Part shown: piece by piece, positions 1-64,000 of the stretch
Position numbering within the stretch: the stretch's first letter is position 1
Layout of the letters: each line of letters starts with the position of its first letter
NCBI GenBank assembly: GCA_913057165.1
Contig: CAJXNS010000003.1
Location: forward strand, 1 to 64,000
Reading direction: 5' to 3'
Source: an uncultured Trueperaceae bacterium
Lineage (GTDB): Bacteria > Deinococcota > Deinococci > Deinococcales > Trueperaceae
DNA length: 64,000 nt
The notes under the pieces: model-generated
The model's input: the letters and a program-made list of their open reading frames with translations, nothing else
Databases searched by the model: none
Told to the model about the DNA's origin: nothing
Position numbers and translations under genes: made by a program

Positions 1-806
1 CGCAGATCGAGGAGTAACGCGGTTGACGCGTCGGCTGGGACCGCCTCAAGAACGCGTGCAACCGCTGTCGCGGTGCCAGGCTCGAAGGTCGGGATCCACA
101 GCCGGACGGCGTGGCGACCTGGGATCGCTTGCGCGTAGGGCCTCTGTGGCGCGCTGGCTCCGCGGTGCAAGGGCGGCTGCAACACGACAGGCTTGGCGAC
201 GCCGCGCCTGAGGACCACCGCCAGGACCGCCGGTCTCTGCAGCCGTTGGGCCGTGACGTTCAGCAGCTCGTGTGCGGGCAGGGCTCCCAAGGCCTGGCCG
301 CCGAGGTTGACCAGCACATCGCCGCGGTGCAATCCGGCGTTGCTTGCCAGGCCACCCGCGTACGGCCGTTCGATCAGGAGCCCTAAGCCTGGAAGGACGG
401 CCGTGCCGGCACCAAGGCGTTGATTAACTGCCTGCGGCCCCACGTTTGCCTGCGCCGTTGACGCAACCCGTGTGTCCGCGCGACGCCCGAGCCAGCGTGA
501 GTGGTCGTCATCAAGCCCTCTAAATGCACGCCTGAAAGCCCGGTCGAGCGCCTCTTGCCCGCCTGCTGCGATCACGCCCGGCCGGTACGCCTGTTGCCAA
601 GCCTGCCAGTTCAACGTGGTGCGGCTTAGGTGGTTTTGCTGCACGCGCCCAGCAACCGCGTCAAATAATGCTGCGCGTGCCTCGGGGCTTGCCAGCCACA
701 CCTCTTGACGACCCGGCACCACATCGGTTTGGGCGGACGCAACCGACGCCCAGAGCAGGACACATGCGACACAGGCGCTCCAGAGGTGGCGGCGAGCGAC
801 GGTCAC
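1..806 (-). CDS. secreted S41 (C-terminal processing) peptidase with PDZ domain, 3' end outside window
   Basis: Reading from a GTG at 806, the frame stays open to the window edge (268 codons). Residues 1-26 form a Sec signal peptide ending ASA-Q. Residues about 40-110 are a helical prodomain containing GLDDDHSRWLG, like the LDPHS-type motif of Ctp proteases. A PDZ domain follows (about 125-200, with GLLIERP and GDVLVNLGG). The last visible residues, VRLWIPTF...ALLLDLR, are the start of the S41 fold, where NPGG would follow. The catalytic Ser/Lys lie beyond the window. The GTG overlaps the GerMN stop as GTGA, so the two genes are translationally coupled. Such proteases trim periplasmic or envelope proteins; the substrate here is unknown. 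Confidence 0.82.
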   Translation of the reverse strand, partial: MTVARRHLWSACVACVLLWASVASAQTDVVPGRQEVWLASPEARAALFDAVAGRVQQNHLSRTTLNWQAWQQAYRPGVIAAGGQEALDRAFRRAFRGLDDDHSRWLGRRADTRVASTAQANVGPQAVNQRLGAGTAVLPGLGLLIERPYAGGLASNAGLHRGDVLVNLGGQALGALPAHELLNVTAQRLQRPAVLAVVLRRGVAKPVVLQPPLHRGASAPQRPYAQAIPGRHAVRLWIPTFEPGTATAVARVLEAVPADASTALLLDL

Positions 807-1315
807 CAGTTTGGCGTGCGCGCGTTTTCCGGTGGGCTCCAGGGCTGCTGCACGATTAAGCCCTCACCCCCCATGACGGTCAAAGCCTCGCCTTCAACCG
901 CCAGCCTGACGGCGTCCACGCCGGGTAGGTTCGCAAGCGACCATCGCAGCTGTTCAAGGCGGCCGCGCATGGACGCTGAACCTCCACCAGCCACAAAATC
1001 TTGGGTGAGGTCAACCGTCAATAGGCCGTCCTCTAGGGCGACCGATAGCGGCAGGACGGTGCTAGGGATTTCATGCGAAGCCCCTGGCACGTCCGCTGCG
1101 GCCAACGCCTGCAAAAGGTCCGCCACTTGCGTGGCAGGGTCGGTCGGGTGAACGGACACTGGAGTCGGCTCAAGACCGAAGGCTGTGTCGGTCGACGTCA
1201 CCAGGTACGCCTGTACGGTCACCGCACCGGCCGTGCGATCTTGCGTCCACCACCAGGCGATCCCGGCGCCTAGGACGATCAGGACCACGGCTGCAAGCCA
1301 GGCAGAGCGGCGCAC
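803..1315 (-). CDS. GerMN-domain protein, membrane anchored
   Basis: This 170-residue protein starts at GTG with an AAGG Shine-Dalgarno about 7 nt upstream. It has an N-terminal hydrophobic anchor (about residues 5-24, ending before WWWTQD) and then a GerMN domain (about 32-160: TVQAYLV, LLQALAAA, LTVDLTQDFV, LVNLPG-like LANLPGVDAVRLAVEG). GerMN domains were named from spore germination proteins but are common in the envelopes of non-sporulating bacteria, often with wall-active enzymes. It lies 9 nt after the malic enzyme and overlaps the S41 protease start, so an envelope role beside that protease is likely. The exact activity is unknown. Confidence 0.75.
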   Translation of the reverse strand: MRRSAWLAAVVLIVLGAGIAWWWTQDRTAGAVTVQAYLVTSTDTAFGLEPTPVSVHPTDPATQVADLLQALAAADVPGASHEIPSTVLPLSVALEDGLLTVDLTQDFVAGGGSASMRGRLEQLRWSLANLPGVDAVRLAVEGEALTVMGGEGLIVQQPWSPPENARTPNW

Positions 1316-1324
1316 GTCTAGGCC

Positions 1325-3043
1325 TTACCGGTCCCCACCGGCGGGCACCACGGGGACGTACCGCGGCATCCACATCACCGCGTCGACGGCTGCGCGCACG
1401 TCGCCCGGGCGTTCGGCACGCGCCACACCTTCGGCGTGGGCTTGCTCGACCACCGCAACGGCGACGTCACGACTGGCGCGACGAAGGTGCGCCACGTTCG
1501 GGTAAAGCGCGCCTTGCTCGAGTCGTTTGGCGTCCACCGCTTCGGCCAAGGCTTCAGCCGCGGCCGACAGCATGCCGTCAGTGACCCGTTCAGCCCGGGA
1601 CACAAGCGTGCCAAGACCGACGCCTGGGAAGATGAATGCGTTGTTGCCTTGACCGATGACCACGCGGCGGCCGTTGCGAATGACGTCAGGGAACGGACTT
1701 CCCGTGGCGACCAGGGCACGTCCGTCCGTCCACGCCAGGACGTCCTCTGGGCGGGCTTCTGAGTGGTGCGTGGGATTGGAAAGGGGCAACACAATGGGTG
1801 CGGGCGTGTTGGCGTCCACCGCCCGCACGACCGTCTCATCAAATGCACCACGCTGGCCCGATAAGCCCACCAGGCTTGTCACAGACGCATGATGAATCGT
1901 TTCGAGCAAGGACGGGATGTCGCCTTCCAGCGACCAACCGGCGACCAGGTCGGGGTCTTGGGCGACTTCATCTTTGTAGACGTCAAGGCCGCCACGGCCG
2001 CGCACGATCAGGCCTTTGGAGTCATGCACCAACACGCGCCGGTGGGCTTCGTCTTCACTCAACCCAGCACGCACCAGGCCAGACTTGATTTGGCGCGCCA
2101 CACCCACACCACCTGCACCCGCGCCGTGAATGGCGATCACCTGTTCGGCGAACGGTCTGCGTGTGGACCGCGAGGCCGCGAGCAGACCAGAAAGCACCAC
2201 CGCTCCGGTGCCTTGGATGTCATCGTTAAAACTGGGGAGGCGGTCACGGTAGCGGTCGAGCAGGTCAAACGCGCGTTGTTTGCTGAAGTCTTCCCACTGC
2301 AAGATCGCGTCCGGGTAGCGCTTGGCGAACGCGCGCACGAAGTCCTCCATGAACGCGTCGTAGGCTTCTCCGGTGAGGCGGCGGTGGCGGACGCCTAAGT
2401 ACATCGGGTCTTCAAGCAAATCCTGGCGGTTGGTCCCTACATCCAGCTCGATCGGAAGGGTGGCGCCCGGATCGATGCCCGCAGCTAGGGTGTAAAGCGA
2501 CAGTTTGCCAATACAGATGGCCATGCCGCCAAAGCCTTGATCGCCGATCCCGAGGATGCCCTCGCTGTCGGTGGCGACCGCGAGTTTCACGTCAGGCTGA
2601 GGCAGGTTCGCCAGCAGCTGGTCGACACGGCCGATCGTTTCGGTGGACACCACCAAGCCGCGAGGATGCCGGTAGAGGCGGCTGAACTGTTCGACAGCCT
2701 CTGCCACGGTGGGGGTGTAGATGAGCGGCAGGATCTCTTCAACATGCCGCTCCAGCAGCGCGTAGAAGACGACCTCGTTGCGGTCCTGCAGGACCCGTAG
2801 GAAGACGTGCTTGTCCAGATCGGTGGTGAAGCCGCGGAGGTTGTCTTCAGCTCGGGTGACCTGTTCTTCGAGGGTGGAGATGTGCGGGGGTAGCAGGCCG
2901 TGCAAGTTGAACGCATCGCGTTCTTCGGCGGTGAAGGCGGATTCTTTGTTGAGGATGGGGAAACGCGTCAGCATGGTGCCGGGCAGGTTCGTTTCAAGGA
3001 CCTCGGTACCGTCCTCACGCGTGCGTCGTTCGTAGGGAATCAT
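1325..3043 (-). CDS. NAD-dependent malic enzyme (malate to pyruvate + CO2)
   Basis: The 572 residues match the long malic enzyme family (SfcA/MaeA-like), which oxidatively decarboxylates malate in the cytosol. N-terminal malic domain: Tyr in LPLIYTPTV, RGLVVSTETIGRV, SEGILGIGDQGFGGM, and the metal and substrate segment QWEDFSKQRAF with SFNDDIQGTGAV. C-terminal NAD-binding domain: HGAGAGGVGVA Rossmann loop, then GLSGQRGAF and LPLSNPTHHSEA. The ATG at 3043 has AAGGAGA 4 nt upstream. The gene is 23 nt downstream of the TPR gene and probably co-transcribed. NAD preference is inferred from family similarity only. Confidence 0.93.
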   Translation of the reverse strand: MIPYERRTREDGTEVLETNLPGTMLTRFPILNKESAFTAEERDAFNLHGLLPPHISTLEEQVTRAEDNLRGFTTDLDKHVFLRVLQDRNEVVFYALLERHVEEILPLIYTPTVAEAVEQFSRLYRHPRGLVVSTETIGRVDQLLANLPQPDVKLAVATDSEGILGIGDQGFGGMAICIGKLSLYTLAAGIDPGATLPIELDVGTNRQDLLEDPMYLGVRHRRLTGEAYDAFMEDFVRAFAKRYPDAILQWEDFSKQRAFDLLDRYRDRLPSFNDDIQGTGAVVLSGLLAASRSTRRPFAEQVIAIHGAGAGGVGVARQIKSGLVRAGLSEDEAHRRVLVHDSKGLIVRGRGGLDVYKDEVAQDPDLVAGWSLEGDIPSLLETIHHASVTSLVGLSGQRGAFDETVVRAVDANTPAPIVLPLSNPTHHSEARPEDVLAWTDGRALVATGSPFPDVIRNGRRVVIGQGNNAFIFPGVGLGTLVSRAERVTDGMLSAAAEALAEAVDAKRLEQGALYPNVAHLRRASRDVAVAVVEQAHAEGVARAERPGDVRAAVDAVMWMPRYVPVVPAGGDR

Positions 3044-3066
3044 GCGGTCTCCTTGGGTCGGTGGGC

Positions 3067-4227
3067 TTACGGCCGGTTGGGCCCGGCCAGCATGCGGGAT
3101 TGTTCGGCGAAGAACGTCAAGGTGGCGTCACCTGGCGCGCGCTGCAAGGCGCGTTCAAAGGCGTCGGCTGCGTCCTGCCAGGCACTGCGGTTGAAGTGGA
3201 TCTGACCGACTTGCGCCCACGGAGCTGCCCATGACGGTTGCTCACCAGCGAGGAGGGTCAAGCGTTCAATGGCCCCTCCTACGTTGCCTGCATCGTACTC
3301 CTCGAGGGCTGCTTGGTACGCCAGCGCAGCTTGAGTACCTACCTCCGTCGCGTGCCTGACCGTTTGTTTCAAGCGTCGCAACGCTGGGTGGTTTGGGAAG
3401 CGTTGCTCAAGGTTCGCGACGTGCGTGACAGCGGCATCGGTATCGCCCGCCTGCAGTGCCGCTTCGACGACACCTGCCGCCGGCGCGCCCCAGTCCGCAG
3501 CGGCCGTGGCGGCGGTCATAAAAGCCTGTTCGGCTGCCGTCCAATCACCGTCCGCACCCAAGGCGAGGGCATGCCGGTACGCCTCGCTGGCCTCAAGGCC
3601 CCACCGTTCGCGTTCTTGAACGACACCGAGCGCATGGGCGATCTCGCGGTCATCTGGAAACTCGCGGGCCAGTGCCTGCAGGCGCCGCAAGGCGTCGGTG
3701 CGCCGATCTTGCTCGAGATCAAGACGGGCCTGCAAACGCCGCGCGGTGAGAAGGGTGGGCGCGTCAGCCAAGGCTTGCTCGATGAACGTTCGCGCGGCAG
3801 GCAGATCATCCTCTTCAAACCGGGCGTAAGCCAGTTGGGTGCGCACCTCGGCGCGTGCGGCGCGTTCGTCTGCCGTTAGGCCACCCTGTTGGTCTTCAAG
3901 TTGGGTCCACGTGACGTTGGCCCGCACCCACCAGGAGACCGCTTGGAGCGTACGGGCAAGCTGCCGCAAGGCCGCCGCTTGCGCCTGAGGCGTGGTGGCC
4001 TCCGCCACAGCGAGTTCGGCTGCCTCAATGGCGACCGACCAGACGGGAACATCCGGCGTGGCGTCCACCTGACTTTGTTGGGCACGCTCGAACGCTTCGG
4101 TAGCAGCCGTCAGCTCAGCCGATTGCGCAGCCACCGTCTGGGTCAGCATGCACACCATGATGATGACGGCCAAAGGCCCCCCACGCGGGCGTCGCTGGCG
4201 GGTGATGGTGCGGTCTGCGAGGGTCAT
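3067..4227 (-). CDS. secreted or membrane-anchored TPR-repeat protein
   Basis: The product has 386 residues. After a basic start (RTITRQRRPRGG) comes a hydrophobic stretch (about 18-34) ending VAAQSAE, which reads as a signal peptide, so the protein is probably periplasmic. The rest is alpha-helical with TPR signatures, for example LAYARFEEDDLPAARTFIEQAL, GVVQERERWGLEASEAYRHAL and, near the end, VGQIHFNRSAWQDAADAFERAL. TPRs are protein-binding scaffolds; no enzymatic motif is seen. It is the first gene of the minus-strand set leading to the malic enzyme, GerMN and S41 genes, and is divergent from ffh. Confidence 0.72.
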   Translation of the reverse strand: MTLADRTITRQRRPRGGPLAVIIMVCMLTQTVAAQSAELTAATEAFERAQQSQVDATPDVPVWSVAIEAAELAVAEATTPQAQAAALRQLARTLQAVSWWVRANVTWTQLEDQQGGLTADERAARAEVRTQLAYARFEEDDLPAARTFIEQALADAPTLLTARRLQARLDLEQDRRTDALRRLQALAREFPDDREIAHALGVVQERERWGLEASEAYRHALALGADGDWTAAEQAFMTAATAAADWGAPAAGVVEAALQAGDTDAAVTHVANLEQRFPNHPALRRLKQTVRHATEVGTQAALAYQAALEEYDAGNVGGAIERLTLLAGEQPSWAAPWAQVGQIHFNRSAWQDAADAFERALQRAPGDATLTFFAEQSRMLAGPNRP

Positions 4228-4258
4228 GGCTACCTAATTGGACTGTAGCAAAGCCATC

Positions 4259-4287
4259 TTGACGGTTGGGTGGCGCTTGGCTACCCT
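4259..4287 (+). promoter_or_regulatory. ffh promoter
   Basis: TTGACG (4259-4264), a 17-nt spacer and TACCCT (4282-4287) make a good sigma-70-type promoter. Predicted transcription start is near 4294, just ahead of the Shine-Dalgarno at 4295, so the leader is very short. Confidence 0.65.
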
Positions 4288-4306
4288 CGCGTTCGGAGGA
4301 TGTCCC

Positions 4307-5635
4307 TTGTTTGAAGCCTTAGGCGAACGCCTACAGTCGATTGCCGCCAGCCTGAAAGGGCGCGGCAAGCTGACCGAAAGCGACGTAAAACAAGCGCTGC
4401 GCGAAGTGCGTATTGCGCTGCTGGAAGCCGACGTGCATGTCGATGTGGCGCGAGCCTTCACGCAAGCGGTACAGGAACGCGCGGTCGGGAGCGACACGCT
4501 ACTCAGCCTCACGCCGGACCAGCGGGTGATTGGGCACGTGCGCGACGAGTTGCGCGAGGTCCTGGGCAGGGATGCGTCGGTGCCTGAACTTGCCAACGAC
4601 GGCAACGTGTGGCTGCTCATGGGGCTTCAAGGGGCAGGTAAAACCACCACCGCCGGCAAGCTTGCCTACCACTACAAATCGAAAGGACGTCGGCCGCTTC
4701 TCGTGGCTGCCGACACCCAACGGCCGGCCGCGCGAGACCAGCTTGAGGTGCTTGCAGGTCAGGTCGGCGTTCCGATTCTGAAGGTGGCTGATGGTGAGGC
4801 GCCCGAGACCACCGCGCAGCGGCTTCGCGCTTGGTTGGCGGATGATTTTCGGGATTTGGTGATTGTGGACACCGCCGGACGCTTGCAGGTTGACGAGGCT
4901 TTGATGGATGAGCTGGCTGCATTGTCGCAGGCCGTGGGTCCAACCGAACGCCTGCTGGTGATCGATGCGATGACGGGGCAACAGTCACTCCCTGTTGCGC
5001 AAACGTTCGACGAACGCGTGGGTGTCAGCGGGTTGGTCCTCAGCAAGACGGACGGTGATGCGCGGGGTGGCGCGGCGTTATCGGCCAAACATGTGACCGG
5101 TAAACCGATCGTGTTCGCAGGAACCAGTGAACGCCTGGATGGCCTTGAGCCGTTCCGTCCCGACCGGGCGGCTGACCGCATTCTCGGTATGGGTGACGTG
5201 CTGACCCTGATCGAGAAGGCCGAGGCGCTTGAAGCTGAGGAGTCCGAAGGAGCGGCTGCCGGACGTACGCCACAAGATTTCACCTTGCAGGACATGCTGA
5301 ACCAAATGCGGCAGCTCAAGAAGCTGGGGTCCTTTGGTGAGGTGCTCAGCATGATCCCCGGGGCGAACAAGATGCTGCCTGAGGGTGCGTCGGTGGATGA
5401 GAAAGAAATCGGTCGGATGGAAGCCATCCTGTCCAGCATGACGGAGAAAGAGCGCACGATGCCGAAACTGCTTGATGCCAGCCGACGCAAGCGGATTGCG
5501 GCCGGGTCTGGCACCCAGGTGCAGGACGTTAACCGTTTGGTGAAGAACTACGACCAGATGAAGAAAATGATGAAGCGAATGGGCAAAGGCCGGCGTGGGG
5601 GGATGGGCTTACCGCCAGGCGTGGGCGGACGCTGA
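4307..5635 (+). CDS. ffh: signal recognition particle GTPase Ffh
   Basis: Ffh binds SRP RNA and the signal sequences of membrane proteins at the ribosome and, with FtsY, targets them to the translocon. The best start is TTG at 4307: GGAGG lies at 4295-4299, 7 nt ahead, and translation begins [12 protein letters not shown] as in other Ffh proteins (442 aa). N domain about 1-90. G domain: [10 protein letters not shown] (P-loop), [23 protein letters not shown] and [11 protein letters not shown]-terminal methionine-rich M domain from about 300 ([29 protein letters not shown]). In-frame upstream starts exist but lack a ribosome binding site and precede the promoter. A TTG start in an essential gene is notable. 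Confidence 0.96.
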
Positions 5636-5640
5636 GGTCG

Positions 5641-5670
5641 TTGCCTACGCTGCGCGTTTCGTGCTAATCT
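5641..5670 (+). promoter_or_regulatory. rpsP operon promoter
   Basis: TTGCCT (5641-5646), an 18-nt spacer and TAATCT (5665-5670) lie directly after the ffh stop. The leader to the rpsP ATG is about 80 nt and contains a small GCCAC/GTGGC hairpin. Confidence 0.55.
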
Positions 5671-5757
5671 GTCCCACTGCTGCCACGTCATGTTGTGGCG
5701 CCTTAACTTGATTGCCGCTCACGGCCGAGGTTGCGGCCCGGGGAAGGAACGACCGAA

Positions 5758-6060
5758 ATGGTGAAGATTCGTCTGATGCGCATGGGTTCAAAACGCAACC
5801 CGCACTATCGCGTGGTGGTGACCGACGCCCGCAAGAAGCGTTCGGCTGACTACATTGAACAACTGGGTTACTACGACCCCCGCGACACGACCGAAGAGCC
5901 GCTCAAAGTCAACACGGAACGCGCGCAGCACTGGTTGAGCGTTGGCGCCCAACCGACCGATACGGTCGTGCGCTTGTTCCAGCAGGCTGGCGTGGAGGTT
6001 CCCGCCGTCCAAGCCAAGCGTCGCAACGCCTACACGCAGCGCGTGGCTGCCGGCAGCTAA
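5758..6060 (+). CDS. rpsP: 30S ribosomal protein bS16
   Basis: Product of 100 residues, beginning [21 protein letters not shown] and carrying the family motif [20 protein letters not shown]; it is slightly longer than the usual 80-90 residues because of a basic tail ([16 protein letters not shown]). It binds 16S rRNA and helps assemble the small subunit. ATG 5758 follows AAGGA at 5744-5748. An in-frame GTG/ATG-like start upstream would only add a non-conserved nonapeptide. First gene of rpsP-khpA-rimM-trmD, the order common in Thermus and many other bacteria. Confidence 0.97.
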
Positions 6061-6072
6061 ACACGGCCTGTC

Positions 6073-6303
6073 ATGACGCTTGAACTCGTCACTTTCGTGG
6101 TGCAAAACCTGGTCGAAGATCCTGATGCTTTGACGGTTGAAGCCCATCGCTCCGATAGCGGTCTGAGGATTGATATCGCTTGCGGAGAAGGTGACGCCGG
6201 GCGCATCATCGGCCGGAACGGCCGCATTATCAACGCCATCCGCACGCTTGCTCGCGCAGCGGCAGACGGCCGTGAACGAATCGATATCAACCTCGCGGAT
6301 TGA
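6073..6303 (+). CDS. khpA: KH-domain RNA-binding protein KhpA
   Basis: The product is a single KH domain of 76 residues (LVEDPDALTVEAHRSDSG, then the GxxG loop in DAGRIIGRNGRIINAI). KhpA-type proteins bind RNA, often with KhpB, and affect ribosome assembly and cell division. The gene sits 12 nt after rpsP and ends in an ATGA overlap with rimM, matching the conserved cluster in which this KH protein lies between bS16 and RimM. Confidence 0.93.
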   Translation: MTLELVTFVVQNLVEDPDALTVEAHRSDSGLRIDIACGEGDAGRIIGRNGRIINAIRTLARAAADGRERIDINLAD

Positions 6304-6806
6304 CCTCATTGAACCGCAACCCAAAAGGCCCACCGGACGGTTTCGTTCCGGTGGGCCGTGTTGGTAAAGCCCACGGCCTCAAGGGTGGGTTTCGCCTTCA
6401 GGCTGACGGTCTGAACGTTGAACGTCTCGCGCCAGGCGACCCGGTGTGGCTCGACGGCCTCGGTGAAGCCGTGATTGAGACATTGGAACCCCGCGCCTCG
6501 TTTGCGGTGGTGCAGGTTGACCGCGTCCGGGATGCCGACCACGCCCGCATGCTGCTGCACCACTCTGTGTACGCGGTGGTTGCGGACGAGGATGTGCAAC
6601 CAGACCCGGAAGGCATGCCGGTCATCTTGAACGGCCAGCCGTTCGGTGAGATTGTCCGCTTGCTTGGAAGCGACGCGAGTCCCCTGGTCGAGGTTGACAC
6701 GGAGACGGTCGGACGTATCCTCGTCCCGGCCGTCGCGCCTTACGTACACTGGCGCCCCGATGGGCTGCACCTGGAAGACCCACCTGAAGGGCTGCTGCCG
6801 TCATGA
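6300..6806 (+). CDS. rimM: 16S rRNA processing protein RimM
   Basis: RimM (168 aa) assists maturation of the 30S head by binding uS19. The N-terminal beta-barrel domain starts VPVGRVGKAHGLKGGFRL, the family signature with the conserved GxHGLKG. The C-terminal PRC-barrel is seen in GEIVRLLGSDASPLVEV and ILVPAVAPYVHWRPDGLHLEDPPEGLL. The start overlaps khpA by ATGA and the end overlaps trmD by ATGA. Confidence 0.95.
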   Translation: MTSLNRNPKGPPDGFVPVGRVGKAHGLKGGFRLQADGLNVERLAPGDPVWLDGLGEAVIETLEPRASFAVVQVDRVRDADHARMLLHHSVYAVVADEDVQPDPEGMPVILNGQPFGEIVRLLGSDASPLVEVDTETVGRILVPAVAPYVHWRPDGLHLEDPPEGLLPS

Positions 6807-7549
6807 TCGTCACGATCTACACGCTCTTTCCGAATCTCGTTGAGCCGTACCTCCAAGAGGCGATCTTGGCGCGAGCGATCCACGAGGGCAAGCTAACCGT
6901 TCAGATACGCGATTTAAGACGCTTTGCAGGCAACGCCAGCGGCCGGGTTGACGACGCGCCTTACGGTGGTGGCGCTGGCATGGTGATCCGACCGGATGTG
7001 GTGACCGCAGCGCTCAACGAAGTCACCCAAGACGAACCACCCCCCAATGAAACGGTGCTGCTCACGCCGGCAGGTGAACGCGCCACGCAACGCACCATGG
7101 AGGACCTCGCCACGCAAACCCACATCTGCCTGGTTGCCGGTCGGTACGAGGGGTTTGATGCGCGCGCCGAAAGCCGTTTCGACCGGCACTTATCGATTGG
7201 TGATTACGTCTTGATGGGCGGGGAACTCCCCGCGCTCGTGGTCCTTGAGGCTGTGGCGCGCCTGCTTCCAGGCGTGTTGGGTGATGAGGACAGCCACCGT
7301 CACGACTCGTTTTCAACGGGTCTGCTGGACCACCCGCAGTACACACGCCCTGCCGTCTTTGAGGGGGAAGCGGTCCCTGATGTGCTCACGTCAGGCCATC
7401 ACGCCAATGTGGCGCAGTGGCGTCGGCGCACAGCGCTTGAACGCACCGCCAAGGTCCGGCCGGACCTGATCGACCCCAAAAAGCTCACGCCCGACGAGCG
7501 GGCGTGGCTGACGGCGCTACAACACAACAACAACGAAGACGACGCTTAA
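6803..7549 (+). CDS. trmD: tRNA (guanine-37-N1)-methyltransferase TrmD
   Basis: TrmD puts m1G at position 37 of tRNAs with G36G37, using SAM, and prevents +1 frameshifting. Visible SPOUT motifs: DAPYGGGAGMV, LLTPAGERATQ, GRYEGFDAR, the knotted SAM site ISIGDYVLMGGELPALV (written here as LSIGDYVLMGGELP) and DSFSTGLLDHPQYTRP. Length 248 aa is normal. It is the last gene of the rpsP operon; rplS, which often follows, is absent. Its TAA interlocks with the stop of the convergent Skp-like gene (TTAA at 7546-7549). Confidence 0.96.
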   Translation: MIVTIYTLFPNLVEPYLQEAILARAIHEGKLTVQIRDLRRFAGNASGRVDDAPYGGGAGMVIRPDVVTAALNEVTQDEPPPNETVLLTPAGERATQRTMEDLATQTHICLVAGRYEGFDARAESRFDRHLSIGDYVLMGGELPALVVLEAVARLLPGVLGDEDSHRHDSFSTGLLDHPQYTRPAVFEGEAVPDVLTSGHHANVAQWRRRTALERTAKVRPDLIDPKKLTPDERAWLTALQHNNNEDDA

Positions 7550-8043
7550 GGCGAGCCGTACTCCGTTTGCATACGCTCAACAGCTTGGTCGGTCAGATCG
7601 GGCACGTCGTCGGCGGCGAACACCACCAAGCCTGAAGCCGAACCGATATCCAGTACCAGGTCGTAACCCTGGTCGGCGGCCAAGCCTTCGATGATGACGT
7701 TGGCGGCCTGTTCGGCAGGCGCGGCTGCGTCTCGGATCGCCTGCACGCCTTCGTTACGGCGTGTCTCGATCGTCACCGACAGGGCCTGCAGTAGCTCTTG
7801 CTGTTCGGCGGACAGCTGACCGTTTTGCGCCTGACCGAGCAGGTCTTGACGCTGCTGCAGCAGCTCTTGAAGTTCGCCGTCCAACGATTGCGTCAGGCGA
7901 TCGATCTCCGCTTGCGCTGGGTGCGCACGAATCAGCGCTTGCGTGTCCACAAAGGCGAGCGAGACTTGGGCGGACGCCTGGCCCGCAATGGCGACAAGCA
8001 GGACAACAACGAACGTAAGGGGGGCTGCAATGCGTTTCATCAC
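7546..8043 (-). CDS. OmpH/Skp-family periplasmic chaperone-like protein
   Basis: A Sec signal peptide (about 1-25, ending ASAQ) precedes SLAFVDTQALIRAHP, the typical OmpH/Skp opening, then a long coiled coil (about 45-120: LTQSLDGELQELLQQRQDLL...) and a short beta tail. Skp holds unfolded outer-membrane proteins in the periplasm. The previously obvious ATG is at 8040, but a GTG at 8043 lies exactly 6 nt behind a TACCGT -10 box, fitting the leaderless pattern seen widely here. The difference is one residue. Its presence implies an outer membrane. Confidence 0.8.
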   Translation of the reverse strand: MMKRIAAPLTFVVVLLVAIAGQASAQVSLAFVDTQALIRAHPAQAEIDRLTQSLDGELQELLQQRQDLLGQAQNGQLSAEQQELLQALSVTIETRRNEGVQAIRDAAAPAEQAANVIIEGLAADQGYDLVLDIGSASGLVVFAADDVPDLTDQAVERMQTEYGSP

Positions 8044-8049
8044 GGTCCG

Positions 8050-8116
8050 ACGGTACCACCCACACCACGGAGTGCGCAGCCAGCGCCGAGAACCGGTCCG
8101 CCGTTGGCGGTACGAT
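8050..8116. promoter_or_regulatory. divergent leaderless promoters for the Skp-like and prepilin peptidase genes
   Basis: Minus strand: TACCGT (8055-8050) ends 6 nt before the GTG at 8043. Plus strand: TACGAT (8111-8116) ends 8 nt before the ATG at 8125. Neither gene has a Shine-Dalgarno at usable spacing, so both transcripts are probably leaderless. Clear -35 boxes are not seen. Confidence 0.5.
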
Positions 8117-8124
8117 GCCGCGGC

Positions 8125-9303
8125 ATGTCGTTGGCGGTTTGGGTGACCTTGGCAGGCTTCGTACTCGGTGCGACCTTGGCCAGTTTTTTGGGTTTGGTGG
8201 CCGACCGCCTCCCCAAAGGACGCTCCGTGGTAGCGCCTCGCTCGCGCTGTGATGCGTGTGACACCACCCTTCAGCCTTTGGACCTCATTCCCATCGTGAG
8301 TTTTCTCGCGTTCGGCGGGCGCTGTCGCCACTGCCGGGTGCCACTACCCGCGAGGCTGCTGGTGGTGGAGGTGATTTTTGGCGTGATCGTGGCGTCCTTG
8401 GCCGTCTGGTCGTTCGTGCACGCCGACGCCGCCACGTTTGCCGTGCTCACCCTCTGGGCGTCCGTGCTGTACGCCGCCGCCATCATCGATCTCGACACGC
8501 TCGAACTGCCCGACGTTCTCACCCTGGGTGGCACAGCGGCCACCGCCACCCTCGCCGGCGCGCTGGGGATTGGACCCGTGGTGTTTGGCGGCCCTTGGCT
8601 GGCGTCGCTTACAGGCATGGTCTGGGCGGCAGGCTCCATTGTGCTCGTGAACCGAATCGGCGGTCTGGCCCTACGCCGGTTTCGTGACACCAACGACCGG
8701 CTTCGTCCTATCGGCTTTGACGAGGTGAACACCGCCGCATTCGCCGGGGCATTTCTTGGTGCCGTCGCTGGCCTAGCGGTGGCAGGTTTGCAGGCGCTCA
8801 TCAAACGCGTTCATCCCGCGCACCCAAGACTGCCGGAACCGTTGCTTTACGCCACCCTGCCGGTCGCCTTCTTGGTGGCACCGATCGGGGTGGGCTTGCA
8901 AGCCAGCGTGCACGGACTTTTGGCGGGTGCCGGCACCGCCGCGCTGGTTGGCGGCGTGTACTGGTGGTGGCGGGACCGTCACACAGGCCCAGAACATGAC
9001 CAGGACAACGCCACTCCAGACGCGCAAGATCCCGCCGCCGACGAACCTGTCGCCATGGGCTTCGGTGACGTCAAACTGGCCGCCTTGATCGGGCTGATCG
9101 TGGGACCGTCCGGATGGTGGGTGACTTTGTTCGCTGCGGTGCTCGCAGGCAGTGTCGTGGGTCTTGCCTTGCGCATGATGGGTGGCACCCGGCTCGTGCC
9201 GTTCGGCCCCTTCCTAGCGTTTGGCGCTTGGTTGACCGTGCTTGCGGGTGAGCCTCTCCTACGGGCGTACCTCGGTTGGCTTCAAATAGCGCCGCCTGCC
9301 TAA
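8125..9303 (+). CDS. type IV prepilin peptidase (A24) with a large internal insertion
   Basis: Membrane aspartic protease that cleaves, and in most homologs N-methylates, type IV prepilins. The N-terminal zinc-binding pairs RCDACDT (42-45) and RCRHCRV (67-70) belong to the methylase part. Catalytic aspartates are expected in IIDLDTLELPD (about 122-124) and GFGDVKLAALIG (about 315). Many transmembrane helices. At 392 residues it exceeds the usual 250-290: about 190 residues separate the two aspartates rather than about 65, the extra being additional hydrophobic helices and an acidic loop (DQDNATPDAQDPAADE). The ATG lies 8 nt after TACGAT. Confidence 0.88.
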   Translation: MSLAVWVTLAGFVLGATLASFLGLVADRLPKGRSVVAPRSRCDACDTTLQPLDLIPIVSFLAFGGRCRHCRVPLPARLLVVEVIFGVIVASLAVWSFVHADAATFAVLTLWASVLYAAAIIDLDTLELPDVLTLGGTAATATLAGALGIGPVVFGGPWLASLTGMVWAAGSIVLVNRIGGLALRRFRDTNDRLRPIGFDEVNTAAFAGAFLGAVAGLAVAGLQALIKRVHPAHPRLPEPLLYATLPVAFLVAPIGVGLQASVHGLLAGAGTAALVGGVYWWWRDRHTGPEHDQDNATPDAQDPAADEPVAMGFGDVKLAALIGLIVGPSGWWVTLFAAVLAGSVVGLALRMMGGTRLVPFGPFLAFGAWLTVLAGEPLLRAYLGWLQIAPPA

Positions 9304-9388
9304 CCGCCAGGCCGTTAGGGCCGATGTTTCCTACGTGGTAGCGTTTTGCTTCACGCCAGCCCACAGGCGGCGTGCGAAGGGATTCTCC

Positions 9389-10339
9389 ATGGCCGAAAAC
9401 GACGCCCATCCGCATTTGACGGGACGCGATTTTCTCACCTTAGGCGATTTCTCCGCGTCGGAATTCACCGAGCTTCTCGAGCGCGGCTTGGACATGAAGC
9501 GCCGATGGAAGGCCGGCGACCGCCCTCGCACGCTTGAGCACAAGACCCTCGCCATGATCTTCGAAAAGCAATCGTTGCGGACACGGTCAACGTTTGACAT
9601 TGCCATGTTCCAACTGGGTGGCCATTCGGTGCTGCTGTCGCAGAACTTTATCGGTGTCGGCGTCCGCGAGTCGATTCGTGACGTCGCCAAAAACCTAGAA
9701 CGTTGGGTGGACGGGGTGATGGCCCGCACGTACGGTCACGGAACCCTACACGAACTCGCCGAACACGCCAGCGTGCCGGTCATCAACGGTCTCTCAGACC
9801 GCTATCACCCGTGCCAGCTAACGGCCGACTACCTGACCCTCATGGAAACGTTCGGGAGCGTTGACGGTCTTCGCTTGGCGTTCGTGGGGGACGGAAACAA
9901 CGTCTGTAACAGCCACATCCAAGCGGCCGCGGTCACCGGCGTGTCGCTCGTCATTGCCGCACCGGAGGGCTTCGATCCTGATCCCGAAACGCTTGCAGCG
10001 GCACGCGCCAAAGGCGCCGACGTCACCATTGTTCGTGATCCTCGCGAGGCTGCCCGAGGCGCCGACGCCCTGTATACCGACGTCTGGATCTCCATGGGTG
10101 ATGAGGAGGACGCAGACCGCAGGCGCACGGCATTTCGTGGGTTCACGGTCACCCCTGAATGGTTCAACGATTTGAGCCCCAGGGGGGTGTTCATGCACGA
10201 CCTACCGGCACACTACGGCGAGGAGACGGTCGAAGAAGCCGTCCATCATGAACGCAGCGTCGTCTTCGATCAGGCGGAGAATCGTTTGCATGCCCACAAG
10301 GCGATCTTGCACGCGGTAATGGCCGCAGAGCCGGCATGA
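9389..10339 (+). CDS. argF: ornithine carbamoyltransferase
   Basis: Converts ornithine and carbamoyl phosphate to citrulline in arginine synthesis. Carbamoyl-phosphate motif SLRTRSTFD (usually STRTR), GGHSVLL, the HPCQ motif in RYHPCQLTADYLTLME, FVGDGNNVCNS, and ornithine-binding WISMGDE. The C-terminal loop reads MHDLPAHYGEE where most family members have HCLPAH, so the usual cysteine is aspartate (see findings). ATG 9389 has GAAGGGA upstream; a -10 TAGCGT is at 9339-9344. It opens argF-argC-argJ with ATGA overlaps. 316 aa. Confidence 0.92.
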   Translation: MAENDAHPHLTGRDFLTLGDFSASEFTELLERGLDMKRRWKAGDRPRTLEHKTLAMIFEKQSLRTRSTFDIAMFQLGGHSVLLSQNFIGVGVRESIRDVAKNLERWVDGVMARTYGHGTLHELAEHASVPVINGLSDRYHPCQLTADYLTLMETFGSVDGLRLAFVGDGNNVCNSHIQAAAVTGVSLVIAAPEGFDPDPETLAAARAKGADVTIVRDPREAARGADALYTDVWISMGDEEDADRRRTAFRGFTVTPEWFNDLSPRGVFMHDLPAHYGEETVEEAVHHERSVVFDQAENRLHAHKAILHAVMAAEPA

Positions 10340-11394
10340 TCCAAGCGGCGGTCATCGGCGGAGCGGGGTACGCCGGTGTGGAGCTTTACGCGAGGCTGTC
10401 GGCCCACCCTGAAGTCGGTGGGGTCGCCATGGCCTCCCGCACGCGCGCCGGCGAACGGTTAGAGGACGTCTGGCCGCACCTGCGTGGCGTGGCAGGCACC
10501 TTCGTCACCCCCGATGTCGCGATGCAAGATGCCGATGTGGTGTTTTTGGCCACCCCGCACGGGCAGACCGCGCCCTTGGTGCACCAAGCCCTGGCAGCAG
10601 GAAAGCGCGTGATCGATCTTTCCGCTGACTCCCGCCTGAATGCCGAGGTGTACGCCGAGTGGTACGGGCCGCACCCGCATCCCGAAGACCTTCTGCAGGC
10701 CCGTTACGGCCTCGTGGAAGCCCACCGGCGTGACCTCGATGGCGCCACCCTGGTCGCCGCACCTGGCTGCAACGCCACCAGCATGAACCTTGCACTCCTG
10801 CCGCTCGCCGAAGCCGGCTTGCTTACGGGTCAAACCCCGGTTTGCCATGTCGTGACCGGATCAAGCGGAGCGGGTCGCAACGCCAACGACCTGCATCATT
10901 TCCCTGAGCTCAACGAAAACGTGCTGGCGTATAAAGCCGCCGGCACCCACCGGCATACCGCTGAAGTGGAAGCCGTCCTTGGGCGGGCCGCCCGGCAGGG
11001 GCAGCATGCCGCCACCCACGGCGAGCGCGATGAGAGCATGCGTGTCACCTTCACCCCGCACCTAGCGCCACTCACCCGCGGCATCCACGCGTCGTGCGTG
11101 GTGGCCGTCGGCGGCGAGATGGACCACGACCGCCTGCAGGCTCTCTACCGTGACCGGTACGACGCCGAGCCGCTGGTGCGCTTCGCAGACGACCTGCCAC
11201 ACACCAAAAGCGTGGCCGGCAGCGACCTGGTGCATGTCGCGGTGCGACACGACGCGCGGACAGGCATGGCGCACGCCTTCGCCACCATCGACAATCTCGG
11301 CAAGGGCGCGGCGGGTCAGGCGGTGCAAGGCTTCAACGTCGCCTTCGGGTTTCCGGAGACCGCCGGTCTTCGCCTTGACGGGATGTGGCCATGA
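10336..11394 (+). CDS. argC: N-acetyl-gamma-glutamyl-phosphate reductase
   Basis: NADPH-dependent reduction of N-acetylglutamyl phosphate to the semialdehyde, third step of arginine synthesis. Rossmann start AAVIGGAGYAGVELYARL, then DVVFLATPHG and DLSADSRL. The catalytic cysteine is in VAAPGCNATSMNLALLPL. GSSGAGRN and the histidine-rich segment ELNENVLAYKAAGTHRHTAEVE also fit. 352 aa, normal length. Translationally coupled to argF upstream (ATGA 10336-10339) and argJ downstream. Confidence 0.95.
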   Translation: MIQAAVIGGAGYAGVELYARLSAHPEVGGVAMASRTRAGERLEDVWPHLRGVAGTFVTPDVAMQDADVVFLATPHGQTAPLVHQALAAGKRVIDLSADSRLNAEVYAEWYGPHPHPEDLLQARYGLVEAHRRDLDGATLVAAPGCNATSMNLALLPLAEAGLLTGQTPVCHVVTGSSGAGRNANDLHHFPELNENVLAYKAAGTHRHTAEVEAVLGRAARQGQHAATHGERDESMRVTFTPHLAPLTRGIHASCVVAVGGEMDHDRLQALYRDRYDAEPLVRFADDLPHTKSVAGSDLVHVAVRHDARTGMAHAFATIDNLGKGAAGQAVQGFNVAFGFPETAGLRLDGMWP

Positions 11395-12542
11395 AGGCGC
11401 CTCGCGGGTTTCACTTCACGGCCGGCACAGCCGGGCTCAAGGCGTCCGGCACGCAAGATGTGGCGATGGCGTGGAGCGATACGCCGCTCGCGTGGGCGGC
11501 CACCACGACACAGAACCAACTGACCGCGGCTTGCGTCCAGCGCACGCGCACACGCGTCGCATCGGGTGACCCGGTGTTCGGGGTCGTCGTCAACTCCGGT
11601 AACGCCAACTGTGCCACAGGACCCGCCGGTGATGCGGCCGACGAACGGATGGCCCAAGCGGCCGCGGCAGCAACCGCTGTACCGACCGCGGACGGCATGC
11701 TGACCGCCTCCACAGGCGTCATCGGCGTGCCGTTACCTGTCGAGGACTTGGTGGTTCCAACGCTACAGAAATGCGGTCGCGAAGCGTCCGATGACGTGAG
11801 TGGGTTCGCGCAAGCGATCTTGACCACCGATCTTGTCACCAAGACGGTGGAGGTCACGGTCCCTGGTGGGGCGCGCATGGTGGGCATCGCGAAAGGCTCC
11901 GGCATGATTCACCCCAACATGGCGACCATGTTGGCGTTCGTGTTCACCGACGCGCAGGTCGATCAAGACGACCTGCGGTCCATCTGGCCTGAAACCGTGG
12001 CAAGCACCTTTAATCAGGTGTCCGTCGATGGGGACATGAGCCCCAACGACATGGCGATGGTGTTCGCGTCAGGCCACGTCCCAGCGGCCTTAGACGACGT
12101 GAAGGCGGCGCTCGGTGAGGTCGCGGAAACGCTCGCGAAGGCGATTGCGGCCGATGGCGAGGGGGCTGCCACGCGGCTTGATGTGCACGTCACCGATGCA
12201 GCCAGCGTGCCCGAAGCGCGGGCGGCAGCGCGTGCGGTTGCCGGCAGCAGCTTGGTTAAAACCGCGGTGCACGGCCGCGACCCGAACTGGGGTCGGGTCC
12301 TCTCCGCTGTGGGGCAGAGCGGTTTGGCGTGGGATACCCGCCGCCTCAAGGTGGCCGTGCAAGGCGTCACCGTGTTTGACGGTCAACCGGTGCCGTTCCA
12401 CGGCATGGAGTTGGCCACAAAGATGGACCGACCGGTGGTCACGATCGAGGTGAGCATCGGCGTCGGTGACGCCGATGCGTGGGCTTGGGGTTGCGACCTT
12501 AGCGAAGGTTACGTCCGCATTAACGCCGACTACACCACCTGA
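11391..12542 (+). CDS. argJ: glutamate N-acetyltransferase / amino-acid acetyltransferase
   Basis: ArgJ recycles the acetyl group from N-acetylornithine to glutamate; bifunctional forms also use acetyl-CoA. The precursor cuts itself before the Thr of the motif IHPNMATML, seen here in GSGMIHPNMATMLAFV; that Thr becomes the nucleophile. Also AGLKASGTQDVAMAWSD, VNSGNANCATG, and HGRDPNWGRVL. ATG 11391 overlaps the argC stop as ATGA; an in-frame ATG 6 nt earlier is less likely. 383 aa. Whether it is mono- or bifunctional cannot be told by eye. argB is not in this cluster. Confidence 0.94.
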   Translation: MKAPRGFHFTAGTAGLKASGTQDVAMAWSDTPLAWAATTTQNQLTAACVQRTRTRVASGDPVFGVVVNSGNANCATGPAGDAADERMAQAAAAATAVPTADGMLTASTGVIGVPLPVEDLVVPTLQKCGREASDDVSGFAQAILTTDLVTKTVEVTVPGGARMVGIAKGSGMIHPNMATMLAFVFTDAQVDQDDLRSIWPETVASTFNQVSVDGDMSPNDMAMVFASGHVPAALDDVKAALGEVAETLAKAIAADGEGAATRLDVHVTDAASVPEARAAARAVAGSSLVKTAVHGRDPNWGRVLSAVGQSGLAWDTRRLKVAVQGVTVFDGQPVPFHGMELATKMDRPVVTIEVSIGVGDADAWAWGCDLSEGYVRINADYTT

Positions 12543-12570
12543 GCGAAGGCCTGAAGGGACGCACGCAAGC

Positions 12571-13962
12571 TCAGCGCTTGCGACGGTTCGCGGTATGAAT
12601 CGCTTGGCCGTGGGCGTGCTCGGCAGCCTCCATGAGGCCTTCAGACAACGTTGGGTGCGGGTGCTGGGTCGCTGCGACGTCCTCGAGGGTCGCCCCCATC
12701 TCGATCGCCAAGGCAGCCTCCGCAATCATGTCGCCTGCACCAGGCCCGACAATATGCGCCCCGAGCACCGTATCGGTCGTGGCGTCCGCGACGACCTTGA
12801 ATACGCCATCCTCTGCGCCGATCGCGGCCGCACGGCCGGACGCGGACAACGGGAAGCTGCCCGTGCGTACCTCAAAGCCCGCATCGCTGGCTTCTTGCTC
12901 GGTCATCCCAACACTGGCCAGTTCAGGGTTCGTGTAAATCACGGCCGGCGCGAGGGTGTCGTGGGCCGCCGGACGGCCGCTGGCGTGCTCAGCCGCCACC
13001 AAACCTTCCTTCATGGCCTTGTGCGCCAGCAGCGGAGCGCCCGCCACGTCACCGATGGCGTACACGTGCGGCAGGGCCGTCTGCATGGACGCGTTGACCG
13101 GCACGAAACCGCGGTCGGTCACCTCCACACCGATGTCCTCGAGGCCCAGACCTTGGCCGTTGGGCGCACGACCGACAGCGACCAGCAAACGGTCGACCGT
13201 GACGGACTCTTGGGTACCGTCGGCGCTTTCAAGGGTGACCTTTAGGCCTGACTTGAGGCGTTTGGCAGACACCGCTTTGGTGCCCAATTTGAAGGTCACG
13301 CCGCGCTTCTCAAACGCTTTGCGCAGGGCCTTGGACGCTTCAGGTTCGGCCCCAGGGACAATTTCGTCCATCAGTTCAACCACGGTCGCTTCGCTACCCA
13401 TGGCGCTGTAGATGTCGGTGAACTCCAAACCGATGGCGCTACCACCGATCGCCATAAAGCGTTTGGGGACGTCGTTGATCTCAAGCGCACCGGTGGAATC
13501 GACGATGGTTTCACCATCGGGCTCAAACCCTGGGATCACGATCGGGCGGCTGCCGGTGGCCACGATGACCTTTTCGAAGGTAATCGTCCGGTCGCCGACG
13601 TTGAGGGTGTTGGCGTCCTTAAAGCTAGCTTCGCCTTGAAGCAGATCAACCTTATTGCCTTTAAGCAGCATGCCAACGCCGCCGGTCATCTTGCCGACCA
13701 CGTCACCTTTCCAAGACTGCATGGCTTTTAAGTCGATTTTGGGTTTGCTGTACGTCACGCCGTACGTGCTCGCGTGTTCTGCCGCGCGCAAGTCGTTGGC
13801 GACGTGCAGTAGGGCTTTGGTGGGGATGCACCCGACATTCAGGCAGACGCCACCCACGTCGCCCTTTTCAATGACCGCAGTTTTGAGGCCCAACTGAGCG
13901 CCCCGAATGGCGGCGTGGTAACCACCTGGGCCGGAGCCGATGACAACGAGTTGGTAATCCAT
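12571..13962 (-). CDS. lpdA: dihydrolipoamide dehydrogenase (E3)
   Basis: FAD flavoprotein that reoxidises dihydrolipoyl groups of 2-oxoacid dehydrogenase or glycine cleavage complexes with NAD. FAD loop VIGSGPGGYHAA, redox disulfide GGVCLNVGCIPTKAL, NAD-binding GGSAIGLEF, second FAD motif HVYAIGDVAGAPLLAHKA, and the C-terminal His-Glu pair in HPHPTLSEGLMEA. 463 aa. ATG 13962 has GGAGGGA about 8 nt upstream. No E1/E2 genes are adjacent, so the partner complex is unknown. A 7-bp CGCAAGC/GCTTGCG hairpin lies across its stop codon (12564-12582). Confidence 0.95.
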   Translation of the reverse strand: MDYQLVVIGSGPGGYHAAIRGAQLGLKTAVIEKGDVGGVCLNVGCIPTKALLHVANDLRAAEHASTYGVTYSKPKIDLKAMQSWKGDVVGKMTGGVGMLLKGNKVDLLQGEASFKDANTLNVGDRTITFEKVIVATGSRPIVIPGFEPDGETIVDSTGALEINDVPKRFMAIGGSAIGLEFTDIYSAMGSEATVVELMDEIVPGAEPEASKALRKAFEKRGVTFKLGTKAVSAKRLKSGLKVTLESADGTQESVTVDRLLVAVGRAPNGQGLGLEDIGVEVTDRGFVPVNASMQTALPHVYAIGDVAGAPLLAHKAMKEGLVAAEHASGRPAAHDTLAPAVIYTNPELASVGMTEQEASDAGFEVRTGSFPLSASGRAAAIGAEDGVFKVVADATTDTVLGAHIVGPGAGDMIAEAALAIEMGATLEDVAATQHPHPTLSEGLMEAAEHAHGQAIHTANRRKR

Positions 13963-14090
13963 AGACGTGTTCCCTCCTCGCGTTCCAGCGTGGAACGTCG
14001 TTCTTGCGGCGAGCATACCTGCCGCACCCGCGGGACGCGGGTTCCCTCGCGCAACGCACCCTCGTGCGCCTTGGGGGTAACCTCGCGGGC

Positions 14091-14468
14091 ATGGATAGCG
14101 AACCGGTTTCCAGCGAAGACAACCAGGCGGTGGTCTACCCGATCGACCATGCTGACCTCACCCTTGATCACCTGCCGCACCCACGCGATCCTTTCGATGA
14201 CGTTGTCCGGTTCGCCTACACGTTCGACGGTTACGCCCACTTCGGGATGGAAATGTGCGGCGAGATGGCCAACCGCGCTTTGAACCACTACCTCGAAGGG
14301 CAGGCGCTACCGGCTTGGCTCGTTGCCGACATGGACCGGCTTCGTGGCTGCCTTTACTTTGAGGCGCGTCGCTGGATTCGTAAAGAATCCGATCCAGACA
14401 CGCGTTCTCTGATTTACATCCACAAACTGATTGACGCCATTGGCGACCTGCTTGCCACCCCGGCGTAA
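14091..14468 (+). CDS. hypothetical protein, 125 aa
   Basis: Not recognised. The protein is acidic with an aromatic-rich middle ([29 protein letters not shown]) and helical character throughout; there is no signal peptide or membrane segment. ATG 14091 lies 7 nt behind TAACCT (14078-14083), so the transcript is probably leaderless; upstream in-frame starts would precede that promoter. It stands alone between divergent lpdA and leuS. A real gene is likely because the reading frame carries consistent codon choice and ends just before the leuS promoter. Confidence 0.6.
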
Positions 14469-14545
14469 CGGCGAGGCCGCCCCGCGCGGGTCGGTATGAT
14501 GGCGTTTTGACGCGGGCGGCAGCGACGCCCTACGAAGGGGACGGC

Positions 14546-17050
14546 ATGACGGAACGCGCAACCGAACAGGATAAGTACCAACCGACGGTCATTGAGCCCA
14601 AGTGGCAAGCCACATGGGAGGCGGACGGCCTTTACAAGACCGACATGACCGATGAGTCCCGCCCGAAACATTACTTTCTAACGATGTACCCGTACCCGTC
14701 TGGCAACCTGCATGTCGGACACTGGTACGCCCAAACGCCAGCCGATGCGGCAGCGCGCTACCTGCGCATGCGCGGGAACAACGTGTTCTTCCCGATGGGT
14801 TTTGATGCGTTCGGCCTTCCTGCCGAGAATGCGGCGATCAAAGCGGCCCGTGATGGCGACACCAGCGTGCATCCGGCCAGCTTGACGCGGCAGCGCATGG
14901 CCAAGATGACCGAGCAGTTCAAGCAGATGGGCGCCATGTACGACTGGAGCCGAACGCTGGCGACGTGTGAACCTGAGTACTACCGCTGGAACCAGTGGTT
15001 CTTCATTAAGGCCTACGAGCGTGGACTGGCGTACCGCAAGGAGAGTTACGTCAACTGGGATCCGGTCGATCGGACGGTGCTCGCCAACGAACAAGTGATC
15101 GATGGCCGCGGGGAACGCAGCGGCGCCCTCGTTGAGCGACGCTTGATGCCGCAATGGCACTTCAAGATCACCGACTACGCTGAAGAACTTCTCGACTTTG
15201 ATGGGCTTGATTGGCCGGAACGCGTCAAGACCATGCAAACCAACTGGATTGGCCGGAGCGAGGGCGCCACGGTGACGTTCGCCTCTGAAGCTGGGCCGCA
15301 GCTTGAGGTGTTTACCACCCGGCCGGACACCCTTTGGGGTGCCACCTTCATGGTGCTCGCGCCGGAACATCCGGCGGTCGCGGAGGTCACCACGGACGAT
15401 CAACGGGCCGACGTGGACGCGTACGTTGAGGCGGCTGGGCGGATGAGCGAGATCGACCGTCAGAGCGACACGCGTGAGAAAACGGGAGTCTTCACGGGGG
15501 GTTACGCCGTGAACCCGGTCAACGGGAAGCGAATCCCCATCTGGGTGGGTGATTACGTTTTGGTGACGTACGGCTCGGGCGCCATCATGGCGGTTCCTGC
15601 ACACGACGAGCGGGACTTCGCGTTCGCCCGTAAGTTTGGTCTCGACGTGATTCCTGTGGTCTCCCCTGCGGGCAGCGAGCCGCTCGATGGCGACAGCATG
15701 ACTGAGGCGTACACCGGTGACGGTGTCATGATCAACTCAGGCCCGTTCGATGGCACGCCCACCGGCAAAGGTGACGGCGCTGGGGACGGGATCGCCAAGG
15801 TGGTCGCCTGGCTTGAAGAGCAAGGTGCAGGCGAACGCAAGGTGACCTACCGCTTGCGTGATTGGCTCATCAGCCGGCAGCGCTACTGGGGCACCCCCAT
15901 CCCCATGCTGTACTGCGACCAGTGTGGGATTGTGCCTGAGAAGCTCGACCGCCTGCCGGTCGTGCTACCGGAAGATGTCGCCTTCATGCCGACCGGCGAC
16001 TCGCCACTGAACCACCACGAATCGTTCCTCAACGCGACCTGCCCCGAATGCGGTGGGCCTGCCAAGCGCGAAACGGACACCATGGACACGTTCATGGATT
16101 CGTCCTGGTACTGGTTCCGGTACCTCGCGCCAGACTTGGACGACCGACCGATCGACGAGACGCTCGCGAAGCGTTGGACGCCTGTCGATACCTACACCGG
16201 AGGTATTGAGCACGCCATTCTCCACCTGCTTTACTCGCGGTTTTTTACGAAGGTCCTGCGAGATCTTGGCTTGGTGGATCACGGCGAACCGTTCTTGCGG
16301 CTTCGCAACCAAGGCATGATCCTCGGCTCGGATGGCGAGAAGATGTCCAAATCGCGCGGCAACGTCGTCGACCCGGACGACCTGGTGGAACGGTACGGCG
16401 CGGACGCGGTTCGGGCGTACCTCATGTTCATCGGGCCGTGGGACCAAGGCGGACCGTGGAACCCCAAAGCGATTGAAGGGGTCGTTCGCTTCCTGCACCG
16501 CGTCTGGAGTACCTTCGTGGATCCCGCCGACAGCGATGCAGCCGTGTCGGATGAGGACCTCGCGGACGTCCGCCGCTCGGTTCATCAAACGCTCGAGAAT
16601 GTCACTGAGGACTTTGACGGCTTTCAGTTCAATACCGCCGTGGCTGAGTTGATGTCCTTGCAAGGGGTTCTTGCGAAGGCGAAATCTAAGGCGCTTGAGG
16701 CCACTGAGGTATGGCAGGAAAGCCGCAAGTTGTTCCTGCTGATGTTGGCCCCGATCGCACCGCACTTGGCAGAAGAGTTGTGGTTCCGCTCGGGTGCGAC
16801 CGCCTCGGTGCACCTGGAGGATTGGCCGGATGTGGACCGCTCAGCGCTGGAGACCGACTCGATCACGCTCGTGGTGCAGGTCAACGGCAAGGTACGTGGT
16901 CAGGTTGAGGTCCCCACCGCGGCCAGCCAAGCGGACATCATCGCGGCCGCAAAACAAGACGAGAACGTCGCTCGGTACCTGGAGCAAGGCGACATCAAGC
17001 GCGAGATTGTGGTGCCAGGCAAACTGGTGAACTTCGTGGTGAAAGCCTAA
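14546..17050 (+). CDS. leuS: leucyl-tRNA synthetase
   Basis: Class I synthetase charging tRNA-Leu, 834 aa. HIGH-type motif in [36 protein letters not shown], the CP1 editing domain with [19 protein letters not shown] and [16 protein letters not shown], and [10 protein letters not shown] with the nearby LRNQGMILG. Zinc-like cysteines in YCDQCG and CPECGG. The anticodon-binding helical domain and C-terminal domain follow. ATG 14546 has AAGGGG upstream; a TATGAT -10 box lies near 14495. It is convergent with mreC, with only 9 nt between their stops. Confidence 0.97.
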
Positions 17051-17059
17051 GCTTCGTGT

Positions 17060-17842
17060 TTACTGCGGGGCGATCAGGACGACGTCCTGCAAGGTGCCAA
17101 AGCTGACGCTCGGTTCAACCACAAAGGAACTGCGGACGTCGTTGGGGTCGTCCGGATCGAGGGCGACCACCCGGCCGATCTCAATCCCGCGTGGGAACAG
17201 TCCGCCGATGCTGCTGGTTTCCACCACATCCCCGACCTGAACATCTTGATCCTCAATGAAACGCACCACGCTCAGGTTCGGCCCGAGCGCACCCACGGCA
17301 ACGCCTTGCCCACCTTTACCGCGTACCGTGACACCCACCCGTGAGTTCGGATCCATGATGCTGCGCACGACCGCTCGGCGGGGGGTGACGTCGGTCACGA
17401 GCCCAACCAGGCCCGCAGGAGCGGTGGCAGGCATCAGGCGCTGTACCCCGGCATCCGTGCCGGCGGCCAACTCAAGCTGCCGGGATGCTTGACCCACGAA
17501 GCCACGGGCGACCGGAGCGACCAGCTCCGCCCCCGGCGTTTGTGTGGCTTGTACGTCCGCGAGGGCGGCCAGGCGCTCGTTCGCCACCTCAAGCAGGCGA
17601 ACCTTTTGGCGTTCTTCGGCAAGCGCGTCGCTGAGCGCCGCGATTTCGGCACGGTAATCACGCCGGTCGACGAGCGACGCGGCGGTTTGGCGGGCCGCGG
17701 TACCGACGCGGGCGGGTAGTTCACCTGGGGCGCCCACGTACGCCGTAAACGAGACGGGAGCGCGACCCACAAATGCCATCAAGGCGAACGTCACCAAGCC
17801 AAGCACGACCAGGACGTACCAAGCACGCACGAAGCTAGACAC
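17060..17842 (-). CDS. mreC: rod shape-determining protein MreC
   Basis: MreC is a membrane-anchored periplasmic component of the elongasome that links MreB to wall synthases. Transmembrane helix at about residues 6-25 (YVLVVLGLVTFALMAFVG), coiled coil at about 60-95 (YRAEIAALSDALAEERQKVRLLEVANERL, split here), then two beta-barrel domains (VARGFVGQASRQLEL, IMDPNSRVGVTVRG, VQVGDVVETSSIGGLFPRGIEIGRV). I chose GTG 17842, which overlaps the maf stop by 8 nt and begins MSSFVRAW; a start at 17863 inside maf is possible. About 260 aa. mreB and mreD are not adjacent. Confidence 0.9.
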   Translation of the reverse strand: MSSFVRAWYVLVVLGLVTFALMAFVGRAPVSFTAYVGAPGELPARVGTAARQTAASLVDRRDYRAEIAALSDALAEERQKVRLLEVANERLAALADVQATQTPGAELVAPVARGFVGQASRQLELAAGTDAGVQRLMPATAPAGLVGLVTDVTPRRAVVRSIMDPNSRVGVTVRGKGGQGVAVGALGPNLSVVRFIEDQDVQVGDVVETSSIGGLFPRGIEIGRVVALDPDDPNDVRSSFVVEPSVSFGTLQDVVLIAPQ

Positions 17843-18413
17843 GCACGTACCCCCGGGCCCCAAGGTGTTCGAGGACGCTGGGAACCGATAGTCCCATCAC
17901 GTTGGTGTAACAGCCGTGCACGTCGGTCACCAAGGCCGCACCGGGACCTTGAATGGCGTACCCTCCAGCTTTATCGAGGCCGAACCCACCCTCGACCCAA
18001 CGCCGGATGTCGTCCTGGCTTAGCGGACGTAAGGAGACGCGCGTGGTGACCACCCACACGTCACACCCGCCAGGAGAGGCAAGAAAGTGACCGGTATGCA
18101 CGGCGTGCTCGCGGCCACTGAGTCGCTCTAAGAGCCGTGCGTTGTCGTCCGCTGAGGTGGGTTTGCCAAGCGGTTCGCCGTCCAAGTCAACCACCGTGTC
18201 AGCGGCGAGCACCCAGCGTCCTTCGTGCCGGCCGGCCACCGTCTCGCCTTTCAGGCGGGCCAACCTGCCGCTGGCATCCATGGGGGACTCGTCAGGGTGT
18301 CCCGTCTCGTCAACGTCGGCAGGAACCGCCTCAAACGGCATGGCCAAACGCTGCAAGAGTTCATGCCGGCGTGGGCTGCCGCTGGCGAGCACGAGGGTGG
18401 GTGGGACGGTCAC
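17835..18413 (-). CDS. maf: Maf-family nucleoside triphosphate pyrophosphatase
   Basis: Maf proteins hydrolyse dTTP/UTP or modified nucleotides to monophosphates and were linked to septum formation. LVLASGSPRRHELLQRL is the family signature; VPADVDETGHPDESP, AADTVVDLDGEPLGKP and GYAIQGPGAAL also match. 192 aa. The GTG at 18413 lies 5 nt behind TACGAT (18424-18419), a leaderless arrangement. Located upstream of and overlapping mreC, a pairing found in many bacteria. Confidence 0.94.
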   Translation of the reverse strand: MTVPPTLVLASGSPRRHELLQRLAMPFEAVPADVDETGHPDESPMDASGRLARLKGETVAGRHEGRWVLAADTVVDLDGEPLGKPTSADDNARLLERLSGREHAVHTGHFLASPGGCDVWVVTTRVSLRPLSQDDIRRWVEGGFGLDKAGGYAIQGPGAALVTDVHGCYTNVMGLSVPSVLEHLGARGYVRV

Positions 18414-18418
18414 GCTTT

Positions 18419-18463
18419 ATCGTACCCCCTGAGTTTCAGGCGGCCATGACCGCGCGGTATGGT
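18419..18463. promoter_or_regulatory. divergent leaderless promoters of maf and bcp
   Basis: Two -10 boxes sit back to back: TACGAT on the minus strand (18424-18419, 5 nt before the maf GTG) and TATGGT on the plus strand (18458-18463, 7 nt before the bcp ATG). -35 sequences are weak (TTCAGG on the plus strand at 18435-18440). Confidence 0.5.
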
Positions 18464-18470
18464 TGGGGTC

Positions 18471-18932
18471 ATGAGCCAACCTGCTGAAGGTGACACCGCG
18501 CCCGCCATTGAAGCCCCGTCAACCGACGGACTTTTCCGACTCGCCGACCTGCGGGGTTCTTGGGTGGTGCTGTACTTCTACCCGCGCGACTTCACGCCCG
18601 GTTGCACGACCGAAGCGTGCGACTTCCGCGATGCAGCCCCTGCCATGCACGCCAAGGTGGTGGGTGTTTCCGCCGATCCGATGGAACAGCACCTCAAATT
18701 CCGTGATGAGCACGGTCTGCCGTTTCCTCTCGTGAGTGACGAGTCGAACGAGATCGCCATGGCGTACGGTGCGTACGGCACGAAAAAGCTGTACGGCAAA
18801 GAGGTCACAGGACCCATTCGCTCCACGTTCATCATTGATCCTGACGGGGTCGTGAGGAAGGCGATGCGCAACGTGAAAGCCACGGGGCACGCCGAACGTG
18901 TGGTGGGCACCCTGGAAACCTTACGGGGCTGA
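18471..18932 (+). CDS. bcp: peroxiredoxin, PrxQ/BCP type
   Basis: Thiol peroxidase reducing hydrogen and alkyl peroxides. The peroxidatic cysteine is in TPGCTTEACDFRD, and the resolving cysteine is five residues later, the PrxQ layout. YFYPRDFTPGC, VVGVSADPMEQHLKF and RSTFIIDPDGVV complete the fold. 153 aa. ATG 18471 is 7 nt behind the TATGGT -10 box, so I reject the GTG 12 nt earlier, which lies in the promoter. The stop overlaps the rpiA start as TGATG. Confidence 0.95.
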   Translation: MSQPAEGDTAPAIEAPSTDGLFRLADLRGSWVVLYFYPRDFTPGCTTEACDFRDAAPAMHAKVVGVSADPMEQHLKFRDEHGLPFPLVSDESNEIAMAYGAYGTKKLYGKEVTGPIRSTFIIDPDGVVRKAMRNVKATGHAERVVGTLETLRG

Positions 18933-19615
18933 TGTCAACCGACCTCAAGCGTCGCGTCGGTGAGACCGCGGCCGACCTGGTGTCGTCCGGCATGACGCTC
19001 GGGCTTGGGACGGGATCCACCGCGACCTGGTTCGTTCAAGGGGTGGGTGAGCGCTTGCGGGATGGCCGTCTGAAGGACGTGCTGGGGGTACCCACCTCGC
19101 GGGCGACCGAAGCGCAATGCCGAGAGCTGGCCATCCCGATGGTTGACCTGCCCGCTGGTGGGGTCGACCTGGCGGTTGATGGAATGGATGAAGTTACGGA
19201 CGGACTTGACGCCATCAAGGGCCTTGGCGGCGCGCTCTTGCGAGAGAAGATTGTCGCGGAAGCCGCCACCGAGTTTGTCTTGATTGGGGATCTAAGCAAG
19301 CGGGTGGATCGTCTTGGGCAGCGCAGCCCAATCCCGGTTGAGGTCGTGCCGTTTGGGGTGGCGCGCACCGAGCAGCGACTGAAGGACTTGGGCCTTGAAC
19401 CGGTCCTTCGTGGTGGACCCCTAGAACCGCAGTTGACCGATAACGGTAATCCGATCCTGGACTGTCGTGCGCCTGAACCTTTTGACGCTACTTGGCTGGA
19501 TGCCGCGTTGCATGCCATTCCGGGTGTGGTGGAGCACGGGTTGTTCGTCGGCATGGCGCGTGCGGCGTTGGTGGCGTCGGACGCTGAGGTCGTTCGCCTG
19601 GAGCGACCCGCATGA
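18932..19615 (+). CDS. rpiA: ribose-5-phosphate isomerase A
   Basis: Interconverts ribose 5-phosphate and ribulose 5-phosphate in the pentose phosphate pathway. Phosphate-binding LGLGTGSTATWFV, catalytic DLAVDGMDEVTDGLDAIKGLGGALLREK with the conserved Asp and Glu/Lys, and later LTDNGNPILDC. 227 aa. Coupled to bcp (TGATG) and to acpS (ATGA). Confidence 0.96.
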   Translation: MSTDLKRRVGETAADLVSSGMTLGLGTGSTATWFVQGVGERLRDGRLKDVLGVPTSRATEAQCRELAIPMVDLPAGGVDLAVDGMDEVTDGLDAIKGLGGALLREKIVAEAATEFVLIGDLSKRVDRLGQRSPIPVEVVPFGVARTEQRLKDLGLEPVLRGGPLEPQLTDNGNPILDCRAPEPFDATWLDAALHAIPGVVEHGLFVGMARAALVASDAEVVRLERPA

Positions 19616-19998
19616 TTGTGGCGGTCGGTCTTGATCTCGTTGAGTTAGACCGCATCCGTTCGGTGCTGGAGCGGCACCGTGAGCGCTTTCTTGCGCGGCA
19701 TTTTGCTCCTGAAGAGATTGCGTACTGCGAAGCGCAGGAGGATCCCATCCCGTCGCTCGCGGCGCGGTTTGCAGCCAAAGAAGCGTTTCAGAAGTGCTGG
19801 CCGCATGCGCACGGTTGGCGTGATGTGTGGGTGCTTCGCGAGGACGGTCGTCCACGCCTGGCGTTCAGCCGCAGCTTGGCGCAGGCCTTACGCGAAAAGC
19901 ATCAGTCAGCCCACTTGTCGCTGACCCACTCGCGGCAGCATGCCGCAGCGGTGGTGGTGTTGGAGGAGCGGGAGCCCGCCGGTTCTCAAGGCGACTGA
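19612..19998 (+). CDS. acpS: holo-[acyl-carrier-protein] synthase
   Basis: Transfers 4'-phosphopantetheine from CoA to the serine of apo-ACP. Family motifs: GLDLVELDRIRSVLERH with the Mg-binding Asp, FLARHFAPEEIAYC, and ARFAAKEAFQKCW with the catalytic Glu. The C-terminus LSLTHSRQHAAAVVVLE is typical. 128 aa. Coupled to rpiA by ATGA and convergent with the CRP gene. Confidence 0.94.
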   Translation: MIVAVGLDLVELDRIRSVLERHRERFLARHFAPEEIAYCEAQEDPIPSLAARFAAKEAFQKCWPHAHGWRDVWVLREDGRPRLAFSRSLAQALREKHQSAHLSLTHSRQHAAAVVVLEEREPAGSQGD

Positions 19999-20026
19999 CG
20001 GGCGAGGCGTTCGGGTCGGCTGGCCG

Positions 20027-20689
20027 TCAGAAATCGTTGGCGATGTCGTCCAAGATTTCCGGTTCCAGCAGCGCGATGCTGCGGTAGGCCGTCCGAATCA
20101 GTCCTTCAACCCGCAGTTGGGTGATGATTTTCGACACGCTTTCCCTGGTGGAGGCGGTGCCTTCGGCCAACAGTTCGTGGGTGGCTGACACGGTGGTCAC
20201 GCCATCGTCGTTTTCGTACGCCAGGGGCGTTTCCGCCAAGGTCAGCAGGTAGCGCGCCACCCGTTGACGTAAGTCGCCCGTCTGCAGGTGGTACTCGTAA
20301 TCAACCAGACGCTGCATTTGATGAGACAGGGATTGGGTGATGTCCATCAGGATCGATCCTGTCAGGCCGGCATGCTCGTACGCTTCGAGTTCCGTTTCGG
20401 TCAGTGCTTCAGCCATTTCTTCGCGGCTTTCACCCGTGAAGGCTTCTTCGCCAAAGTAGTCGCCCGGCAGCACGTGGCGGACCGTCATGATGCGGCCTTC
20501 GGGGGTCATCCGGGTGATACGCACCAGGCCCGAGCGGACGCGGTAGACCGTGGTGGCGTTATCGCCGTGGTGATAGAGGGCGCGCTTGCGGTCGAACTTA
20601 AGCAGCTGGTGTGGCGCGTGCGTGCGGTTCGCGTTGACACCGTTCATGGGTTGCGGACGGACGTTGGTGCGCGTCATGGTGCTGTTCAT
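20027..20689 (-). CDS. CRP/FNR-family transcription regulator beside a LitR-like gene
   Basis: 220 aa. After a polar N-terminus (about 25 residues) comes a cyclic-nucleotide-binding beta-roll (about 30-140: LYHHGDNATTVYRVRSGLVRI, VLPGDYFGEEAF) and a winged helix (about 160-215: RVARYLLTLAET, STRESVSKIITQLRVEGLI as recognition helix). The usual cAMP-contact Arg-Ser/Thr pair after the GE motif is not apparent, and there is no cysteine cluster, so the effector is unclear or absent. SD AGGAG lies 6 nt before the ATG. It follows the LitR/CarH-like gene on the same strand. In Thermus thermophilus a CRP-type regulator (LdrP) sits beside LitR and controls carotenoid genes; this could be a counterpart, by context only. 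Confidence 0.85.
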   Translation of the reverse strand: MNSTMTRTNVRPQPMNGVNANRTHAPHQLLKFDRKRALYHHGDNATTVYRVRSGLVRITRMTPEGRIMTVRHVLPGDYFGEEAFTGESREEMAEALTETELEAYEHAGLTGSILMDITQSLSHQMQRLVDYEYHLQTGDLRQRVARYLLTLAETPLAYENDDGVTTVSATHELLAEGTASTRESVSKIITQLRVEGLIRTAYRSIALLEPEILDDIANDF

Positions 20690-20881
20690 GGGCGGCTCCT
20701 TTCAGGAGCGTGCGTGGGTCGGTGGGTGGGGTGGCCGTAAGCCACCGTCGGATCCCCTAAGACGCGGGTTGCGTCTTCCCTCGCTGGGCGTCAGCCCAAC
20801 GGTCTGCCATTTACGACGGCTGCGGCAACCCACCACCCCCTCTCAAGACCACACGGCTAACGGTTTGAACAAGCCGGCGCA
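20690..20881 (-). other. 192-nt spacer/leader between the LitR-like gene and the CRP gene, with hairpins
   Basis: There is no credible reading frame here. On either strand it can form AAGACGC-GGGTT-GCGTCTT (20759-20777), a perfect 7-bp stem, and a weaker GGTGGC/GCCACC stem nearby (about 20731-20748). Neither is followed by a U-run. It is either the 5' leader of the CRP mRNA or a read-through spacer. No convincing -35/-10 pair was found. Confidence 0.4.
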
Positions 20882-21760
20882 TCATGCGGATACCCCCGCG
20901 GTGCGGACGGCTTGGACCGCGGCGTTGATGGCTTCTTCTAAGTCGCTGCAAATCGTTGCGGCGGACAGGGGCACGTCGTTGATGTCGGCTTCTGCGGGGG
21001 TGGCAGGCATGATGAGTGTCGTCGCCTGACTGGCGTGAAGCGCGTTGGCTGCGGCTGCAGCACCTGCTGGATCGGTCACCAGCACATGCACGCGCGAAGA
21101 GGGCAGGGCGCGAACGGCATGGTCAATGCGTGTCGCGTCATGACCGGCCCCCAGGTAGCGGACACTAAGCCCGCGCCTGCGGAGCAGCACCAGCACCATG
21201 AGTGCGCGGGTGGCACGCCCAACCGGCACGGTGGCCCACACGTCAATAAGGGGGGACCCACCGTTGTGTGGGGCGGCAGCCAGCAGGTTGTGGAGATGAA
21301 GCTCAAGCAGGTGACGCATGCCAGGCTCGCGAGGGTCTTGGTCGTCTGCAGCCGCATCCAATACCGCAAGGGTTGGCTCAAGCAGGCCGGTAAAGACGTC
21401 CAAGACCCCAGCGCTCGCGTGGGCGCGGCCAAGCATGCGTTCCACCTCGAGACCGTCCATGGCCGTCAGCGCATGCATCAAGGCCTCCGGATCCAACGCG
21501 GGGGTTGGGGTGGCCGTGCCGGACAGTTCGTTGGATCCTTCACGCACCAGGGCTGCCGCTCGCGATGCGGGAATGCCGTCGGCGATGAGTTGCTTCATTC
21601 TGTCGATCAGAAGGACGTCGTTTTCGCTGTAGAGGCGGTAGCCGTTGGCCAGGCGTGTGGGGTTTGGAAAGCCGTACCTGCGTTCCCACTGCCTGAGCGT
21701 CCCGGCGGGCACGTGCGTCCGTTCTTCAACTTCGTTGACGGTGAATTTGCCGGTTCGCAT
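20882..21760 (-). CDS. MerR-family LitR/CarH-like regulator, probably cobalamin-free
   Basis: 292 aa. The N-terminal MerR DNA-binding domain (about 5-72) reads FTVNEVEERTHVPAGTLRQW, then ERRYGFPNPTRLANGYRLYSENDV, very close to CarH/LitR. The C-terminal part (about 90-290) has the length and predicted layout of the helical plus Rossmann cobalamin module (MVLVLLRRRGLSVRYLGAG). However, the CarH tryptophan of the W-x9-EH motif is absent and the position of the lower axial histidine (GERHEIG in Thermus CarH) reads VGRATRAL here. ATG 21760 has GGGAGG 4 nt upstream. Three 11-bp operator-like repeats lie in its own promoter. Confidence 0.85.
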   Translation of the reverse strand: MRTGKFTVNEVEERTHVPAGTLRQWERRYGFPNPTRLANGYRLYSENDVLLIDRMKQLIADGIPASRAAALVREGSNELSGTATPTPALDPEALMHALTAMDGLEVERMLGRAHASAGVLDVFTGLLEPTLAVLDAAADDQDPREPGMRHLLELHLHNLLAAAPHNGGSPLIDVWATVPVGRATRALMVLVLLRRRGLSVRYLGAGHDATRIDHAVRALPSSRVHVLVTDPAGAAAAANALHASQATTLIMPATPAEADINDVPLSAATICSDLEEAINAAVQAVRTAGVSA

Positions 21761-21769
21761 GCGCCCTCC

Positions 21770-21802
21770 CTTCGTGCAACGTTTGTACAAGGTTTGTAGT
21801 AG
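21770..21802 (+). repeat. three tandem 11-bp operator-like repeats (CarH/LitR type)
   Basis: Units: CTTCGTGCAAC (21770-21780), GTTTGTACAAG (21781-21791), GTTTGTAGTAG (21792-21802). The second and third agree at 9 of 11 positions, and the first and second at 7 of 11. The middle unit contains TGTACA, fitting the TnTACA core on an 11-bp period known for CarH/LitR operators. The array lies between the -10 box and the Shine-Dalgarno of the MerR gene, so binding would block its own transcription. Confidence 0.65.
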
Positions 21803-21830
21803 GTTACGCCTCTTGGCCGCCCAATGTCAA
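21801..21830 (-). promoter_or_regulatory. promoter of the LitR-like gene
   Basis: On the minus strand TTGACA (21830-21825), an 18-nt spacer and TAACCT (21806-21801). It is the best -35 box in the window, and its -10 touches the first base pairs of the 11-bp repeat array. Confidence 0.65.
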
Positions 21831-21912
21831 GCATTTTCAGTACCTATGTCACAGCCACCTGGTACCCGTGACCTGGTTACCGCGGGGTTTTTGAGGGGGT
21901 AACCTTCAACAC

Positions 21913-22377
21913 GTGACCTCACGTAAACGCATCCAAGCCTGGACCGACGGCTCGTGTGAAACCCAAACCGGCGATGGTGGCTGGGCGTACCTGCTGCGCC
22001 ACAACGGCCACGAACTCAGCGAAGCCGGTCACGAAACCGGCACGACCAACAACCGCATGGAGCTCACGGCCGCCGTGAAAGCCTTGGCCTCCCTGACCGA
22101 AGCATGCGACGTCACGCTGACCACCGACTCGCAGTACCTCAAAAAGGCGTTCACCGAAGGCTGGCTGACACGGTGGTTACGCAACGGATGGCAAACCGCT
22201 GGGCGTGAGCCCGTCAAAAACCAAGACCTATGGCAAGAGTTGCTGGTGCTCACCGAGCGCCACCACGTTGAATGGCGCTGGACCCGCGGGCATAGTGGGC
22301 ACAGCGAAAATGAGACGGTCGACAAGCTCGCGCTCGATGCCCGCAAACGCCAGCAACCGTTCAAATCCAGGTCGTAA
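21913..22377 (+). CDS. rnhA: ribonuclease HI
   Basis: Cleaves RNA in RNA-DNA hybrids such as R-loops and primers. Active-site carboxylates: Asp in AWTDGSC, Glu in NNRMELTAAVKAL, Asp in LTTDSQYLKKAF, and the final Asp in ENETVDKLA. The basic handle (LTRWLRNGWQTAGREPVKN) and WRWTRGHSGHSENE are also present. 154 aa, normal. The GTG at 21913 lies 7 nt behind TAACCT (21900-21905) and no Shine-Dalgarno is present, so the mRNA is probably leaderless. Divergent from the LitR-like gene. Confidence 0.96.
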   Translation: MTSRKRIQAWTDGSCETQTGDGGWAYLLRHNGHELSEAGHETGTTNNRMELTAAVKALASLTEACDVTLTTDSQYLKKAFTEGWLTRWLRNGWQTAGREPVKNQDLWQELLVLTERHHVEWRWTRGHSGHSENETVDKLALDARKRQQPFKSRS

Positions 22378-22387
22378 CCGGAACGCG

Positions 22388-23488
22388 CTAGCGGTCAAGC
22401 GCCACCAGCACGCGCTCAAGCAGCTCGGCGCCTTGCGTCAGGCTGGTGGGATCGACCCACTCATCTAACCTGTGGGCGTTCCCGCCGCGGTAAACCCCCA
22501 CCGTCGCGGCCGGCACACCGACCTCCAGCGCCGCATTGGCATCGGTGCTGCTCGGGCTCGACCGCAGCGTCAACCCAACCTGCGCAAACGCCTCACGAAA
22601 CGCACGGTCGAAACGGCCGTCATCAAGGCGACCCGCTGGACGCCAACCGCGCGGCTCAAGGCTGAGCTCAACGCCATGACGCCTGGCCACCGAACGTGCC
22701 CTCTTGTGCACCTCGCGGTCGTACCTGCGAAGCAGACCCGCCTCGAGCGCCCGGACTTCCACCTCCAGCGTGGCATCCAACGCCAGCGCGTTCACCGCAT
22801 GACCCCCCTCGACCCTGCCGACGTTCACCGAGCCTCCCTGTTCTCCTCGCCGCGGGATTCGCTGCAACGCATGAATGAAATCGCCGGCGGCATGCACCGC
22901 CGTGGGCGCCCCGCGGTCACCCCACGCGTGACCACCCGCCCCGGCAAAACGAACCCCGTAGCGCGCCGATCCGACCGCGTGGGTGACCACGCCACCCAAA
23001 TAGCCATCCACGGCAAGCACCCCATCGGGTGCTGGTTGCATGCCGGCCAGCACGGCACGGGCGCCACGCAAGTCACCAAACCCTTCCTCCCCGACCGTGA
23101 ACGCAAACGTCCAGCTGCCTGCAGGTACCAACTCACCGTTGGCGATACGCCGCAGGACACCCAGGACCACAGCCAAACTCGCGGTGTTATCGCCAAGGCC
23201 TGGCGCCGTCCAGTGTCGCTGGTCGCGTCGCTCCACATCACGCCATTCGGCCTCCGAGAAGACCGTATCCACGTGCGTGAGTACCAGCGAATGCGGGTGA
23301 CCCGACGACACGTGAACCACAAGGTTGCCCAGTTCGTCCTTCTGAACGCCGAAGCCTAAGGCTTCAAGCCGCTGGTGGAGGGTGGTCAGCCGGGCGGCCT
23401 CGCCAAAGGTAGGCGACGGCACCGCATGCAACGCCAGCCAATCCTCCACCATGGCCGCATGCGCCGCGTCTTGGGTGAATCCATCCAT
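22388..23488 (-). CDS. M20-family metallopeptidase/deacylase
   Basis: 366 aa, with the metal ligands of the family: His and Asp in LTHVDTVF, bridging Asp in GLGDNTASL, the Glu pair in TVGEEGFGD, Asp in AVDGYLGG, and C-terminal His in GGNAHRLDEW. The dimerisation domain is in the middle (about 180-290: GAGGHAWGDRGAPTAV). Members include ArgE, DapE, LysK, peptidase T and carboxypeptidases; the substrate cannot be assigned. It follows the small 70-aa gene and the response regulator on the same strand by 9 nt. Confidence 0.88.
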   Translation of the reverse strand: MDGFTQDAAHAAMVEDWLALHAVPSPTFGEAARLTTLHQRLEALGFGVQKDELGNLVVHVSSGHPHSLVLTHVDTVFSEAEWRDVERRDQRHWTAPGLGDNTASLAVVLGVLRRIANGELVPAGSWTFAFTVGEEGFGDLRGARAVLAGMQPAPDGVLAVDGYLGGVVTHAVGSARYGVRFAGAGGHAWGDRGAPTAVHAAGDFIHALQRIPRRGEQGGSVNVGRVEGGHAVNALALDATLEVEVRALEAGLLRRYDREVHKRARSVARRHGVELSLEPRGWRPAGRLDDGRFDRAFREAFAQVGLTLRSSPSSTDANAALEVGVPAATVGVYRGGNAHRLDEWVDPTSLTQGAELLERVLVALDR

Positions 23489-23497
23489 CGCGGTTTT

Positions 23498-23710
23498 CTA
23501 AGGCTCTCCCAAAGCTTGCTTAAGGGCTGCCTGAAGTGGGGGGTCGTCGCCTTCAACCCGCCAAATGCAGAACGCAGCGGCCCCTTCAGGCTCAAGACGG
23601 AACGGACAGGTTGGACACTCCGGAAACGCCAAGTCAAGGTAGGCGTACTCGTGGTCGTCCCCGTCCCTGGTGGCCGTTCGACCACAGCCGGCCACGAACG
23701 TCTGCGTCAC
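23498..23710 (-). CDS. small cysteine-containing hypothetical protein, 70 aa
   Basis: Overlaps the response regulator by ATGA (23707-23710), which supports it as a real gene. Four cysteines: one near the N-terminus (VAGCGRT), a CxxC in FPECPTCPF and one in AFCIWR, so a metal site is possible. The sequence is otherwise acidic. Function unknown; it lies between a response regulator and an M20 peptidase. Confidence 0.6.
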
Positions 23711-24372
23711 GTCTCAGAATCCTGCAGTGACGCGATCCCTTCCCTCAAGGCGTACAGCGCCGCTTGCGTGCGATTGTTGAGACGTAACTTCGCAAAAATT
23801 TCTGAGAGACGGTTGCGGACGGTTTTCTCGCTCACATCCAACGCTTCAGCAATCTCTTGGTTCGTTTCGCCGAGAGCAAGATGACGAAGAATCTCCTCCT
23901 CACGCTCGGTTAAGTCCCGCAGGCGATGCTCCGGGTGGCTCGGTAGGGCTTCCGCCTTACGAAACTCTTCTAAGATGCTCGCTGCCAACTCGGCATTCAG
24001 GAGCGTTTCTCCCTGCGACACCCGGCGAATGGCGTCAAGCAACTCGTCACTGCCCGCGTCCTTGAGGAGGTAGCCGCGCGCGCCCACCTTAATCGCTTCG
24101 AAGACGTAACGATCCTGCCGGTACATCGTCAGGATGACGACGTTCAACTCAGGATCCTCCGCCAGGATCTCTTTCGACGCAGCCACCCCGTCCAGCTCGG
24201 GCATTTGAATATCCATGAGGACAACATCGGGTTTGGTTTCAAGTGCGTGGCGGACGGCTTCGCGCCCGTTGGCCGCCTCCCCGATCACCCGAATGTCTGG
24301 CTCGGTCTCGAGAATGCTCCGTAAGCCTTGACGGAACATAGCGTGGTCGTCGCAGATCAGGACCCGTGTCAT
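23707..24372 (-). CDS. NarL/FixJ-type response regulator, orphan
   Basis: 221 aa. Receiver domain (about 1-120): acidic pocket [13 protein letters not shown], phosphoacceptor in [14 protein letters not shown], switch Thr in [10 protein letters not shown] and Lys in RGYLLKDAG. LuxR-type HTH at about 155-215: [20 protein letters not shown] and [16 protein letters not shown]. The ATG at 24372 is 6 nt behind TACGAT (24384-24379), so it is probably leaderless, and the longer upstream extension is rejected. No histidine kinase is nearby, so the sensor must be elsewhere. Confidence 0.92.
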
Positions 24373-24480
24373 GCCGCCATCGTAGCGCACCTTGGTCGTG
24401 CTACCGTGGCTCGTCATAAAGTACGGGTGCGGTTCGGGCAACGGTTTGGTTTTGCGCCACGCACCGAAGGAGGATTCCCG

Positions 24481-24996
24481 ATTAAAACCCCCCACCCGAA
24501 AGCGGCGTTGATTGAACGCCTCCAAAAGGACGGTAAGCAGCCGGCATTTGATACGTCTGTGACCGGCCCACAGCACGAACCGGTGTTTCGCTCAGCCGTC
24601 AAAGTCGATGGCAAGGTCCTCGGTGAAGGCGAAGGTTCCAACAAACGGGCAGCCGAAAAAAGCGCCGCGGAAGCCGCGCTCGCCAAAATGGATGAGGGCG
24701 CCAAGAACGGTACGACGAAAAAACGTCGCTCCAGCAAAAAAGCGCCGGCTGCCTCAAGTGAGGTTGGCAGCGAAGAGAACACCTCCAGCGTCAGCGAGGA
24801 TGCGGTGGCGTTCGAGGGGCCGTGGCCCGTGTTTGAGGAGGTCCTGGCAACCTGCCTACGAATCGCCCATGAACGCGTGGCGCCGGGCCTGGCAAGCGAG
24901 GACGCCCGCTACGCCATCGAGCAGCACGCGCTGCTGATGTACAAGCGCGTGCTGCAGGATCTCGGCGACGTGGTCGAGGACGACGAGGCGTCTTAA
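24481..24996 (+). CDS. stand-alone double-stranded RNA-binding protein, probable ATT start
   Basis: The protein has a dsRBD at about residues 4-66 ([19 protein letters not shown], then [20 protein letters not shown] and the C-terminal helix [16 protein letters not shown]). A Lys/Ser-rich linker follows (about 70-105: [16 protein letters not shown]), then an acidic helical domain (about 115-171). No RNase III catalytic domain is present. AAGGAGGA (24467-24474) is a perfect Shine-Dalgarno, but 7 nt behind it the frame has ATT (24481), giving [10 protein letters not shown]. The alternative is a GTG at 24427 behind TAAAGT (24417-24422), which would add 18 residues with no homology to the domain. 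Function unknown. Confidence 0.72.
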
Positions 24997-25008
24997 CCTT
25001 GTCGGGCG

Positions 25009-25299
25009 CTAGAGGTGTTCTCGCGCCCAACGCTCAATGCGGTTTAGGTCGCTGCTGGCCTTCTCCTCAATGAGCATCCGACGAATGCGTTCGCCACTGG
25101 GCATGTCGCCACCTTGCGCTTCAATGATTTCCACCATTTTCGCCCCAAAGGCACGCAACGGCACCACCATCGGCAAGTCAGCGGCGTTTTCTGCGGTCGG
25201 CTTCTCGACCTGCACGAGCGTGGGGTCCAGGCCATCTTTTTGGTCGTCGATGGTGACAAGAACGTCACCTTTTTCGGTCGTCACAACGAAACGTTTCAT
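25009..25299 (-). CDS. hypothetical protein, 96 aa
   Basis: Not recognised. The N-terminus MKRFVVTTEKGDVLVTIDD looks like a small beta-rich fold; the C-terminal half is helical (AKMVEIIEAQGG, RIRRMLIEEKASSDLNRIERWA). No membrane segment. ATG 25299 lies 8 nt behind TACCTT (25313-25308), a leaderless arrangement. Convergent with the dsRNA-binding gene, 12 nt between stops. Confidence 0.62.
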   Translation of the reverse strand: MKRFVVTTEKGDVLVTIDDQKDGLDPTLVQVEKPTAENAADLPMVVPLRAFGAKMVEIIEAQGGDMPSGERIRRMLIEEKASSDLNRIERWAREHL

Positions 25300-25353
25300 C
25301 ACGCACGAAGGTAGCACGGCCTACGCGCAATCCGCGAAGCCTGCGACGCAACC

Positions 25354-27162
25354 GTGAGCGCACTCCTTGCCAGCATGCCCGCCCTCGCCATCGCCGGCCT
25401 GATCGGCCTGAGCGCCCTGGCCCACTGGCTGGCTTGGCGTATGGGGGTCCCCGCCATCCTGCCACTGCTCACCGCCGGTTTTGTGGTCGGTCCGCTGCTC
25501 GGGTGGGTTCAACCCACCGAACTGATCGGCGAGTCACTGCTCTTCCCCGCTATCTCCCTGGCGGTCGGCCTGATTCTCTTCGAAGGTGGCTTGACGCTGG
25601 CGTTACCTGAGGTGCAAGCGGTGCGGGGTGTGGTGTTGCGCCTGGTTTCGGTCGGAGCAATCACCACCTGGCTTCTCTCCGCCCTTGCCGCCTGGTGGCT
25701 TGTCGGCCTTGACGTCAATCTGGCGCTACTCTTTGGAGCGCTCATTATCGTCACCGGCCCAACCGTCATCGGGCCGTTGCTGCGCACGGTGCGTCCCGTC
25801 CCACGCGTTGGGCACATCCTCAAATGGGAAGGCATTTTGATCGATCCGATCGGCGCGATGGTGGCCGTGCTGATGTTCGAGTTCGTGCTGATTGACAACC
25901 GCGCCACTGCCCTTGGTGCGACCTTGCTGCTACTGGTGGAGTTCGTGACCGTTGGGACGGTCGTGGGGATCACCAGCGGTCTAGCACTCGCCACATTGCT
26001 CAAACGCCGCTGGCTTCCCAGCCACCTCACCAACCTATCCGCGCTCGCTTTCGTCTTCGCCGCCTTCGGGGTCGCGGGTGCCCTCGCCCCCGAGTCAGGA
26101 CTCCTGGCCACCACCCTGATGGGCATCATCGTCGGGAACCGCGGTGTGCCGAACATCAGCAGCCTGCTGGACTTCAAGCAGGACCTCACGCTGCTCTCAA
26201 TCGGCTTGCTGTTTGTCATCCTCGCAGCCGACATCAACGGACCTGACCTGATGGGTGCGCTCACACCCCAAAGCCTGCTGCTCTTGCTGTTGGTGGTTGC
26301 CGTCGTACGGCCCGCAGGGGTGCTGCTTTCGACCGTGGGTAGCCATCTGCCCCTCCGCGAGAAACTGTTTTTGGGTTGGACCGCGCCGCGCGGGATCGTG
26401 GCTGCGGCCATCGCGTCGCTGTTTGCATCCAAACTCACGGCCGCCGGTTTTGAAGGCGCGCAAGCCCTCGTGCCGCTTGTGTTTCTGGTGATTGTGGGGA
26501 CGGTCCTGCTCAGCTCACTCACGGCTCGGCCGGTGGCACGCCTGCTTCATGTCTCAGAACCCGACGCCCGCGGCTACCTCATCCTTGGTGCGCATGGGTT
26601 TGCCCGCAAGGTGGCTGCCATGCTGCGAGAACGCGGTCTTGATGTCCTGCTCGCCGATACCAACTGGGCGAACGTGGCGGCGGCCCGGCAACAAGGATTT
26701 GATACGTACTACGGAAACCTACTGTCAGACTCGAGCGACGACGACGTGAACCTTAGCGGCATCGGTCGCCTTCTCGCGTTAACCGAGAACGACGAGGCGA
26801 ATGCGTTGGTCGCCCTGAAGTACGCCCGAACGTTCGGACACGACAAGGTCTACCAACTGCCCCCATCCAGCAGTGGCAGCGAACGCTTGGATGTGGGAAG
26901 CAACCGGCGCGCCCGTTCCGCCTTTGGGCCTGAGGTGACCTTTCGGTCCATCGAGCGGTTAAGCCGCCAAGATGCTGGCTGGACGGAAACCACCTTCGCG
27001 CAACGCCCCGAAGCTGAGGACCCGCGTTTGCAAGCCGGACCGGACCGGCTTCCGCTGTTCGTGGCATCCGACCATGATGTCTGGCCACTCACCAACGACG
27101 CGCCGTCACCCGAAGCAGGACAAACGCTCATCGAGCTCACCACAAACGAACCGGGGGTTTAG
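25354..27162 (+). CDS. cation/proton antiporter (CPA family) with C-terminal RCK-like region
   Basis: 602 aa. About 12-13 transmembrane helices over residues 1-395, with the CPA1-like segments FEGGLTLALPEV, IIVTGPTVIGPLLR, WEGILIDPIGAMVAVL (the Asp pair region) and GWTAPRGIVAAAIASL. The C-terminal cytosolic part (about 405-600) begins YLILGAHGFARKVAAMLRERG, like a TrkA-N/RCK nucleotide-binding fold, followed by LADTNWANVAAARQQGFD. It probably exchanges Na+ or K+ for H+. GTG start; the stop TAG interlocks with the convergent CRP gene (27159-27162). Confidence 0.88.
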   Translation: MSALLASMPALAIAGLIGLSALAHWLAWRMGVPAILPLLTAGFVVGPLLGWVQPTELIGESLLFPAISLAVGLILFEGGLTLALPEVQAVRGVVLRLVSVGAITTWLLSALAAWWLVGLDVNLALLFGALIIVTGPTVIGPLLRTVRPVPRVGHILKWEGILIDPIGAMVAVLMFEFVLIDNRATALGATLLLLVEFVTVGTVVGITSGLALATLLKRRWLPSHLTNLSALAFVFAAFGVAGALAPESGLLATTLMGIIVGNRGVPNISSLLDFKQDLTLLSIGLLFVILAADINGPDLMGALTPQSLLLLLLVVAVVRPAGVLLSTVGSHLPLREKLFLGWTAPRGIVAAAIASLFASKLTAAGFEGAQALVPLVFLVIVGTVLLSSLTARPVARLLHVSEPDARGYLILGAHGFARKVAAMLRERGLDVLLADTNWANVAAARQQGFDTYYGNLLSDSSDDDVNLSGIGRLLALTENDEANALVALKYARTFGHDKVYQLPPSSSGSERLDVGSNRRARSAFGPEVTFRSIERLSRQDAGWTETTFAQRPEAEDPRLQAGPDRLPLFVASDHDVWPLTNDAPSPEAGQTLIELTTNEPGV

Positions 27163-27866
27163 ACTTCTTGGTTTTGGTCTTCGAGGTACGCCTCGAGTCG
27201 ACCCACATCCACACTGATTGGGGTACGACGCCGCCTGACCGCACCGAACTCAAGCAGTTGCGCGAGGCAGTGGCTGACCGTTTCGCGCGTCGCACCGATC
27301 ATTTTGGCGTAGTCGTTTTGTGTGAGGCCAAGGTCCACGACCACACCGCGCTCGGAAGGCTGACCAAAATCGTTGGCGAGCCTCAGGAGCAGGTTCGCAA
27401 GGCGCGCGGGCGCATCGAACGCCCCAACCTCTGCCTGCCACTGTTGCGCCTGCCAAAGGCGGGTGGACATCACCTGAATAAACTTCATGGCGATCCTTGG
27501 GTGCTTTTGTAAGAGCGTCTGAAAGTCATCTTCGGGCATGACAATTAACGTCGTATCGGTGACGGCTTCCGCTTGGTTCGGGCGACGTTCGCTCGGCAGG
27601 AGCAGCAGCTCACCGAAAATGTCGTACTGACCCAGCAACCCTAGGATCATCTCTTTGCCGTTAGGGAAGTACATCGAGACCTTCACCATGCCGTCACGAA
27701 CGAAGTACAAGGCGTCGGCGGGATCCTCCATACGATAGATCGCCTCGCCCGCCTCGAAATGACGGTACGGCGTGATCTTTGACACCTGTTCAAGCTCTGC
27801 GTCGCTTAAGTCCTCAAAAAGTTGGGTGTTCTTGAGGTGCCACACCAGGCTTGGGTACTCGGTCAT
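27159..27866 (-). CDS. CRP/FNR-family transcription regulator
   Basis: 235 aa. Beta-roll effector domain about 12-130 (LFEDLSDAELEQVSKI, RMEDPADALYFVRDGMVKV, LLGQYDIFGELLLLP), dimer helix about 135-160, then a winged helix with LTQNDYAKMIGATRETVSHC as the helix-turn-helix. The Arg-Ser/Thr pair that contacts cAMP in E. coli CRP is not present after the GE motif, and there is only one cysteine, so neither cAMP nor an FNR cluster is indicated. ATG 27866 lies 9 nt behind TACACT (27881-27876). Convergent with the antiporter gene. Confidence 0.9.
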   Translation of the reverse strand: MTEYPSLVWHLKNTQLFEDLSDAELEQVSKITPYRHFEAGEAIYRMEDPADALYFVRDGMVKVSMYFPNGKEMILGLLGQYDIFGELLLLPSERRPNQAEAVTDTTLIVMPEDDFQTLLQKHPRIAMKFIQVMSTRLWQAQQWQAEVGAFDAPARLANLLLRLANDFGQPSERGVVVDLGLTQNDYAKMIGATRETVSHCLAQLLEFGAVRRRRTPISVDVGRLEAYLEDQNQEV

Positions 27867-27916
27867 GGTGCGTTAAGTGTAGCCTAACGAACCTTTAGGC
27901 GAACAGTTACGCCGGA

Positions 27917-28933
27917 TTACGGTTGCATCGCTTGGGCTTCCGTCAGGCGAATCAATCGCAAGTACGCCTCGGCGTCGCCGAAGTTGGTCATGCGGTACGG
28001 ACCGACGAAAACGGTGGGGGTTCCAGACACACTCAACTCGCGTGCGCGAGAAATGGACGCTTCGACCGTGTCACGCGTGGCCCGATCGTCGATGCAGGCT
28101 TCTGCGGCTTGCACGGCTTCCGGTTGCCCCTCAAGCACACCCGCAAGCGCCCGTCTGAACTGCGCGTCTGCATCCGCAGCGCCCGCCCACGCATCCTGCG
28201 TTTCGAACAAGCGGTCATGAAACGCCCAAAACGCATCGACGCCCGCTGCCTGCTCCACGCACTGCGCAGCCTCCGCGGCCGGTTGGGCGTTGGCGTGAAT
28301 GCTGGTCAGCGGTAGGTGGTGAAACTCAAACCGCACGTCAGCACCCGCGAGGACGCTCTCCTCCACCATCGGTTGGACCTCAAGCGCGTACCGGCGGCAG
28401 AACGGGCATTCAAAATCTGAGAACACGCGAACCGCGACGGCCGCGTCGTCCGGTCCGATGCTTGCGGCCGGCGCCCCAAACGCGTCGCTTGGGTAGGCGA
28501 GCCGCTCCAAACCGAGTCGCGCAACCGGCGTATCGCCAGCTTCAACGTCCACGGACATAGCGAACGCCTCAACCTGCAGCATCACAGGGCCTTCGCCGGC
28601 CAAGGTGGGTGCTTGATCGGTCAAGAACTGCACGAGGGGCTGGCGAATCCCTTCGCCGTAACCGGTGGCGATCGCGAGTGCTCCAGCCGCTGCTGCGACG
28701 CCCGATTCATCCAAGGGTGCCTCGAGGGCGATCCCGGTGAGCAGTCCGCCCACCTCCTGCACCTCAAGCGCCACCGCGCCGAGGGTGTAGGCCCCATCGC
28801 CATCCCCAGCGGCAGCGACCGCATCGATGAACAAAGCGGCGTCGTCGCCGACCTGTTGGGCTGCTACTCCGCCCAAACCGAATGCAAGGATGGCCATCAC
28901 GGCCGCGGTGACTAGCGTCTTGGGTGTTGTCAT
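27917..28933 (-). CDS. secreted DsbA-like thiol oxidoreductase with a novel N-terminal region
   Basis: 338 aa. Signal peptide about 1-25 (VAAQ). Residues 30-150 form an Ala/Gly-rich region not recognised by eye (GAVALEVQEVGGLL, ALAIATGYGEGIRQPL). The C-terminal part (about 165-335) is a DsbA/Thioredoxin_4 fold with redox motif ECPFCR (Cys 176 and 179) and cis-proline loop SGTPTVFVG. Probably forms or isomerises disulfides outside the membrane; extra cysteines occur at AAQCVEQ and EACID. Its ATG overlaps the M32 peptidase stop (ATGA, 28930-28933). Confidence 0.85.
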   Translation of the reverse strand: MTTPKTLVTAAVMAILAFGLGGVAAQQVGDDAALFIDAVAAAGDGDGAYTLGAVALEVQEVGGLLTGIALEAPLDESGVAAAAGALAIATGYGEGIRQPLVQFLTDQAPTLAGEGPVMLQVEAFAMSVDVEAGDTPVARLGLERLAYPSDAFGAPAASIGPDDAAVAVRVFSDFECPFCRRYALEVQPMVEESVLAGADVRFEFHHLPLTSIHANAQPAAEAAQCVEQAAGVDAFWAFHDRLFETQDAWAGAADADAQFRRALAGVLEGQPEAVQAAEACIDDRATRDTVEASISRARELSVSGTPTVFVGPYRMTNFGDAEAYLRLIRLTEAQAMQP

Positions 28934-30456
28934 GACGTCAGCCTACGCGTCAGGTCCCCTTGTGCGACGTGCGTTAGATGACGCACGTACGGTTCGGGGT
29001 CAAGCGCACGCCCCGTTGCCGCGGTCATGAGGTCGTCAGGCAGTTTGCGACGACCCAGTGCATGCACCCGCTCTTGCAGCCAGCCGAGAAGCGGTTCAAA
29101 CCGTCCCGCACGCATGGCGTCTTCAAGGTCTGGAAGGTCGTGCTCCATTCGCTCCCATAACTGCGCCGCCATCATCGACCCAAGGGCGTATGTTGGGAAG
29201 TACCCAATGGCCCCAATCGACCAGTGCACATCCTGCAAGACCCCCAGCGCATCGCTGGGCGGGGTCACCCCAAGCAGGCGCTGCATGCCGTCGTTCCACG
29301 CATCTGGAAGGTCTTGCACCGACAGGCTTCCCTCAATCAGCTGCACCTCCAACTCAAAACGAAGGATGACGTGCAGCGGGTACGTCACCTGGTCCGCTTC
29401 GATCCGGATTAGCGATGGGTACACCCGGTTCACCGCACGGGCCATCTGGGGTGCGTCGACCCCTGCGAAGGTGCCCCCTGACGCCGCGTCAAAGTGCGGT
29501 AGGTAACCCTCCCAGAACGCTTGGCTGCGCGCCACGTGGTTTTCCCACAAGCGTGATTGGCTCTCGTGCACGGCAAGCGATGCGTAACGACCGAGCGGCG
29601 TTCCGTACAACGCCGCAGGAATGCCTTGCTCGTACATGGCATGCCCCGCCTCGTGTACCCCACCAAAGAAGGCCGTTGGCCAGCGGTCTTCGGCGTAACG
29701 GGTGGTAATACGCACATCACCCACACCGATCGCCTGAGCGAACGGGTGGACCGTCTCATCAAGCCGGCCACGGTCGTAGTCGTAACCGAGCCGCGCCGTC
29801 ACGTCACGCACGATGCGTTCTTGCACCGCAGCCGCGATGGGCCGCTCCACCACGTCATCCTGACGGCTCGCGTCGCCCTCTGCGGCCTCCTGCACCAAGC
29901 CGGGCAGCACCGCTTGCAGGCGGGCAAATAGCCCGCGAACCCGCTCTGTGCTGGAGCCCGGTTCGTAAATGCGGTGGAGGGCGTCGTAACGGTGTTCCGT
30001 CCAACCGAGCGCATCCGCACGTTCGCGGTTCAGCTCAACAACCTCAGCCAACACCGGTGCAAAGGAGGCGAAGTCGGACGCCTCCCGCGCCTTCACCCAA
30101 GCCGCATTGGCCTTCGATGTGGTCAAGGCCAACGCCTCCACCAGTTGGGCTGGGACGGCGGTTGCCTGCCGGATATCCTCACGCGCCTGCCGCACCCAAT
30201 CGTGCGTGAATTCATCATCAGGATCCATGGTCGCAGCCACCCGCTCCACGGCGTCCGCCAAGGCTGGGTCCACCAAGCGCTCATGGATGACCCCTTCGAG
30301 GGCTGCATTTTGTGCACCACGCGCCTCACGTCCACCCGGCGGGAGTTTCGTCATTTGATCCCAATCCAACAACGACGCGGCACCGTTGAGGTGGGCGATC
30401 GTCGCAAACCGGCGGGTCATCTCTTCGTAAGCTTGCGCGTCAGGCGTATTGGGCAT
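28930..30456 (-). CDS. M32 (Taq-type) metallocarboxypeptidase
   Basis: Broad-specificity zinc carboxypeptidase, first described in Thermus aquaticus. Zinc site HEAGH in FFGGVHEAGHAMYEQG with the third ligand in AVHESQSRLWEN. HPFAQAIGVGDVRITTRY (the HPF motif), RIEADQVTYPLHVILRFELE and YFPTYALGSMMAAQLW are other family signatures. 508 aa, normal. ATG 30456 has GGAGG 6 nt ahead; a TACACT -10 box lies about 25 nt further up. Probably co-transcribed with the DsbA-like gene. Confidence 0.94.
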   Translation of the reverse strand: MPNTPDAQAYEEMTRRFATIAHLNGAASLLDWDQMTKLPPGGREARGAQNAALEGVIHERLVDPALADAVERVAATMDPDDEFTHDWVRQAREDIRQATAVPAQLVEALALTTSKANAAWVKAREASDFASFAPVLAEVVELNRERADALGWTEHRYDALHRIYEPGSSTERVRGLFARLQAVLPGLVQEAAEGDASRQDDVVERPIAAAVQERIVRDVTARLGYDYDRGRLDETVHPFAQAIGVGDVRITTRYAEDRWPTAFFGGVHEAGHAMYEQGIPAALYGTPLGRYASLAVHESQSRLWENHVARSQAFWEGYLPHFDAASGGTFAGVDAPQMARAVNRVYPSLIRIEADQVTYPLHVILRFELEVQLIEGSLSVQDLPDAWNDGMQRLLGVTPPSDALGVLQDVHWSIGAIGYFPTYALGSMMAAQLWERMEHDLPDLEDAMRAGRFEPLLGWLQERVHALGRRKLPDDLMTAATGRALDPEPYVRHLTHVAQGDLTRRLTS

Positions 30457-30534
30457 CAGCAACCTCCGAGGTCCGGTGAGTGTAACGCCGGCAGGCCCGC
30501 AGGCGCCTTACAGGGCGTGCTAGCGTAGGCGGCT

Positions 30535-31374
30535 ATGACATCCACGCCACGCATTGCATTTCAAGGGGTTGCCGGCGCGTTCAGCGAACAGGCAGCACAA
30601 GCGTTTGAACCCACCGCCGAGGTCGTGGGGTACCCCCGTTTTCGGGATGCGTTTGATGCTGTGGTGCAAGGAGAAGCCACACATGCGGTGCTGCCGGTTG
30701 AAAACAGTCTGGCCGGCTCGATTAACGACACGTACGATCTGCTCACCGATTCCGTGCTGCATGTCGTCGGTGAGGAAATCGTGCACGTGCACCACAACCT
30801 GCTGGTCAAGCCAGGCATGCGCCGCGAGGACATTCGCCGCGTTTACAGCCACCCGCAAGCTTTGGCGCAATGCCAGGAGTACCTGGTGCGTCACGGCTAC
30901 GAGGCGGTCACGGACTTTGACACCGCGGGGGCGGCCAAGCTTCTCTCCGAAAACGGAGGGGAAGGCAAGGCGGCCATTGCGAGCAAGGCCGCTGCCGATG
31001 CGTACGGGCTCGAGATTGCAGCCGAGCACATTGAAGACCGACCGTTTAACTTCACGCGATTTTTTGTGCTTTCAGCCGATGAGGTCGCCCGCCAGGAGGG
31101 CGCGAACAAAACCAGTTTGGTGCTGGCCACCAAGCACCGACCCGGCGATCTGGTGGCGTGCTTGGAGGAATTCCCCAAACACGGCATCAACATGTCCAAA
31201 CTTGAGTCGCGCCCTAGACGCGACAAGCCGTGGAGTTACCTGTTCTACGTCGATATTGAAGGGCACGTGGAGGACGACAACGTGGCAGCAGCCATGACGG
31301 CACTGATGCGTAAGGCGGCCTTCGTGAAGTTTCTCGGTTCGTACCCGGCTGCCGAACCAATGGACGTCGAATGA
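30535..31374 (+). CDS. pheA: prephenate dehydratase
   Basis: Makes phenylpyruvate from prephenate in phenylalanine synthesis. Catalytic domain about 1-180: AFQGVAGAFSEQAA, LPVENSLAGSINDTYDLL, YSHPQALAQC, and the TRF motif in NFTRFFVL. A regulatory ACT domain follows (KTSLVLATKHRPGDLVACL, and NMSKLESRPRRDKPWSYLFYVD with the Phe-binding ESRP). 279 aa; no chorismate mutase domain. ATG 30535 lies 8 nt behind TAGCGT (30521-30526), probably leaderless. Overlaps the S4 gene (ATGA). Confidence 0.95.
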   Translation: MTSTPRIAFQGVAGAFSEQAAQAFEPTAEVVGYPRFRDAFDAVVQGEATHAVLPVENSLAGSINDTYDLLTDSVLHVVGEEIVHVHHNLLVKPGMRREDIRRVYSHPQALAQCQEYLVRHGYEAVTDFDTAGAAKLLSENGGEGKAAIASKAAADAYGLEIAAEHIEDRPFNFTRFFVLSADEVARQEGANKTSLVLATKHRPGDLVACLEEFPKHGINMSKLESRPRRDKPWSYLFYVDIEGHVEDDNVAAAMTALMRKAAFVKFLGSYPAAEPMDVE

Positions 31375-31619
31375 GCGGTGCCAACAGCGACTCAGCCGGC
31401 ACTCCCGAGGACGCCCTACCCCTTTCAACCGTACTGAAACTTGCAGGCGTGGTGGACACAGGCGGCCAGGCAAAGGTCTTGATTCAGGCGGGCGACGTGC
31501 GCGTCAACGGTGAGGTTGAGACGCGCCGCAAGCGTCTCGTCCACCCTGGCGACGAGATTCAAGTCGGCGATGACGTGTTTACGCTTGACGTCAGCGAGGT
31601 CGAACCGGACGACGCGTAA
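31371..31619 (+). CDS. small S4-domain RNA-binding protein
   Basis: 82 aa, with an S4-like fold: LPLSTVLKLAGVVDTGGQAK, then VLIQAGDVRVNGEVETRRKRLVHPGDEIQVG split over the alpha-L motif. Similar to YbcJ/YaaA-type proteins of the RNA-binding S4 family. Coupled to pheA by ATGA, although no functional link is known. Confidence 0.85.
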   Translation: MSGANSDSAGTPEDALPLSTVLKLAGVVDTGGQAKVLIQAGDVRVNGEVETRRKRLVHPGDEIQVGDDVFTLDVSEVEPDDA

Positions 31620-31701
31620 GCAACTTTAGGGCGGGCGCCACCGCACCTCAGCCTGACGTCGCACCGGTGGTATGCTCCCGCGGACGATTGGGGGCCCAAC
31701 C

Positions 31702-34700
31702 ATGCCCAAACGCACGGACATCAAGACGATCCTCATCCTCGGCAGCGGTCCCATCCGTATTGGGCAGGCGGCCGAGTTTGACTACTCAGGCACGCAAGCG
31801 TGCAAGGCGCTAAGGCAAGAGGGCTACCGCGTGGTCCTCATTAACTCCAACCCGGCCACCATCATGACCGACCCGGATGTTGCCGACCGGACGTACGTCG
31901 AACCGCTCACACCCCAATTTGTTGAACGCATCATTGAGGTTGAACAACCCGATGCTGTGCTGCCCACACTGGGCGGTCAAACCGCCTTGAACCTGGCCAT
32001 GACGCTGCACGAAACAGGGGTTCTTGAAAAACACGGCGTGGAGCTCATCGGCGCCAAATCGGAAGCGATTCATAAAGGCGAAGACCGCGAAGCGTTTCAG
32101 GCTGCCATGGCCCGCATCGGCGTTGAGACCGCCAAAGGCAACATGGTCTCAACCTTAGAAGACGCGCTCGATTTCGCCAACGACACGGGATACCCCATCA
32201 TCATCCGGCCCTCCTTCACGCTCGGTGGTACCGGCGGTGGGGTGGCGCACGACGAGGCCGAACTGCGCGAAATTGTCCGCCAAGGCCTGCACGACAGCCC
32301 GGTCGGAACCGTGCTGGTCGAAGAGTCCATCCTCGGCTGGAAAGAGTACGAGCTTGAGGTCATGCGCGACCACAACGACACGGTCGTCATCATTTGCTCC
32401 ATCGAAAACCTCGATCCCATGGGGGTCCATACGGGCGACTCCATCACGGTCGCCCCCGCCCAAACCTTGTCCGACAAGGAGTACCAAACGCTCCGCGATC
32501 ACTCGATCGCCATCATTCGCGAGATCGGCGTTGAGACGGGCGGATCAAACATTCAGTTTGCGGTGGACCCAAACTCAGGCCGCGTGATCGTCATCGAGAT
32601 GAACCCGCGGGTGTCTCGCTCCTCAGCCCTTGCGTCCAAAGCGACCGGTTACCCCATCGCCAAAATTGCAGCGTTGCTGGCCGTGGGCTTCCATTTGGAC
32701 GAACTGCCAAACGACATCACCGCTGAAACCAAGGCGGCGTTTGAACCTTCGATCGATTACGTCGTGACCAAAATCCCGCGGTTCGCATTTGAGAAGTTTC
32801 CGTCGGCCAGTACAGAACTCGGCACGCAAATGCGGTCTGTCGGTGAGGTGATGTCGATCGGTCGGACGTTCAAAGAAAGCCTGCTCAAGGCCGTACGTTC
32901 GCTCGAGTTGGATGTCCGCAGCGCTACTGCAGACGTGCCCGATGATGAGCTTGAGACGCGTCTCACGCCCAACCCGCAGCGGTTACTTGCGGTGCTCGAA
33001 CTGCTGAGACGTAACCGTAGCCCTCAGTGGATTCACGAACGAACCGCCATCGATCCTTGGTTCCTTGGGCAGCTCAGCGAGATTTGTGACGCTGAGCGCG
33101 AAATCTCGGCCGCTGGCGAACCGGCGGCGTGGAACTGGGAAACATGGCGTGAAATCAAACGGCTGGGTTTCTCAGACGCCCACTTGGCGGACCTTACCGG
33201 CGTTGACGCAGACACGATTCGGTCGCAACGCATTCATGGGAAAGGCACGCCTGTCTTTAAGACGGTGGACACTTGCGCAGCCGAGTTCGAGGCCTATACG
33301 CCCTACCACTACTCCACGTACGAGTGGGAGGACGAGGTTCGCCCCAGCGACAAACCGAAGGTGGTCATCCTCGGTTCGGGTCCGAACCGCATCGGCCAAG
33401 GCGTTGAGTTTGATTACGCCACCGTGCATGCCGTGTGGGCACTTAAGGAAGAGGGGTTTGAAACCATCATGGTCAATTCAAACCCTGAAACGGTCTCCAC
33501 CGACTACGACACCGCAGACCGGCTTTACTTCGAACCACTGACGTTCGAGGACGTCATGAACATCGTCGATCACGAACAACCGGTGGGGGTCATCGTGCAG
33601 CTGGGCGGGCAAACGCCACTAAAGCTGGCCAGGCCGCTGCACGAGGCTGGCGTTCCCATCTGGGGTACGCCAGCAGACGCCATCGATAAGGCCGAGGACC
33701 GTGACGGTTTCTTTGAGTTATGCCAGTCACTTGGCATTGAACAGCCGAAAGGCGCGGTGGCAGCAAGCGCGTCTGAAGCACGTGAGCTTGCCCAGACGAT
33801 CGGTTTTCCGTTAATGGTCCGCCCCAGTTACGTGCTGGGCGGCCGTGCGATGCAGGCGGTGCACGACGAAGATGAACTTGACCGTTACCTCACGACGGTC
33901 TACAGCGAACTGCCGGGGGCGCCGAGCTTGCTTCTCGACGAGTTTGTAGGCGGCGCAACCGAACTTGACGTCGACGCGATTTCGGACGGCACGACCACCG
34001 TCGTTGCCGGCATCATGGAGCATATTGAAGCGGCAGGCGTGCACTCGGGTGACAGCGCTTGCATCGTGCCACCGAGGACGCTTTCGCCAGAGGTTGTCGC
34101 GCAGGTGGAGGCGTGGACCATCAAGCTCGCTGAAGCGATCGGCGTGAAGGGCCTGTTGAATGTCCAGTACGTCGTCAAAGACGGCCAGGTGAAAGTCATT
34201 GAGGCCAACCCGCGCGCGAGCCGTACCATTCCCTACCTTTCCAAAGCGATTGGGCATCCGCTGGCCAAGTACGCCGCGTTGATTGCCGCCGGCAAGACGC
34301 TGCCGGAGATCGGTTTCTCGAAACCACCGCAACCGGACGTGTACGCCGTGAAAGAGGTGGTGCTGCCGTTCGAGAAGTTTCGTGGTGTCATTCCCGTCCT
34401 CGGCCCCGAAATGCGTTCGACAGGCGAAAGCATGGGCATCGATCGCGACCCAGACGCGGCGTACTTCAAAGCGCAGCTCGGTGCAGGCACGACACTGCCA
34501 ACCCACGGCAAGGTGCTGTGCCTTGGGACGGACGACGCCCTCGAGCGTGAGGTGGCCGCGTGTGGTTTTGAGGCCGTCCATGACTGGGATGAGGCCGATG
34601 GCAGCGAAGCACCCGCGTTGGTGGTTGACCTCACCGGGTCGATGACCTTACGCCGTGCCATGCAGGAGGGCGTGCCGTACGTCACGACCCGCGAAGCTGC

Positions 34701-34785
34701 GGCGTGGTCTTTGCATGCCGCCGCGTACCACCGTGACCACCCAGACGCGACCATCACGGCCCTGCAGGACCTGCGATTCTCGTAA
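31702..34785 (+). CDS. carB: carbamoyl-phosphate synthase large chain
   Basis: Makes carbamoyl phosphate for pyrimidines and arginine (with CarA, not in the window). Two homologous ATP-grasp halves: the first starts [20 protein letters not shown] and the second [29 protein letters not shown] and [10 protein letters not shown] are the ATP loops, and [37 protein letters not shown] and [16 protein letters not shown] are family signatures. The C-terminal MGS regulatory domain runs from about 930. 1027 aa. ATG 31702 is chosen because MPKRTDIKT matches the family; a TATGCT box with TGG in front is at 31671-31676. Confidence 0.97.
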
Positions 34786-34790
34786 CTGAA

Positions 34791-37202
34791 CTAGTTTTTT
34801 GAGCCGAATACCAACTTGCGGCGCCGCTTCGCTTTGGCCGGCCGTTGGGTCGGTCCGGCCTTCTTACCTGAAGCCTGCTTAGCATCGGTCTTCTGGCCGT
34901 TGCGCTTGGTGGCCTGTTTGGTGGTTTTCTTTGGCCTTTTACTGCCTTCGGTCGCGGCCGCGGTCTCGCCATCGTTGGCCTTGACCGCCTCACGTGCTGC
35001 CGCTGGATCGGCCAGCGGTGCTTTCACGCGCCGGGGGGCCTTTTGGCGTTTGGGAGGCTCTTCCACAACCACATCGGGCATTTCGGCACCGGCAGGTAGC
35101 AGATCGATCTGCCGTGCCGTTGGGTTCGCATTCAAAATACGGACCTCCACGCGGTCACCCATGCGGTAACGCCGTTTGCCACTCTTGCCAGAGAGCATCA
35201 TGGCTTCCTCAACGAAGACGTAGTAGTCATCATCAAGGTGCGACACGTGGATCAGGCCTTCAACCCCGTTATGCAGGGCGACAAACACCCCGAAGTTCGT
35301 CACCCCGCTGACGAAGCCGTGCATCGCCTCGCCCAGATGCTCGCGCGCCCACTTGGCGTGGTAGTACCGGGCCAGGTCGCGTTCGGCATCTTCAGCGCCG
35401 CGTTCCTTCTCACTCGTATGCGTAGCCAAATCGGGGAAGTCGCTGCGCATGCGTTCCTTCAGCGTCGGGCTCAGGCGGTGCTGAAGCAAGGCGCGTACGA
35501 CCCGGTGGACGACCAGGTCGGGGTAACGCCGAATCGGGCTGGTGAAATGCAGGTAGTTTTCAAACGCCAGCCCGAAATGCCCCAGGTTCTCGCTGCTGTA
35601 CCTGGCCTGCTTCAGGCTCCTCAACAGGAGCGTGCTGACCAGTTGCGCCTCCGGCTTGCCGGCGACCGCCTTGAGGATGCGCTGAAGATCGATCGGGCGG
35701 GCGGCCTCCACGTCAAAGTCGTACCCAAGGCGTTGCAGGCCTTTTTGAAGCGCCTCAATTTTCGCTTCGGAGGGATCCTCATGCACGCGGTATAGCGCAG
35801 GGATGTCCTTCTTCTGAAGCTCCTGAGCAACCAACCGGTTCGCCAGAAGCATGAGTTCTTCAATGAGCTGCCGGGCCGCATTGGACCGAATTGGGATGAG
35901 GTTGAGCTCGCCGTCATCATCGACATCCACTTTGGCTTCCGTGAAGTCAAAATCGAGCGCGCCTGCACCCATCCGGTCTTCACGGAGGCGCTCGGTGAGT
36001 TTCGAGAGGGCTTTGACATCGCGTTCGAGCTTGCGGTAGCCGCGCGGTAGGCGGTCGCCGTCAAGAAACTGCTGGACGTCGTCGTACGTCAGCCGTGCGT
36101 TCGATTCGATGACGGTTTCTTTCATGCGCATGGCCTTGACTTCACCGTCGCGCGTGACGTCAACGAACACACTAAGCGCCAGTCTGGGCTGCCCCTCAAC
36201 CAAGCTACAGATGCCGTTACTTAACGACTCAGGAAGCATGGGAAGCACGCGTCCTGGCAGGTACACGCTGGTGGCACGCTGTTTGGCTTCGTTATCCAGA
36301 CTGGTGCCTTCGGCAACGTAGTAGCTGACGTCAGCAATGTGCACGCCCACGCGCAGCACGCCTTTACGGGTGGAGGTGTCGTCCAGCCGCTCCAGGCTTA
36401 AGGCGTCATCGAAGTCTTTGGCGTCACTGCCGTCGATGGTGAACGTGTTGACGTGCCGGTAGTCGGTCCGGCCGGCCATCATGTCGCCCGTGACAGCATC
36501 CGGCACCGCATCGGCCTCAGCGAGGGTGTCCGCGTCGAACGCGTCTTTCAGGTCGTAATTCACGATCACGGCTTGCGTTTCGACTTCAGGATCGTCCTGT
36601 TCGCCGAGCACGTGAAGCACCTCGCCGAACGGGTCTGACTCCCCACTTTCTTCTGGCCACACCATGTGGACAACCAGCCGCAAACCGGCATCGATGCGTC
36701 CGACGGAGTCAGGGGTCAGCAGAATCCGTTCCCGCAAGCGGGGGCTGTCTGGCCGGAGGATGGCGTAACCCTGCGCGTACTCAAGGGTGCCGACAATGCG
36801 GTTGTTTTTACGCTCAATGATGCGGACGACTTCGCCGCTTGGCCGGTCGCTGGCGGACGAACCAAGCGGGCGGACCATGACACGGTCACCGTTCCACGCG
36901 CCTCCTAGCTTGTTGGCGCCGACGTGAATGTCGGGCGTTTCGCCATCCTCACGAATGAGAAATCCGAATCCGCCAGCAGCGACTTGGAGTCGACCGGGAA
37001 TGAGGTTCATTTCGGCCGGAAGGCCGTAACTGCGCCTGCGGGTTTTGATCAGTTTGCCGTCGGCAACCAGGGCGTCAAGGTCGCGTTTCAGTGCCGCACG
37101 GTCGTCAATGCCCATCTCTTTCTGGACGTCTTGTACATGCCATGGGCGTTCGGGATGATCTTTAAAAAAGCCGATGAGTTGGTCTTGCGAAGCTTCGGTC
37201 AC
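34791..37202 (-). CDS. rnr: ribonuclease R
   Basis: 3'-5' exoribonuclease of the RNB family that degrades structured RNA. N-terminal winged helix (QLIGFFKDHPERPWHVQDVQ), cold-shock domains, the RNB core with catalytic Asp cluster TIDGSDAKDFDDALS, YVAEGTSLDNEAKQRATSVY and SPIRRYPDLVVHR, then an S1 domain (GFVSGVTNFGVFVAL). The Lys/Arg-rich tail (about 740-803) is typical. The GTG at 37202 is 7 nt behind TACACT (37215-37210) and is preferred to the longer frame. About 803 aa. Only 5 nt separate its stop from the carB stop. Confidence 0.95.
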   Translation of the reverse strand: MTEASQDQLIGFFKDHPERPWHVQDVQKEMGIDDRAALKRDLDALVADGKLIKTRRRSYGLPAEMNLIPGRLQVAAGGFGFLIREDGETPDIHVGANKLGGAWNGDRVMVRPLGSSASDRPSGEVVRIIERKNNRIVGTLEYAQGYAILRPDSPRLRERILLTPDSVGRIDAGLRLVVHMVWPEESGESDPFGEVLHVLGEQDDPEVETQAVIVNYDLKDAFDADTLAEADAVPDAVTGDMMAGRTDYRHVNTFTIDGSDAKDFDDALSLERLDDTSTRKGVLRVGVHIADVSYYVAEGTSLDNEAKQRATSVYLPGRVLPMLPESLSNGICSLVEGQPRLALSVFVDVTRDGEVKAMRMKETVIESNARLTYDDVQQFLDGDRLPRGYRKLERDVKALSKLTERLREDRMGAGALDFDFTEAKVDVDDDGELNLIPIRSNAARQLIEELMLLANRLVAQELQKKDIPALYRVHEDPSEAKIEALQKGLQRLGYDFDVEAARPIDLQRILKAVAGKPEAQLVSTLLLRSLKQARYSSENLGHFGLAFENYLHFTSPIRRYPDLVVHRVVRALLQHRLSPTLKERMRSDFPDLATHTSEKERGAEDAERDLARYYHAKWAREHLGEAMHGFVSGVTNFGVFVALHNGVEGLIHVSHLDDDYYVFVEEAMMLSGKSGKRRYRMGDRVEVRILNANPTARQIDLLPAGAEMPDVVVEEPPKRQKAPRRVKAPLADPAAAREAVKANDGETAAATEGSKRPKKTTKQATKRNGQKTDAKQASGKKAGPTQRPAKAKRRRKLVFGSKN

Positions 37203-37402
37203 TAACGCGAGTGTAACCTGCCGGCTTACGCGCCCGCCGTGCAGGCGTCGTGCACGTCCGCTGCGTCCGCTGCCTGCACCCCAGTCCCGCACGCACGGTT
37301 GGTAGCATCGCTGTTAACGATGCGTGCCCGCCTCATCCTTCGCCGCAGTCCTGGCGCGACGGTCAGCTCACCGGTTGGCTTGCCGTGAGAGCCGCGGCTT
37401 CT

Positions 37403-38617
37403 ATGGTCAAGCTGGCGTGGCGTTCGCTGTTCAGGCAGCGACGAAGAACCGCCCTCCTGATTGCGGTTGTGGCGTACGCGACGCTGGCGATCCTGTTTTT
37501 TTGGGGGTTTGTCGACGGGTTTCTGAACTCGATTTACCAAGGCCAGGGCCGCCTTGTGGCAGCCCCCGTTGCGATCCATACCGAGGCGTACCAGGCCGAT
37601 CCCGACCTTTCGCATGCCCTCACAGAGTTAGCGGCAGCCCGTGAGGTCGCCGCAGCGCATCCAGCCGTTTCGGCCGTCAGCGCGCGCCTTGACGTGCCGG
37701 TCTTGCTGCGCAGCCCTTACGCCAGCCGCGGTGCCAACTTACGCGGCGTTGAACCCAGCACGGAACCCGCCGTGAGCGATGTACCCGGCGCGGTCAAGGA
37801 AGGCCGCTTCCTAGCGGCGCAGGGTGAGGTGGTCCTCGGCATCGCACTGGCGCGCGACCTGGACGTGCGGCTGGGCGAGCGGCTGGCCGTGGACGCCAAC
37901 GGTCTGGATGGACCGGCGGCCACCGGCTTAACGGTCGTGGGCTTCGTGGACAGCGGCGTGGAGCAGGTTGACGAAACCGTGGTCCTGGCGCACATTGACG
38001 ACGCTCGCACCCTGAGCGGTGTGACGACCGCCACAAGCCTCGCTGTGGGCGTGCCTTTCGGTCGGGAAGAAGCGGTCGCTAGGGCTTTGAACCAGGATCT
38101 ATCGGCGGGCGTGGCTGCGTTCGGCATCATGGACCAGATGGGGGATTTGGCGCAAGGCTTGGCTGCAGAACGGCTGCAAATGCTGCCGCTTGGGTTGTTG
38201 TTTAGCTTGTTCGCTGCGGTGGCGGTCACGTCAAGTTTGGTGGTGTCGGTGATGGAGCGGACACGTGAATTCGGTGTGATGTTGGCCCTTGGGATGTCGC
38301 ACCGGAGATTAGGGCTCATGGTGACGACCGAAGCGGTTCTTGGTTCCCTGTTAGGCCTTGGCGTGGGGTTGGTATTGGGCTACGCGCTGCTCGTGTGGCT
38401 GGCGCAAGTCAACGTGCTCGGTCCAGCCATCATGGCTGCCTACGGCGACTTTCTTAGCGGGTTGGCGTTGACGAACGATGTGCGAGCGGACGTTCGCCTT
38501 GAGTACGCCATGTACGCCGGTTTCACGGTGGTGCTTGCCGCCGTGTTCGCGGTCATTACGCCAGCACGGCGGGTGGCCAGGTTGGTGCCGTCTGAGGCGA
38601 TGAGGGCGCCAGACTGA
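37403..38617 (+). CDS. FtsX/LolE-type ABC transporter permease (first of two)
   Basis: About 404 aa with the MacB/LolE layout. An N-terminal helix (MVKLAWRSLFRQRRRTALLI) is followed by a large periplasmic MacB-PCD domain (about 45-250: VSAVSARLDVPVLLR, GREFLAAQGEVVLGIALARDL-like segment) and three C-terminal helices with the FtsX signature VMERTREFGVMLALGMSHRRL. ATG 37403 was chosen for the family-like start; an in-frame GTG at 37385 is possible. It begins the six-gene plus-strand cluster ending at 42813. Confidence 0.85.
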   Translation: MVKLAWRSLFRQRRRTALLIAVVAYATLAILFFWGFVDGFLNSIYQGQGRLVAAPVAIHTEAYQADPDLSHALTELAAAREVAAAHPAVSAVSARLDVPVLLRSPYASRGANLRGVEPSTEPAVSDVPGAVKEGRFLAAQGEVVLGIALARDLDVRLGERLAVDANGLDGPAATGLTVVGFVDSGVEQVDETVVLAHIDDARTLSGVTTATSLAVGVPFGREEAVARALNQDLSAGVAAFGIMDQMGDLAQGLAAERLQMLPLGLLFSLFAAVAVTSSLVVSVMERTREFGVMLALGMSHRRLGLMVTTEAVLGSLLGLGVGLVLGYALLVWLAQVNVLGPAIMAAYGDFLSGLALTNDVRADVRLEYAMYAGFTVVLAAVFAVITPARRVARLVPSEAMRAPD

Positions 38618-38631
38618 TGAGGAGGATGCCT

Positions 38632-39399
38632 ATGCGTAGGCCCAAACGGTTGACCGCGATGGTGGTCTGCTTGCTGCTTGCCGCAAGCGGTACGCCAAGC
38701 CTTTCGCAGGATGTGCCGGCAGATGCTGAGGCCGTTCTTGACGCTGTGGTCGAAAACCTTCGCGGGGGTGGCCAACGCGCCACGATCGAGATGCGGGTTG
38801 AGGACGGTGAGGACGTTGAAACCTACCGTTTAGCCATCATCAGTGACGGTACCGATCGGGCGTTAACGCGTGTTCTTGAACCTGCACGTGAGGCGGGTCA
38901 GGCGTTTTTGGTGAACGGGAACGACTTGTTTATTTACGCGCCGAGGCTCGGTCGAACGCTGCGTTTGCCGCCGTCCGGCCGCAGCGACAGTTTTCTAGGG
39001 AGTGATCTTTCCTATAACGACCTTGCGGGGGACGACGTCGCGCGCGATTTCACAGCCAGTATCGCCGCACGCGATGAGGCCACCATCACGCTTTCGCTGA
39101 CGCCGAACGAGAATGCAGCCACGCCTTACGGGGAGGTGCGGATGAACGTCCGACTCCCCGATTTGGCCCCACTTCGCCTCACCTACTTTGACCAACGGAA
39201 CCAGGCGGTGAAGCGGATTGAACTGTCTTCTTTCGAGTTGCATGATGGTAGCGGGCCGGTTCCGACCCGGTTTGATGTGGTGGACCTGCGTCCTGACGGG
39301 GGGCGGACGGTGGCTCGCTGGTTGGATGCCGAATTCGGCGTCACCCCGCCGGACCGCTGTTTCACCCTTGAGGCTCTTGAACGCGGGTGCGAGTGGTGA
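38632..39399 (+). CDS. LolA-like outer-membrane lipoprotein-sorting protein
   Basis: 255 aa. Signal peptide about 1-25 (LLLAASGTPSLSQ). The mature part has the LolA-like half-barrel family features: VDAVVENLRGGG, TRVLEPAREAGQAFLVNGNDLFIYAPRLGRTLRL (in pieces) and SFLGSDLSYNDLAGDDVARDF, the DLSY-x-DL motif of this family. These periplasmic proteins carry lipoproteins or lipids. GGAGG (38621-38625) lies 6 nt before ATG 38632, which decides this start over the ATG at 38617. Ends in a GTGA overlap with the second permease. Confidence 0.82.
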   Translation: MRRPKRLTAMVVCLLLAASGTPSLSQDVPADAEAVLDAVVENLRGGGQRATIEMRVEDGEDVETYRLAIISDGTDRALTRVLEPAREAGQAFLVNGNDLFIYAPRLGRTLRLPPSGRSDSFLGSDLSYNDLAGDDVARDFTASIAARDEATITLSLTPNENAATPYGEVRMNVRLPDLAPLRLTYFDQRNQAVKRIELSSFELHDGSGPVPTRFDVVDLRPDGGRTVARWLDAEFGVTPPDRCFTLEALERGCEW

Positions 39400-40625
39400 C
39401 AACCCTCGCCTGGCGCAACCTTGGCCGGCATACCCGCCGAAGCGTGGTGACCGCCGGTGCCGTCGGCATTGTGGTGTACCTAAGCCTCCTCTACTTCGGT
39501 CTTGGTGGTGCGGCGGTGAACAGCCTTTACCAACGCTTGACGGATACGTCTGGGCACGTGCAGGTTCGTCAGGAGGGTTGGCGTGATGCCACGCGTTTTG
39601 ACGCCACCCTGCTTAAGGACACCGAGGCCTTGCGGGAGACCGTCTCAGGCGCATCCGCGCAACACATGGAACGTCCGGTCGTGGTGGGTGTTTTGAACGC
39701 CCCCGCGTTGCTTTCCGGCGCGGAGCGCTCAAGGGGGGTCTCCTTAACAGGGCAGGATTGGCCTGAAGTGATGGTGGACCGCCGGCTTGAAGGAGGGACC
39801 CTTTCAGGAGAGTTCCTGTCGGGGCGCGGCGGCATTGTCCTCGGGGCCGGTTTGGCCGAGGCGTTGGATGTCGCCATAGGCGATGACGTGTGGGCGTACG
39901 CCCCAGGTGGATCTGGGTTTGGTGCAGGCGTGTTCACGCTGGTAGGCACGGTGGACCTGCCCGACCAGGCGACCGAGCTCGCGACCGCTTGGGTTGGCCT
40001 GGATGACCTTCAAGAGATGGTGGCACCAGACGCCGTGCAACGCCTTGAGATTCACGGTGTGAACCTGACGCGTTTGGATAAAGACGTTGTCAGCGACGCT
40101 TTGGCAGCGGAGCTGCAAGGCACGCTTGAAAACCTTCAGGTGGCCACGTGGCGGGTTCTTAACCCATCGACCGTGCGTCTGCTTAGCACCATCGATCCGA
40201 TGTTGTTTGCCGTATCGGTGCTTTTTTTCGTGCTGGCGGGATTGTTGGTCCTCAACACGGTGTACTTAAGCGTGATGGAACGCATTCACGAGTTTGGGGT
40301 AATCCACGCGCTCGGCGCTGGCGACCGGAAGGTACTCGGCATGGTGGCCCTGGAGAGCATGTTTCTTGCTGGGCTGGGTACGGCCGTCGGTTCCGCCGCG
40401 GGTTTGGCAACGGTCGCTGGACTGTCGGATGGCTTTCGCATCCCGAGCCTCGAGTCGTACTACGCGTCGTTCGGTCTGACGCCGGTTTGGTACCCCTCGC
40501 TTGAGCCTCATCAGGTGGCGTTCGCGGTGGGCTTTGCGTTTTTGACGGCGATTCTTGCGGCCCTGTGGCCCGCCTGGGTGGCGTCGCGCCTAGAGCCGAT
40601 TGAGGCGATGCGGTTTCATGTTTAG
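39396..40625 (+). CDS. FtsX/LolC-type ABC transporter permease (second of two)
   Basis: About 409 aa with the same layout as the first permease: N-terminal helix (TLAWRNLGRHTRRSVVTAGA), periplasmic domain (about 45-255: VDRRLEGGTLSGEFL, GGIVLGAGLAEALDV), then three helices with VMERIHEFGVIHALGAGDRKV and RLEPIEAMRFHV. GTG 39396 overlaps the LolA-like stop as GTGA. Two different FtsX subunits with one ATPase resemble LolCDE. Nine nt separate it from the ATPase gene. Confidence 0.86.
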   Translation: MTTLAWRNLGRHTRRSVVTAGAVGIVVYLSLLYFGLGGAAVNSLYQRLTDTSGHVQVRQEGWRDATRFDATLLKDTEALRETVSGASAQHMERPVVVGVLNAPALLSGAERSRGVSLTGQDWPEVMVDRRLEGGTLSGEFLSGRGGIVLGAGLAEALDVAIGDDVWAYAPGGSGFGAGVFTLVGTVDLPDQATELATAWVGLDDLQEMVAPDAVQRLEIHGVNLTRLDKDVVSDALAAELQGTLENLQVATWRVLNPSTVRLLSTIDPMLFAVSVLFFVLAGLLVLNTVYLSVMERIHEFGVIHALGAGDRKVLGMVALESMFLAGLGTAVGSAAGLATVAGLSDGFRIPSLESYYASFGLTPVWYPSLEPHQVAFAVGFAFLTAILAALWPAWVASRLEPIEAMRFHV

Positions 40626-40634
40626 GAGTCTTCT

Positions 40635-41339
40635 GTGACGCTGTTTTCCGTTCGCAATGTACGCAAAACGTACCGTGTGGGCACGGTCGAAACGCATGCT
40701 CTGCGCGGCGTGAACCTTGAGGTGTCGCGCGGCGAGTTTACGGCGATTGCGGGGCCGTCGGGCAGTGGTAAGTCAACGCTGCTGCACCTGATGGGCGTTT
40801 TGGACCGACCGAGCGACGGAGCGGTGGTTCTCGCGGGTGAACGAATCGACCGGCTGCCACGTGCCGCCGCGGCACGCTTGAGGCTTGCGCGCTTGGGTTT
40901 CGTGTTCCAGGCGTACAACCTCATTCCCGTCATGACAGCACTCGAGAATGCAGCGTTCGTCCTCGAACTGCAAGGGGTCCCGCGTCGTGAACGGGAAGCC
41001 CGTGCGCGCGAAGCGCTGGGTTTGCTTGGGATGGACGGCCTAGAAGGGCGTATGCCGAACCAGCTGTCGGGTGGGCAGCAGCAGCGGGTGGCGGTTGCAC
41101 GCGCCATTGCGAGCGGCCCTGACATTGTGCTTGCTGATGAGCCCACCGCGAACCTAGACAGCGCGACCGGCCAAGCGCTGATTGATTTGATGCGGCGTCT
41201 CAACGAGGAGCAGGGGGTGACGTTCGTCTTCAGTACGCACGACCCGCGGTTGCTGTCGCATGTACGGCGCACGGTTCGGCTTGAAGACGGCCGCGTGGTG
41301 GATGACGAACATGCGGACGCTGGGCAGGGTGATGCATGA
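40635..41339 (+). CDS. LolD/MacB-type ABC transporter ATPase
   Basis: 234 aa. Walker A GPSGSGKST, Q-loop FVFQAYNLIPVM, signature LSGGQQQRVAVARAI, Walker B IVLADEPTANLDS, and H-loop STHDPRL. This is the type III (mechanotransmission) family serving FtsX-type permeases. AGGAG (about 40623-40627) precedes the GTG at 40635. Its stop overlaps the next gene as ATGA. Confidence 0.93.
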   Translation: MTLFSVRNVRKTYRVGTVETHALRGVNLEVSRGEFTAIAGPSGSGKSTLLHLMGVLDRPSDGAVVLAGERIDRLPRAAAARLRLARLGFVFQAYNLIPVMTALENAAFVLELQGVPRREREARAREALGLLGMDGLEGRMPNQLSGGQQQRVAVARAIASGPDIVLADEPTANLDSATGQALIDLMRRLNEEQGVTFVFSTHDPRLLSHVRRTVRLEDGRVVDDEHADAGQGDA

Positions 41340-42370
41340 AGGTGGTGCGGCCTTTCGCCATCATGCTCTCCGCTTTGGGGCTGGTGGTGGGGGTGGCGCA
41401 GGCATCGGGCGGATGGACCCTGCAAGGCGAAACAACCCTCGTGCTTGGTGCCGCCTTGGGTCAGCCCTCAGGGGGTGCCCTGCCGGCTGATTTGCGGGCG
41501 CGCCTGCGGCTTGAAACGGACGATACCCGCGGGTGGTTTGCGCAAGTGGACGCCAACCCGCGTGTATCGGTCGGGAACCTTGCCGAGGCGGGTGACGTGG
41601 ACCTCGGGGCCTCGCTGGGGCTCACGACCGCCTTGGTGGGCCGGGAAGGCACAACCTGGCGTGCTACGGCGGGGTTGGAGGGTTGGCCGCTTGGAGAGGG
41701 ACGGCTGATGGATGCCCTCTCGCGTGGCAGCCAGACGGTGGATGTGCCACGGTCCGGTATTTGGGGCGCACGGGTGACGACCTACCAGGGTGCCGTCCGG
41801 TCACGGGTTGGGTTGACCGTGAGCGGTCGCGCGCAGGACGGGCCTGTGAAGCGGGCGATCGGGGCCGCCTCAAGCGTGCGTTATGACGGCCGCGATGCAA
41901 CCATCGGCGCGCATCTGCACGGGACTCGCGGCAGCACCTCGGTGGTTGCGGCGGGCTTGACGGCCTCCACGACGGTTGCTTCGTACGTGGCGTACGGTGA
42001 CGTGTGGTGGGTTCAACCGTCAGGCCTGCGGGCCCTCATGGGGGTCAGCGGTTATCTCAACCAGGCGTTATGGACCGTGGAGGGCGGCTGGCTGCCGCCC
42101 GATCCTACGCTTCTCGGTGCGCTCCAGAGTGACAACCGGGCGGCGGTGCGAATGGAAACGTCCTTGCCTACCCCGCCGGCCACGTGGACCCTCGCCATGG
42201 GGGCAGCCTGGCCGCGCTTGAACGACAAGACGACGACCACGGCTGACGCCTCGCTTACGTGGTCGCGCGCCTTCGGGGATGCCCTGGTGGCCATCAGCGC
42301 TCAGACTGAGCGTGCGGCAGGCACAACCGTGTTTGGCGCCACGGCCGGTTGGACGGTGTTCTTCCCATGA
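41336..42370 (+). CDS. secreted beta-rich protein, possible outer-membrane barrel
   Basis: 344 aa. Signal peptide about 1-23 (VGVAQASGG). The mature sequence is Gly/Thr/Ser-rich with many alternating hydrophobic strands (RLRLETDDTRGWFAQVDANP, SRVGLTVSGRA, TSVVAAGLTAST) and ends WTVFFP, an aromatic C-terminus typical of outer-membrane beta-barrels. No known family is recognised by eye. Its coupling to the Lol-like ATPase (ATGA) suggests it is the outer-membrane part or a substrate of this system. Confidence 0.7.
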   Translation: MKVVRPFAIMLSALGLVVGVAQASGGWTLQGETTLVLGAALGQPSGGALPADLRARLRLETDDTRGWFAQVDANPRVSVGNLAEAGDVDLGASLGLTTALVGREGTTWRATAGLEGWPLGEGRLMDALSRGSQTVDVPRSGIWGARVTTYQGAVRSRVGLTVSGRAQDGPVKRAIGAASSVRYDGRDATIGAHLHGTRGSTSVVAAGLTASTTVASYVAYGDVWWVQPSGLRALMGVSGYLNQALWTVEGGWLPPDPTLLGALQSDNRAAVRMETSLPTPPATWTLAMGAAWPRLNDKTTTTADASLTWSRAFGDALVAISAQTERAAGTTVFGATAGWTVFFP

Positions 42371-42813
42371 CCGAAGCAAGGGTCGTTCGTGCGCTCCGGC
42401 AGATTGGGCCTCAGTTGCTGGTTTGGGCGGCCATGTCGATGGTTGTGGGGGCTGTCTTGATGGGGTTTGGCACGCCGTTCTGGCAGGCGTTTGGGGTGCA
42501 GGCGTTCGCTTGGGGGGCGATCGATGCGGCCATTGCAGGATTTGGGATGCGCGACAACCGCCGCAAGCGTACGGCGCTGGGTTTGGCGGCGCCGGCTTGG
42601 CATGCCGAGGTTGTCAAAGTACGACGCATCCTGCTGCTGAACGTGTGGCTTGACGTGGGTTACGTCACGGTGGGTGTGTTGCTGATGCTGTTCAACGCAT
42701 CAGAGGTGCGCCTTGGGCACGGGTTTGGGGTTCTGGTGCAAGGCGGGTTTTTGCTGGTGTTTGACGCGTGGCATCACCGGCGTTTGCGGCCGTTCATCCG
42801 GGCGTCTGTGTAG
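42367..42813 (+). CDS. small integral membrane protein (four helices)
   Basis: 148 aa, starting at the ATG that overlaps the barrel-like gene as ATGA. Four hydrophobic helices: LLVWAAMSMVVGAVLMGFG, AFGVQAFAWGAIDAAIAG, LLLNVWLDVGYVTVGVLLML and FGVLVQGGFLLVFDAWHH. The cytosolic loop MRDNRRKRTALGL is basic. Function unknown; it is the last gene of the envelope ABC cluster and convergent with the prenyl synthase. Confidence 0.75.
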   Translation: MTEARVVRALRQIGPQLLVWAAMSMVVGAVLMGFGTPFWQAFGVQAFAWGAIDAAIAGFGMRDNRRKRTALGLAAPAWHAEVVKVRRILLLNVWLDVGYVTVGVLLMLFNASEVRLGHGFGVLVQGGFLLVFDAWHHRRLRPFIRASV

Positions 42814-42823
42814 GCGTCCCTGA

Positions 42824-43771
42824 CTACCGGAGTCGCTGGAGCTCGCGGTCAACCAAAGCCCCTAGCGCGTCCACTTCAGGGCCTTCTGGCATACCGGCAA
42901 GCGCTTCTTGGGCTGCCGCAATTTCTTGCGTGATCGCTTCGACCGTCAGGTCGTCGGCGCCCTCGTCTTGCACGAGTTGCCGCATGCGTTCGACATCGCT
43001 GGCTTCAGACGCGTGGCGGCGCAGGATGCCGATCGCTTCCTCGTGACCTCGTTCGATGAGTTGCAGGACCGAGTGCGTTGCCTTGCCTTCGCGTAAATCA
43101 CCGCCGACGGGCTTGCCGAGCTCTTCGGCGGTGCCCATGAGGTCGAGGCGGTCGTCTTGAAGTTGAAAGGCCCGTCCGTAGGCGAGACCGAACCGTTCGA
43201 ATGTGTTCACCACGTCGCGGTTTTCGTGGTTGAGGATGGCTGGACCTGCGACCGCCGTGGCGAGTAGGTCGGCGGTTTTGCCATCGATGACGCGGTAGTA
43301 CTCGTCCATCGACCAGGTTTCAAGCGCCGCCATTTGGAACTGGCGAACTTCTCCTTCGCAGACTTTCGCGGCGGTTTCAGACATCCGTCTCGTGAAGTCC
43401 GCGTGATTCGCATCCGCAAGCAGACCCAAGACGCGCGCCAGCAGGAAATCGCCGGACATGACGCTGACGACGTTGCCGTAGCGGCGAAAGGCGGCCTCGG
43501 CTCCGCGCCGCGTATCCGCATCATCGATGAGATCGTCGTGCAGCAGGGAGGCTGAGTGAAGAAGCTCAACCGACAAGGCGACCGTCATGCCGTGCTGCGT
43601 CACCCCGCCTAGGGCGTGATTGGCTAAAAAAGCGAGGGTGGGCCTAAGGCGCTTGCCGCCCGCTGCGAGTAGGTCGTCACCGATCGCTTCAATGAACGGA
43701 ACGTCGCTTTTGACGACCGTGCGTAGGTTGGCTTCAAACTGTTCAAGGTCGTCGCGAATGGCGTCCATCAT
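42824..43771 (-). CDS. long-chain trans-polyprenyl diphosphate synthase
   Basis: 315 aa. First aspartate-rich motif LLHDDLIDDADTRRG and second QLQDDRLDLMG, plus GGKRLRPTL for isopentenyl diphosphate. The residue five before the first motif is Ala, a small side chain that allows long products, so a menaquinone side-chain role (about C35-C40) is likely; exact length cannot be told. ATG 43771 lies 6 nt behind TAGGCT (43783-43778), probably leaderless. Rex lies immediately upstream on the same strand. Confidence 0.9.
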   Translation of the reverse strand: MMDAIRDDLEQFEANLRTVVKSDVPFIEAIGDDLLAAGGKRLRPTLAFLANHALGGVTQHGMTVALSVELLHSASLLHDDLIDDADTRRGAEAAFRRYGNVVSVMSGDFLLARVLGLLADANHADFTRRMSETAAKVCEGEVRQFQMAALETWSMDEYYRVIDGKTADLLATAVAGPAILNHENRDVVNTFERFGLAYGRAFQLQDDRLDLMGTAEELGKPVGGDLREGKATHSVLQLIERGHEEAIGILRRHASEASDVERMRQLVQDEGADDLTVEAITQEIAAAQEALAGMPEGPEVDALGALVDRELQRLR

Positions 43772-43804
43772 CGCGGCAGCCTACCGCGCCTGGGCGTGTC
43801 GTTT

Positions 43805-44578
43805 TTAGCCTGGTGATGCAGGCTCGTCCTCAATCCCAGGGGCGTACAGGAAGTACGACAGGCGTTTGAGTCCAGCCATGAAGTCGACCGATTCAACATG
43901 GACCCCAGCGGGTGGGTCCAACACGGCGGGCGTGAAATTCAGGATGCCTCGCACCCCTGCGCCTGCCAGCTGGTTTGCGACCTCTTGGGCGACGCCGGCG
44001 GGCACAGTCAGAAATGCGATTGTGATGCGTTCCTGACGGATAACCCGGGCGAGATCCGCCATGGGATACACCGTCACGTCTGCCGTGTTGGACGTGAGCG
44101 ATGGGTCAACATCAAAGCCGGCACGAACCTTAAAGTTGTACTGGTCGAGGCTTGGGTAGTCAGCGATCGCCCGGCCGAGACGGCCCATACCCACGATGGC
44201 GACGTGCCACGGTGTGGTTAAACCCAGGCGGTCCCAGAGGCGCTTTTTGAGTTGTTTGACGCTGTAGCCCTCACCACGCGTGCCGAGACTGGTCCCCCCT
44301 GCTGCATTTTTGGATTCAGGCAAGTCATCTGCTGACGCGGACGTGTCGGGACCGGTTGCCTTTGCCGCCTCGTTGGAGTCCGCTGCTGCGGCCGAAGCCG
44401 CCGGTGTGTCAGAGTCTTTTAGGTGATGCAGGTCTTTACGCACCAAAAATGCGGTGACGCCTGCCTCACTAGCAAGTTCGCTGCTGGTGATGTGTTCTTG
44501 CTCGCGTGCGGCGTACGCGCTGACGATTCGGAGGTAGGTGACGAGTCGACCGACCGTTGCCGAAGGGACGCGCGTCAT
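43805..44578 (-). CDS. rex: redox-sensing repressor Rex with an inserted linker
   Basis: Rex binds DNA when NADH is low and releases it when NADH rises, controlling respiratory and fermentative genes. N-terminal winged helix (about 1-52: SSELASEAGVTAFLVRKDLHH), Rossmann domain with GMGRLGRAIADY, VRAGFDVDPS and NFTPAVLDPPAGVHVESVDF. It has 257 residues instead of about 210, because an Ala/Ser/Asp-rich stretch (about 53-97) is inserted between the recognition region and the conserved GTRGEGYSV. The ATG abuts the SPOR gene stop. Residues of the NADH site look intact. Confidence 0.92.
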   Translation of the reverse strand: MTRVPSATVGRLVTYLRIVSAYAAREQEHITSSELASEAGVTAFLVRKDLHHLKDSDTPAASAAAADSNEAAKATGPDTSASADDLPESKNAAGGTSLGTRGEGYSVKQLKKRLWDRLGLTTPWHVAIVGMGRLGRAIADYPSLDQYNFKVRAGFDVDPSLTSNTADVTVYPMADLARVIRQERITIAFLTVPAGVAQEVANQLAGAGVRGILNFTPAVLDPPAGVHVESVDFMAGLKRLSYFLYAPGIEDEPASPG

Positions 44579-45538
44579 TTATCGCGCGAAATGCTCAAAT
44601 CCAGCCTGGTCAAGGAGGGACCGAGCACTCTCTAGGGCGTCTGCGGTGAACGGACCCACCACCAACTTAAGCAGGCCGTCTTCGGTGATCTCGTCGACGT
44701 TAAAACCGATGGCTTCAAGCCGCTCGATCGCCGGTTCAGCAGCGGTCCGGTCGGCGAACGCACCGACTTGCAGTCGCGTGCCCTCGGCACTTGCCGTGCT
44801 GGCCGGAGCCTCAGCTGGAGCCTCGGGGGTCGGTGTGGGTGCTGGGCTCGCCGGCGCTGGGGTGGCCGGCGCCGGACTGGCGTCTGCATCATCATCCTCG
44901 CTGTAGAGGTAAATGATCGGTTGCACGTCAGGTTCGCTCGCATCGATGGCGTCACGCACCGTCCGAGCTTCCGCCTCGCTTGCGTACGGTCCGACGAGCA
45001 CCACCGTGATGTCGCCTTGGTTGGCGAGGAAGACCGGATAACCGGCATCCCGGAAGCGGGCGGCTTGACGCTCTGCATTCTCACGCGCACCGAACGCACC
45101 GACGCTGACGCGGAACGGATCACTCGGGTTACTTGACGGCGTCACGGCTGGCGTTTCGGGTTCAGGTTGCGGCGCTGGAGCGGGGGTCTCCGCTGGCGCA
45201 GGTGGCGTTTCTGGTTCCGCGGTTGGGGCTGGCTCTGCGGGAGCGGGCACGCTGGGTTGCGCAAGCGCGTCGCTGGGCGCGTCACCATCTAACGGAAGTG
45301 GTTCGACCGTCGGACTTGGGATTGTTTCGTCAGGAACCGCCGGTGTGGGGTCTTCGGTGGCGTCGTCTAACGGCGCCTCAAACGGCGGTGGGGTTTGGAC
45401 CGGCGCGGCGGGCCTGTTACCCGACCCGAACGGGAAGGGACTGCCGCCGGTGATGAGGGTTGACACGATGCCCGCGATGACAAGGATCAACGCGATCCCG
45501 ATCAGAACGTCCGGCCAGTTACGCCTAAACCAATCCAT
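44579..45538 (-). CDS. membrane-anchored protein with two SPOR domains
   Basis: 319 aa. Single N-terminal transmembrane helix (about 10-30: DVLIGIALILVIAGIVSTLI), a Pro/Ala/Glu-rich linker (about 40-138), SPOR domain 1 (about 141-213: FRVSVGAFGARENAERQAAR), a second Pro/Ala linker, and SPOR domain 2 (about 253-319: RLQVGAFADRTAAEPAIERL). SPOR domains bind denuded glycan strands at the septum, so a cell-division or wall role is expected. SD AAAGG precedes the ATG. Its stop directly abuts the rex ATG. Confidence 0.88.
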   Translation of the reverse strand: MDWFRRNWPDVLIGIALILVIAGIVSTLITGGSPFPFGSGNRPAAPVQTPPPFEAPLDDATEDPTPAVPDETIPSPTVEPLPLDGDAPSDALAQPSVPAPAEPAPTAEPETPPAPAETPAPAPQPEPETPAVTPSSNPSDPFRVSVGAFGARENAERQAARFRDAGYPVFLANQGDITVVLVGPYASEAEARTVRDAIDASEPDVQPIIYLYSEDDDADASPAPATPAPASPAPTPTPEAPAEAPASTASAEGTRLQVGAFADRTAAEPAIERLEAIGFNVDEITEDGLLKLVVGPFTADALESARSLLDQAGFEHFAR

Positions 45539-45574
45539 GAAACGCGCCTTTCTTGGAGCCGCAGGGCGTGTCGC

Positions 45575-46942
45575 TCACTGGCGTGGCGCTCCATCTACGC
45601 ATGCCTGACGGTACCCCATTTGGCAGGCCTCATTCCACGTGGCTGTGGCGTCATCGCTGCGTCCTGTCTCGTACAAAGCCCACCCAAATGAGAACAAGCT
45701 TTCCGCATCGAGCGGCTGTAGGGCCTTAAGCTGCTCGTACGCCTGCGCGGCGGCATCCCAGCGGCCGTCCGCCACGTAGGCAGACGCCAACGCTTGCCAC
45801 ACAAACGTTCGCTCCGGTTCCGCGTCCCGTGCCAACTCGAGGTACGAGACCGCGGCCGTGTGGTCACCCTGCTGGAAACTTGTAAGGCCAGCCCACAGGG
45901 CGAGATCGGCCTCGGTTGAACCGGCGTCGATGAGGCGCTCAAAGCGTTGACGCGCCTCGCTGTAGCGGCCGGCATGGTAGGCGAGCCGGCCTGCTTTCGC
46001 TTCCGCGCGTTCACGTTCAGCCTCGGTTAGCCCGGTCCGAGCGAGCACCGCGTCAACCAGCGGTTCAGCACGATCGAACTGGCCGGCGCGCTCATGCACG
46101 GTGGCCACATCCAAAGCCAAGGTGGCATCACGCGCGAGACGGTCGGGTTCAAGCCCTGCAAAAGCGGGCAGCATGCCGTCTTCCACACCTGCCGCCAGCC
46201 AGGCATCGAAGATCGCACGCAGGCTCACCAGATCGCCCGGTGGATCGTCGTTGACGCGCCCAAGCACAGCTTGCGCTTCGCTGGTGCGACCCTCGGCGCT
46301 GAGCAGGTTCGCGTACTGCACGCGGGTACGGGTGCGCTTCGCAACGTCGAGCGCTTCAGGCAGGTTGTTGAGTAACGATTCAAGGAGCCGTTCGGCGTTC
46401 TCGTACGCGCCGACCTGTTCGTAGGCGGCAGCACGCAGAAGGTCACCTTCAAAACTGTCGAACGTCGCCAGCACCGCAAGCACTTCGGGGGCGCGGCCAA
46501 GCCGCAACAGCGTGCGGGCGTACGACACCTTGAGGGTCGCGTCATCGGGTCGAACGTCAAGCGCTCGCTCGTACGCCGCGGCGGCGTCGGCGTGCGCGTC
46601 AAGCCGGGTGTGCTGCCGAGCGATGGCAGACCAGCCTTGCGCTTCCACAGCGCGCGGGAGTGCCACATCAACGTCAAGCATCGCCTCAAACGCCGCTAAG
46701 GCATCCTGATGCCTACCTAAGCCATCCAAGAGACGGCCTTGTAGGTAGCGTGCGTCGGTTCGGCTGGCACAGTCGGCCAGCACAGACTCCACCGACTCAA
46801 GCGCCTCCTGCCACGCAACCATGTCCGTGGTGTCCGGCACGTTTGGCAGGGGCGCGTCGCACGCACTCGCGTCTTGGGCCGTCACCAAACCCGTCAAGGC
46901 AGCGAGTGCAATCGCCCCCAGAAACACCCGCAGACGTGTCAA
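45575..46942 (-). CDS. secreted TPR-repeat protein
   Basis: About 455 aa. I chose the TTG at 46942, which overlaps the rlmN stop as TTGA and gives a signal peptide (TRLRVFLGAIALAALTGLV, then TAQDASAC); a longer frame into rlmN exists. The body is helical TPR: YLQGRLLDGLGRHQDALAAF, AAAYERALDVRPDDATLKVSYA and, near the end, AYEQLKALQPLDAESLFSFGWALYETGR (in parts). Probably a periplasmic scaffold or lipoprotein-like protein. It precedes the SPOR gene on the same strand. Confidence 0.75.
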   Translation of the reverse strand: MTRLRVFLGAIALAALTGLVTAQDASACDAPLPNVPDTTDMVAWQEALESVESVLADCASRTDARYLQGRLLDGLGRHQDALAAFEAMLDVDVALPRAVEAQGWSAIARQHTRLDAHADAAAAYERALDVRPDDATLKVSYARTLLRLGRAPEVLAVLATFDSFEGDLLRAAAYEQVGAYENAERLLESLLNNLPEALDVAKRTRTRVQYANLLSAEGRTSEAQAVLGRVNDDPPGDLVSLRAIFDAWLAAGVEDGMLPAFAGLEPDRLARDATLALDVATVHERAGQFDRAEPLVDAVLARTGLTEAERERAEAKAGRLAYHAGRYSEARQRFERLIDAGSTEADLALWAGLTSFQQGDHTAAVSYLELARDAEPERTFVWQALASAYVADGRWDAAAQAYEQLKALQPLDAESLFSFGWALYETGRSDDATATWNEACQMGYRQACVDGAPRQ

Positions 46943-48003
46943 CGGGCCTCCAGCGGTTCGGTGGGGGTCTGCAGCGACAACTGACCGCATGCGCCACCGG
47001 CATCTTGACCGCGGCTGAAGCGCACGGACACCGAAACGCCTGCCGATTCAATCCGGCGCTTGAAGGCGTCAATACGCGTTCTTGAGCTCGACTCAAAGCC
47101 TGAATTCGCCCAGTCGTTAAACGGGATGAGGTTCACGTGTGCCCGCAGGCCCCGCAGGCGCGCTGCCAACTTCGCCGCCTGCCAGTCGTGATCGTTGACC
47201 CCTTTAAGCATCGTGTACTCAAACGTCACACGACGGTTGGTGCGTTCTTGCCACAGCGCCAGCGAATCCATAATGTCGTCGATGCTGTGCGCATGCGCGG
47301 TGGGGATGATCGCTTGCCTGGTTTCCTCATCGGGCGCATGGAGCGACACCGCGAGTGTGAGGTTCAATCCTTCACCAGCCAAGCGGCGAATACGGGCCGG
47401 CAAGCCAACCGTCGAGAGTGTGATTCGCCGTGGCGACATGTCCAGCGCTTCAGGGTCGATCATCCGCCGGATGGCTGCGACGGCCTCCTCGTAGTTGAGG
47501 AGCGCCTCACCCATACCCATCAGCACGACGTTGCGGAGGTCTTTGGGGGCAAGGCCTTCGTGTTGGGCGATCACCAACAACTGCGCGACAATTTCACCGC
47601 GGCTTAGATTGCGCCCAAACCCCAGCGCGCCCGTGGCACAAAAGCGGCAACCGGCGGGGCAGCCGACCATCGAGGAAATGCACACGGTTTTACGATTGTC
47701 GTAGGGCATGTACACCGCTTCGGTCTGACGGCCGTCACGCAGGGTGAGCAGGTAGCGGACCGAGCCGTCCCACGAGGGCACCCGGTCGACCGCCTGAAAC
47801 GGACTCAGGGCATAGGTTTCCGCGAGGGCCTGGCGCCACGCTTTCGGGAGGCTGGTGGCCTCGTCCAGACTTGCGACCCCCGTCTCGAACACGGCTGACA
47901 GCAACTGCTGACGCCTATACGGACGGGCATCATCGGCTGGCCAGGCCTCCGGTTCGAGGTCTAGCAGTAGCGGCTTCGGGGGTGCCTGTACATCGCCGGT
48001 CAC
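46939..48003 (-). CDS. rlmN: dual-specificity 23S rRNA/tRNA adenine C2-methyltransferase RlmN
   Basis: Radical-SAM enzyme methylating A2503 of 23S rRNA and A37 of some tRNAs. Iron-sulfur motif CxxxCxxC in VGCPAGCRFCATGALGF, VVLMGMGEALLNYEEAV, ITLSTVGLPARIRRL, LAVSLHAPDEETRQAIIPTA (split), and the C-terminal catalytic Cys in RGQDAGGACGQL. The GTG at 48003 is 7 nt behind TAGCCT (48016-48011), so the long upstream extension is rejected and the mRNA is probably leaderless. 354 aa. Coupled to the TPR gene. Confidence 0.94.
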   Translation of the reverse strand: MTGDVQAPPKPLLLDLEPEAWPADDARPYRRQQLLSAVFETGVASLDEATSLPKAWRQALAETYALSPFQAVDRVPSWDGSVRYLLTLRDGRQTEAVYMPYDNRKTVCISSMVGCPAGCRFCATGALGFGRNLSRGEIVAQLLVIAQHEGLAPKDLRNVVLMGMGEALLNYEEAVAAIRRMIDPEALDMSPRRITLSTVGLPARIRRLAGEGLNLTLAVSLHAPDEETRQAIIPTAHAHSIDDIMDSLALWQERTNRRVTFEYTMLKGVNDHDWQAAKLAARLRGLRAHVNLIPFNDWANSGFESSSRTRIDAFKRRIESAGVSVSVRFSRGQDAGGACGQLSLQTPTEPLEAR

Positions 48004-48022
48004 GCACACGAGGCTAGCACGG

Positions 48023-48547
48023 TCATGCTTGCGACGCCGGGGTGGCATCTTCGCCGACCGGCACAAAAATCGGGAGGTCGTCGCGGAGTGGGTCGATGTC
48101 CGACCGCAAGCGCGTGAACACTTCAGGATCCAGGTAGGCAGCACTCGCTCGCAGGAGCCCCAGGTAGTAGCGCGCCACCCGCTGGGCAGCCTCAGGCCCG
48201 ATGCGCGCAAGCTCCTCTTGGGTCAGCAGCGCCGCCACAAAACCGTCTTCGCTTTCAACGGCCGGGCTGCCACCCGCACCAATGATTTTTTTGAGGACCA
48301 CCACGGTCTCATTTGGGTTCTGCCAAAACCCGAAATTGGTCTCGTCGGTGAGGACGTCCACCCGCCTCATCTTGGTTTGGTACGCGCCACTTCCCAAGAG
48401 TTCACGCGCCAACGCTTGACGCTCCAAACGTTTACGGGCGTACTCTGCCAGCGAAAGCATGGCGACAGGCGGTTCAAGGGCGCCACCCACCAACACCCGC
48501 AGGCGGTGTGCAAGCACATAGTCTTGGTACTCCCTCAGATGCTCCAC
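48023..48547 (-). CDS. hypothetical protein, 174 aa
   Basis: Not recognised. GTG 48547 lies 7 nt behind TAGTGT (48560-48555); the longer frame upstream is rejected. The sequence is mixed helix and strand: EHLREYQDYVLAHRLRVLVGG, EYARKRLERQALARELLG, DETNFGFWQNPNETVVVLKK. Residues around 110-140 (ALLTQEELARIGPEAAQRVA) are helical. No signal peptide. Ends 19 nt before the rlmN start, whose own -10 box lies in this gap. Confidence 0.62.
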   Translation of the reverse strand: MEHLREYQDYVLAHRLRVLVGGALEPPVAMLSLAEYARKRLERQALARELLGSGAYQTKMRRVDVLTDETNFGFWQNPNETVVVLKKIIGAGGSPAVESEDGFVAALLTQEELARIGPEAAQRVARYYLGLLRASAAYLDPEVFTRLRSDIDPLRDDLPIFVPVGEDATPASQA

Positions 48548-48690
48548 GCGCCCGACACTACCCGGACTTGCCTGCAAGCAAGCGTCACCAGGTAACGCAC
48601 GGTTGCGGTCGCACTGGCGCCGTTCAGCCGGTAGCATGGGGCATCCGACCGAACCACCGACAACGTTGATGTAGAGAGGTGCACAAACGC

Positions 48691-49938
48691 ATGCCGAGGA
48701 AACGCAAAACCGTAGGGATGGTCCTGGCGGGCGGCAAAGGGTCGCGACTTCACCCGCTGACGTGGAAACGCACCAAGCCGGCGGTGCCGTTCGGCAGCAA
48801 GTACCGCATCATCGATTTCGCGCTTAACAACATGATCAACTCAGGCGTCTTCGGGATGTACGTGCTCACGCAATTCAAAGCCCAGTCGTTGACGGAACAC
48901 ATTCAACGCAACTGGCGCTTCGGTGGGGTGCTGTCGGATTACTTCATCACGCTCGCGCCGGCACAGATGTACCTCTACGAAGAGTTAGGCGCGGAGTGGT
49001 ACCGCGGGACGGCAGACGCGATCTACCAAAACCTGCACCTCATCGACGCCAACGATGCAGACCTGGTCGCGATTTTTTCTGGCGACCACATCTACAAGAT
49101 GGACTTGTCGCACATGATCGAGTACCACCTTGACAACAACGCCGATGTCACCGTCGCCGCCTACCCCACACCGATTGAGGACGCCACACGCTTCGGGGTG
49201 CTGCAGATCGACCGTGACTACCGGATCACGGAATTTCAAGAAAAGCCGCAGGAACCCAAGGCCATTCCCAACGATCCAACCATGGCGCTGGCGTCGATGG
49301 GCAACTACATTTTCAGTCGCGACGCCCTGTTTGAGATGCTGTCGGAAGACGCGGCCTTGCAGGGCAGCGAACACGATTTCGGCAAGGACGTGCTGCCCCG
49401 CGGTCTTGCGCAAGACCGTCGGTTGTTCGCCTACGACTTCGCGCGCAACCCCATCCCTGGGCAAGGCGGGCCGAACACGTACTGGCGGGATGTTGGAACG
49501 CTTGACAGCTACCACGAAGCGAATATGGACCTGGTGGACGTTGAACCGGAGTTCGATCTGTACAACGACGACTGGCCGCTGCGCACGTCCGCGCAGTACT
49601 CGGCACCAGCCAAGTTCGTGCATGAGGATGGTGAACGTACCGGTCGCGCCCTCAACAGCCTGCTCGCTGGTGGGGTCATCGTCTCAGGCGGCACGGTACG
49701 TGAGTCGGTTCTGTCGCGCCGCGTGCGGGTGAACAGTTACGCCACAGTGGAACGCAGCGTGCTTTTTGATGACGTGACCGTTGGCCGCAGCTGCCGCCTT
49801 AAAAACGTCATCATTGACAAGGATGTGTCGGTACCGGAAGGAACCGAAATCGGGTTCAACGCCGATGACGACCGCGCCAGGGGCTTTACCGTGACCGACC
49901 GGGGGGTCACCGCCGTGCCGAAGGGCTACCGTTTTTAA
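48691..49938 (+). CDS. glgC: glucose-1-phosphate adenylyltransferase
   Basis: Makes ADP-glucose for glycogen or alpha-glucan synthesis. Nucleotidyltransferase core: [49 protein letters not shown] with the sugar-binding Lys, and ASMGNYIF. C-terminal left-handed beta-helix: [50 protein letters not shown]. 415 aa. ATG 48691 lies about 10 nt after AGAGAGG. -10 candidate TAGCAT at 48632-48637. No glgA nearby. Confidence 0.95.
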
Positions 49939-49976
49939 CGCCAGCAGCGGCGCGCTTCGTCCCTCGGCTTACAGAG

Positions 49977-49996
49977 AGCACCGAAGGCTCGGTGCT
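49977..49996. promoter_or_regulatory. perfect inverted repeat overlapping the ftsH -10 box
   Basis: AGCACCGA (49977-49984), loop AGGC, TCGGTGCT (49989-49996): 8 bp without mismatch. The ftsH -10 TATCCT begins inside the right arm (49995-50000). No U-run follows, so this is more likely an operator than the glgC terminator, but either is possible. Confidence 0.45.
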
Positions 49997-50049
49997 ATCC
50001 TCGCGGTCAACTCGCGGGCGTCCTGCGCCTCGCACTATTGGAGGATCCC

Positions 50050-52035
50050 TTGAAGCGCAATATCAATCCTTGGTTGATCGTAATGCTGATCGTGCTCGGC
50101 ATTTTCGTGTTCAACCAGTTCAATGCAGGGGCGGCCAGCAGCGAAGTCAACCTCACGACCTTCCGGACGCTGGTGGACGACGGTCGCGTGACGGAACTGA
50201 CGATCGAACGGTCCAACGGAAACATTGAAGGATCACTCAGCGGCCCAACGCAGGTCACCATCGACGGTCAAGCCCGCACCATTGAAGATTTCACCACCAC
50301 CGCCATCATCACGGACTCGCTCGTCGAAGAACTGCAAACCCAAGTACCGAACGTCACCGTCCGCAACCCACCCCAGTGGATCGGGTTCTTGATTTCGGTC
50401 CTGCCGATCATCATCCTGATTGCGTTCTTCTGGTTCATCTTCATGCGAGCGCAGGGCGGACCGAATCAAGTCATGCAGTTTGGTCAAAGCAAAGCGAAGA
50501 CGTACGGAAAAGAGAACGCGGTCGACACGACGTTTGAGGACGTCGCGGGACATAGGGAAGCCAAACAAGAGCTGCTTGAGGTGGTCGACTTCCTTAAGAA
50601 CCCTCAGAAGTACCTGGATATCGGAGCGGAAATTCCGAAAGGCATGCTCCTCGTCGGCCCGCCCGGTACGGGGAAAACCCTTCTCGCCCGCGCTGTCGCT
50701 GGCGAAGCCGGCGTGCCGTTTTTGACGGTGTCCGCTTCTGAGTTCATGGAAATGTTCGTCGGTGTCGGGGCAAGCCGCGTGCGCAACCTGTTTGAAGAAG
50801 CGCGCAAGTCGAGCCCTGCGATCATTTTCATCGACGAGCTTGACTCCATCGGTAGGCGCCGCGGTGCAGGCATCGGCGGGGGTCACGACGAACGTGAACA
50901 AACGCTGAACCAGATCCTCTCCGAAATGGACGGTTTTGAGAAAGACACGTCCGTCATCATCATTGCCGCCACCAACCGGCCTGACATCCTTGACCCTGCG
51001 CTGCTCCGGCCTGGCCGGTTCGACCGGCAGGTCACCATCGGCTTGCCCACCATGAAAGAACGCATGGACATCCTTGGCGTGCACGTCAAAGGCAAACCGC
51101 TTGAGGATGGCGTCGACATTGAACGCTTGGCAGGCGCCACCCCGATGTTCTCCGGTGCCGACCTTGAAAACCTCACCAACGAAGCTGCCCTGATCGCTGC
51201 GCGTGACAACCGCCGCAAGATCGGCTGGACCGACTTCAACGATGCGCTAGACCGCATCACGTTAGGTCTGCGGCGCGGCAGCCTCGTACCAAGCGAAGAG
51301 GAACGCCGCATCCTCGCCTACCACGAGGCCGGCCATGCGGTGGCGTTCGCCGCTCAGAAAACCCTCGGTCAAATTCGTAAAGTCACCATCATGCCGCGCG
51401 GCGGTGCCGGCGGCTTCATGGCGCCCCTGGCCAAAGAGGAAATGTTCTACAGCGTCGAGCGTTTCAAAGCGCAACTGATCGTGGCGTTTGGTGGCCGTGT
51501 TGCCGAAAAACGCGTGACAGGGACGCTGTCGTCAGGCGCCAGTAACGACCTCAAACAGGCGACGGAAACTGCTAAACAAATGGTGCTTGACCTGGGGATG
51601 GGCAACGACGAGTTCGTCGCTTGGGGCTCCGATCAAGGTCCTGTGTTCCTTGGCGGTGAAATCTCACGCCGGAAAGACTTCAGCGAAGAAACCGCCCGGC
51701 AGCTTGAAGAGCAGGTGAGCGCCATGCTCCACGAGGCGTACGACGCCTGCAGCACCATGCTGGACGAGCACTGGCCAGCCGTCGAAGCGTTGGCTGAAGC
51801 ACTCCTGCAGCGGGAAACCATCGACGGTCAACTGGTTCACGAGGCGTACGAAAAATCTGAGGCGGGCGAGTCGGTGGAATCGATCAGCGACTGGCTGGTT
51901 GAGGAAAGCGAACGCCGAGAAGCCCACCCAGAACCCGAAGAAGAAAGCTCGGACGACGACGCGAACGTGGCCGACGACGAACGCCATGAACGCCCCTCAC
52001 CCGCACCGCGGGGCCTGGCAGCGGACCCGTCCTGA
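50050..52035 (+). CDS. ftsH: ATP-dependent zinc metalloprotease FtsH
   Basis: Membrane AAA+ protease that degrades misfolded membrane and regulatory proteins. Helix 1 at about 8-26 (WLIVMLIVLGIFVFNQF), periplasmic domain, helix 2 at about 110-135 (IGFLISVLPIIILIAFFWFI). AAA domain: GPPGTGKTLLA (Walker A), IIFIDELDSIG (Walker B), AATNRPDILDPALLRPGRFD (SRH). Zinc site HEAGH in AYHEAGHAVAF. The acidic C-terminus (about 620-661) is family-like. I prefer the TTG at 50050, 5 nt behind GGAGG (50040-50044), over the TTG at 50038. 661 aa. Confidence 0.96.
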   Translation: MKRNINPWLIVMLIVLGIFVFNQFNAGAASSEVNLTTFRTLVDDGRVTELTIERSNGNIEGSLSGPTQVTIDGQARTIEDFTTTAIITDSLVEELQTQVPNVTVRNPPQWIGFLISVLPIIILIAFFWFIFMRAQGGPNQVMQFGQSKAKTYGKENAVDTTFEDVAGHREAKQELLEVVDFLKNPQKYLDIGAEIPKGMLLVGPPGTGKTLLARAVAGEAGVPFLTVSASEFMEMFVGVGASRVRNLFEEARKSSPAIIFIDELDSIGRRRGAGIGGGHDEREQTLNQILSEMDGFEKDTSVIIIAATNRPDILDPALLRPGRFDRQVTIGLPTMKERMDILGVHVKGKPLEDGVDIERLAGATPMFSGADLENLTNEAALIAARDNRRKIGWTDFNDALDRITLGLRRGSLVPSEEERRILAYHEAGHAVAFAAQKTLGQIRKVTIMPRGGAGGFMAPLAKEEMFYSVERFKAQLIVAFGGRVAEKRVTGTLSSGASNDLKQATETAKQMVLDLGMGNDEFVAWGSDQGPVFLGGEISRRKDFSEETARQLEEQVSAMLHEAYDACSTMLDEHWPAVEALAEALLQRETIDGQLVHEAYEKSEAGESVESISDWLVEESERREAHPEPEEESSDDDANVADDERHERPSPAPRGLAADPS

Positions 52036-52082
52036 CCCAACGTTTCGAGCGACCGGTATCCTGCACAAAGTGAAGGATGACC

Positions 52083-53747
52083 GTGTCGCTCATTGACGGC
52101 CAGTACGAAGCCATCAAGCAGCGTCCGACCGATGACGGCCGGACGCTCATTGATGCGGTTGATCATGAAGGCAACCCCGTTCGTATCGTCTGGTACGACT
52201 TTCCTGAAAGCGAACGCAAAGCCTTTGAGCGGTACCGCCGCGCCCTCCGCGGACTACAAAAACTTGACAGTGTCCAGCTGCGTGACGTGGTGTCAAGACC
52301 AGGCGCGAATTACACCGTCTGGGACGCACCAGGAACACTAAAAGAGGTCGCCGCACCGCAAAGCATGCTCGATGCCGTGGCGGCCCTGGCGCTCCCAACC
52401 GACCTGCTAGACGTCCGTAAAACGCCGCAAGGACCCGCCTTATTTGGGATTGACTGGGCCAAGGATGCAACGTCCAGCACCCCCAGCGCAGTGACGGTGA
52501 ACACCGACCGAAGCCCCACCAAACGCGCAGGTCGCAGCGTCAGGCAGGCATGGATGACCGGTGCGTTAAGCGTGACGCTGTTCGCCAGCTCGGCCGTCCT
52601 GTTCTTACTCGCCTGGAACCGCTGGGACCCCAACGCATCCACAAACGTGCCAGACGTGGTGGGTCAGCCCGTTGATGTGGCAGTTGAGCGCTTGCATGAC
52701 GCAGGCCTCAACGCTGACCTGCGGGCGGTGGCAGGAAGCGGAACGGCCGGCACGGTGCAAGAACTCGAACCGCAAGCCGGCAGCATGGTTCGGCCCGGCC
52801 GGACCGTCAACGTGCGATACCTGCAGGGCGAAGGTGCGGTCCTGCGGATCGACGTTCCCGACTTAAGGGGCCTCACCCGCGAAGAAGCGCAGCAGCAAGC
52901 CGTCCAAGCGACCTTCACCATCGGCGATTACGCCGCCGTACCAAGCACCCTTCCCTTCGGCACGGTCATTGCGCAAAACCCTGCCGAAGGCACCCAGAAC
53001 CCTCCAGGCACACCCATTGACGTGCTCGTCAGCCAAGGGCCAGCACCGGATGTGACCTTTTTGCCGGACCTGGTCGGGCTCCCGTACGAGGACGCCCGTG
53101 CGCTTGCACGTGTGGCCGGCATCAGCCCAGACCGTATTCTGGCCGAAGCCATCGCTTACCCATCGGCACCGGTGGGCCACGTGGTCGCCATGACGCCGGT
53201 TGCCTGGCATTTGGTCGATCCGGCCTTGGTCACCGTACGGCTGCTCATCAACGACCCCACTGGTGCGCGCCTGAGAGACAACGCGGCCGACGACGTCGGC
53301 ATTCCCGACGTCACGGGCTTACCAGCACCCGTCGCTCGAACCATCCTTGAAGACCTCGGTATGGACGTCCGTATCGAGCCGGTGCGCTCAAGCACGCTTC
53401 CAAACGGCGTGGTCTTACAAGACCCCCAACCTGGCGCGGCACTCGGTCCGATAGCCACCCTGCAAGTCAACGACGCACCCCGCAGCCTCGCGGTGCCCAC
53501 GCCCACCGCACGCCTTCTTGAACCACGCCCCGTGGCGTACCCCTACCGGTTCCTTGTGGAGCCCGGGATTCCTGCGGTTGAGGCGTCCGTCGTGGCACTC
53601 ACCGGCGAAGGTGAGGTTGAGGTCTTCACGGGTACCGTCCAAGGAGGCGAAGCCATCGAAGACGTCTTCGAAACGCGCATCCCTGGGGTGACAGCGTTTG
53701 AACTACGACTGAACGGCATTGAATACGCACGCTTGGACGTTCCCTAA
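52083..53747 (+). CDS. PASTA-repeat membrane protein with a kinase-like N-lobe remnant
   Basis: 554 aa. Residues about 1-125 resemble only the N-lobe of a Ser/Thr kinase (YEAIKQRPTDDGRTLIDAVD, VRIVWYDFPESERKAFERY, ANYTVWDAP hinge) without the lysine, HRD or DFG motifs. A transmembrane helix follows (about 157-178), then four PASTA-like repeats (about 188-475: VPDVVGQPVDVAVERLHDAG, VPDLRGLTREEAQQQAV, LPDLVGLPYEDARALARVAG, IPDVTGLPAPVARTILEDLG) and a beta-rich C-terminal domain. PASTA repeats bind muropeptides. GTG 52083 follows GAAGGA; TATCCT -10 at 52057-52062. Confidence 0.8.
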   Translation: MSLIDGQYEAIKQRPTDDGRTLIDAVDHEGNPVRIVWYDFPESERKAFERYRRALRGLQKLDSVQLRDVVSRPGANYTVWDAPGTLKEVAAPQSMLDAVAALALPTDLLDVRKTPQGPALFGIDWAKDATSSTPSAVTVNTDRSPTKRAGRSVRQAWMTGALSVTLFASSAVLFLLAWNRWDPNASTNVPDVVGQPVDVAVERLHDAGLNADLRAVAGSGTAGTVQELEPQAGSMVRPGRTVNVRYLQGEGAVLRIDVPDLRGLTREEAQQQAVQATFTIGDYAAVPSTLPFGTVIAQNPAEGTQNPPGTPIDVLVSQGPAPDVTFLPDLVGLPYEDARALARVAGISPDRILAEAIAYPSAPVGHVVAMTPVAWHLVDPALVTVRLLINDPTGARLRDNAADDVGIPDVTGLPAPVARTILEDLGMDVRIEPVRSSTLPNGVVLQDPQPGAALGPIATLQVNDAPRSLAVPTPTARLLEPRPVAYPYRFLVEPGIPAVEASVVALTGEGEVEVFTGTVQGGEAIEDVFETRIPGVTAFELRLNGIEYARLDVP

Positions 53748-53848
53748 CGCCGCGCGCGTCGTTTGACGCATACCGAAATCACAAAACACCGGTAAGATGG
53801 CAGGTCGCCGGCCAAGCATGCAGCATCACCGCCGGCATTGGGAGGCGG

Positions 53849-55618
53849 ATGCGACAAACCGTCAAAGACCTTTTTGGCTACATCCGTCGGTACCCGGTTC
53901 GATATGCGATCGGCCTTAGTCTGCTCGTGGCGTTCGCCACGCTCACGACATTTGTGCCCATCCTGATCGGTCGGGTTATCGACTTGCTCCAAGCCGGACC
54001 GGCAAGCGTGTCGTTCAATGAGGTACTCAGCAACATTGCACTGCTCGTGGCCGTCATGGCTGCGGCCGCCACCGCCATGGTGTGGGTCCGCCGCACCATC
54101 CTCGAAGCGTCGTGGGAAATTCAGTTCGACATTCGCCACGATCTGTTTGAGCACTTCATGCGCCTCGACGGTGCGTACTACGACAACCACCGTGTGGGCG
54201 ACCTCATGGCGAGGTTGACTGCCGACTTAAACGCGGTCCGGATGTATGTCGGCGTGGCCGTCTTCATGGGCACCAATACGGTGTTGCTTCTGCTGTTCAC
54301 GTTGGCGCGTATGGCGTCTCTCAACATTGCCCTCACGCTCCTAACGATGCTTGTCGTGCCGTTCATCACCCTGACGTTCTTCATCATGCTCCGGATCATT
54401 CACCGTCGTTACCAACGGGTGCAGGAACAGTTCAGCGACGTGAGCGCCATGGCGCAAGAGAACTTCTCAGGCATCCGCGTGGTCAAAGGTTTCGGCATCG
54501 AAGACCGAGAAGAGAACGCCTTCGGCCGACTTAACGACGAGTTCATCCGCCGCAACCTTGCACTCACCCGGGTGGACGGCCCGCTGTTTCCCATGATGGA
54601 GCTGTTCTTCGCCCTGACGATCAGTCTCCTGTTGCTGTTTGGTGGACGTCAGGTCCTCGGTGCCGGAGGCAACCTCTCCATCGGTGACTTCTCGGCCTTC
54701 GTGTTCCTCTTCATGGGGATTCAGTGGCCCCTCATTGCGCTTGGTTGGATCGCCAACATCATTCAGCGTGGAACGACGAGTTGGCTGAGGCTGCGTGAAA
54801 TTTTTGACTCAGCACCTGACATTGTCGATACCGACGAGGTCGATACCAGCCTGCGTCAGGTACGGGGCGATATTGAGTTCAAAAACGTGACGGTGCGCTA
54901 CGACGGACAGGCCGTACTCGACAACGTGTCGTTCCGGATGCGGGCCGGCGAGACCGTTGGCCTGACGGGCCGGACGGGATCTGGGAAGACCCTCATCGTT
55001 CAACTGATTGCGCGGTTGCTTGACCCAGACGAAGGCGAAATCCTCATCGACGGCCGGCCGATTAAGCACTTCCCGCTGGAGGTACTCAGGCGGCACATCG
55101 GCCTTGTCCCGCAGGAGCCTTTCCTGTTTAGCGACACCATCGCTGAGAACATTGCGTACGGCCTGCCTGAGGAAGATGCCGAAGCGCTTATGCCACGCAT
55201 CCGCAACATGGCCCGCCTAGCGCAGCTTGATGACGACGTGATCGCATTCCCACTCGGTTACGACACGCCCCTAGGTGAGCGTGGCGTCACGCTTTCCGGT
55301 GGTCAGCGGCAACGCACGGCACTCGCGCGGGCGTTCATTCGCGAGCCGAACATCTTGATCCTTGACGACTCCCTATCGGCTGTCGATACCCAGACTGAGT
55401 CGGCGATTTTAGACGGATTGGAAGAAATCCAGAAAGGCCGCACCACCCTCATCGTGGCGCACCGCATTAGTGCCTTCCGGTCGGCCGACCGGATCTTTGT
55501 GCTGGAGCGCGGCCGGATCGTTGAAGAAGGCTCGCACCGCGAGTTGATCGGCAAAGACGGTTGGTACGCCGATATGGACCGCCGGCAGCAACTCGAAGCC
55601 GACCTGGAGGCTGGCTAA
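53849..55618 (+). CDS. ABC exporter half-transporter with degenerate Walker B (TmrB-like partner)
   Basis: 589 aa. Six transmembrane helices over about 20-310, then the nucleotide-binding domain. Walker A GRTGSGKTL, signature LSGGQRQRTALARAF, and Walker B ILILDDSLSAVD, where Asp replaces the catalytic Glu; H-loop AHRISAF. Together with the next gene it forms a heterodimer whose one ATP site is degenerate, as in TmrAB and TM287/288. Substrate unknown (drug, lipid or peptide). A -10 TAAGAT (53793-53798) and GGGAGG precede the ATG. Its TAA abuts the next ATG. Confidence 0.9.
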   Translation: MRQTVKDLFGYIRRYPVRYAIGLSLLVAFATLTTFVPILIGRVIDLLQAGPASVSFNEVLSNIALLVAVMAAAATAMVWVRRTILEASWEIQFDIRHDLFEHFMRLDGAYYDNHRVGDLMARLTADLNAVRMYVGVAVFMGTNTVLLLLFTLARMASLNIALTLLTMLVVPFITLTFFIMLRIIHRRYQRVQEQFSDVSAMAQENFSGIRVVKGFGIEDREENAFGRLNDEFIRRNLALTRVDGPLFPMMELFFALTISLLLLFGGRQVLGAGGNLSIGDFSAFVFLFMGIQWPLIALGWIANIIQRGTTSWLRLREIFDSAPDIVDTDEVDTSLRQVRGDIEFKNVTVRYDGQAVLDNVSFRMRAGETVGLTGRTGSGKTLIVQLIARLLDPDEGEILIDGRPIKHFPLEVLRRHIGLVPQEPFLFSDTIAENIAYGLPEEDAEALMPRIRNMARLAQLDDDVIAFPLGYDTPLGERGVTLSGGQRQRTALARAFIREPNILILDDSLSAVDTQTESAILDGLEEIQKGRTTLIVAHRISAFRSADRIFVLERGRIVEEGSHRELIGKDGWYADMDRRQQLEADLEAG

Positions 55619-57568
55619 ATGGCCCGGCAGAAAACGATCCGAGGTCTCACCGACATGAGTGACGACGCGTACCGCGTTGAGGACCTCAAGGCCGGCTACC
55701 GTCAACAGCGGCGTGCGTATGTGGGTCGACTGCGCAAGGAAGGCAAGTACGACGAAGACGGTCAGGCCATGGAACGGTCGTTTGACGGTCAGCTGGCCTG
55801 GCGCCTGCTTGGGTTCTTCAAGCCGTACCGTTGGCAGCTCGCCGCCGGGATTCTGCTGCTTCTTGCGTACTCTGCCATCGCGCCCGTGTTTCCAAACCTG
55901 ATCGGATTGGCGATCGACCGTTACCTCATTGCCACAGGTGAACCGTGGAGCGCATTGACGGTGGATGAACGGCTGTCTGGACTGACGGCACTGGTCGGCA
56001 TTTACGTGGCGCTTGCACTCGTGAATTTTGCGCTGCGCTATGGGTACACGTACCTCGTGGCTTGGATGGGTCAGCACATCGTGTACGACATCCGCCGCGC
56101 GATCTTCGCGAAAATTCAGCGGTTGCACCTCGGGTTCTTTGACCGAACCCCTGTTGGTCGTCTCATTACGCGAATTACCAGCGATGTTGAGGCCATCCAG
56201 CAGATGATGACCGACGGGTTTGTCGGCCTGATTGCCGATGTCGGCATCATCGTCGGCTTGATGATTTACATGTTCACCATCGATTGGCGCCTGGCGCTCA
56301 TCACCCTGTTTGTCATGCCGCTGCTTTTCGGTGCGCTGACGTTCTTAAGGCTGCGCTTGCGGGATGCGTACCGCAGCGTGCGTCTGCGCACCAGTAAGTC
56401 AAACACTTACCTTGCTGAAAATCTGTCCGGCGCAAAGACCATTCAACTGTTCAACCGCGAGACGCGTAACCAAAAACGGTTCGACAAGCTCAACCTTGAA
56501 CTGCTCGATGCGCACGCCGAGCAGGTCCGCTGGTTCAGCCTGTTCTGGCCGACCGTCAACGTGTTTAGCGCCGTGACCACCGCTTTGATCTTCTACTACG
56601 CGGCGTACAACATCGTCGGTCCAGGGGTCGCTGAAGCCGTGTCGATTGGGGTGCTGGTGACCTTCCAGCAGTACGCCCAAATGTTCTTCCGGCCGCTTCA
56701 AGACCTGTCAGACAAGTTCAACATCATTCAGGCAGCCATGGCGTCCAGTGAACGCATCTTCGGTCTGCTCGACACGCCGGAACAGATCACAAACCGACCG
56801 GATGTGGACCGTTTCGATACGAACTTCCGTGGCGAGGTTGAGTTTGACAACGTGTGGTTCGCGTACGACAAAGAGGACTGGGTCCTCAAAGGCGTCGACT
56901 TCAAGATTGAGCCGGGTCAATCCGTGGCCTTTGTGGGCCATACCGGCGCTGGAAAAACGACCATCATTAGTTTGGTCAGCCGTTTCTATGACGTGCAGCA
57001 AGGCGCGGTTCGTATCGACGGGCACGACGTCCGGTCGTACGACCAGGTGGACCTGAGACGGCATGTCGGCATCGTGTTGCAAGACCCGTTCCTGTTCAGT
57101 GGCACGGTGCGTAGCAACATCACCCTCAACGACGACACGATTCCGCAAGATCGCGTCGAGGAAGCAGCGCGGTTCGTCAACGCCCACGACTTCATCATGC
57201 GCCTCCCGCAGGGGTACGACACCCCCGTACGCGAGCGTGGCGCAGGTTTCAGCACGGGACAAAAGCAGCTGCTGGCGTTCGCGCGTGCGCTCGTTCAAAA
57301 CCCCGACATTCTCCTCGTCTTGGATGAGGCGACCGCCAACGTGGATACCGAAACCGAAGATTTGATTCAGGACGCCCTTGAGAAGCTGATGGAGGGACGC
57401 ACCAGCATCGTGATTGCCCACCGACTCTCCACCATCCAGAATGTGGACCGCATCATGGTCATGCGCGGCGGCAAACTCCTAGAAGACGGCAGCCATCAGG
57501 AACTCCTGCAGCAGGATGGTTACTACCGCAAGTTGTATGAACTGCAGTACCAAGACCGTCCCGCTTGA
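55619..57568 (+). CDS. ABC exporter half-transporter, catalytic subunit (TmrA-like)
   Basis: 649 aa. An N-terminal cytosolic extension (about 1-65, RQQRRAYVGRLRKEGKYDEDG) precedes six helices (about 70-340) and the nucleotide-binding domain. Walker A GHTGAGKTT, Walker B LLVLDEATANVD with the catalytic Glu, but a noncanonical signature FSTGQKQ in place of LSGGQ. The two halves therefore complement each other: the Glu-containing site here pairs with LSGGQ of the partner. Ends before a structured 3' region and a terminator. Confidence 0.91.
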   Translation: MARQKTIRGLTDMSDDAYRVEDLKAGYRQQRRAYVGRLRKEGKYDEDGQAMERSFDGQLAWRLLGFFKPYRWQLAAGILLLLAYSAIAPVFPNLIGLAIDRYLIATGEPWSALTVDERLSGLTALVGIYVALALVNFALRYGYTYLVAWMGQHIVYDIRRAIFAKIQRLHLGFFDRTPVGRLITRITSDVEAIQQMMTDGFVGLIADVGIIVGLMIYMFTIDWRLALITLFVMPLLFGALTFLRLRLRDAYRSVRLRTSKSNTYLAENLSGAKTIQLFNRETRNQKRFDKLNLELLDAHAEQVRWFSLFWPTVNVFSAVTTALIFYYAAYNIVGPGVAEAVSIGVLVTFQQYAQMFFRPLQDLSDKFNIIQAAMASSERIFGLLDTPEQITNRPDVDRFDTNFRGEVEFDNVWFAYDKEDWVLKGVDFKIEPGQSVAFVGHTGAGKTTIISLVSRFYDVQQGAVRIDGHDVRSYDQVDLRRHVGIVLQDPFLFSGTVRSNITLNDDTIPQDRVEEAARFVNAHDFIMRLPQGYDTPVRERGAGFSTGQKQLLAFARALVQNPDILLVLDEATANVDTETEDLIQDALEKLMEGRTSIVIAHRLSTIQNVDRIMVMRGGKLLEDGSHQELLQQDGYYRKLYELQYQDRPA

Positions 57569-57613
57569 GGATTCACACATCTCATGCGGGTCACACAGCA
57601 CACTCAGACGGTT

Positions 57614-57654
57614 GGGGCACACTAAACGCACGGCGCGCGTTCAACGTGTGTCCC
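57614..57654 (+). other. stable hairpin in the 3' region of the ABC operon
   Basis: GGGGCACAC (57614-57622) pairs with GTGTGTCCC (57646-57654), with one G-U, and the inside can pair as AACGC/GCGTT. It lies between the ABC gene stop and the terminator. No open frame is credible here. It could be a 3'-UTR structure protecting the mRNA or part of a small RNA. Confidence 0.4.
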
Positions 57655-57667
57655 TCCTTAACGAAAG

Positions 57668-57701
57668 AACCGGCATCCCCCGCATGGGACGCCGGTTTTT
57701 T
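57668..57701 (+). terminator. Rho-independent terminator of the ABC operon
   Basis: AACCGGC-A-TCCC (57668-57679) pairs with GGGA-C-GCCGGTT (57686-57697) around a 6-nt loop with one A/C mismatch, followed by TTTTTT. It can also act for the convergent minus-strand gene. Confidence 0.85.
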
Positions 57702-57732
57702 CATGGAAGCGGTGCGGTGCTTCAGCGCAGGA

Positions 57733-58329
57733 TCACTGCACCTCAACGCGGAAGGTGAACGTGGCGGTCTGCTCAGGTTCAAAGGGTGTCAAAACCGTCC
57801 ACCGAACGTAGCGAACGTCGCTTGGCTCAATCACCTCAGCGTCATCTGACGGTTGCTGTCCGCTGGCGGTGTCAGCCGTCGTGTCGGCCGTGTCGCTCTC
57901 GGTCGTTGGGTCCGAACTGCCAGGGTCGGTGTCGGCTTCTGGAGTGAACGGAAACGCTTCGATCGTATGGTAGGTCGCCCCGTCCACGGAGAACTCCGTG
58001 GCCACCTGCGGCCAGGTGCTGCTGGCGGAACCGGGCACGAAGCTGAGCCCTTCGGCGATCGGCAGGCTGACCACAATGCGGCCGGCGGGATAAATCACGT
58101 CGCCCACATGCTCCGCGTTCACGTCGTACTGCACAATCTCTCCAGCAACGGCTTCCCTTACCTCCACCAGACGTTCGGCGCGTTCGCCGTCGTCGGTGCG
58201 GATCGTGTCGACACGGGACACCGTCACCTCAAAATCGAGGGTGACGTCTTGGGCCAGGGTGACACCAAAGACACCGGCCACGAAGAGGAGGGTGGCGACG
58301 AAGGATGCGCAGCGCTTCAGGTTTGGCAT
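57733..58329 (-). CDS. secreted DUF11-like protein, 198 aa
   Basis: Signal peptide about 1-25 (FVATLLFVAGVFGVTLAQ). The mature protein reads like a conserved-repeat (DUF11-type) beta domain: EIVQYDVNAEHVGDVIYPAGRIVVSLPIAEGLSFVPGSA in segments, then a Thr/Asp/Ser-rich insert (about 140-165: SSDPTTESDTADTTADTASG) and a closing strand YVRWTVLTPFEPEQTATFTF. Such domains occur in surface and adhesion proteins. ATG 58329 lies 6 nt behind TACCCT (58341-58336), probably leaderless. Confidence 0.7.
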   Translation of the reverse strand: MPNLKRCASFVATLLFVAGVFGVTLAQDVTLDFEVTVSRVDTIRTDDGERAERLVEVREAVAGEIVQYDVNAEHVGDVIYPAGRIVVSLPIAEGLSFVPGSASSTWPQVATEFSVDGATYHTIEAFPFTPEADTDPGSSDPTTESDTADTTADTASGQQPSDDAEVIEPSDVRYVRWTVLTPFEPEQTATFTFRVEVQ

Positions 58330-58370
58330 AGAAGCAGGGTAGCAGGTTGCGCCTGAACGCGTGGTGGTCG

Positions 58371-59360
58371 TCAGCCGTAAACCCACTGGAGGGTAACGAG
58401 CACACCGAGGGCAACCACCAACGCTAAACCGAGCGCCCAACGCCGCGTGATGCGGTCTTGCCGGTCCGCTTCGGCGAACGGGTTGAGCTCCTGCCAGTCA
58501 GCCTCATCCTTTGCCTGCCCCTCAAACCAAGCCGGTTGACGCGAACCCACCTCGCTCGCTGCCTGTCCGGAATGGCGGGTGGTGTCGGGCGAGTCGTCCA
58601 CAAGGGTGGATGGCACGGCCTGATCGTCCTCCAAGCGCACAGGTTCCACCACGGGTGGGTTCCATGCACCAAAGTCGTCGTCTTGATCGTGCACTTCAGG
58701 TGTCGACCAGTCGTCCGGCCAGTCGGTACCGGTCCCACGTCCGGCCGGAACCTCAGACGCCGGCTGGGCCGGTGCAGACTCGACGCTACGGCCAGGCTCG
58801 CTTGGTTCCGTTTTATCCGTCGCCGGTTCTGGTTGGGTTTCGCGACCCTCAAACGTCTGCTGGGGCGGCGGGTTTTCGTCCGGCACGGGGCCTTCAGCAG
58901 GCTCCTCAGGCAGGGTGTCACCCTCGGCTTCATCGGCCTCGATGGGCGGGTTCGCTGCAGCGTCGTTGATGACGGCATCTGGCGCGCCCATCTCAGCCTC
59001 GAGGGGACGGGTGACGTCTGGCGCATCCCCATCGGCATGGGCGGGCTCTGGGTCCGGCCTCATGGGGACAGGCGGGGTCTGCACACCTTCGTGCTCAGGT
59101 TCCACCTCACGTACCGCGACCTCAACCCCAACGCGGGTGAGGATGCTGGCCACACGTTCAGCGGTTGACGCCTTCACGGGCTTGGTGACAGGCCCGATAC
59201 GGTTATTAAGCAACTTCTGCATGGTGGCGGCCGGAACGCCTAAACGGGCGGCGGCCTCCGTGACGACCGTGGCGGTTTGGTCTGCAGCAAGCGGTGCGGT
59301 GACATCCACCACGAACCGAGCGTCATCGGCTGCAGCGTCAAGATCGACAAATGAGGTCAT
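58371..59360 (-). CDS. hypothetical protein: N-terminal compact domain, acidic linker, C-terminal membrane anchor
   Basis: 329 aa. The N-terminal ~90 residues look folded (VVTEAAARLGVPAATMQKLL, NNRIGPVTKPVKASTAERVA, SILTRVGVEVAVREVE), with a shape recalling small alpha/beta domains seen in Thermus/Deinococcus proteins; I cannot name it. Residues about 95-300 form a long Pro/Glu/Asp-rich, probably disordered linker. A transmembrane helix at the end (about 306-325: WALGLALVVALGVLVTLQW) makes it tail-anchored. ATG 59360 is 7 nt behind TAGACT (59373-59368). Confidence 0.68.
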   Translation of the reverse strand: MTSFVDLDAAADDARFVVDVTAPLAADQTATVVTEAAARLGVPAATMQKLLNNRIGPVTKPVKASTAERVASILTRVGVEVAVREVEPEHEGVQTPPVPMRPDPEPAHADGDAPDVTRPLEAEMGAPDAVINDAAANPPIEADEAEGDTLPEEPAEGPVPDENPPPQQTFEGRETQPEPATDKTEPSEPGRSVESAPAQPASEVPAGRGTGTDWPDDWSTPEVHDQDDDFGAWNPPVVEPVRLEDDQAVPSTLVDDSPDTTRHSGQAASEVGSRQPAWFEGQAKDEADWQELNPFAEADRQDRITRRWALGLALVVALGVLVTLQWVYG

Positions 59361-59471
59361 CGCAGGAAGTCTACCGCTTGGCGGTGCACGCTTGCTTCTT
59401 CCTGCATGGTGGCAGCTTAGTGACGCCTACCAACACCCGCGCAACGGTCGGCATCGAACGTTGCAACTTTT

Positions 59472-59500
59472 TTGCGGCGGCCCGCAAGATAAGGTAGGCT
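59472..59500 (+). promoter_or_regulatory. tRNA-Ala promoter
   Basis: TTGCGG (59472-59477), a 17-nt spacer and TAGGCT (59495-59500) with GG in front. Predicted start about 59507, a few bases before the mature tRNA. Confidence 0.65.
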
Positions 59501-59512
59501 TCTAGGGCGTTT

Positions 59513-59589
<77 letters not shown>

Positions 59590-59594
59590 ACCAT

Positions 59595-59621
59595 GCGGGA
59601 GGACCCTGGCGGTCCTCCCGC
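59595..59621 (+). terminator. terminator after tRNA-Ala
   Basis: A perfect 11-bp stem (GCGGGAGGACC, 59595-59605, with GGTCCTCCCGC, 59611-59621) around a 5-nt loop, followed by TCTTTCGTT, a weak U-tract. Confidence 0.75.
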
Positions 59622-59681
59622 TCTTTCGTTCGGCATCGCGGTTCAAGCCGGCCGCGGGGGCACCCGCGGTACACTCATCAC

Positions 59682-60569
59682 GTGCAAAACGTCACGTCCG
59701 GAAGCCCTCCTCCAGCATCGCCACTAGCATGGCTACGGCAAGCGCGTCGCGCGGCCAAACTTGCCTGGCGCATGGCGCAGAGGGCGCTACGACAGACGTT
59801 ACTAAGGCCGGTTTTCTGGCTTTACGAACGTAACCTTGAGCGGACCGTACGTGCGGGCTCCATGCCGAAACATGTGGGCATCATCATGGACGGCAACCGG
59901 CGCTTTGCCAAGACGCTGAAACTGGGGGTCGGTGCAGGTCACGCACAAGGGGCATCGAAGGCCAAAGAGGTGCTCGACTGGTGCCTGCAGATGGGCATCA
60001 TGAACGTCACCATGTGGGGCTTTAGTACGGATAACCGGGGTCGGAGCGATAGCGAGGTGGCGCACATCCACCGCCTGGTTGCCCAGCAAGCGCGAGAGTT
60101 GGCTGACGACCCGAGGCTCACCAAACACCGCGTGCGCGTCCGCGTCATTGGGGACGTAAGCGACTTTAGTGAGGACGCACGGCAGGCCCTACGTCACGTT
60201 GAAGACGTCACCAAGGACCACACCGGCATGAACCTGCAACTGGCCTTGGGTTACGGCGGCCGGGAAGAGATCGTGGCCGCCATGCAGCGACTGCTGCTGC
60301 ATGCCGAGCAGGAAGGCAAAACGTTGTCTGAGGTGGCGAGCACCCTTAACTTAGACGACGTTGCGCAGCACCTCTGGTCCGCTGGCGTGCCGGATCCTGA
60401 CTTCATCATTCGCACCTCGGGTGAGGAGCGACTGTCGGGCTTCATGTTGTGGCAGTCGGTGTACGCCGAGTTCTACTTCTGCGATGCGTTCTGGCCTGAT
60501 TTCAGACGCCTTGACTTTCTGCGGGCGTTGCGCGCGTTTCAGGCGCGCGAACGACGCTTCGGGCGTTAA
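59682..60569 (+). CDS. uppS: undecaprenyl diphosphate synthase-like cis-prenyltransferase
   Basis: Makes the lipid carrier for peptidoglycan and polysaccharides. Catalytic Asp and neighbours in HVGIIMDGNRRFAK, then MGIMNVTMWGFSTDN, LGYGGREEIVAAM and IRTSGEERLSGFMLWQSVYAEFYF. 295 aa; the first ~55 residues are a basic, hydrophobic-rich extension (LAWLRQARRAAKLAWRM) that may hold it at the membrane. The GTG at 59682 lies 6 nt behind TACACT (59670-59675), probably leaderless. The product could be a different Z-chain length. Its stop interlocks with the convergent epimerase. Confidence 0.9.
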   Translation: MQNVTSGSPPPASPLAWLRQARRAAKLAWRMAQRALRQTLLRPVFWLYERNLERTVRAGSMPKHVGIIMDGNRRFAKTLKLGVGAGHAQGASKAKEVLDWCLQMGIMNVTMWGFSTDNRGRSDSEVAHIHRLVAQQARELADDPRLTKHRVRVRVIGDVSDFSEDARQALRHVEDVTKDHTGMNLQLALGYGGREEIVAAMQRLLLHAEQEGKTLSEVASTLNLDDVAQHLWSAGVPDPDFIIRTSGEERLSGFMLWQSVYAEFYFCDAFWPDFRRLDFLRALRAFQARERRFGR

Positions 60570-61516
60570 CGACCGTCAAGCCACCGCACGAACCGTTCCA
60601 AACCTTCCTCAAACGGCACCTGCGGGTGGTACCCCAAGGCGTTCCTGGCGTGGGTGAGGTCCGCCCACGTTTGCGGCACGTCGCCTGGCTGCGGGCCGTG
60701 CCGGTCGATCACCGCTTCGACACCCAGCGTGCGCTCCAAAGCTTCGATCATGTGCGTCAACGTGACGGTGCGATCGTTGCCGAGGTTGAACACGGCGTAC
60801 GGTTCCGCGTCGTAGTTCATGGCGGCAAGAATGCCGTCCACCGTGTCGGACACGAACGTGTAGTCACGACGGGTTGAACCGTCACCGAAGACAGGGATCG
60901 CCGTCCCGTCTCGCATGCGCTCGGCAAACTTTCGGATGGCCAAGTCCGGCCGCTGGCGCGGACCGTAGACCGTAAAAAACCGCAGGGCAACGAAACGGAT
61001 GGCGTACAGGTGGCTGTAAACGTGGCCGAGCAGTTCGCCTGAAACCTTGGTTGACGCGTACGGACTGACGGGCCGCAACACGGCATGGTCCTCCCGCCAA
61101 GGCACGTTCGGATCGGTCCCGTAGACGCTGCTTGAGGACGCAAACACGAATTGCGGTGTGCCCCACAAGCGCGCGAGCTCAAGCAGGTTTTGCGTGCCCA
61201 TGACGTTGACCTGCTGGTAGCCCACCGGGTCCTCAAGGCTGGGCCGGACGCCTGCGCGGGCGGCGAGGTGAACAATCACGTCGGGTGGGTGCGTGACCGC
61301 CTCTTGGACAGCATCCATGTCACGCAGGTCGGCGCGAATGATCTGCACCTGCGGCAGGTCAGCCCAAGCGGCCACGTTCGCTTCTTTCTCGCGAGGATCG
61401 TAAAACGGCTCGAAACTATCGAGCACCGTGATGTGCACGTCATCGTGACCGATGAGGCGGTCGACCAGGTGGCTACCAATAAAGCCCGCACCACCGGTCA
61501 CAAGCACGTTACGCAT
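60566..61516 (-). CDS. NAD-dependent sugar nucleotide epimerase (UDP-glucuronate 4-epimerase-like)
   Basis: 316 aa, extended short-chain dehydrogenase. NAD loop VTGGAGFIGSHLVDRL, VHLAARAGVRPSLEDP, Ser/Tyr/Lys in SSSSVYG and YASTKVSGE, and RFFTVYGPRQRPDLAI. ARAGVRPS with RPDLAI is typical of UDP-glucuronate/galacturonate epimerases, but UDP-glucose 4-epimerase is not excluded. GAGGA precedes the ATG by about 7 nt. Likely supplies a sugar for surface polysaccharide. Confidence 0.87.
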   Translation of the reverse strand: MRNVLVTGGAGFIGSHLVDRLIGHDDVHITVLDSFEPFYDPREKEANVAAWADLPQVQIIRADLRDMDAVQEAVTHPPDVIVHLAARAGVRPSLEDPVGYQQVNVMGTQNLLELARLWGTPQFVFASSSSVYGTDPNVPWREDHAVLRPVSPYASTKVSGELLGHVYSHLYAIRFVALRFFTVYGPRQRPDLAIRKFAERMRDGTAIPVFGDGSTRRDYTFVSDTVDGILAAMNYDAEPYAVFNLGNDRTVTLTHMIEALERTLGVEAVIDRHGPQPGDVPQTWADLTHARNALGYHPQVPFEEGLERFVRWLDGR

Positions 61517-61565
61517 GAAGGGTTCCTCGGTTCACGGCGCCAAGGCTACCGCACGCCCCGTGCGC

Positions 61566-62462
61566 CTATTGGGTTGGGATGGCCAAGTACCGCGGAATAT
61601 CCAACAGGCCGATGTTGGTCCGCACGCTGGTGAGCAACCCCACGACTTCGCCGACGGCGGGGCCAGGACCCGCAAAGCCGACAGCGACCACATCGGCACT
61701 GCGGGTCTGCGGCGCCGTCATGGCAAGCACGTTCACCTGTTCGCTGCGCGGTACCGCCTGCACGCGACCCGATCGGTCCGTGGCCAAAATGATCATTTCG
61801 GTGTCGACATTGCCCAGGTAGTAACGACGGACCGACGCTTCGTCACCGAGGAGGTAGTGCTGCGGCGACCAGGCGCACGTGCCGATCGTTGCAGCCACCG
61901 ATGCCGGATCGCCAGCCAGATCACGCAAGGTGTCCCGGAAGACCAGCAGCCGGGGGTGAGGCGACCAGTTCCAAATGGCCGCCGTGAACGACACCCGGTC
62001 TGGATTGTCTGACGCTGTTGCAATCAAGCCTAGCGGGCGGACTTCGCGCGCACCACGCGCGAGCGCTGCTTGAGCGTCACCGACGGCATCGTCGGGTGTT
62101 TCTGGCGCGTCAAACGACCGTGCGTTCAGGCCGTACGGGGTTTGTAGACGCCCGAGCAATGCCGTCCAAGCGTCCCCATCAAGACGGTCGGTGCGCCAAC
62201 CGTCGGGCAACAAGCCACGCTCATCAAGCCAGCGGGCGTTGCGGTCATCGAACTCACGTGCCGCGCGGCGCGCGGGCATGGCTGGTTCAAGCGCTTCGTA
62301 CGCTGCACGCGCCACGGCCGTTGCGACGCGGGGCAAGCTGTCGCCTTCAGCACGCGTCACCGCCGCTGCAAACTCTTGGCTGCACAACGGGCCCTGAGCC
62401 TGAACGCTCGCTGCGCCCAGCGCAATCACGCCCAACAGCCAAACGCGCAAGGTCCGCTTCAT
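61566..62462 (-). CDS. secreted hypothetical protein, 298 aa
   Basis: Signal peptide about 1-22 (LLGVIALGAASVQAQ). The mature part has no family that I recognise. N-terminal region contains CSQEFAAAVTRAEG, a helical part with ARRAAREFDDRNARWLDERG, a middle with NPDRVSFTAAIWNWSPHPRL and, near the end, two cysteine-bearing and strand-rich stretches. Two cysteines only, possibly a disulfide. ATG 62462 lies 6 nt behind TACAAT (62474-62469), a good leaderless promoter. Confidence 0.68.
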   Translation of the reverse strand: MKRTLRVWLLGVIALGAASVQAQGPLCSQEFAAAVTRAEGDSLPRVATAVARAAYEALEPAMPARRAAREFDDRNARWLDERGLLPDGWRTDRLDGDAWTALLGRLQTPYGLNARSFDAPETPDDAVGDAQAALARGAREVRPLGLIATASDNPDRVSFTAAIWNWSPHPRLLVFRDTLRDLAGDPASVAATIGTCAWSPQHYLLGDEASVRRYYLGNVDTEMIILATDRSGRVQAVPRSEQVNVLAMTAPQTRSADVVAVGFAGPGPAVGEVVGLLTSVRTNIGLLDIPRYLAIPTQ

Positions 62463-62489
62463 GACGCAATTGTAGCGGTTGCGTCTGGT

Positions 62490-63515
62490 CTACACCTGGA
62501 CGTGCACGCGGGCACCGTCACCCAGCAGGTGCACCCCATCGGAAAAGCGAATCACGCGCGACGCGAGGCCCATCGATACGGTGTGCGTTCGCGCACCGCG
62601 ACCAAAGAACTTCACGCCTCTGAGCAGGTCCCCGTCGGTAATGCCTGTCGCGGCGAACACCAGATGCGCGGCTGGGGCGAGTTGCTCGGTCGTGTAGGTG
62701 GCCTGCATGTCCACACCGGCCGCGTCGAGGCGGCTTTGCTCCGATTCGTTGCGCGCAAGAAAACGGCCTTGAATCTCGCCACCAAGGCACTTGAGTGCCG
62801 CCGCTGCGAGGACGCCTTCGGGCGCACCCCCCGTGCCCATCACGGCATGCACGTTGGTGCCCTTGAACGCCGCTGAAATCGCAGCAATCACGTCGCCGTC
62901 ACCAATGAGTTTGACGCGTGCGCCTGTGGCGCGTACTTCAGCGACCAAGTCGTCATGGCGCGGCCGGTCCAAAATAGCGACCGTCAGGTCGTTCACGTCG
63001 CGACCCAGGCTGCTCGCGACCGCCTGAAGGTTGTGCAACGCGGGAGCACCCAGTTCCACCTGGCCTGCGGCAGGGGGGCCCACGATCAGCTTGTCCATGT
63101 ACACGTCTGGGGCGTTCAGTAACCCGCCGCGTTCTGCGAGAGCAATGACGGCAACGGCGCCGTTGACAAGTTTGGCGGTAATGCCGGTGCCTTCTACCGG
63201 GTCGACCGCAATATCAACCTCGCGTCCGCCAGGTTCTCCCCTGCCGACGCGCTCGCCGTGGAACAGCATGGGTGCCTCGTCGCGTTCGCCTTCACCGATC
63301 ACGATGCGGCCGTCAATGTTGAGATCGTTCAGCACCGTCCGCATCGCTTCTGTTCCCGCTTGATCGACCAGGGGTTCATCGCCCATGCCGGCCACGCGGC
63401 TGGCCGCGATGGCGGCGTGCTCGGTCATTCGAATGGTGTCGGGAATGAGCGCCCGCTCAAAAGCGGTCGCTGCGGCGCGCGGGTGTCCTGGATCGCTCAT
63501 ACGGCAGGGTGGCAC
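62490..63515 (-). CDS. glpX: fructose-1,6-bisphosphatase class II
   Basis: Hydrolyses fructose 1,6-bisphosphate in gluconeogenesis. Class II (GlpX) motifs: [43 protein letters not shown] (split), [20 protein letters not shown]. 341 aa. The GTG at 63515 is 6 nt behind TAGCGT (63527-63522), supporting the longer form over an ATG at 63500, which lacks a Shine-Dalgarno. Upstream on the same strand lies hisIE. Confidence 0.94.
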
Positions 63516-63579
63516 GTCCGCACGCTAGCGCGGTAGACCCCGCGACGTTGTACAGCGACACGTTCAACGCCGGGCGGGT

Positions 63580-64000
63580 TTAACCGCGGGCGCGATGCCG
63601 GGCGGCCAGCACCTCACCGGCGGCATCTAAATCAAGGCCCTGACGCTTGAGGAGTACGGCGAGGTGGAAGATCAGGTCGGCGGCCTCTTCAGCCAAGTCG
63701 CTGTTTTGATCCTGCAAGGCGGCGACGATCGTCTCGCCGGCCTCCTCCACCACCTTTTGGGCGACGTAGCCGGTCCCACGCTGGTGAAGTTCGGTGACGT
63801 ACGAACCTTCCGGCAGGGCCTCAAGGCGTTCTGCAACCACCCGCTGTAGCAGTTCAGGCCAGGCTTCGGGCGCCTGACCCGCAGATTCAGCCGTCAGGGG
63901 TCTGTGAAAGCAGGATCGCTCCCCGGTGTGGCACGCCGGACCGGTTTGGGTCACGCGGTAGACGAGTGCATCGCCGTCGCAGTCAAGCCAGACGTCGTGC
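63580..64000 (-). CDS. hisI: bifunctional phosphoribosyl-AMP cyclohydrolase / phosphoribosyl-ATP pyrophosphatase, 5' end outside window
   Basis: Histidine synthesis steps 2 and 3. The frame is open to the window edge: the first visible residues [20 protein letters not shown], then [13 protein letters not shown], are the zinc-site end of the HisI (cyclohydrolase) domain. After a short linker comes the HisE (pyrophosphatase) domain: [38 protein letters not shown] and [14 protein letters not shown], with the Glu/Asp cluster of the MazG-like fold. Only the last 140 codons are seen; the N-terminal part of HisI is missing. Confidence 0.93.

Follow-up and report, generated by a model that had tools for sequence, protein, structure and literature searches.

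Layout of the locus

The window analyzed here is a whole stretch of 64,000 nt from an uncultured Trueperaceae bacterium (GCA_913057165.1, contig CAJXNS010000003.1, positions 1–64,000; genome G000). The features under study all lie on its minus strand and are listed below in the direction of transcription.

21825–21830, minus strand: −35 element TTGACA, assigned from sequence; a TTGAC-type −35 occupies the matching place in the relatives' carH promoters
21801–21806, minus strand: −10 element TAACCT, 3/6 matches to TATAAT, 18-nt spacer; same hexamer in the relative L013
21794–21804, minus strand: operator unit 1, ACCTACTACAA, pseudo-repeat with one mismatch, overlapping the −10
21783–21793, minus strand: operator unit 2, ACCTTGTACAA, perfect to nnnnTnnACAn
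21772–21782, minus strand: operator unit 3, ACGTTGCACGA, pseudo-repeat with one mismatch
21765–21770, minus strand: Shine-Dalgarno GGGAGG, assigned from sequence
20882–21760, minus strand: CarH/LitR-like MerR-family gene, 292 aa, ATG at 21760
20690–20881, minus strand: spacer of about 190 bp separating the carH-like gene from the ldrP-like gene (24–309 bp on the same strand in relatives)
20027–20689, minus strand: LdrP-like CRP/FNR regulator gene, 220 aa, best NCBIfam family LdrP (score below its cut-off); order and strand as in relatives

On the gene strand, TTGACA is followed by 18 bases, TAACCT, three adjoining 11-bp units (21772–21804), AAGGGAGGGCGC, and the ATG. The earlier note had reported three contiguous 11-mers, which are present, but its register was two bases off, and the minus strand gives the better reading of the units. 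The plus-strand core it proposed, TTnGTnCAA, fits two of its 11-mers but not the third (GTTTGTAGTAG). It had also described a strong promoter with the repeats lying between this and the Shine-Dalgarno; the −35 is perfect, with 18 nt to the −10, but the weak −10 makes "strong" an overstatement, and the repeats, while reaching the Shine-Dalgarno, cover four bases of the −10 through unit 1. An automatic scan did not call this promoter, passing over it because the −10 is weak. At the corresponding place, L013 has TTGACT with the identical TAACCT.

Published CarH operators follow the consensus nnnnTnnACAn in 11-bp direct repeats, the run overlapping the −35 or −10, and imperfect "dr" repeats are permitted within them (PMC9304148; PMC8156234). 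Scored by this consensus, the site is dr-DR-dr, with a perfect middle unit and flanks of one mismatch each, and it overlaps the putative promoter via the −10. The deviation of two of the three units from the consensus counts against the operator reading. An Rfam search around 19900–22000 found nothing credible. A lone half-site-like sequence, CTTGTTCAAAC, with no 11-bp partner, occurs at 20860–20880, just past the carH-like stop and before the ldrP-like gene.

Conservation and genomic distribution of the repeats

A whole-genome search identified protein relatives in 52 of 81 genomes, including G000; the named ones belong to uncultured Trueperaceae and Truepera. The relatives' carH upstream regions carry a like site over the promoter. 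Across 26 such regions, we counted 25 consensus pairs with their units exactly 11 bp apart, compared with 0.18 in dinucleotide shuffles (maximum 2), and at most six pairs at any other spacing from 6 to 24 bp. A perfect unit adjoining a unit with no more than one mismatch was present in 24/26 regions, versus a mean of 3.0 in shuffles; conservation upstream of orthologs, the absence of which the earlier note would have taken as refutation, was thus found.

Within the window, the site is the sole triple with one perfect unit and no more than two mismatches on both strands (128,000 strand positions). A weight matrix trained on 24 relatives' carH upstream regions, with the window left out, ranked it first as both a two-unit and a three-unit match; its three units totaled 32.3 bits, whereas the best place elsewhere reached 7.1. 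The training regions were picked for lying ahead of carH, and refinement of the matrix favored tandem pairs; a fair test therefore comes from the shuffles and from the left-out window. A 33-position sequence model built from 17 relatives' sites identified one place in the window, the operator (E = 0.00035), and in the whole genome (1.78 Mb) one match at E ≤ 1, the carH-like promoter (E = 0.01). A chance origin in an AT-richer promoter would suit the imperfection of the flanking units and the general frequency of short two-copy repeats; the window-free profile, the window and genome E-values, the unique triple, and the shuffles refute this at the sequence level and leave it a negligible probability. 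The three repeats are thus predicted to bind a CarH-type protein at the promoter of the regulator's own gene, as the earlier note had proposed: the consensus fit, the relatives' profile, and the excess of 11-bp pairs all agree with an operator of this period and family.

The wider regulon that the earlier note foresaw is not supported in G000. Apart from the carH-like promoter, the sole profile match at E ≤ 1, genome-wide scans for exact, one-mismatch, and two-mismatch tandem patterns gave nothing above reversed controls. The 11-bp-spaced units that it suggested seeking near carotenoid and photolyase genes were absent from the crtB/crtI-like and main photolyase loci; two further photolyase-family places lie outside this set, on contigs C79 and C4. 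Weak sites may be overlooked, since even among the carH promoters of the relatives themselves the profile picks up only a portion.

When the relatives were scanned with the operator model, genes for secreted proteins with a single FAS1 (fasciclin) domain emerged in several genomes. Family searching and a tree then delimited one FAS1 clade in which 9 of the 10 members have a tandem site no more than 260 bp upstream, a count made after the first three cases had been seen, against none of the 14 FAS1 genes outside it; across 120 kb of other loci, no place reached the site threshold. At the Trueperaceae loci L282 (1284–1305), L271, L273, L274, L281, L272, L285, L270, and L268, the operator lies roughly 100–215 bp upstream of these short secreted FAS1 genes. 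It is weak in the clade member from G012, and in G010 FAS1 and carH diverge from one common intergenic region. Secreted FAS1 proteins are therefore likely CarH targets in relatives. We considered and rejected FAS1 as a target in G000, whose two FAS1 genes have no site and do not belong to the clade that bears the operator. The algal FAS1 protein AstaP binds carotenoids, while a cyanobacterial homolog did not (PMC10147662); that the operator-linked FAS1 proteins might do so is speculation. In genome G013, a second CRP/FNR gene has the operator ahead of it (L233, around 550–592; AGCTTATACAAAGCTTGTACAA, 33.7 bits).

The regulator protein and cobalamin

The closest NCBIfam model to the carH-like protein is CarH (1.6e-23, 83 bits), although the score is far under the equivalog cut-off of 400 bits, and the closest solved structures, both by sequence and by fold, are those of Thermus CarH. 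Its MerR domain (PF13411, 9.5e-14) retains LRQWERRYGFP, which includes the RxWERRY recognition helix. The first 75 residues share 64.5% identity with the relatives, versus 68.2% among the relatives themselves, whereas the C-terminal part shares 21% versus 45%.

Both B12 motifs are gone from this diverged part. The D/ExHxxG motif with the cobalt-ligating His is replaced by VGRATRAL where relatives show DQHELGAL, the upper-face Wx9EH motif is absent from the aligned stretch, and the inter-helix turn bearing it is shortened. Pfam detected no B12 domain in the protein, while genus-mates show both. The implied loss of B12 light sensing had not been foreseen in the earlier note. A frameshift artefact was rejected as the source, because the alignment runs through to the end of the frame and the predicted fold is confident. 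The AlphaFold model (41 sequences) has a mean pLDDT of 88.5, with both the helix bundle and the Rossmann elements preserved. The predicted C-terminal four-helix bundle and Rossmann part match CarH cobalamin-domain structures with target-normalised TM-scores of up to 0.74; against full-length CarH, the model scores only about 0.5, partly from domain orientation.

The rest of the genome points in the same direction. B12-binding domains (PF02310) were present in 40 of the 41 genomes searched, G000 being the sole exception, and a cobalamin riboswitch was found in 36 of the 41, with none in G000; because the assembly is 95% complete in 106 contigs, these absences are not absolute. B12 use has likely been lost in G000, judging from these searches for B12-binding domains and cobalamin riboswitches. 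The regulator might still be a cobalamin-dependent photoreceptor if a divergent B12 site had escaped the motif searches and cobalamin came from outside, and the predicted CarH-type C-terminal fold is compatible with this. However, the missing ligating His and Wx9EH, the shortened turn, and a genome with neither detected B12-binding domain nor riboswitch make such a receptor very unlikely. From its sequence, the regulator is probably a B12-blind CarH ortholog acting on an inherited operator.

In a full-length CarH tree, the protein forms a very long branch beside G010 (support 0.5) and not among its genus-mates, while in the LdrP tree the neighboring LdrP-like protein groups with genus-mates (support 0.73). 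Because the CarH placement is weak, vertical orthology leans mainly on synteny and the LdrP tree. In the CarH orthologs at L022 and L017 (G009 and G024), Wx9EH is partly lost and the D/ExHxxG His motif is intact. Erosion of the site therefore extends beyond G000, and these orthologs are possible intermediate steps toward losing light sensing. A second MerR_1 protein of G000 is encoded by a 142-aa frame on contig C10.

The fast-diverging C-terminal domain, the two imperfect repeats, and the reduced genome could also describe a decaying regulator whose operator persists by descent as a functionless relic. We regard this as improbable: the gene has an unbroken reading frame, conservation of its DNA-binding domain matches that in functional relatives, the structural model is confident throughout, and the repeats remain the best site in the genome.

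Proposed operon control and known systems

The second gene of the locus encodes a protein whose best family is NCBIfam LdrP (1.4e-59, 201 bits, below the equivalog cut-off of 300 bits). Wherever an ldrP-like gene was found beside carH in relatives, it lay downstream on the same strand, 24–309 bp away, and this arrangement suggests that the two genes likely share a transcription unit in G000. A further CRP/FNR-family gene at 27225–27761 (minus strand) is remote from LdrP (29% identity, E 9.7e-10).

It is quite probable that the repeats are the operator of the neighboring CarH/LitR-like repressor, which has lost its B12 site, most likely binds without B12, and controls its own operon. The conserved MerR domain would read the tandem 11-bp repeats, and a protein seated over the −10 and early transcribed region would block RNA polymerase. 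The carH-like gene, and probably the ldrP-like activator gene with it, would thereby be held at a set level. The autorepression predicted in the earlier note is strongly supported by the placement of this operator on the gene's own promoter. In relatives, the bound state depends on adenosylcobalamin, and light disrupts it. With the B12 site gone along with every detectable genomic B12-binding domain, the G000 repressor would most likely bind without the cofactor, either keeping the operon under constant control or responding to a partner protein or some other ligand.

G000 retains crtB and a crtI-like gene behind ispG, plus photolyase-family genes. At L047 (133–3764, contig C5), ispG-like, crtB, and crtI-like genes stand in a row, with no CarH-type tandem site. 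On the simplest reading, the repressor would govern its own operon, and any effects on carotenoid or photolyase genes would, by extrapolation from Thermus, run via the LdrP-like activator.

Light control could outlive B12 if a separate light- or redox-sensing partner derepressed the regulator. Precedents exist in the class II LitR of Pseudomonas mendocina, released by a short LOV protein (PMC9758184), and in Myxococcus CarA, released by CarS (PMC8156234, PMC9304148), and the retention of crtB and photolyase-type genes would fit. Against this, no partner gene was identified at the locus, where only the ldrP-like gene is adjacent; we consider such a partner rather unlikely, though a more serious contender than a relic operator or a hidden cobalamin site.

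How a B12-free, self-controlling repressor might have arisen is more speculative. We give roughly even chances to a history in which this Trueperaceae lineage abandoned B12 and CarH persisted as a B12-independent autoregulator, its regulon reduced to carH–ldrP and the FAS1 target lost. Constraint would then have preserved the operator and the DNA-reading domain during erosion of the photosensor pocket, and the C-terminal fold may have been turned to a different signal. If true, the locus is a natural experiment on a photoreceptor-repressor outliving its cofactor. The operator model is applicable across the Trueperaceae.

The nearest known counterpart is Thermus thermophilus CarH/LitR (PDB 5C8E), which shares the MerR domain with its LRQWERRY recognition helix, the CarH-type C-terminal fold, three tandem 11-bp repeats over a sigma-70-type promoter, and an adjacent ldrP-like gene. 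In contrast to that system, the G000 regulator has no B12 motifs, its operator covers part of the −10 but leaves the −35 clear, and crtB is not adjacent, lying behind ispG on another contig. In T. parvatiensis, the carH promoter has a tandem pair that includes the −35. The uncultured Trueperaceae CarH orthologs (L173, L177, and others) have the same gene order with ldrP and the same type of own-promoter operator, but keep both B12 domains and a second target, the FAS1 gene.

Myxococcus xanthus CarA, a B12-independent CarH paralogue, indicates that, in principle, CarH-type repeats can be read without B12. CarA is encoded beside carH and keeps its B12-binding motif, the Trp of Wx9EH being missing (PMC9304148); in G000, unlike in this CarS-released paralogue, the single carH-like gene has itself lost the B12 site. 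Class II LitR proteins (Pseudomonas PplR1 and PmlR2) are likewise LitR-family repressors that are not B12 photoreceptors and have TGTACA-type promoter sites. In them the four-helix domain alone remains (PMC9758184); the G000 regulator is predicted to have the Rossmann part as well. Their spacing, T(G/A)TACA-N12-TGTA(C/T)A, was tried and rejected for this site, as the TGTACA at 21784–21789 has no partner 18 bp away. B12-independent relatives are therefore already known in CarA and class II LitR; what is new here is an apparent CarH ortholog without a B12 site whose operator is intact.
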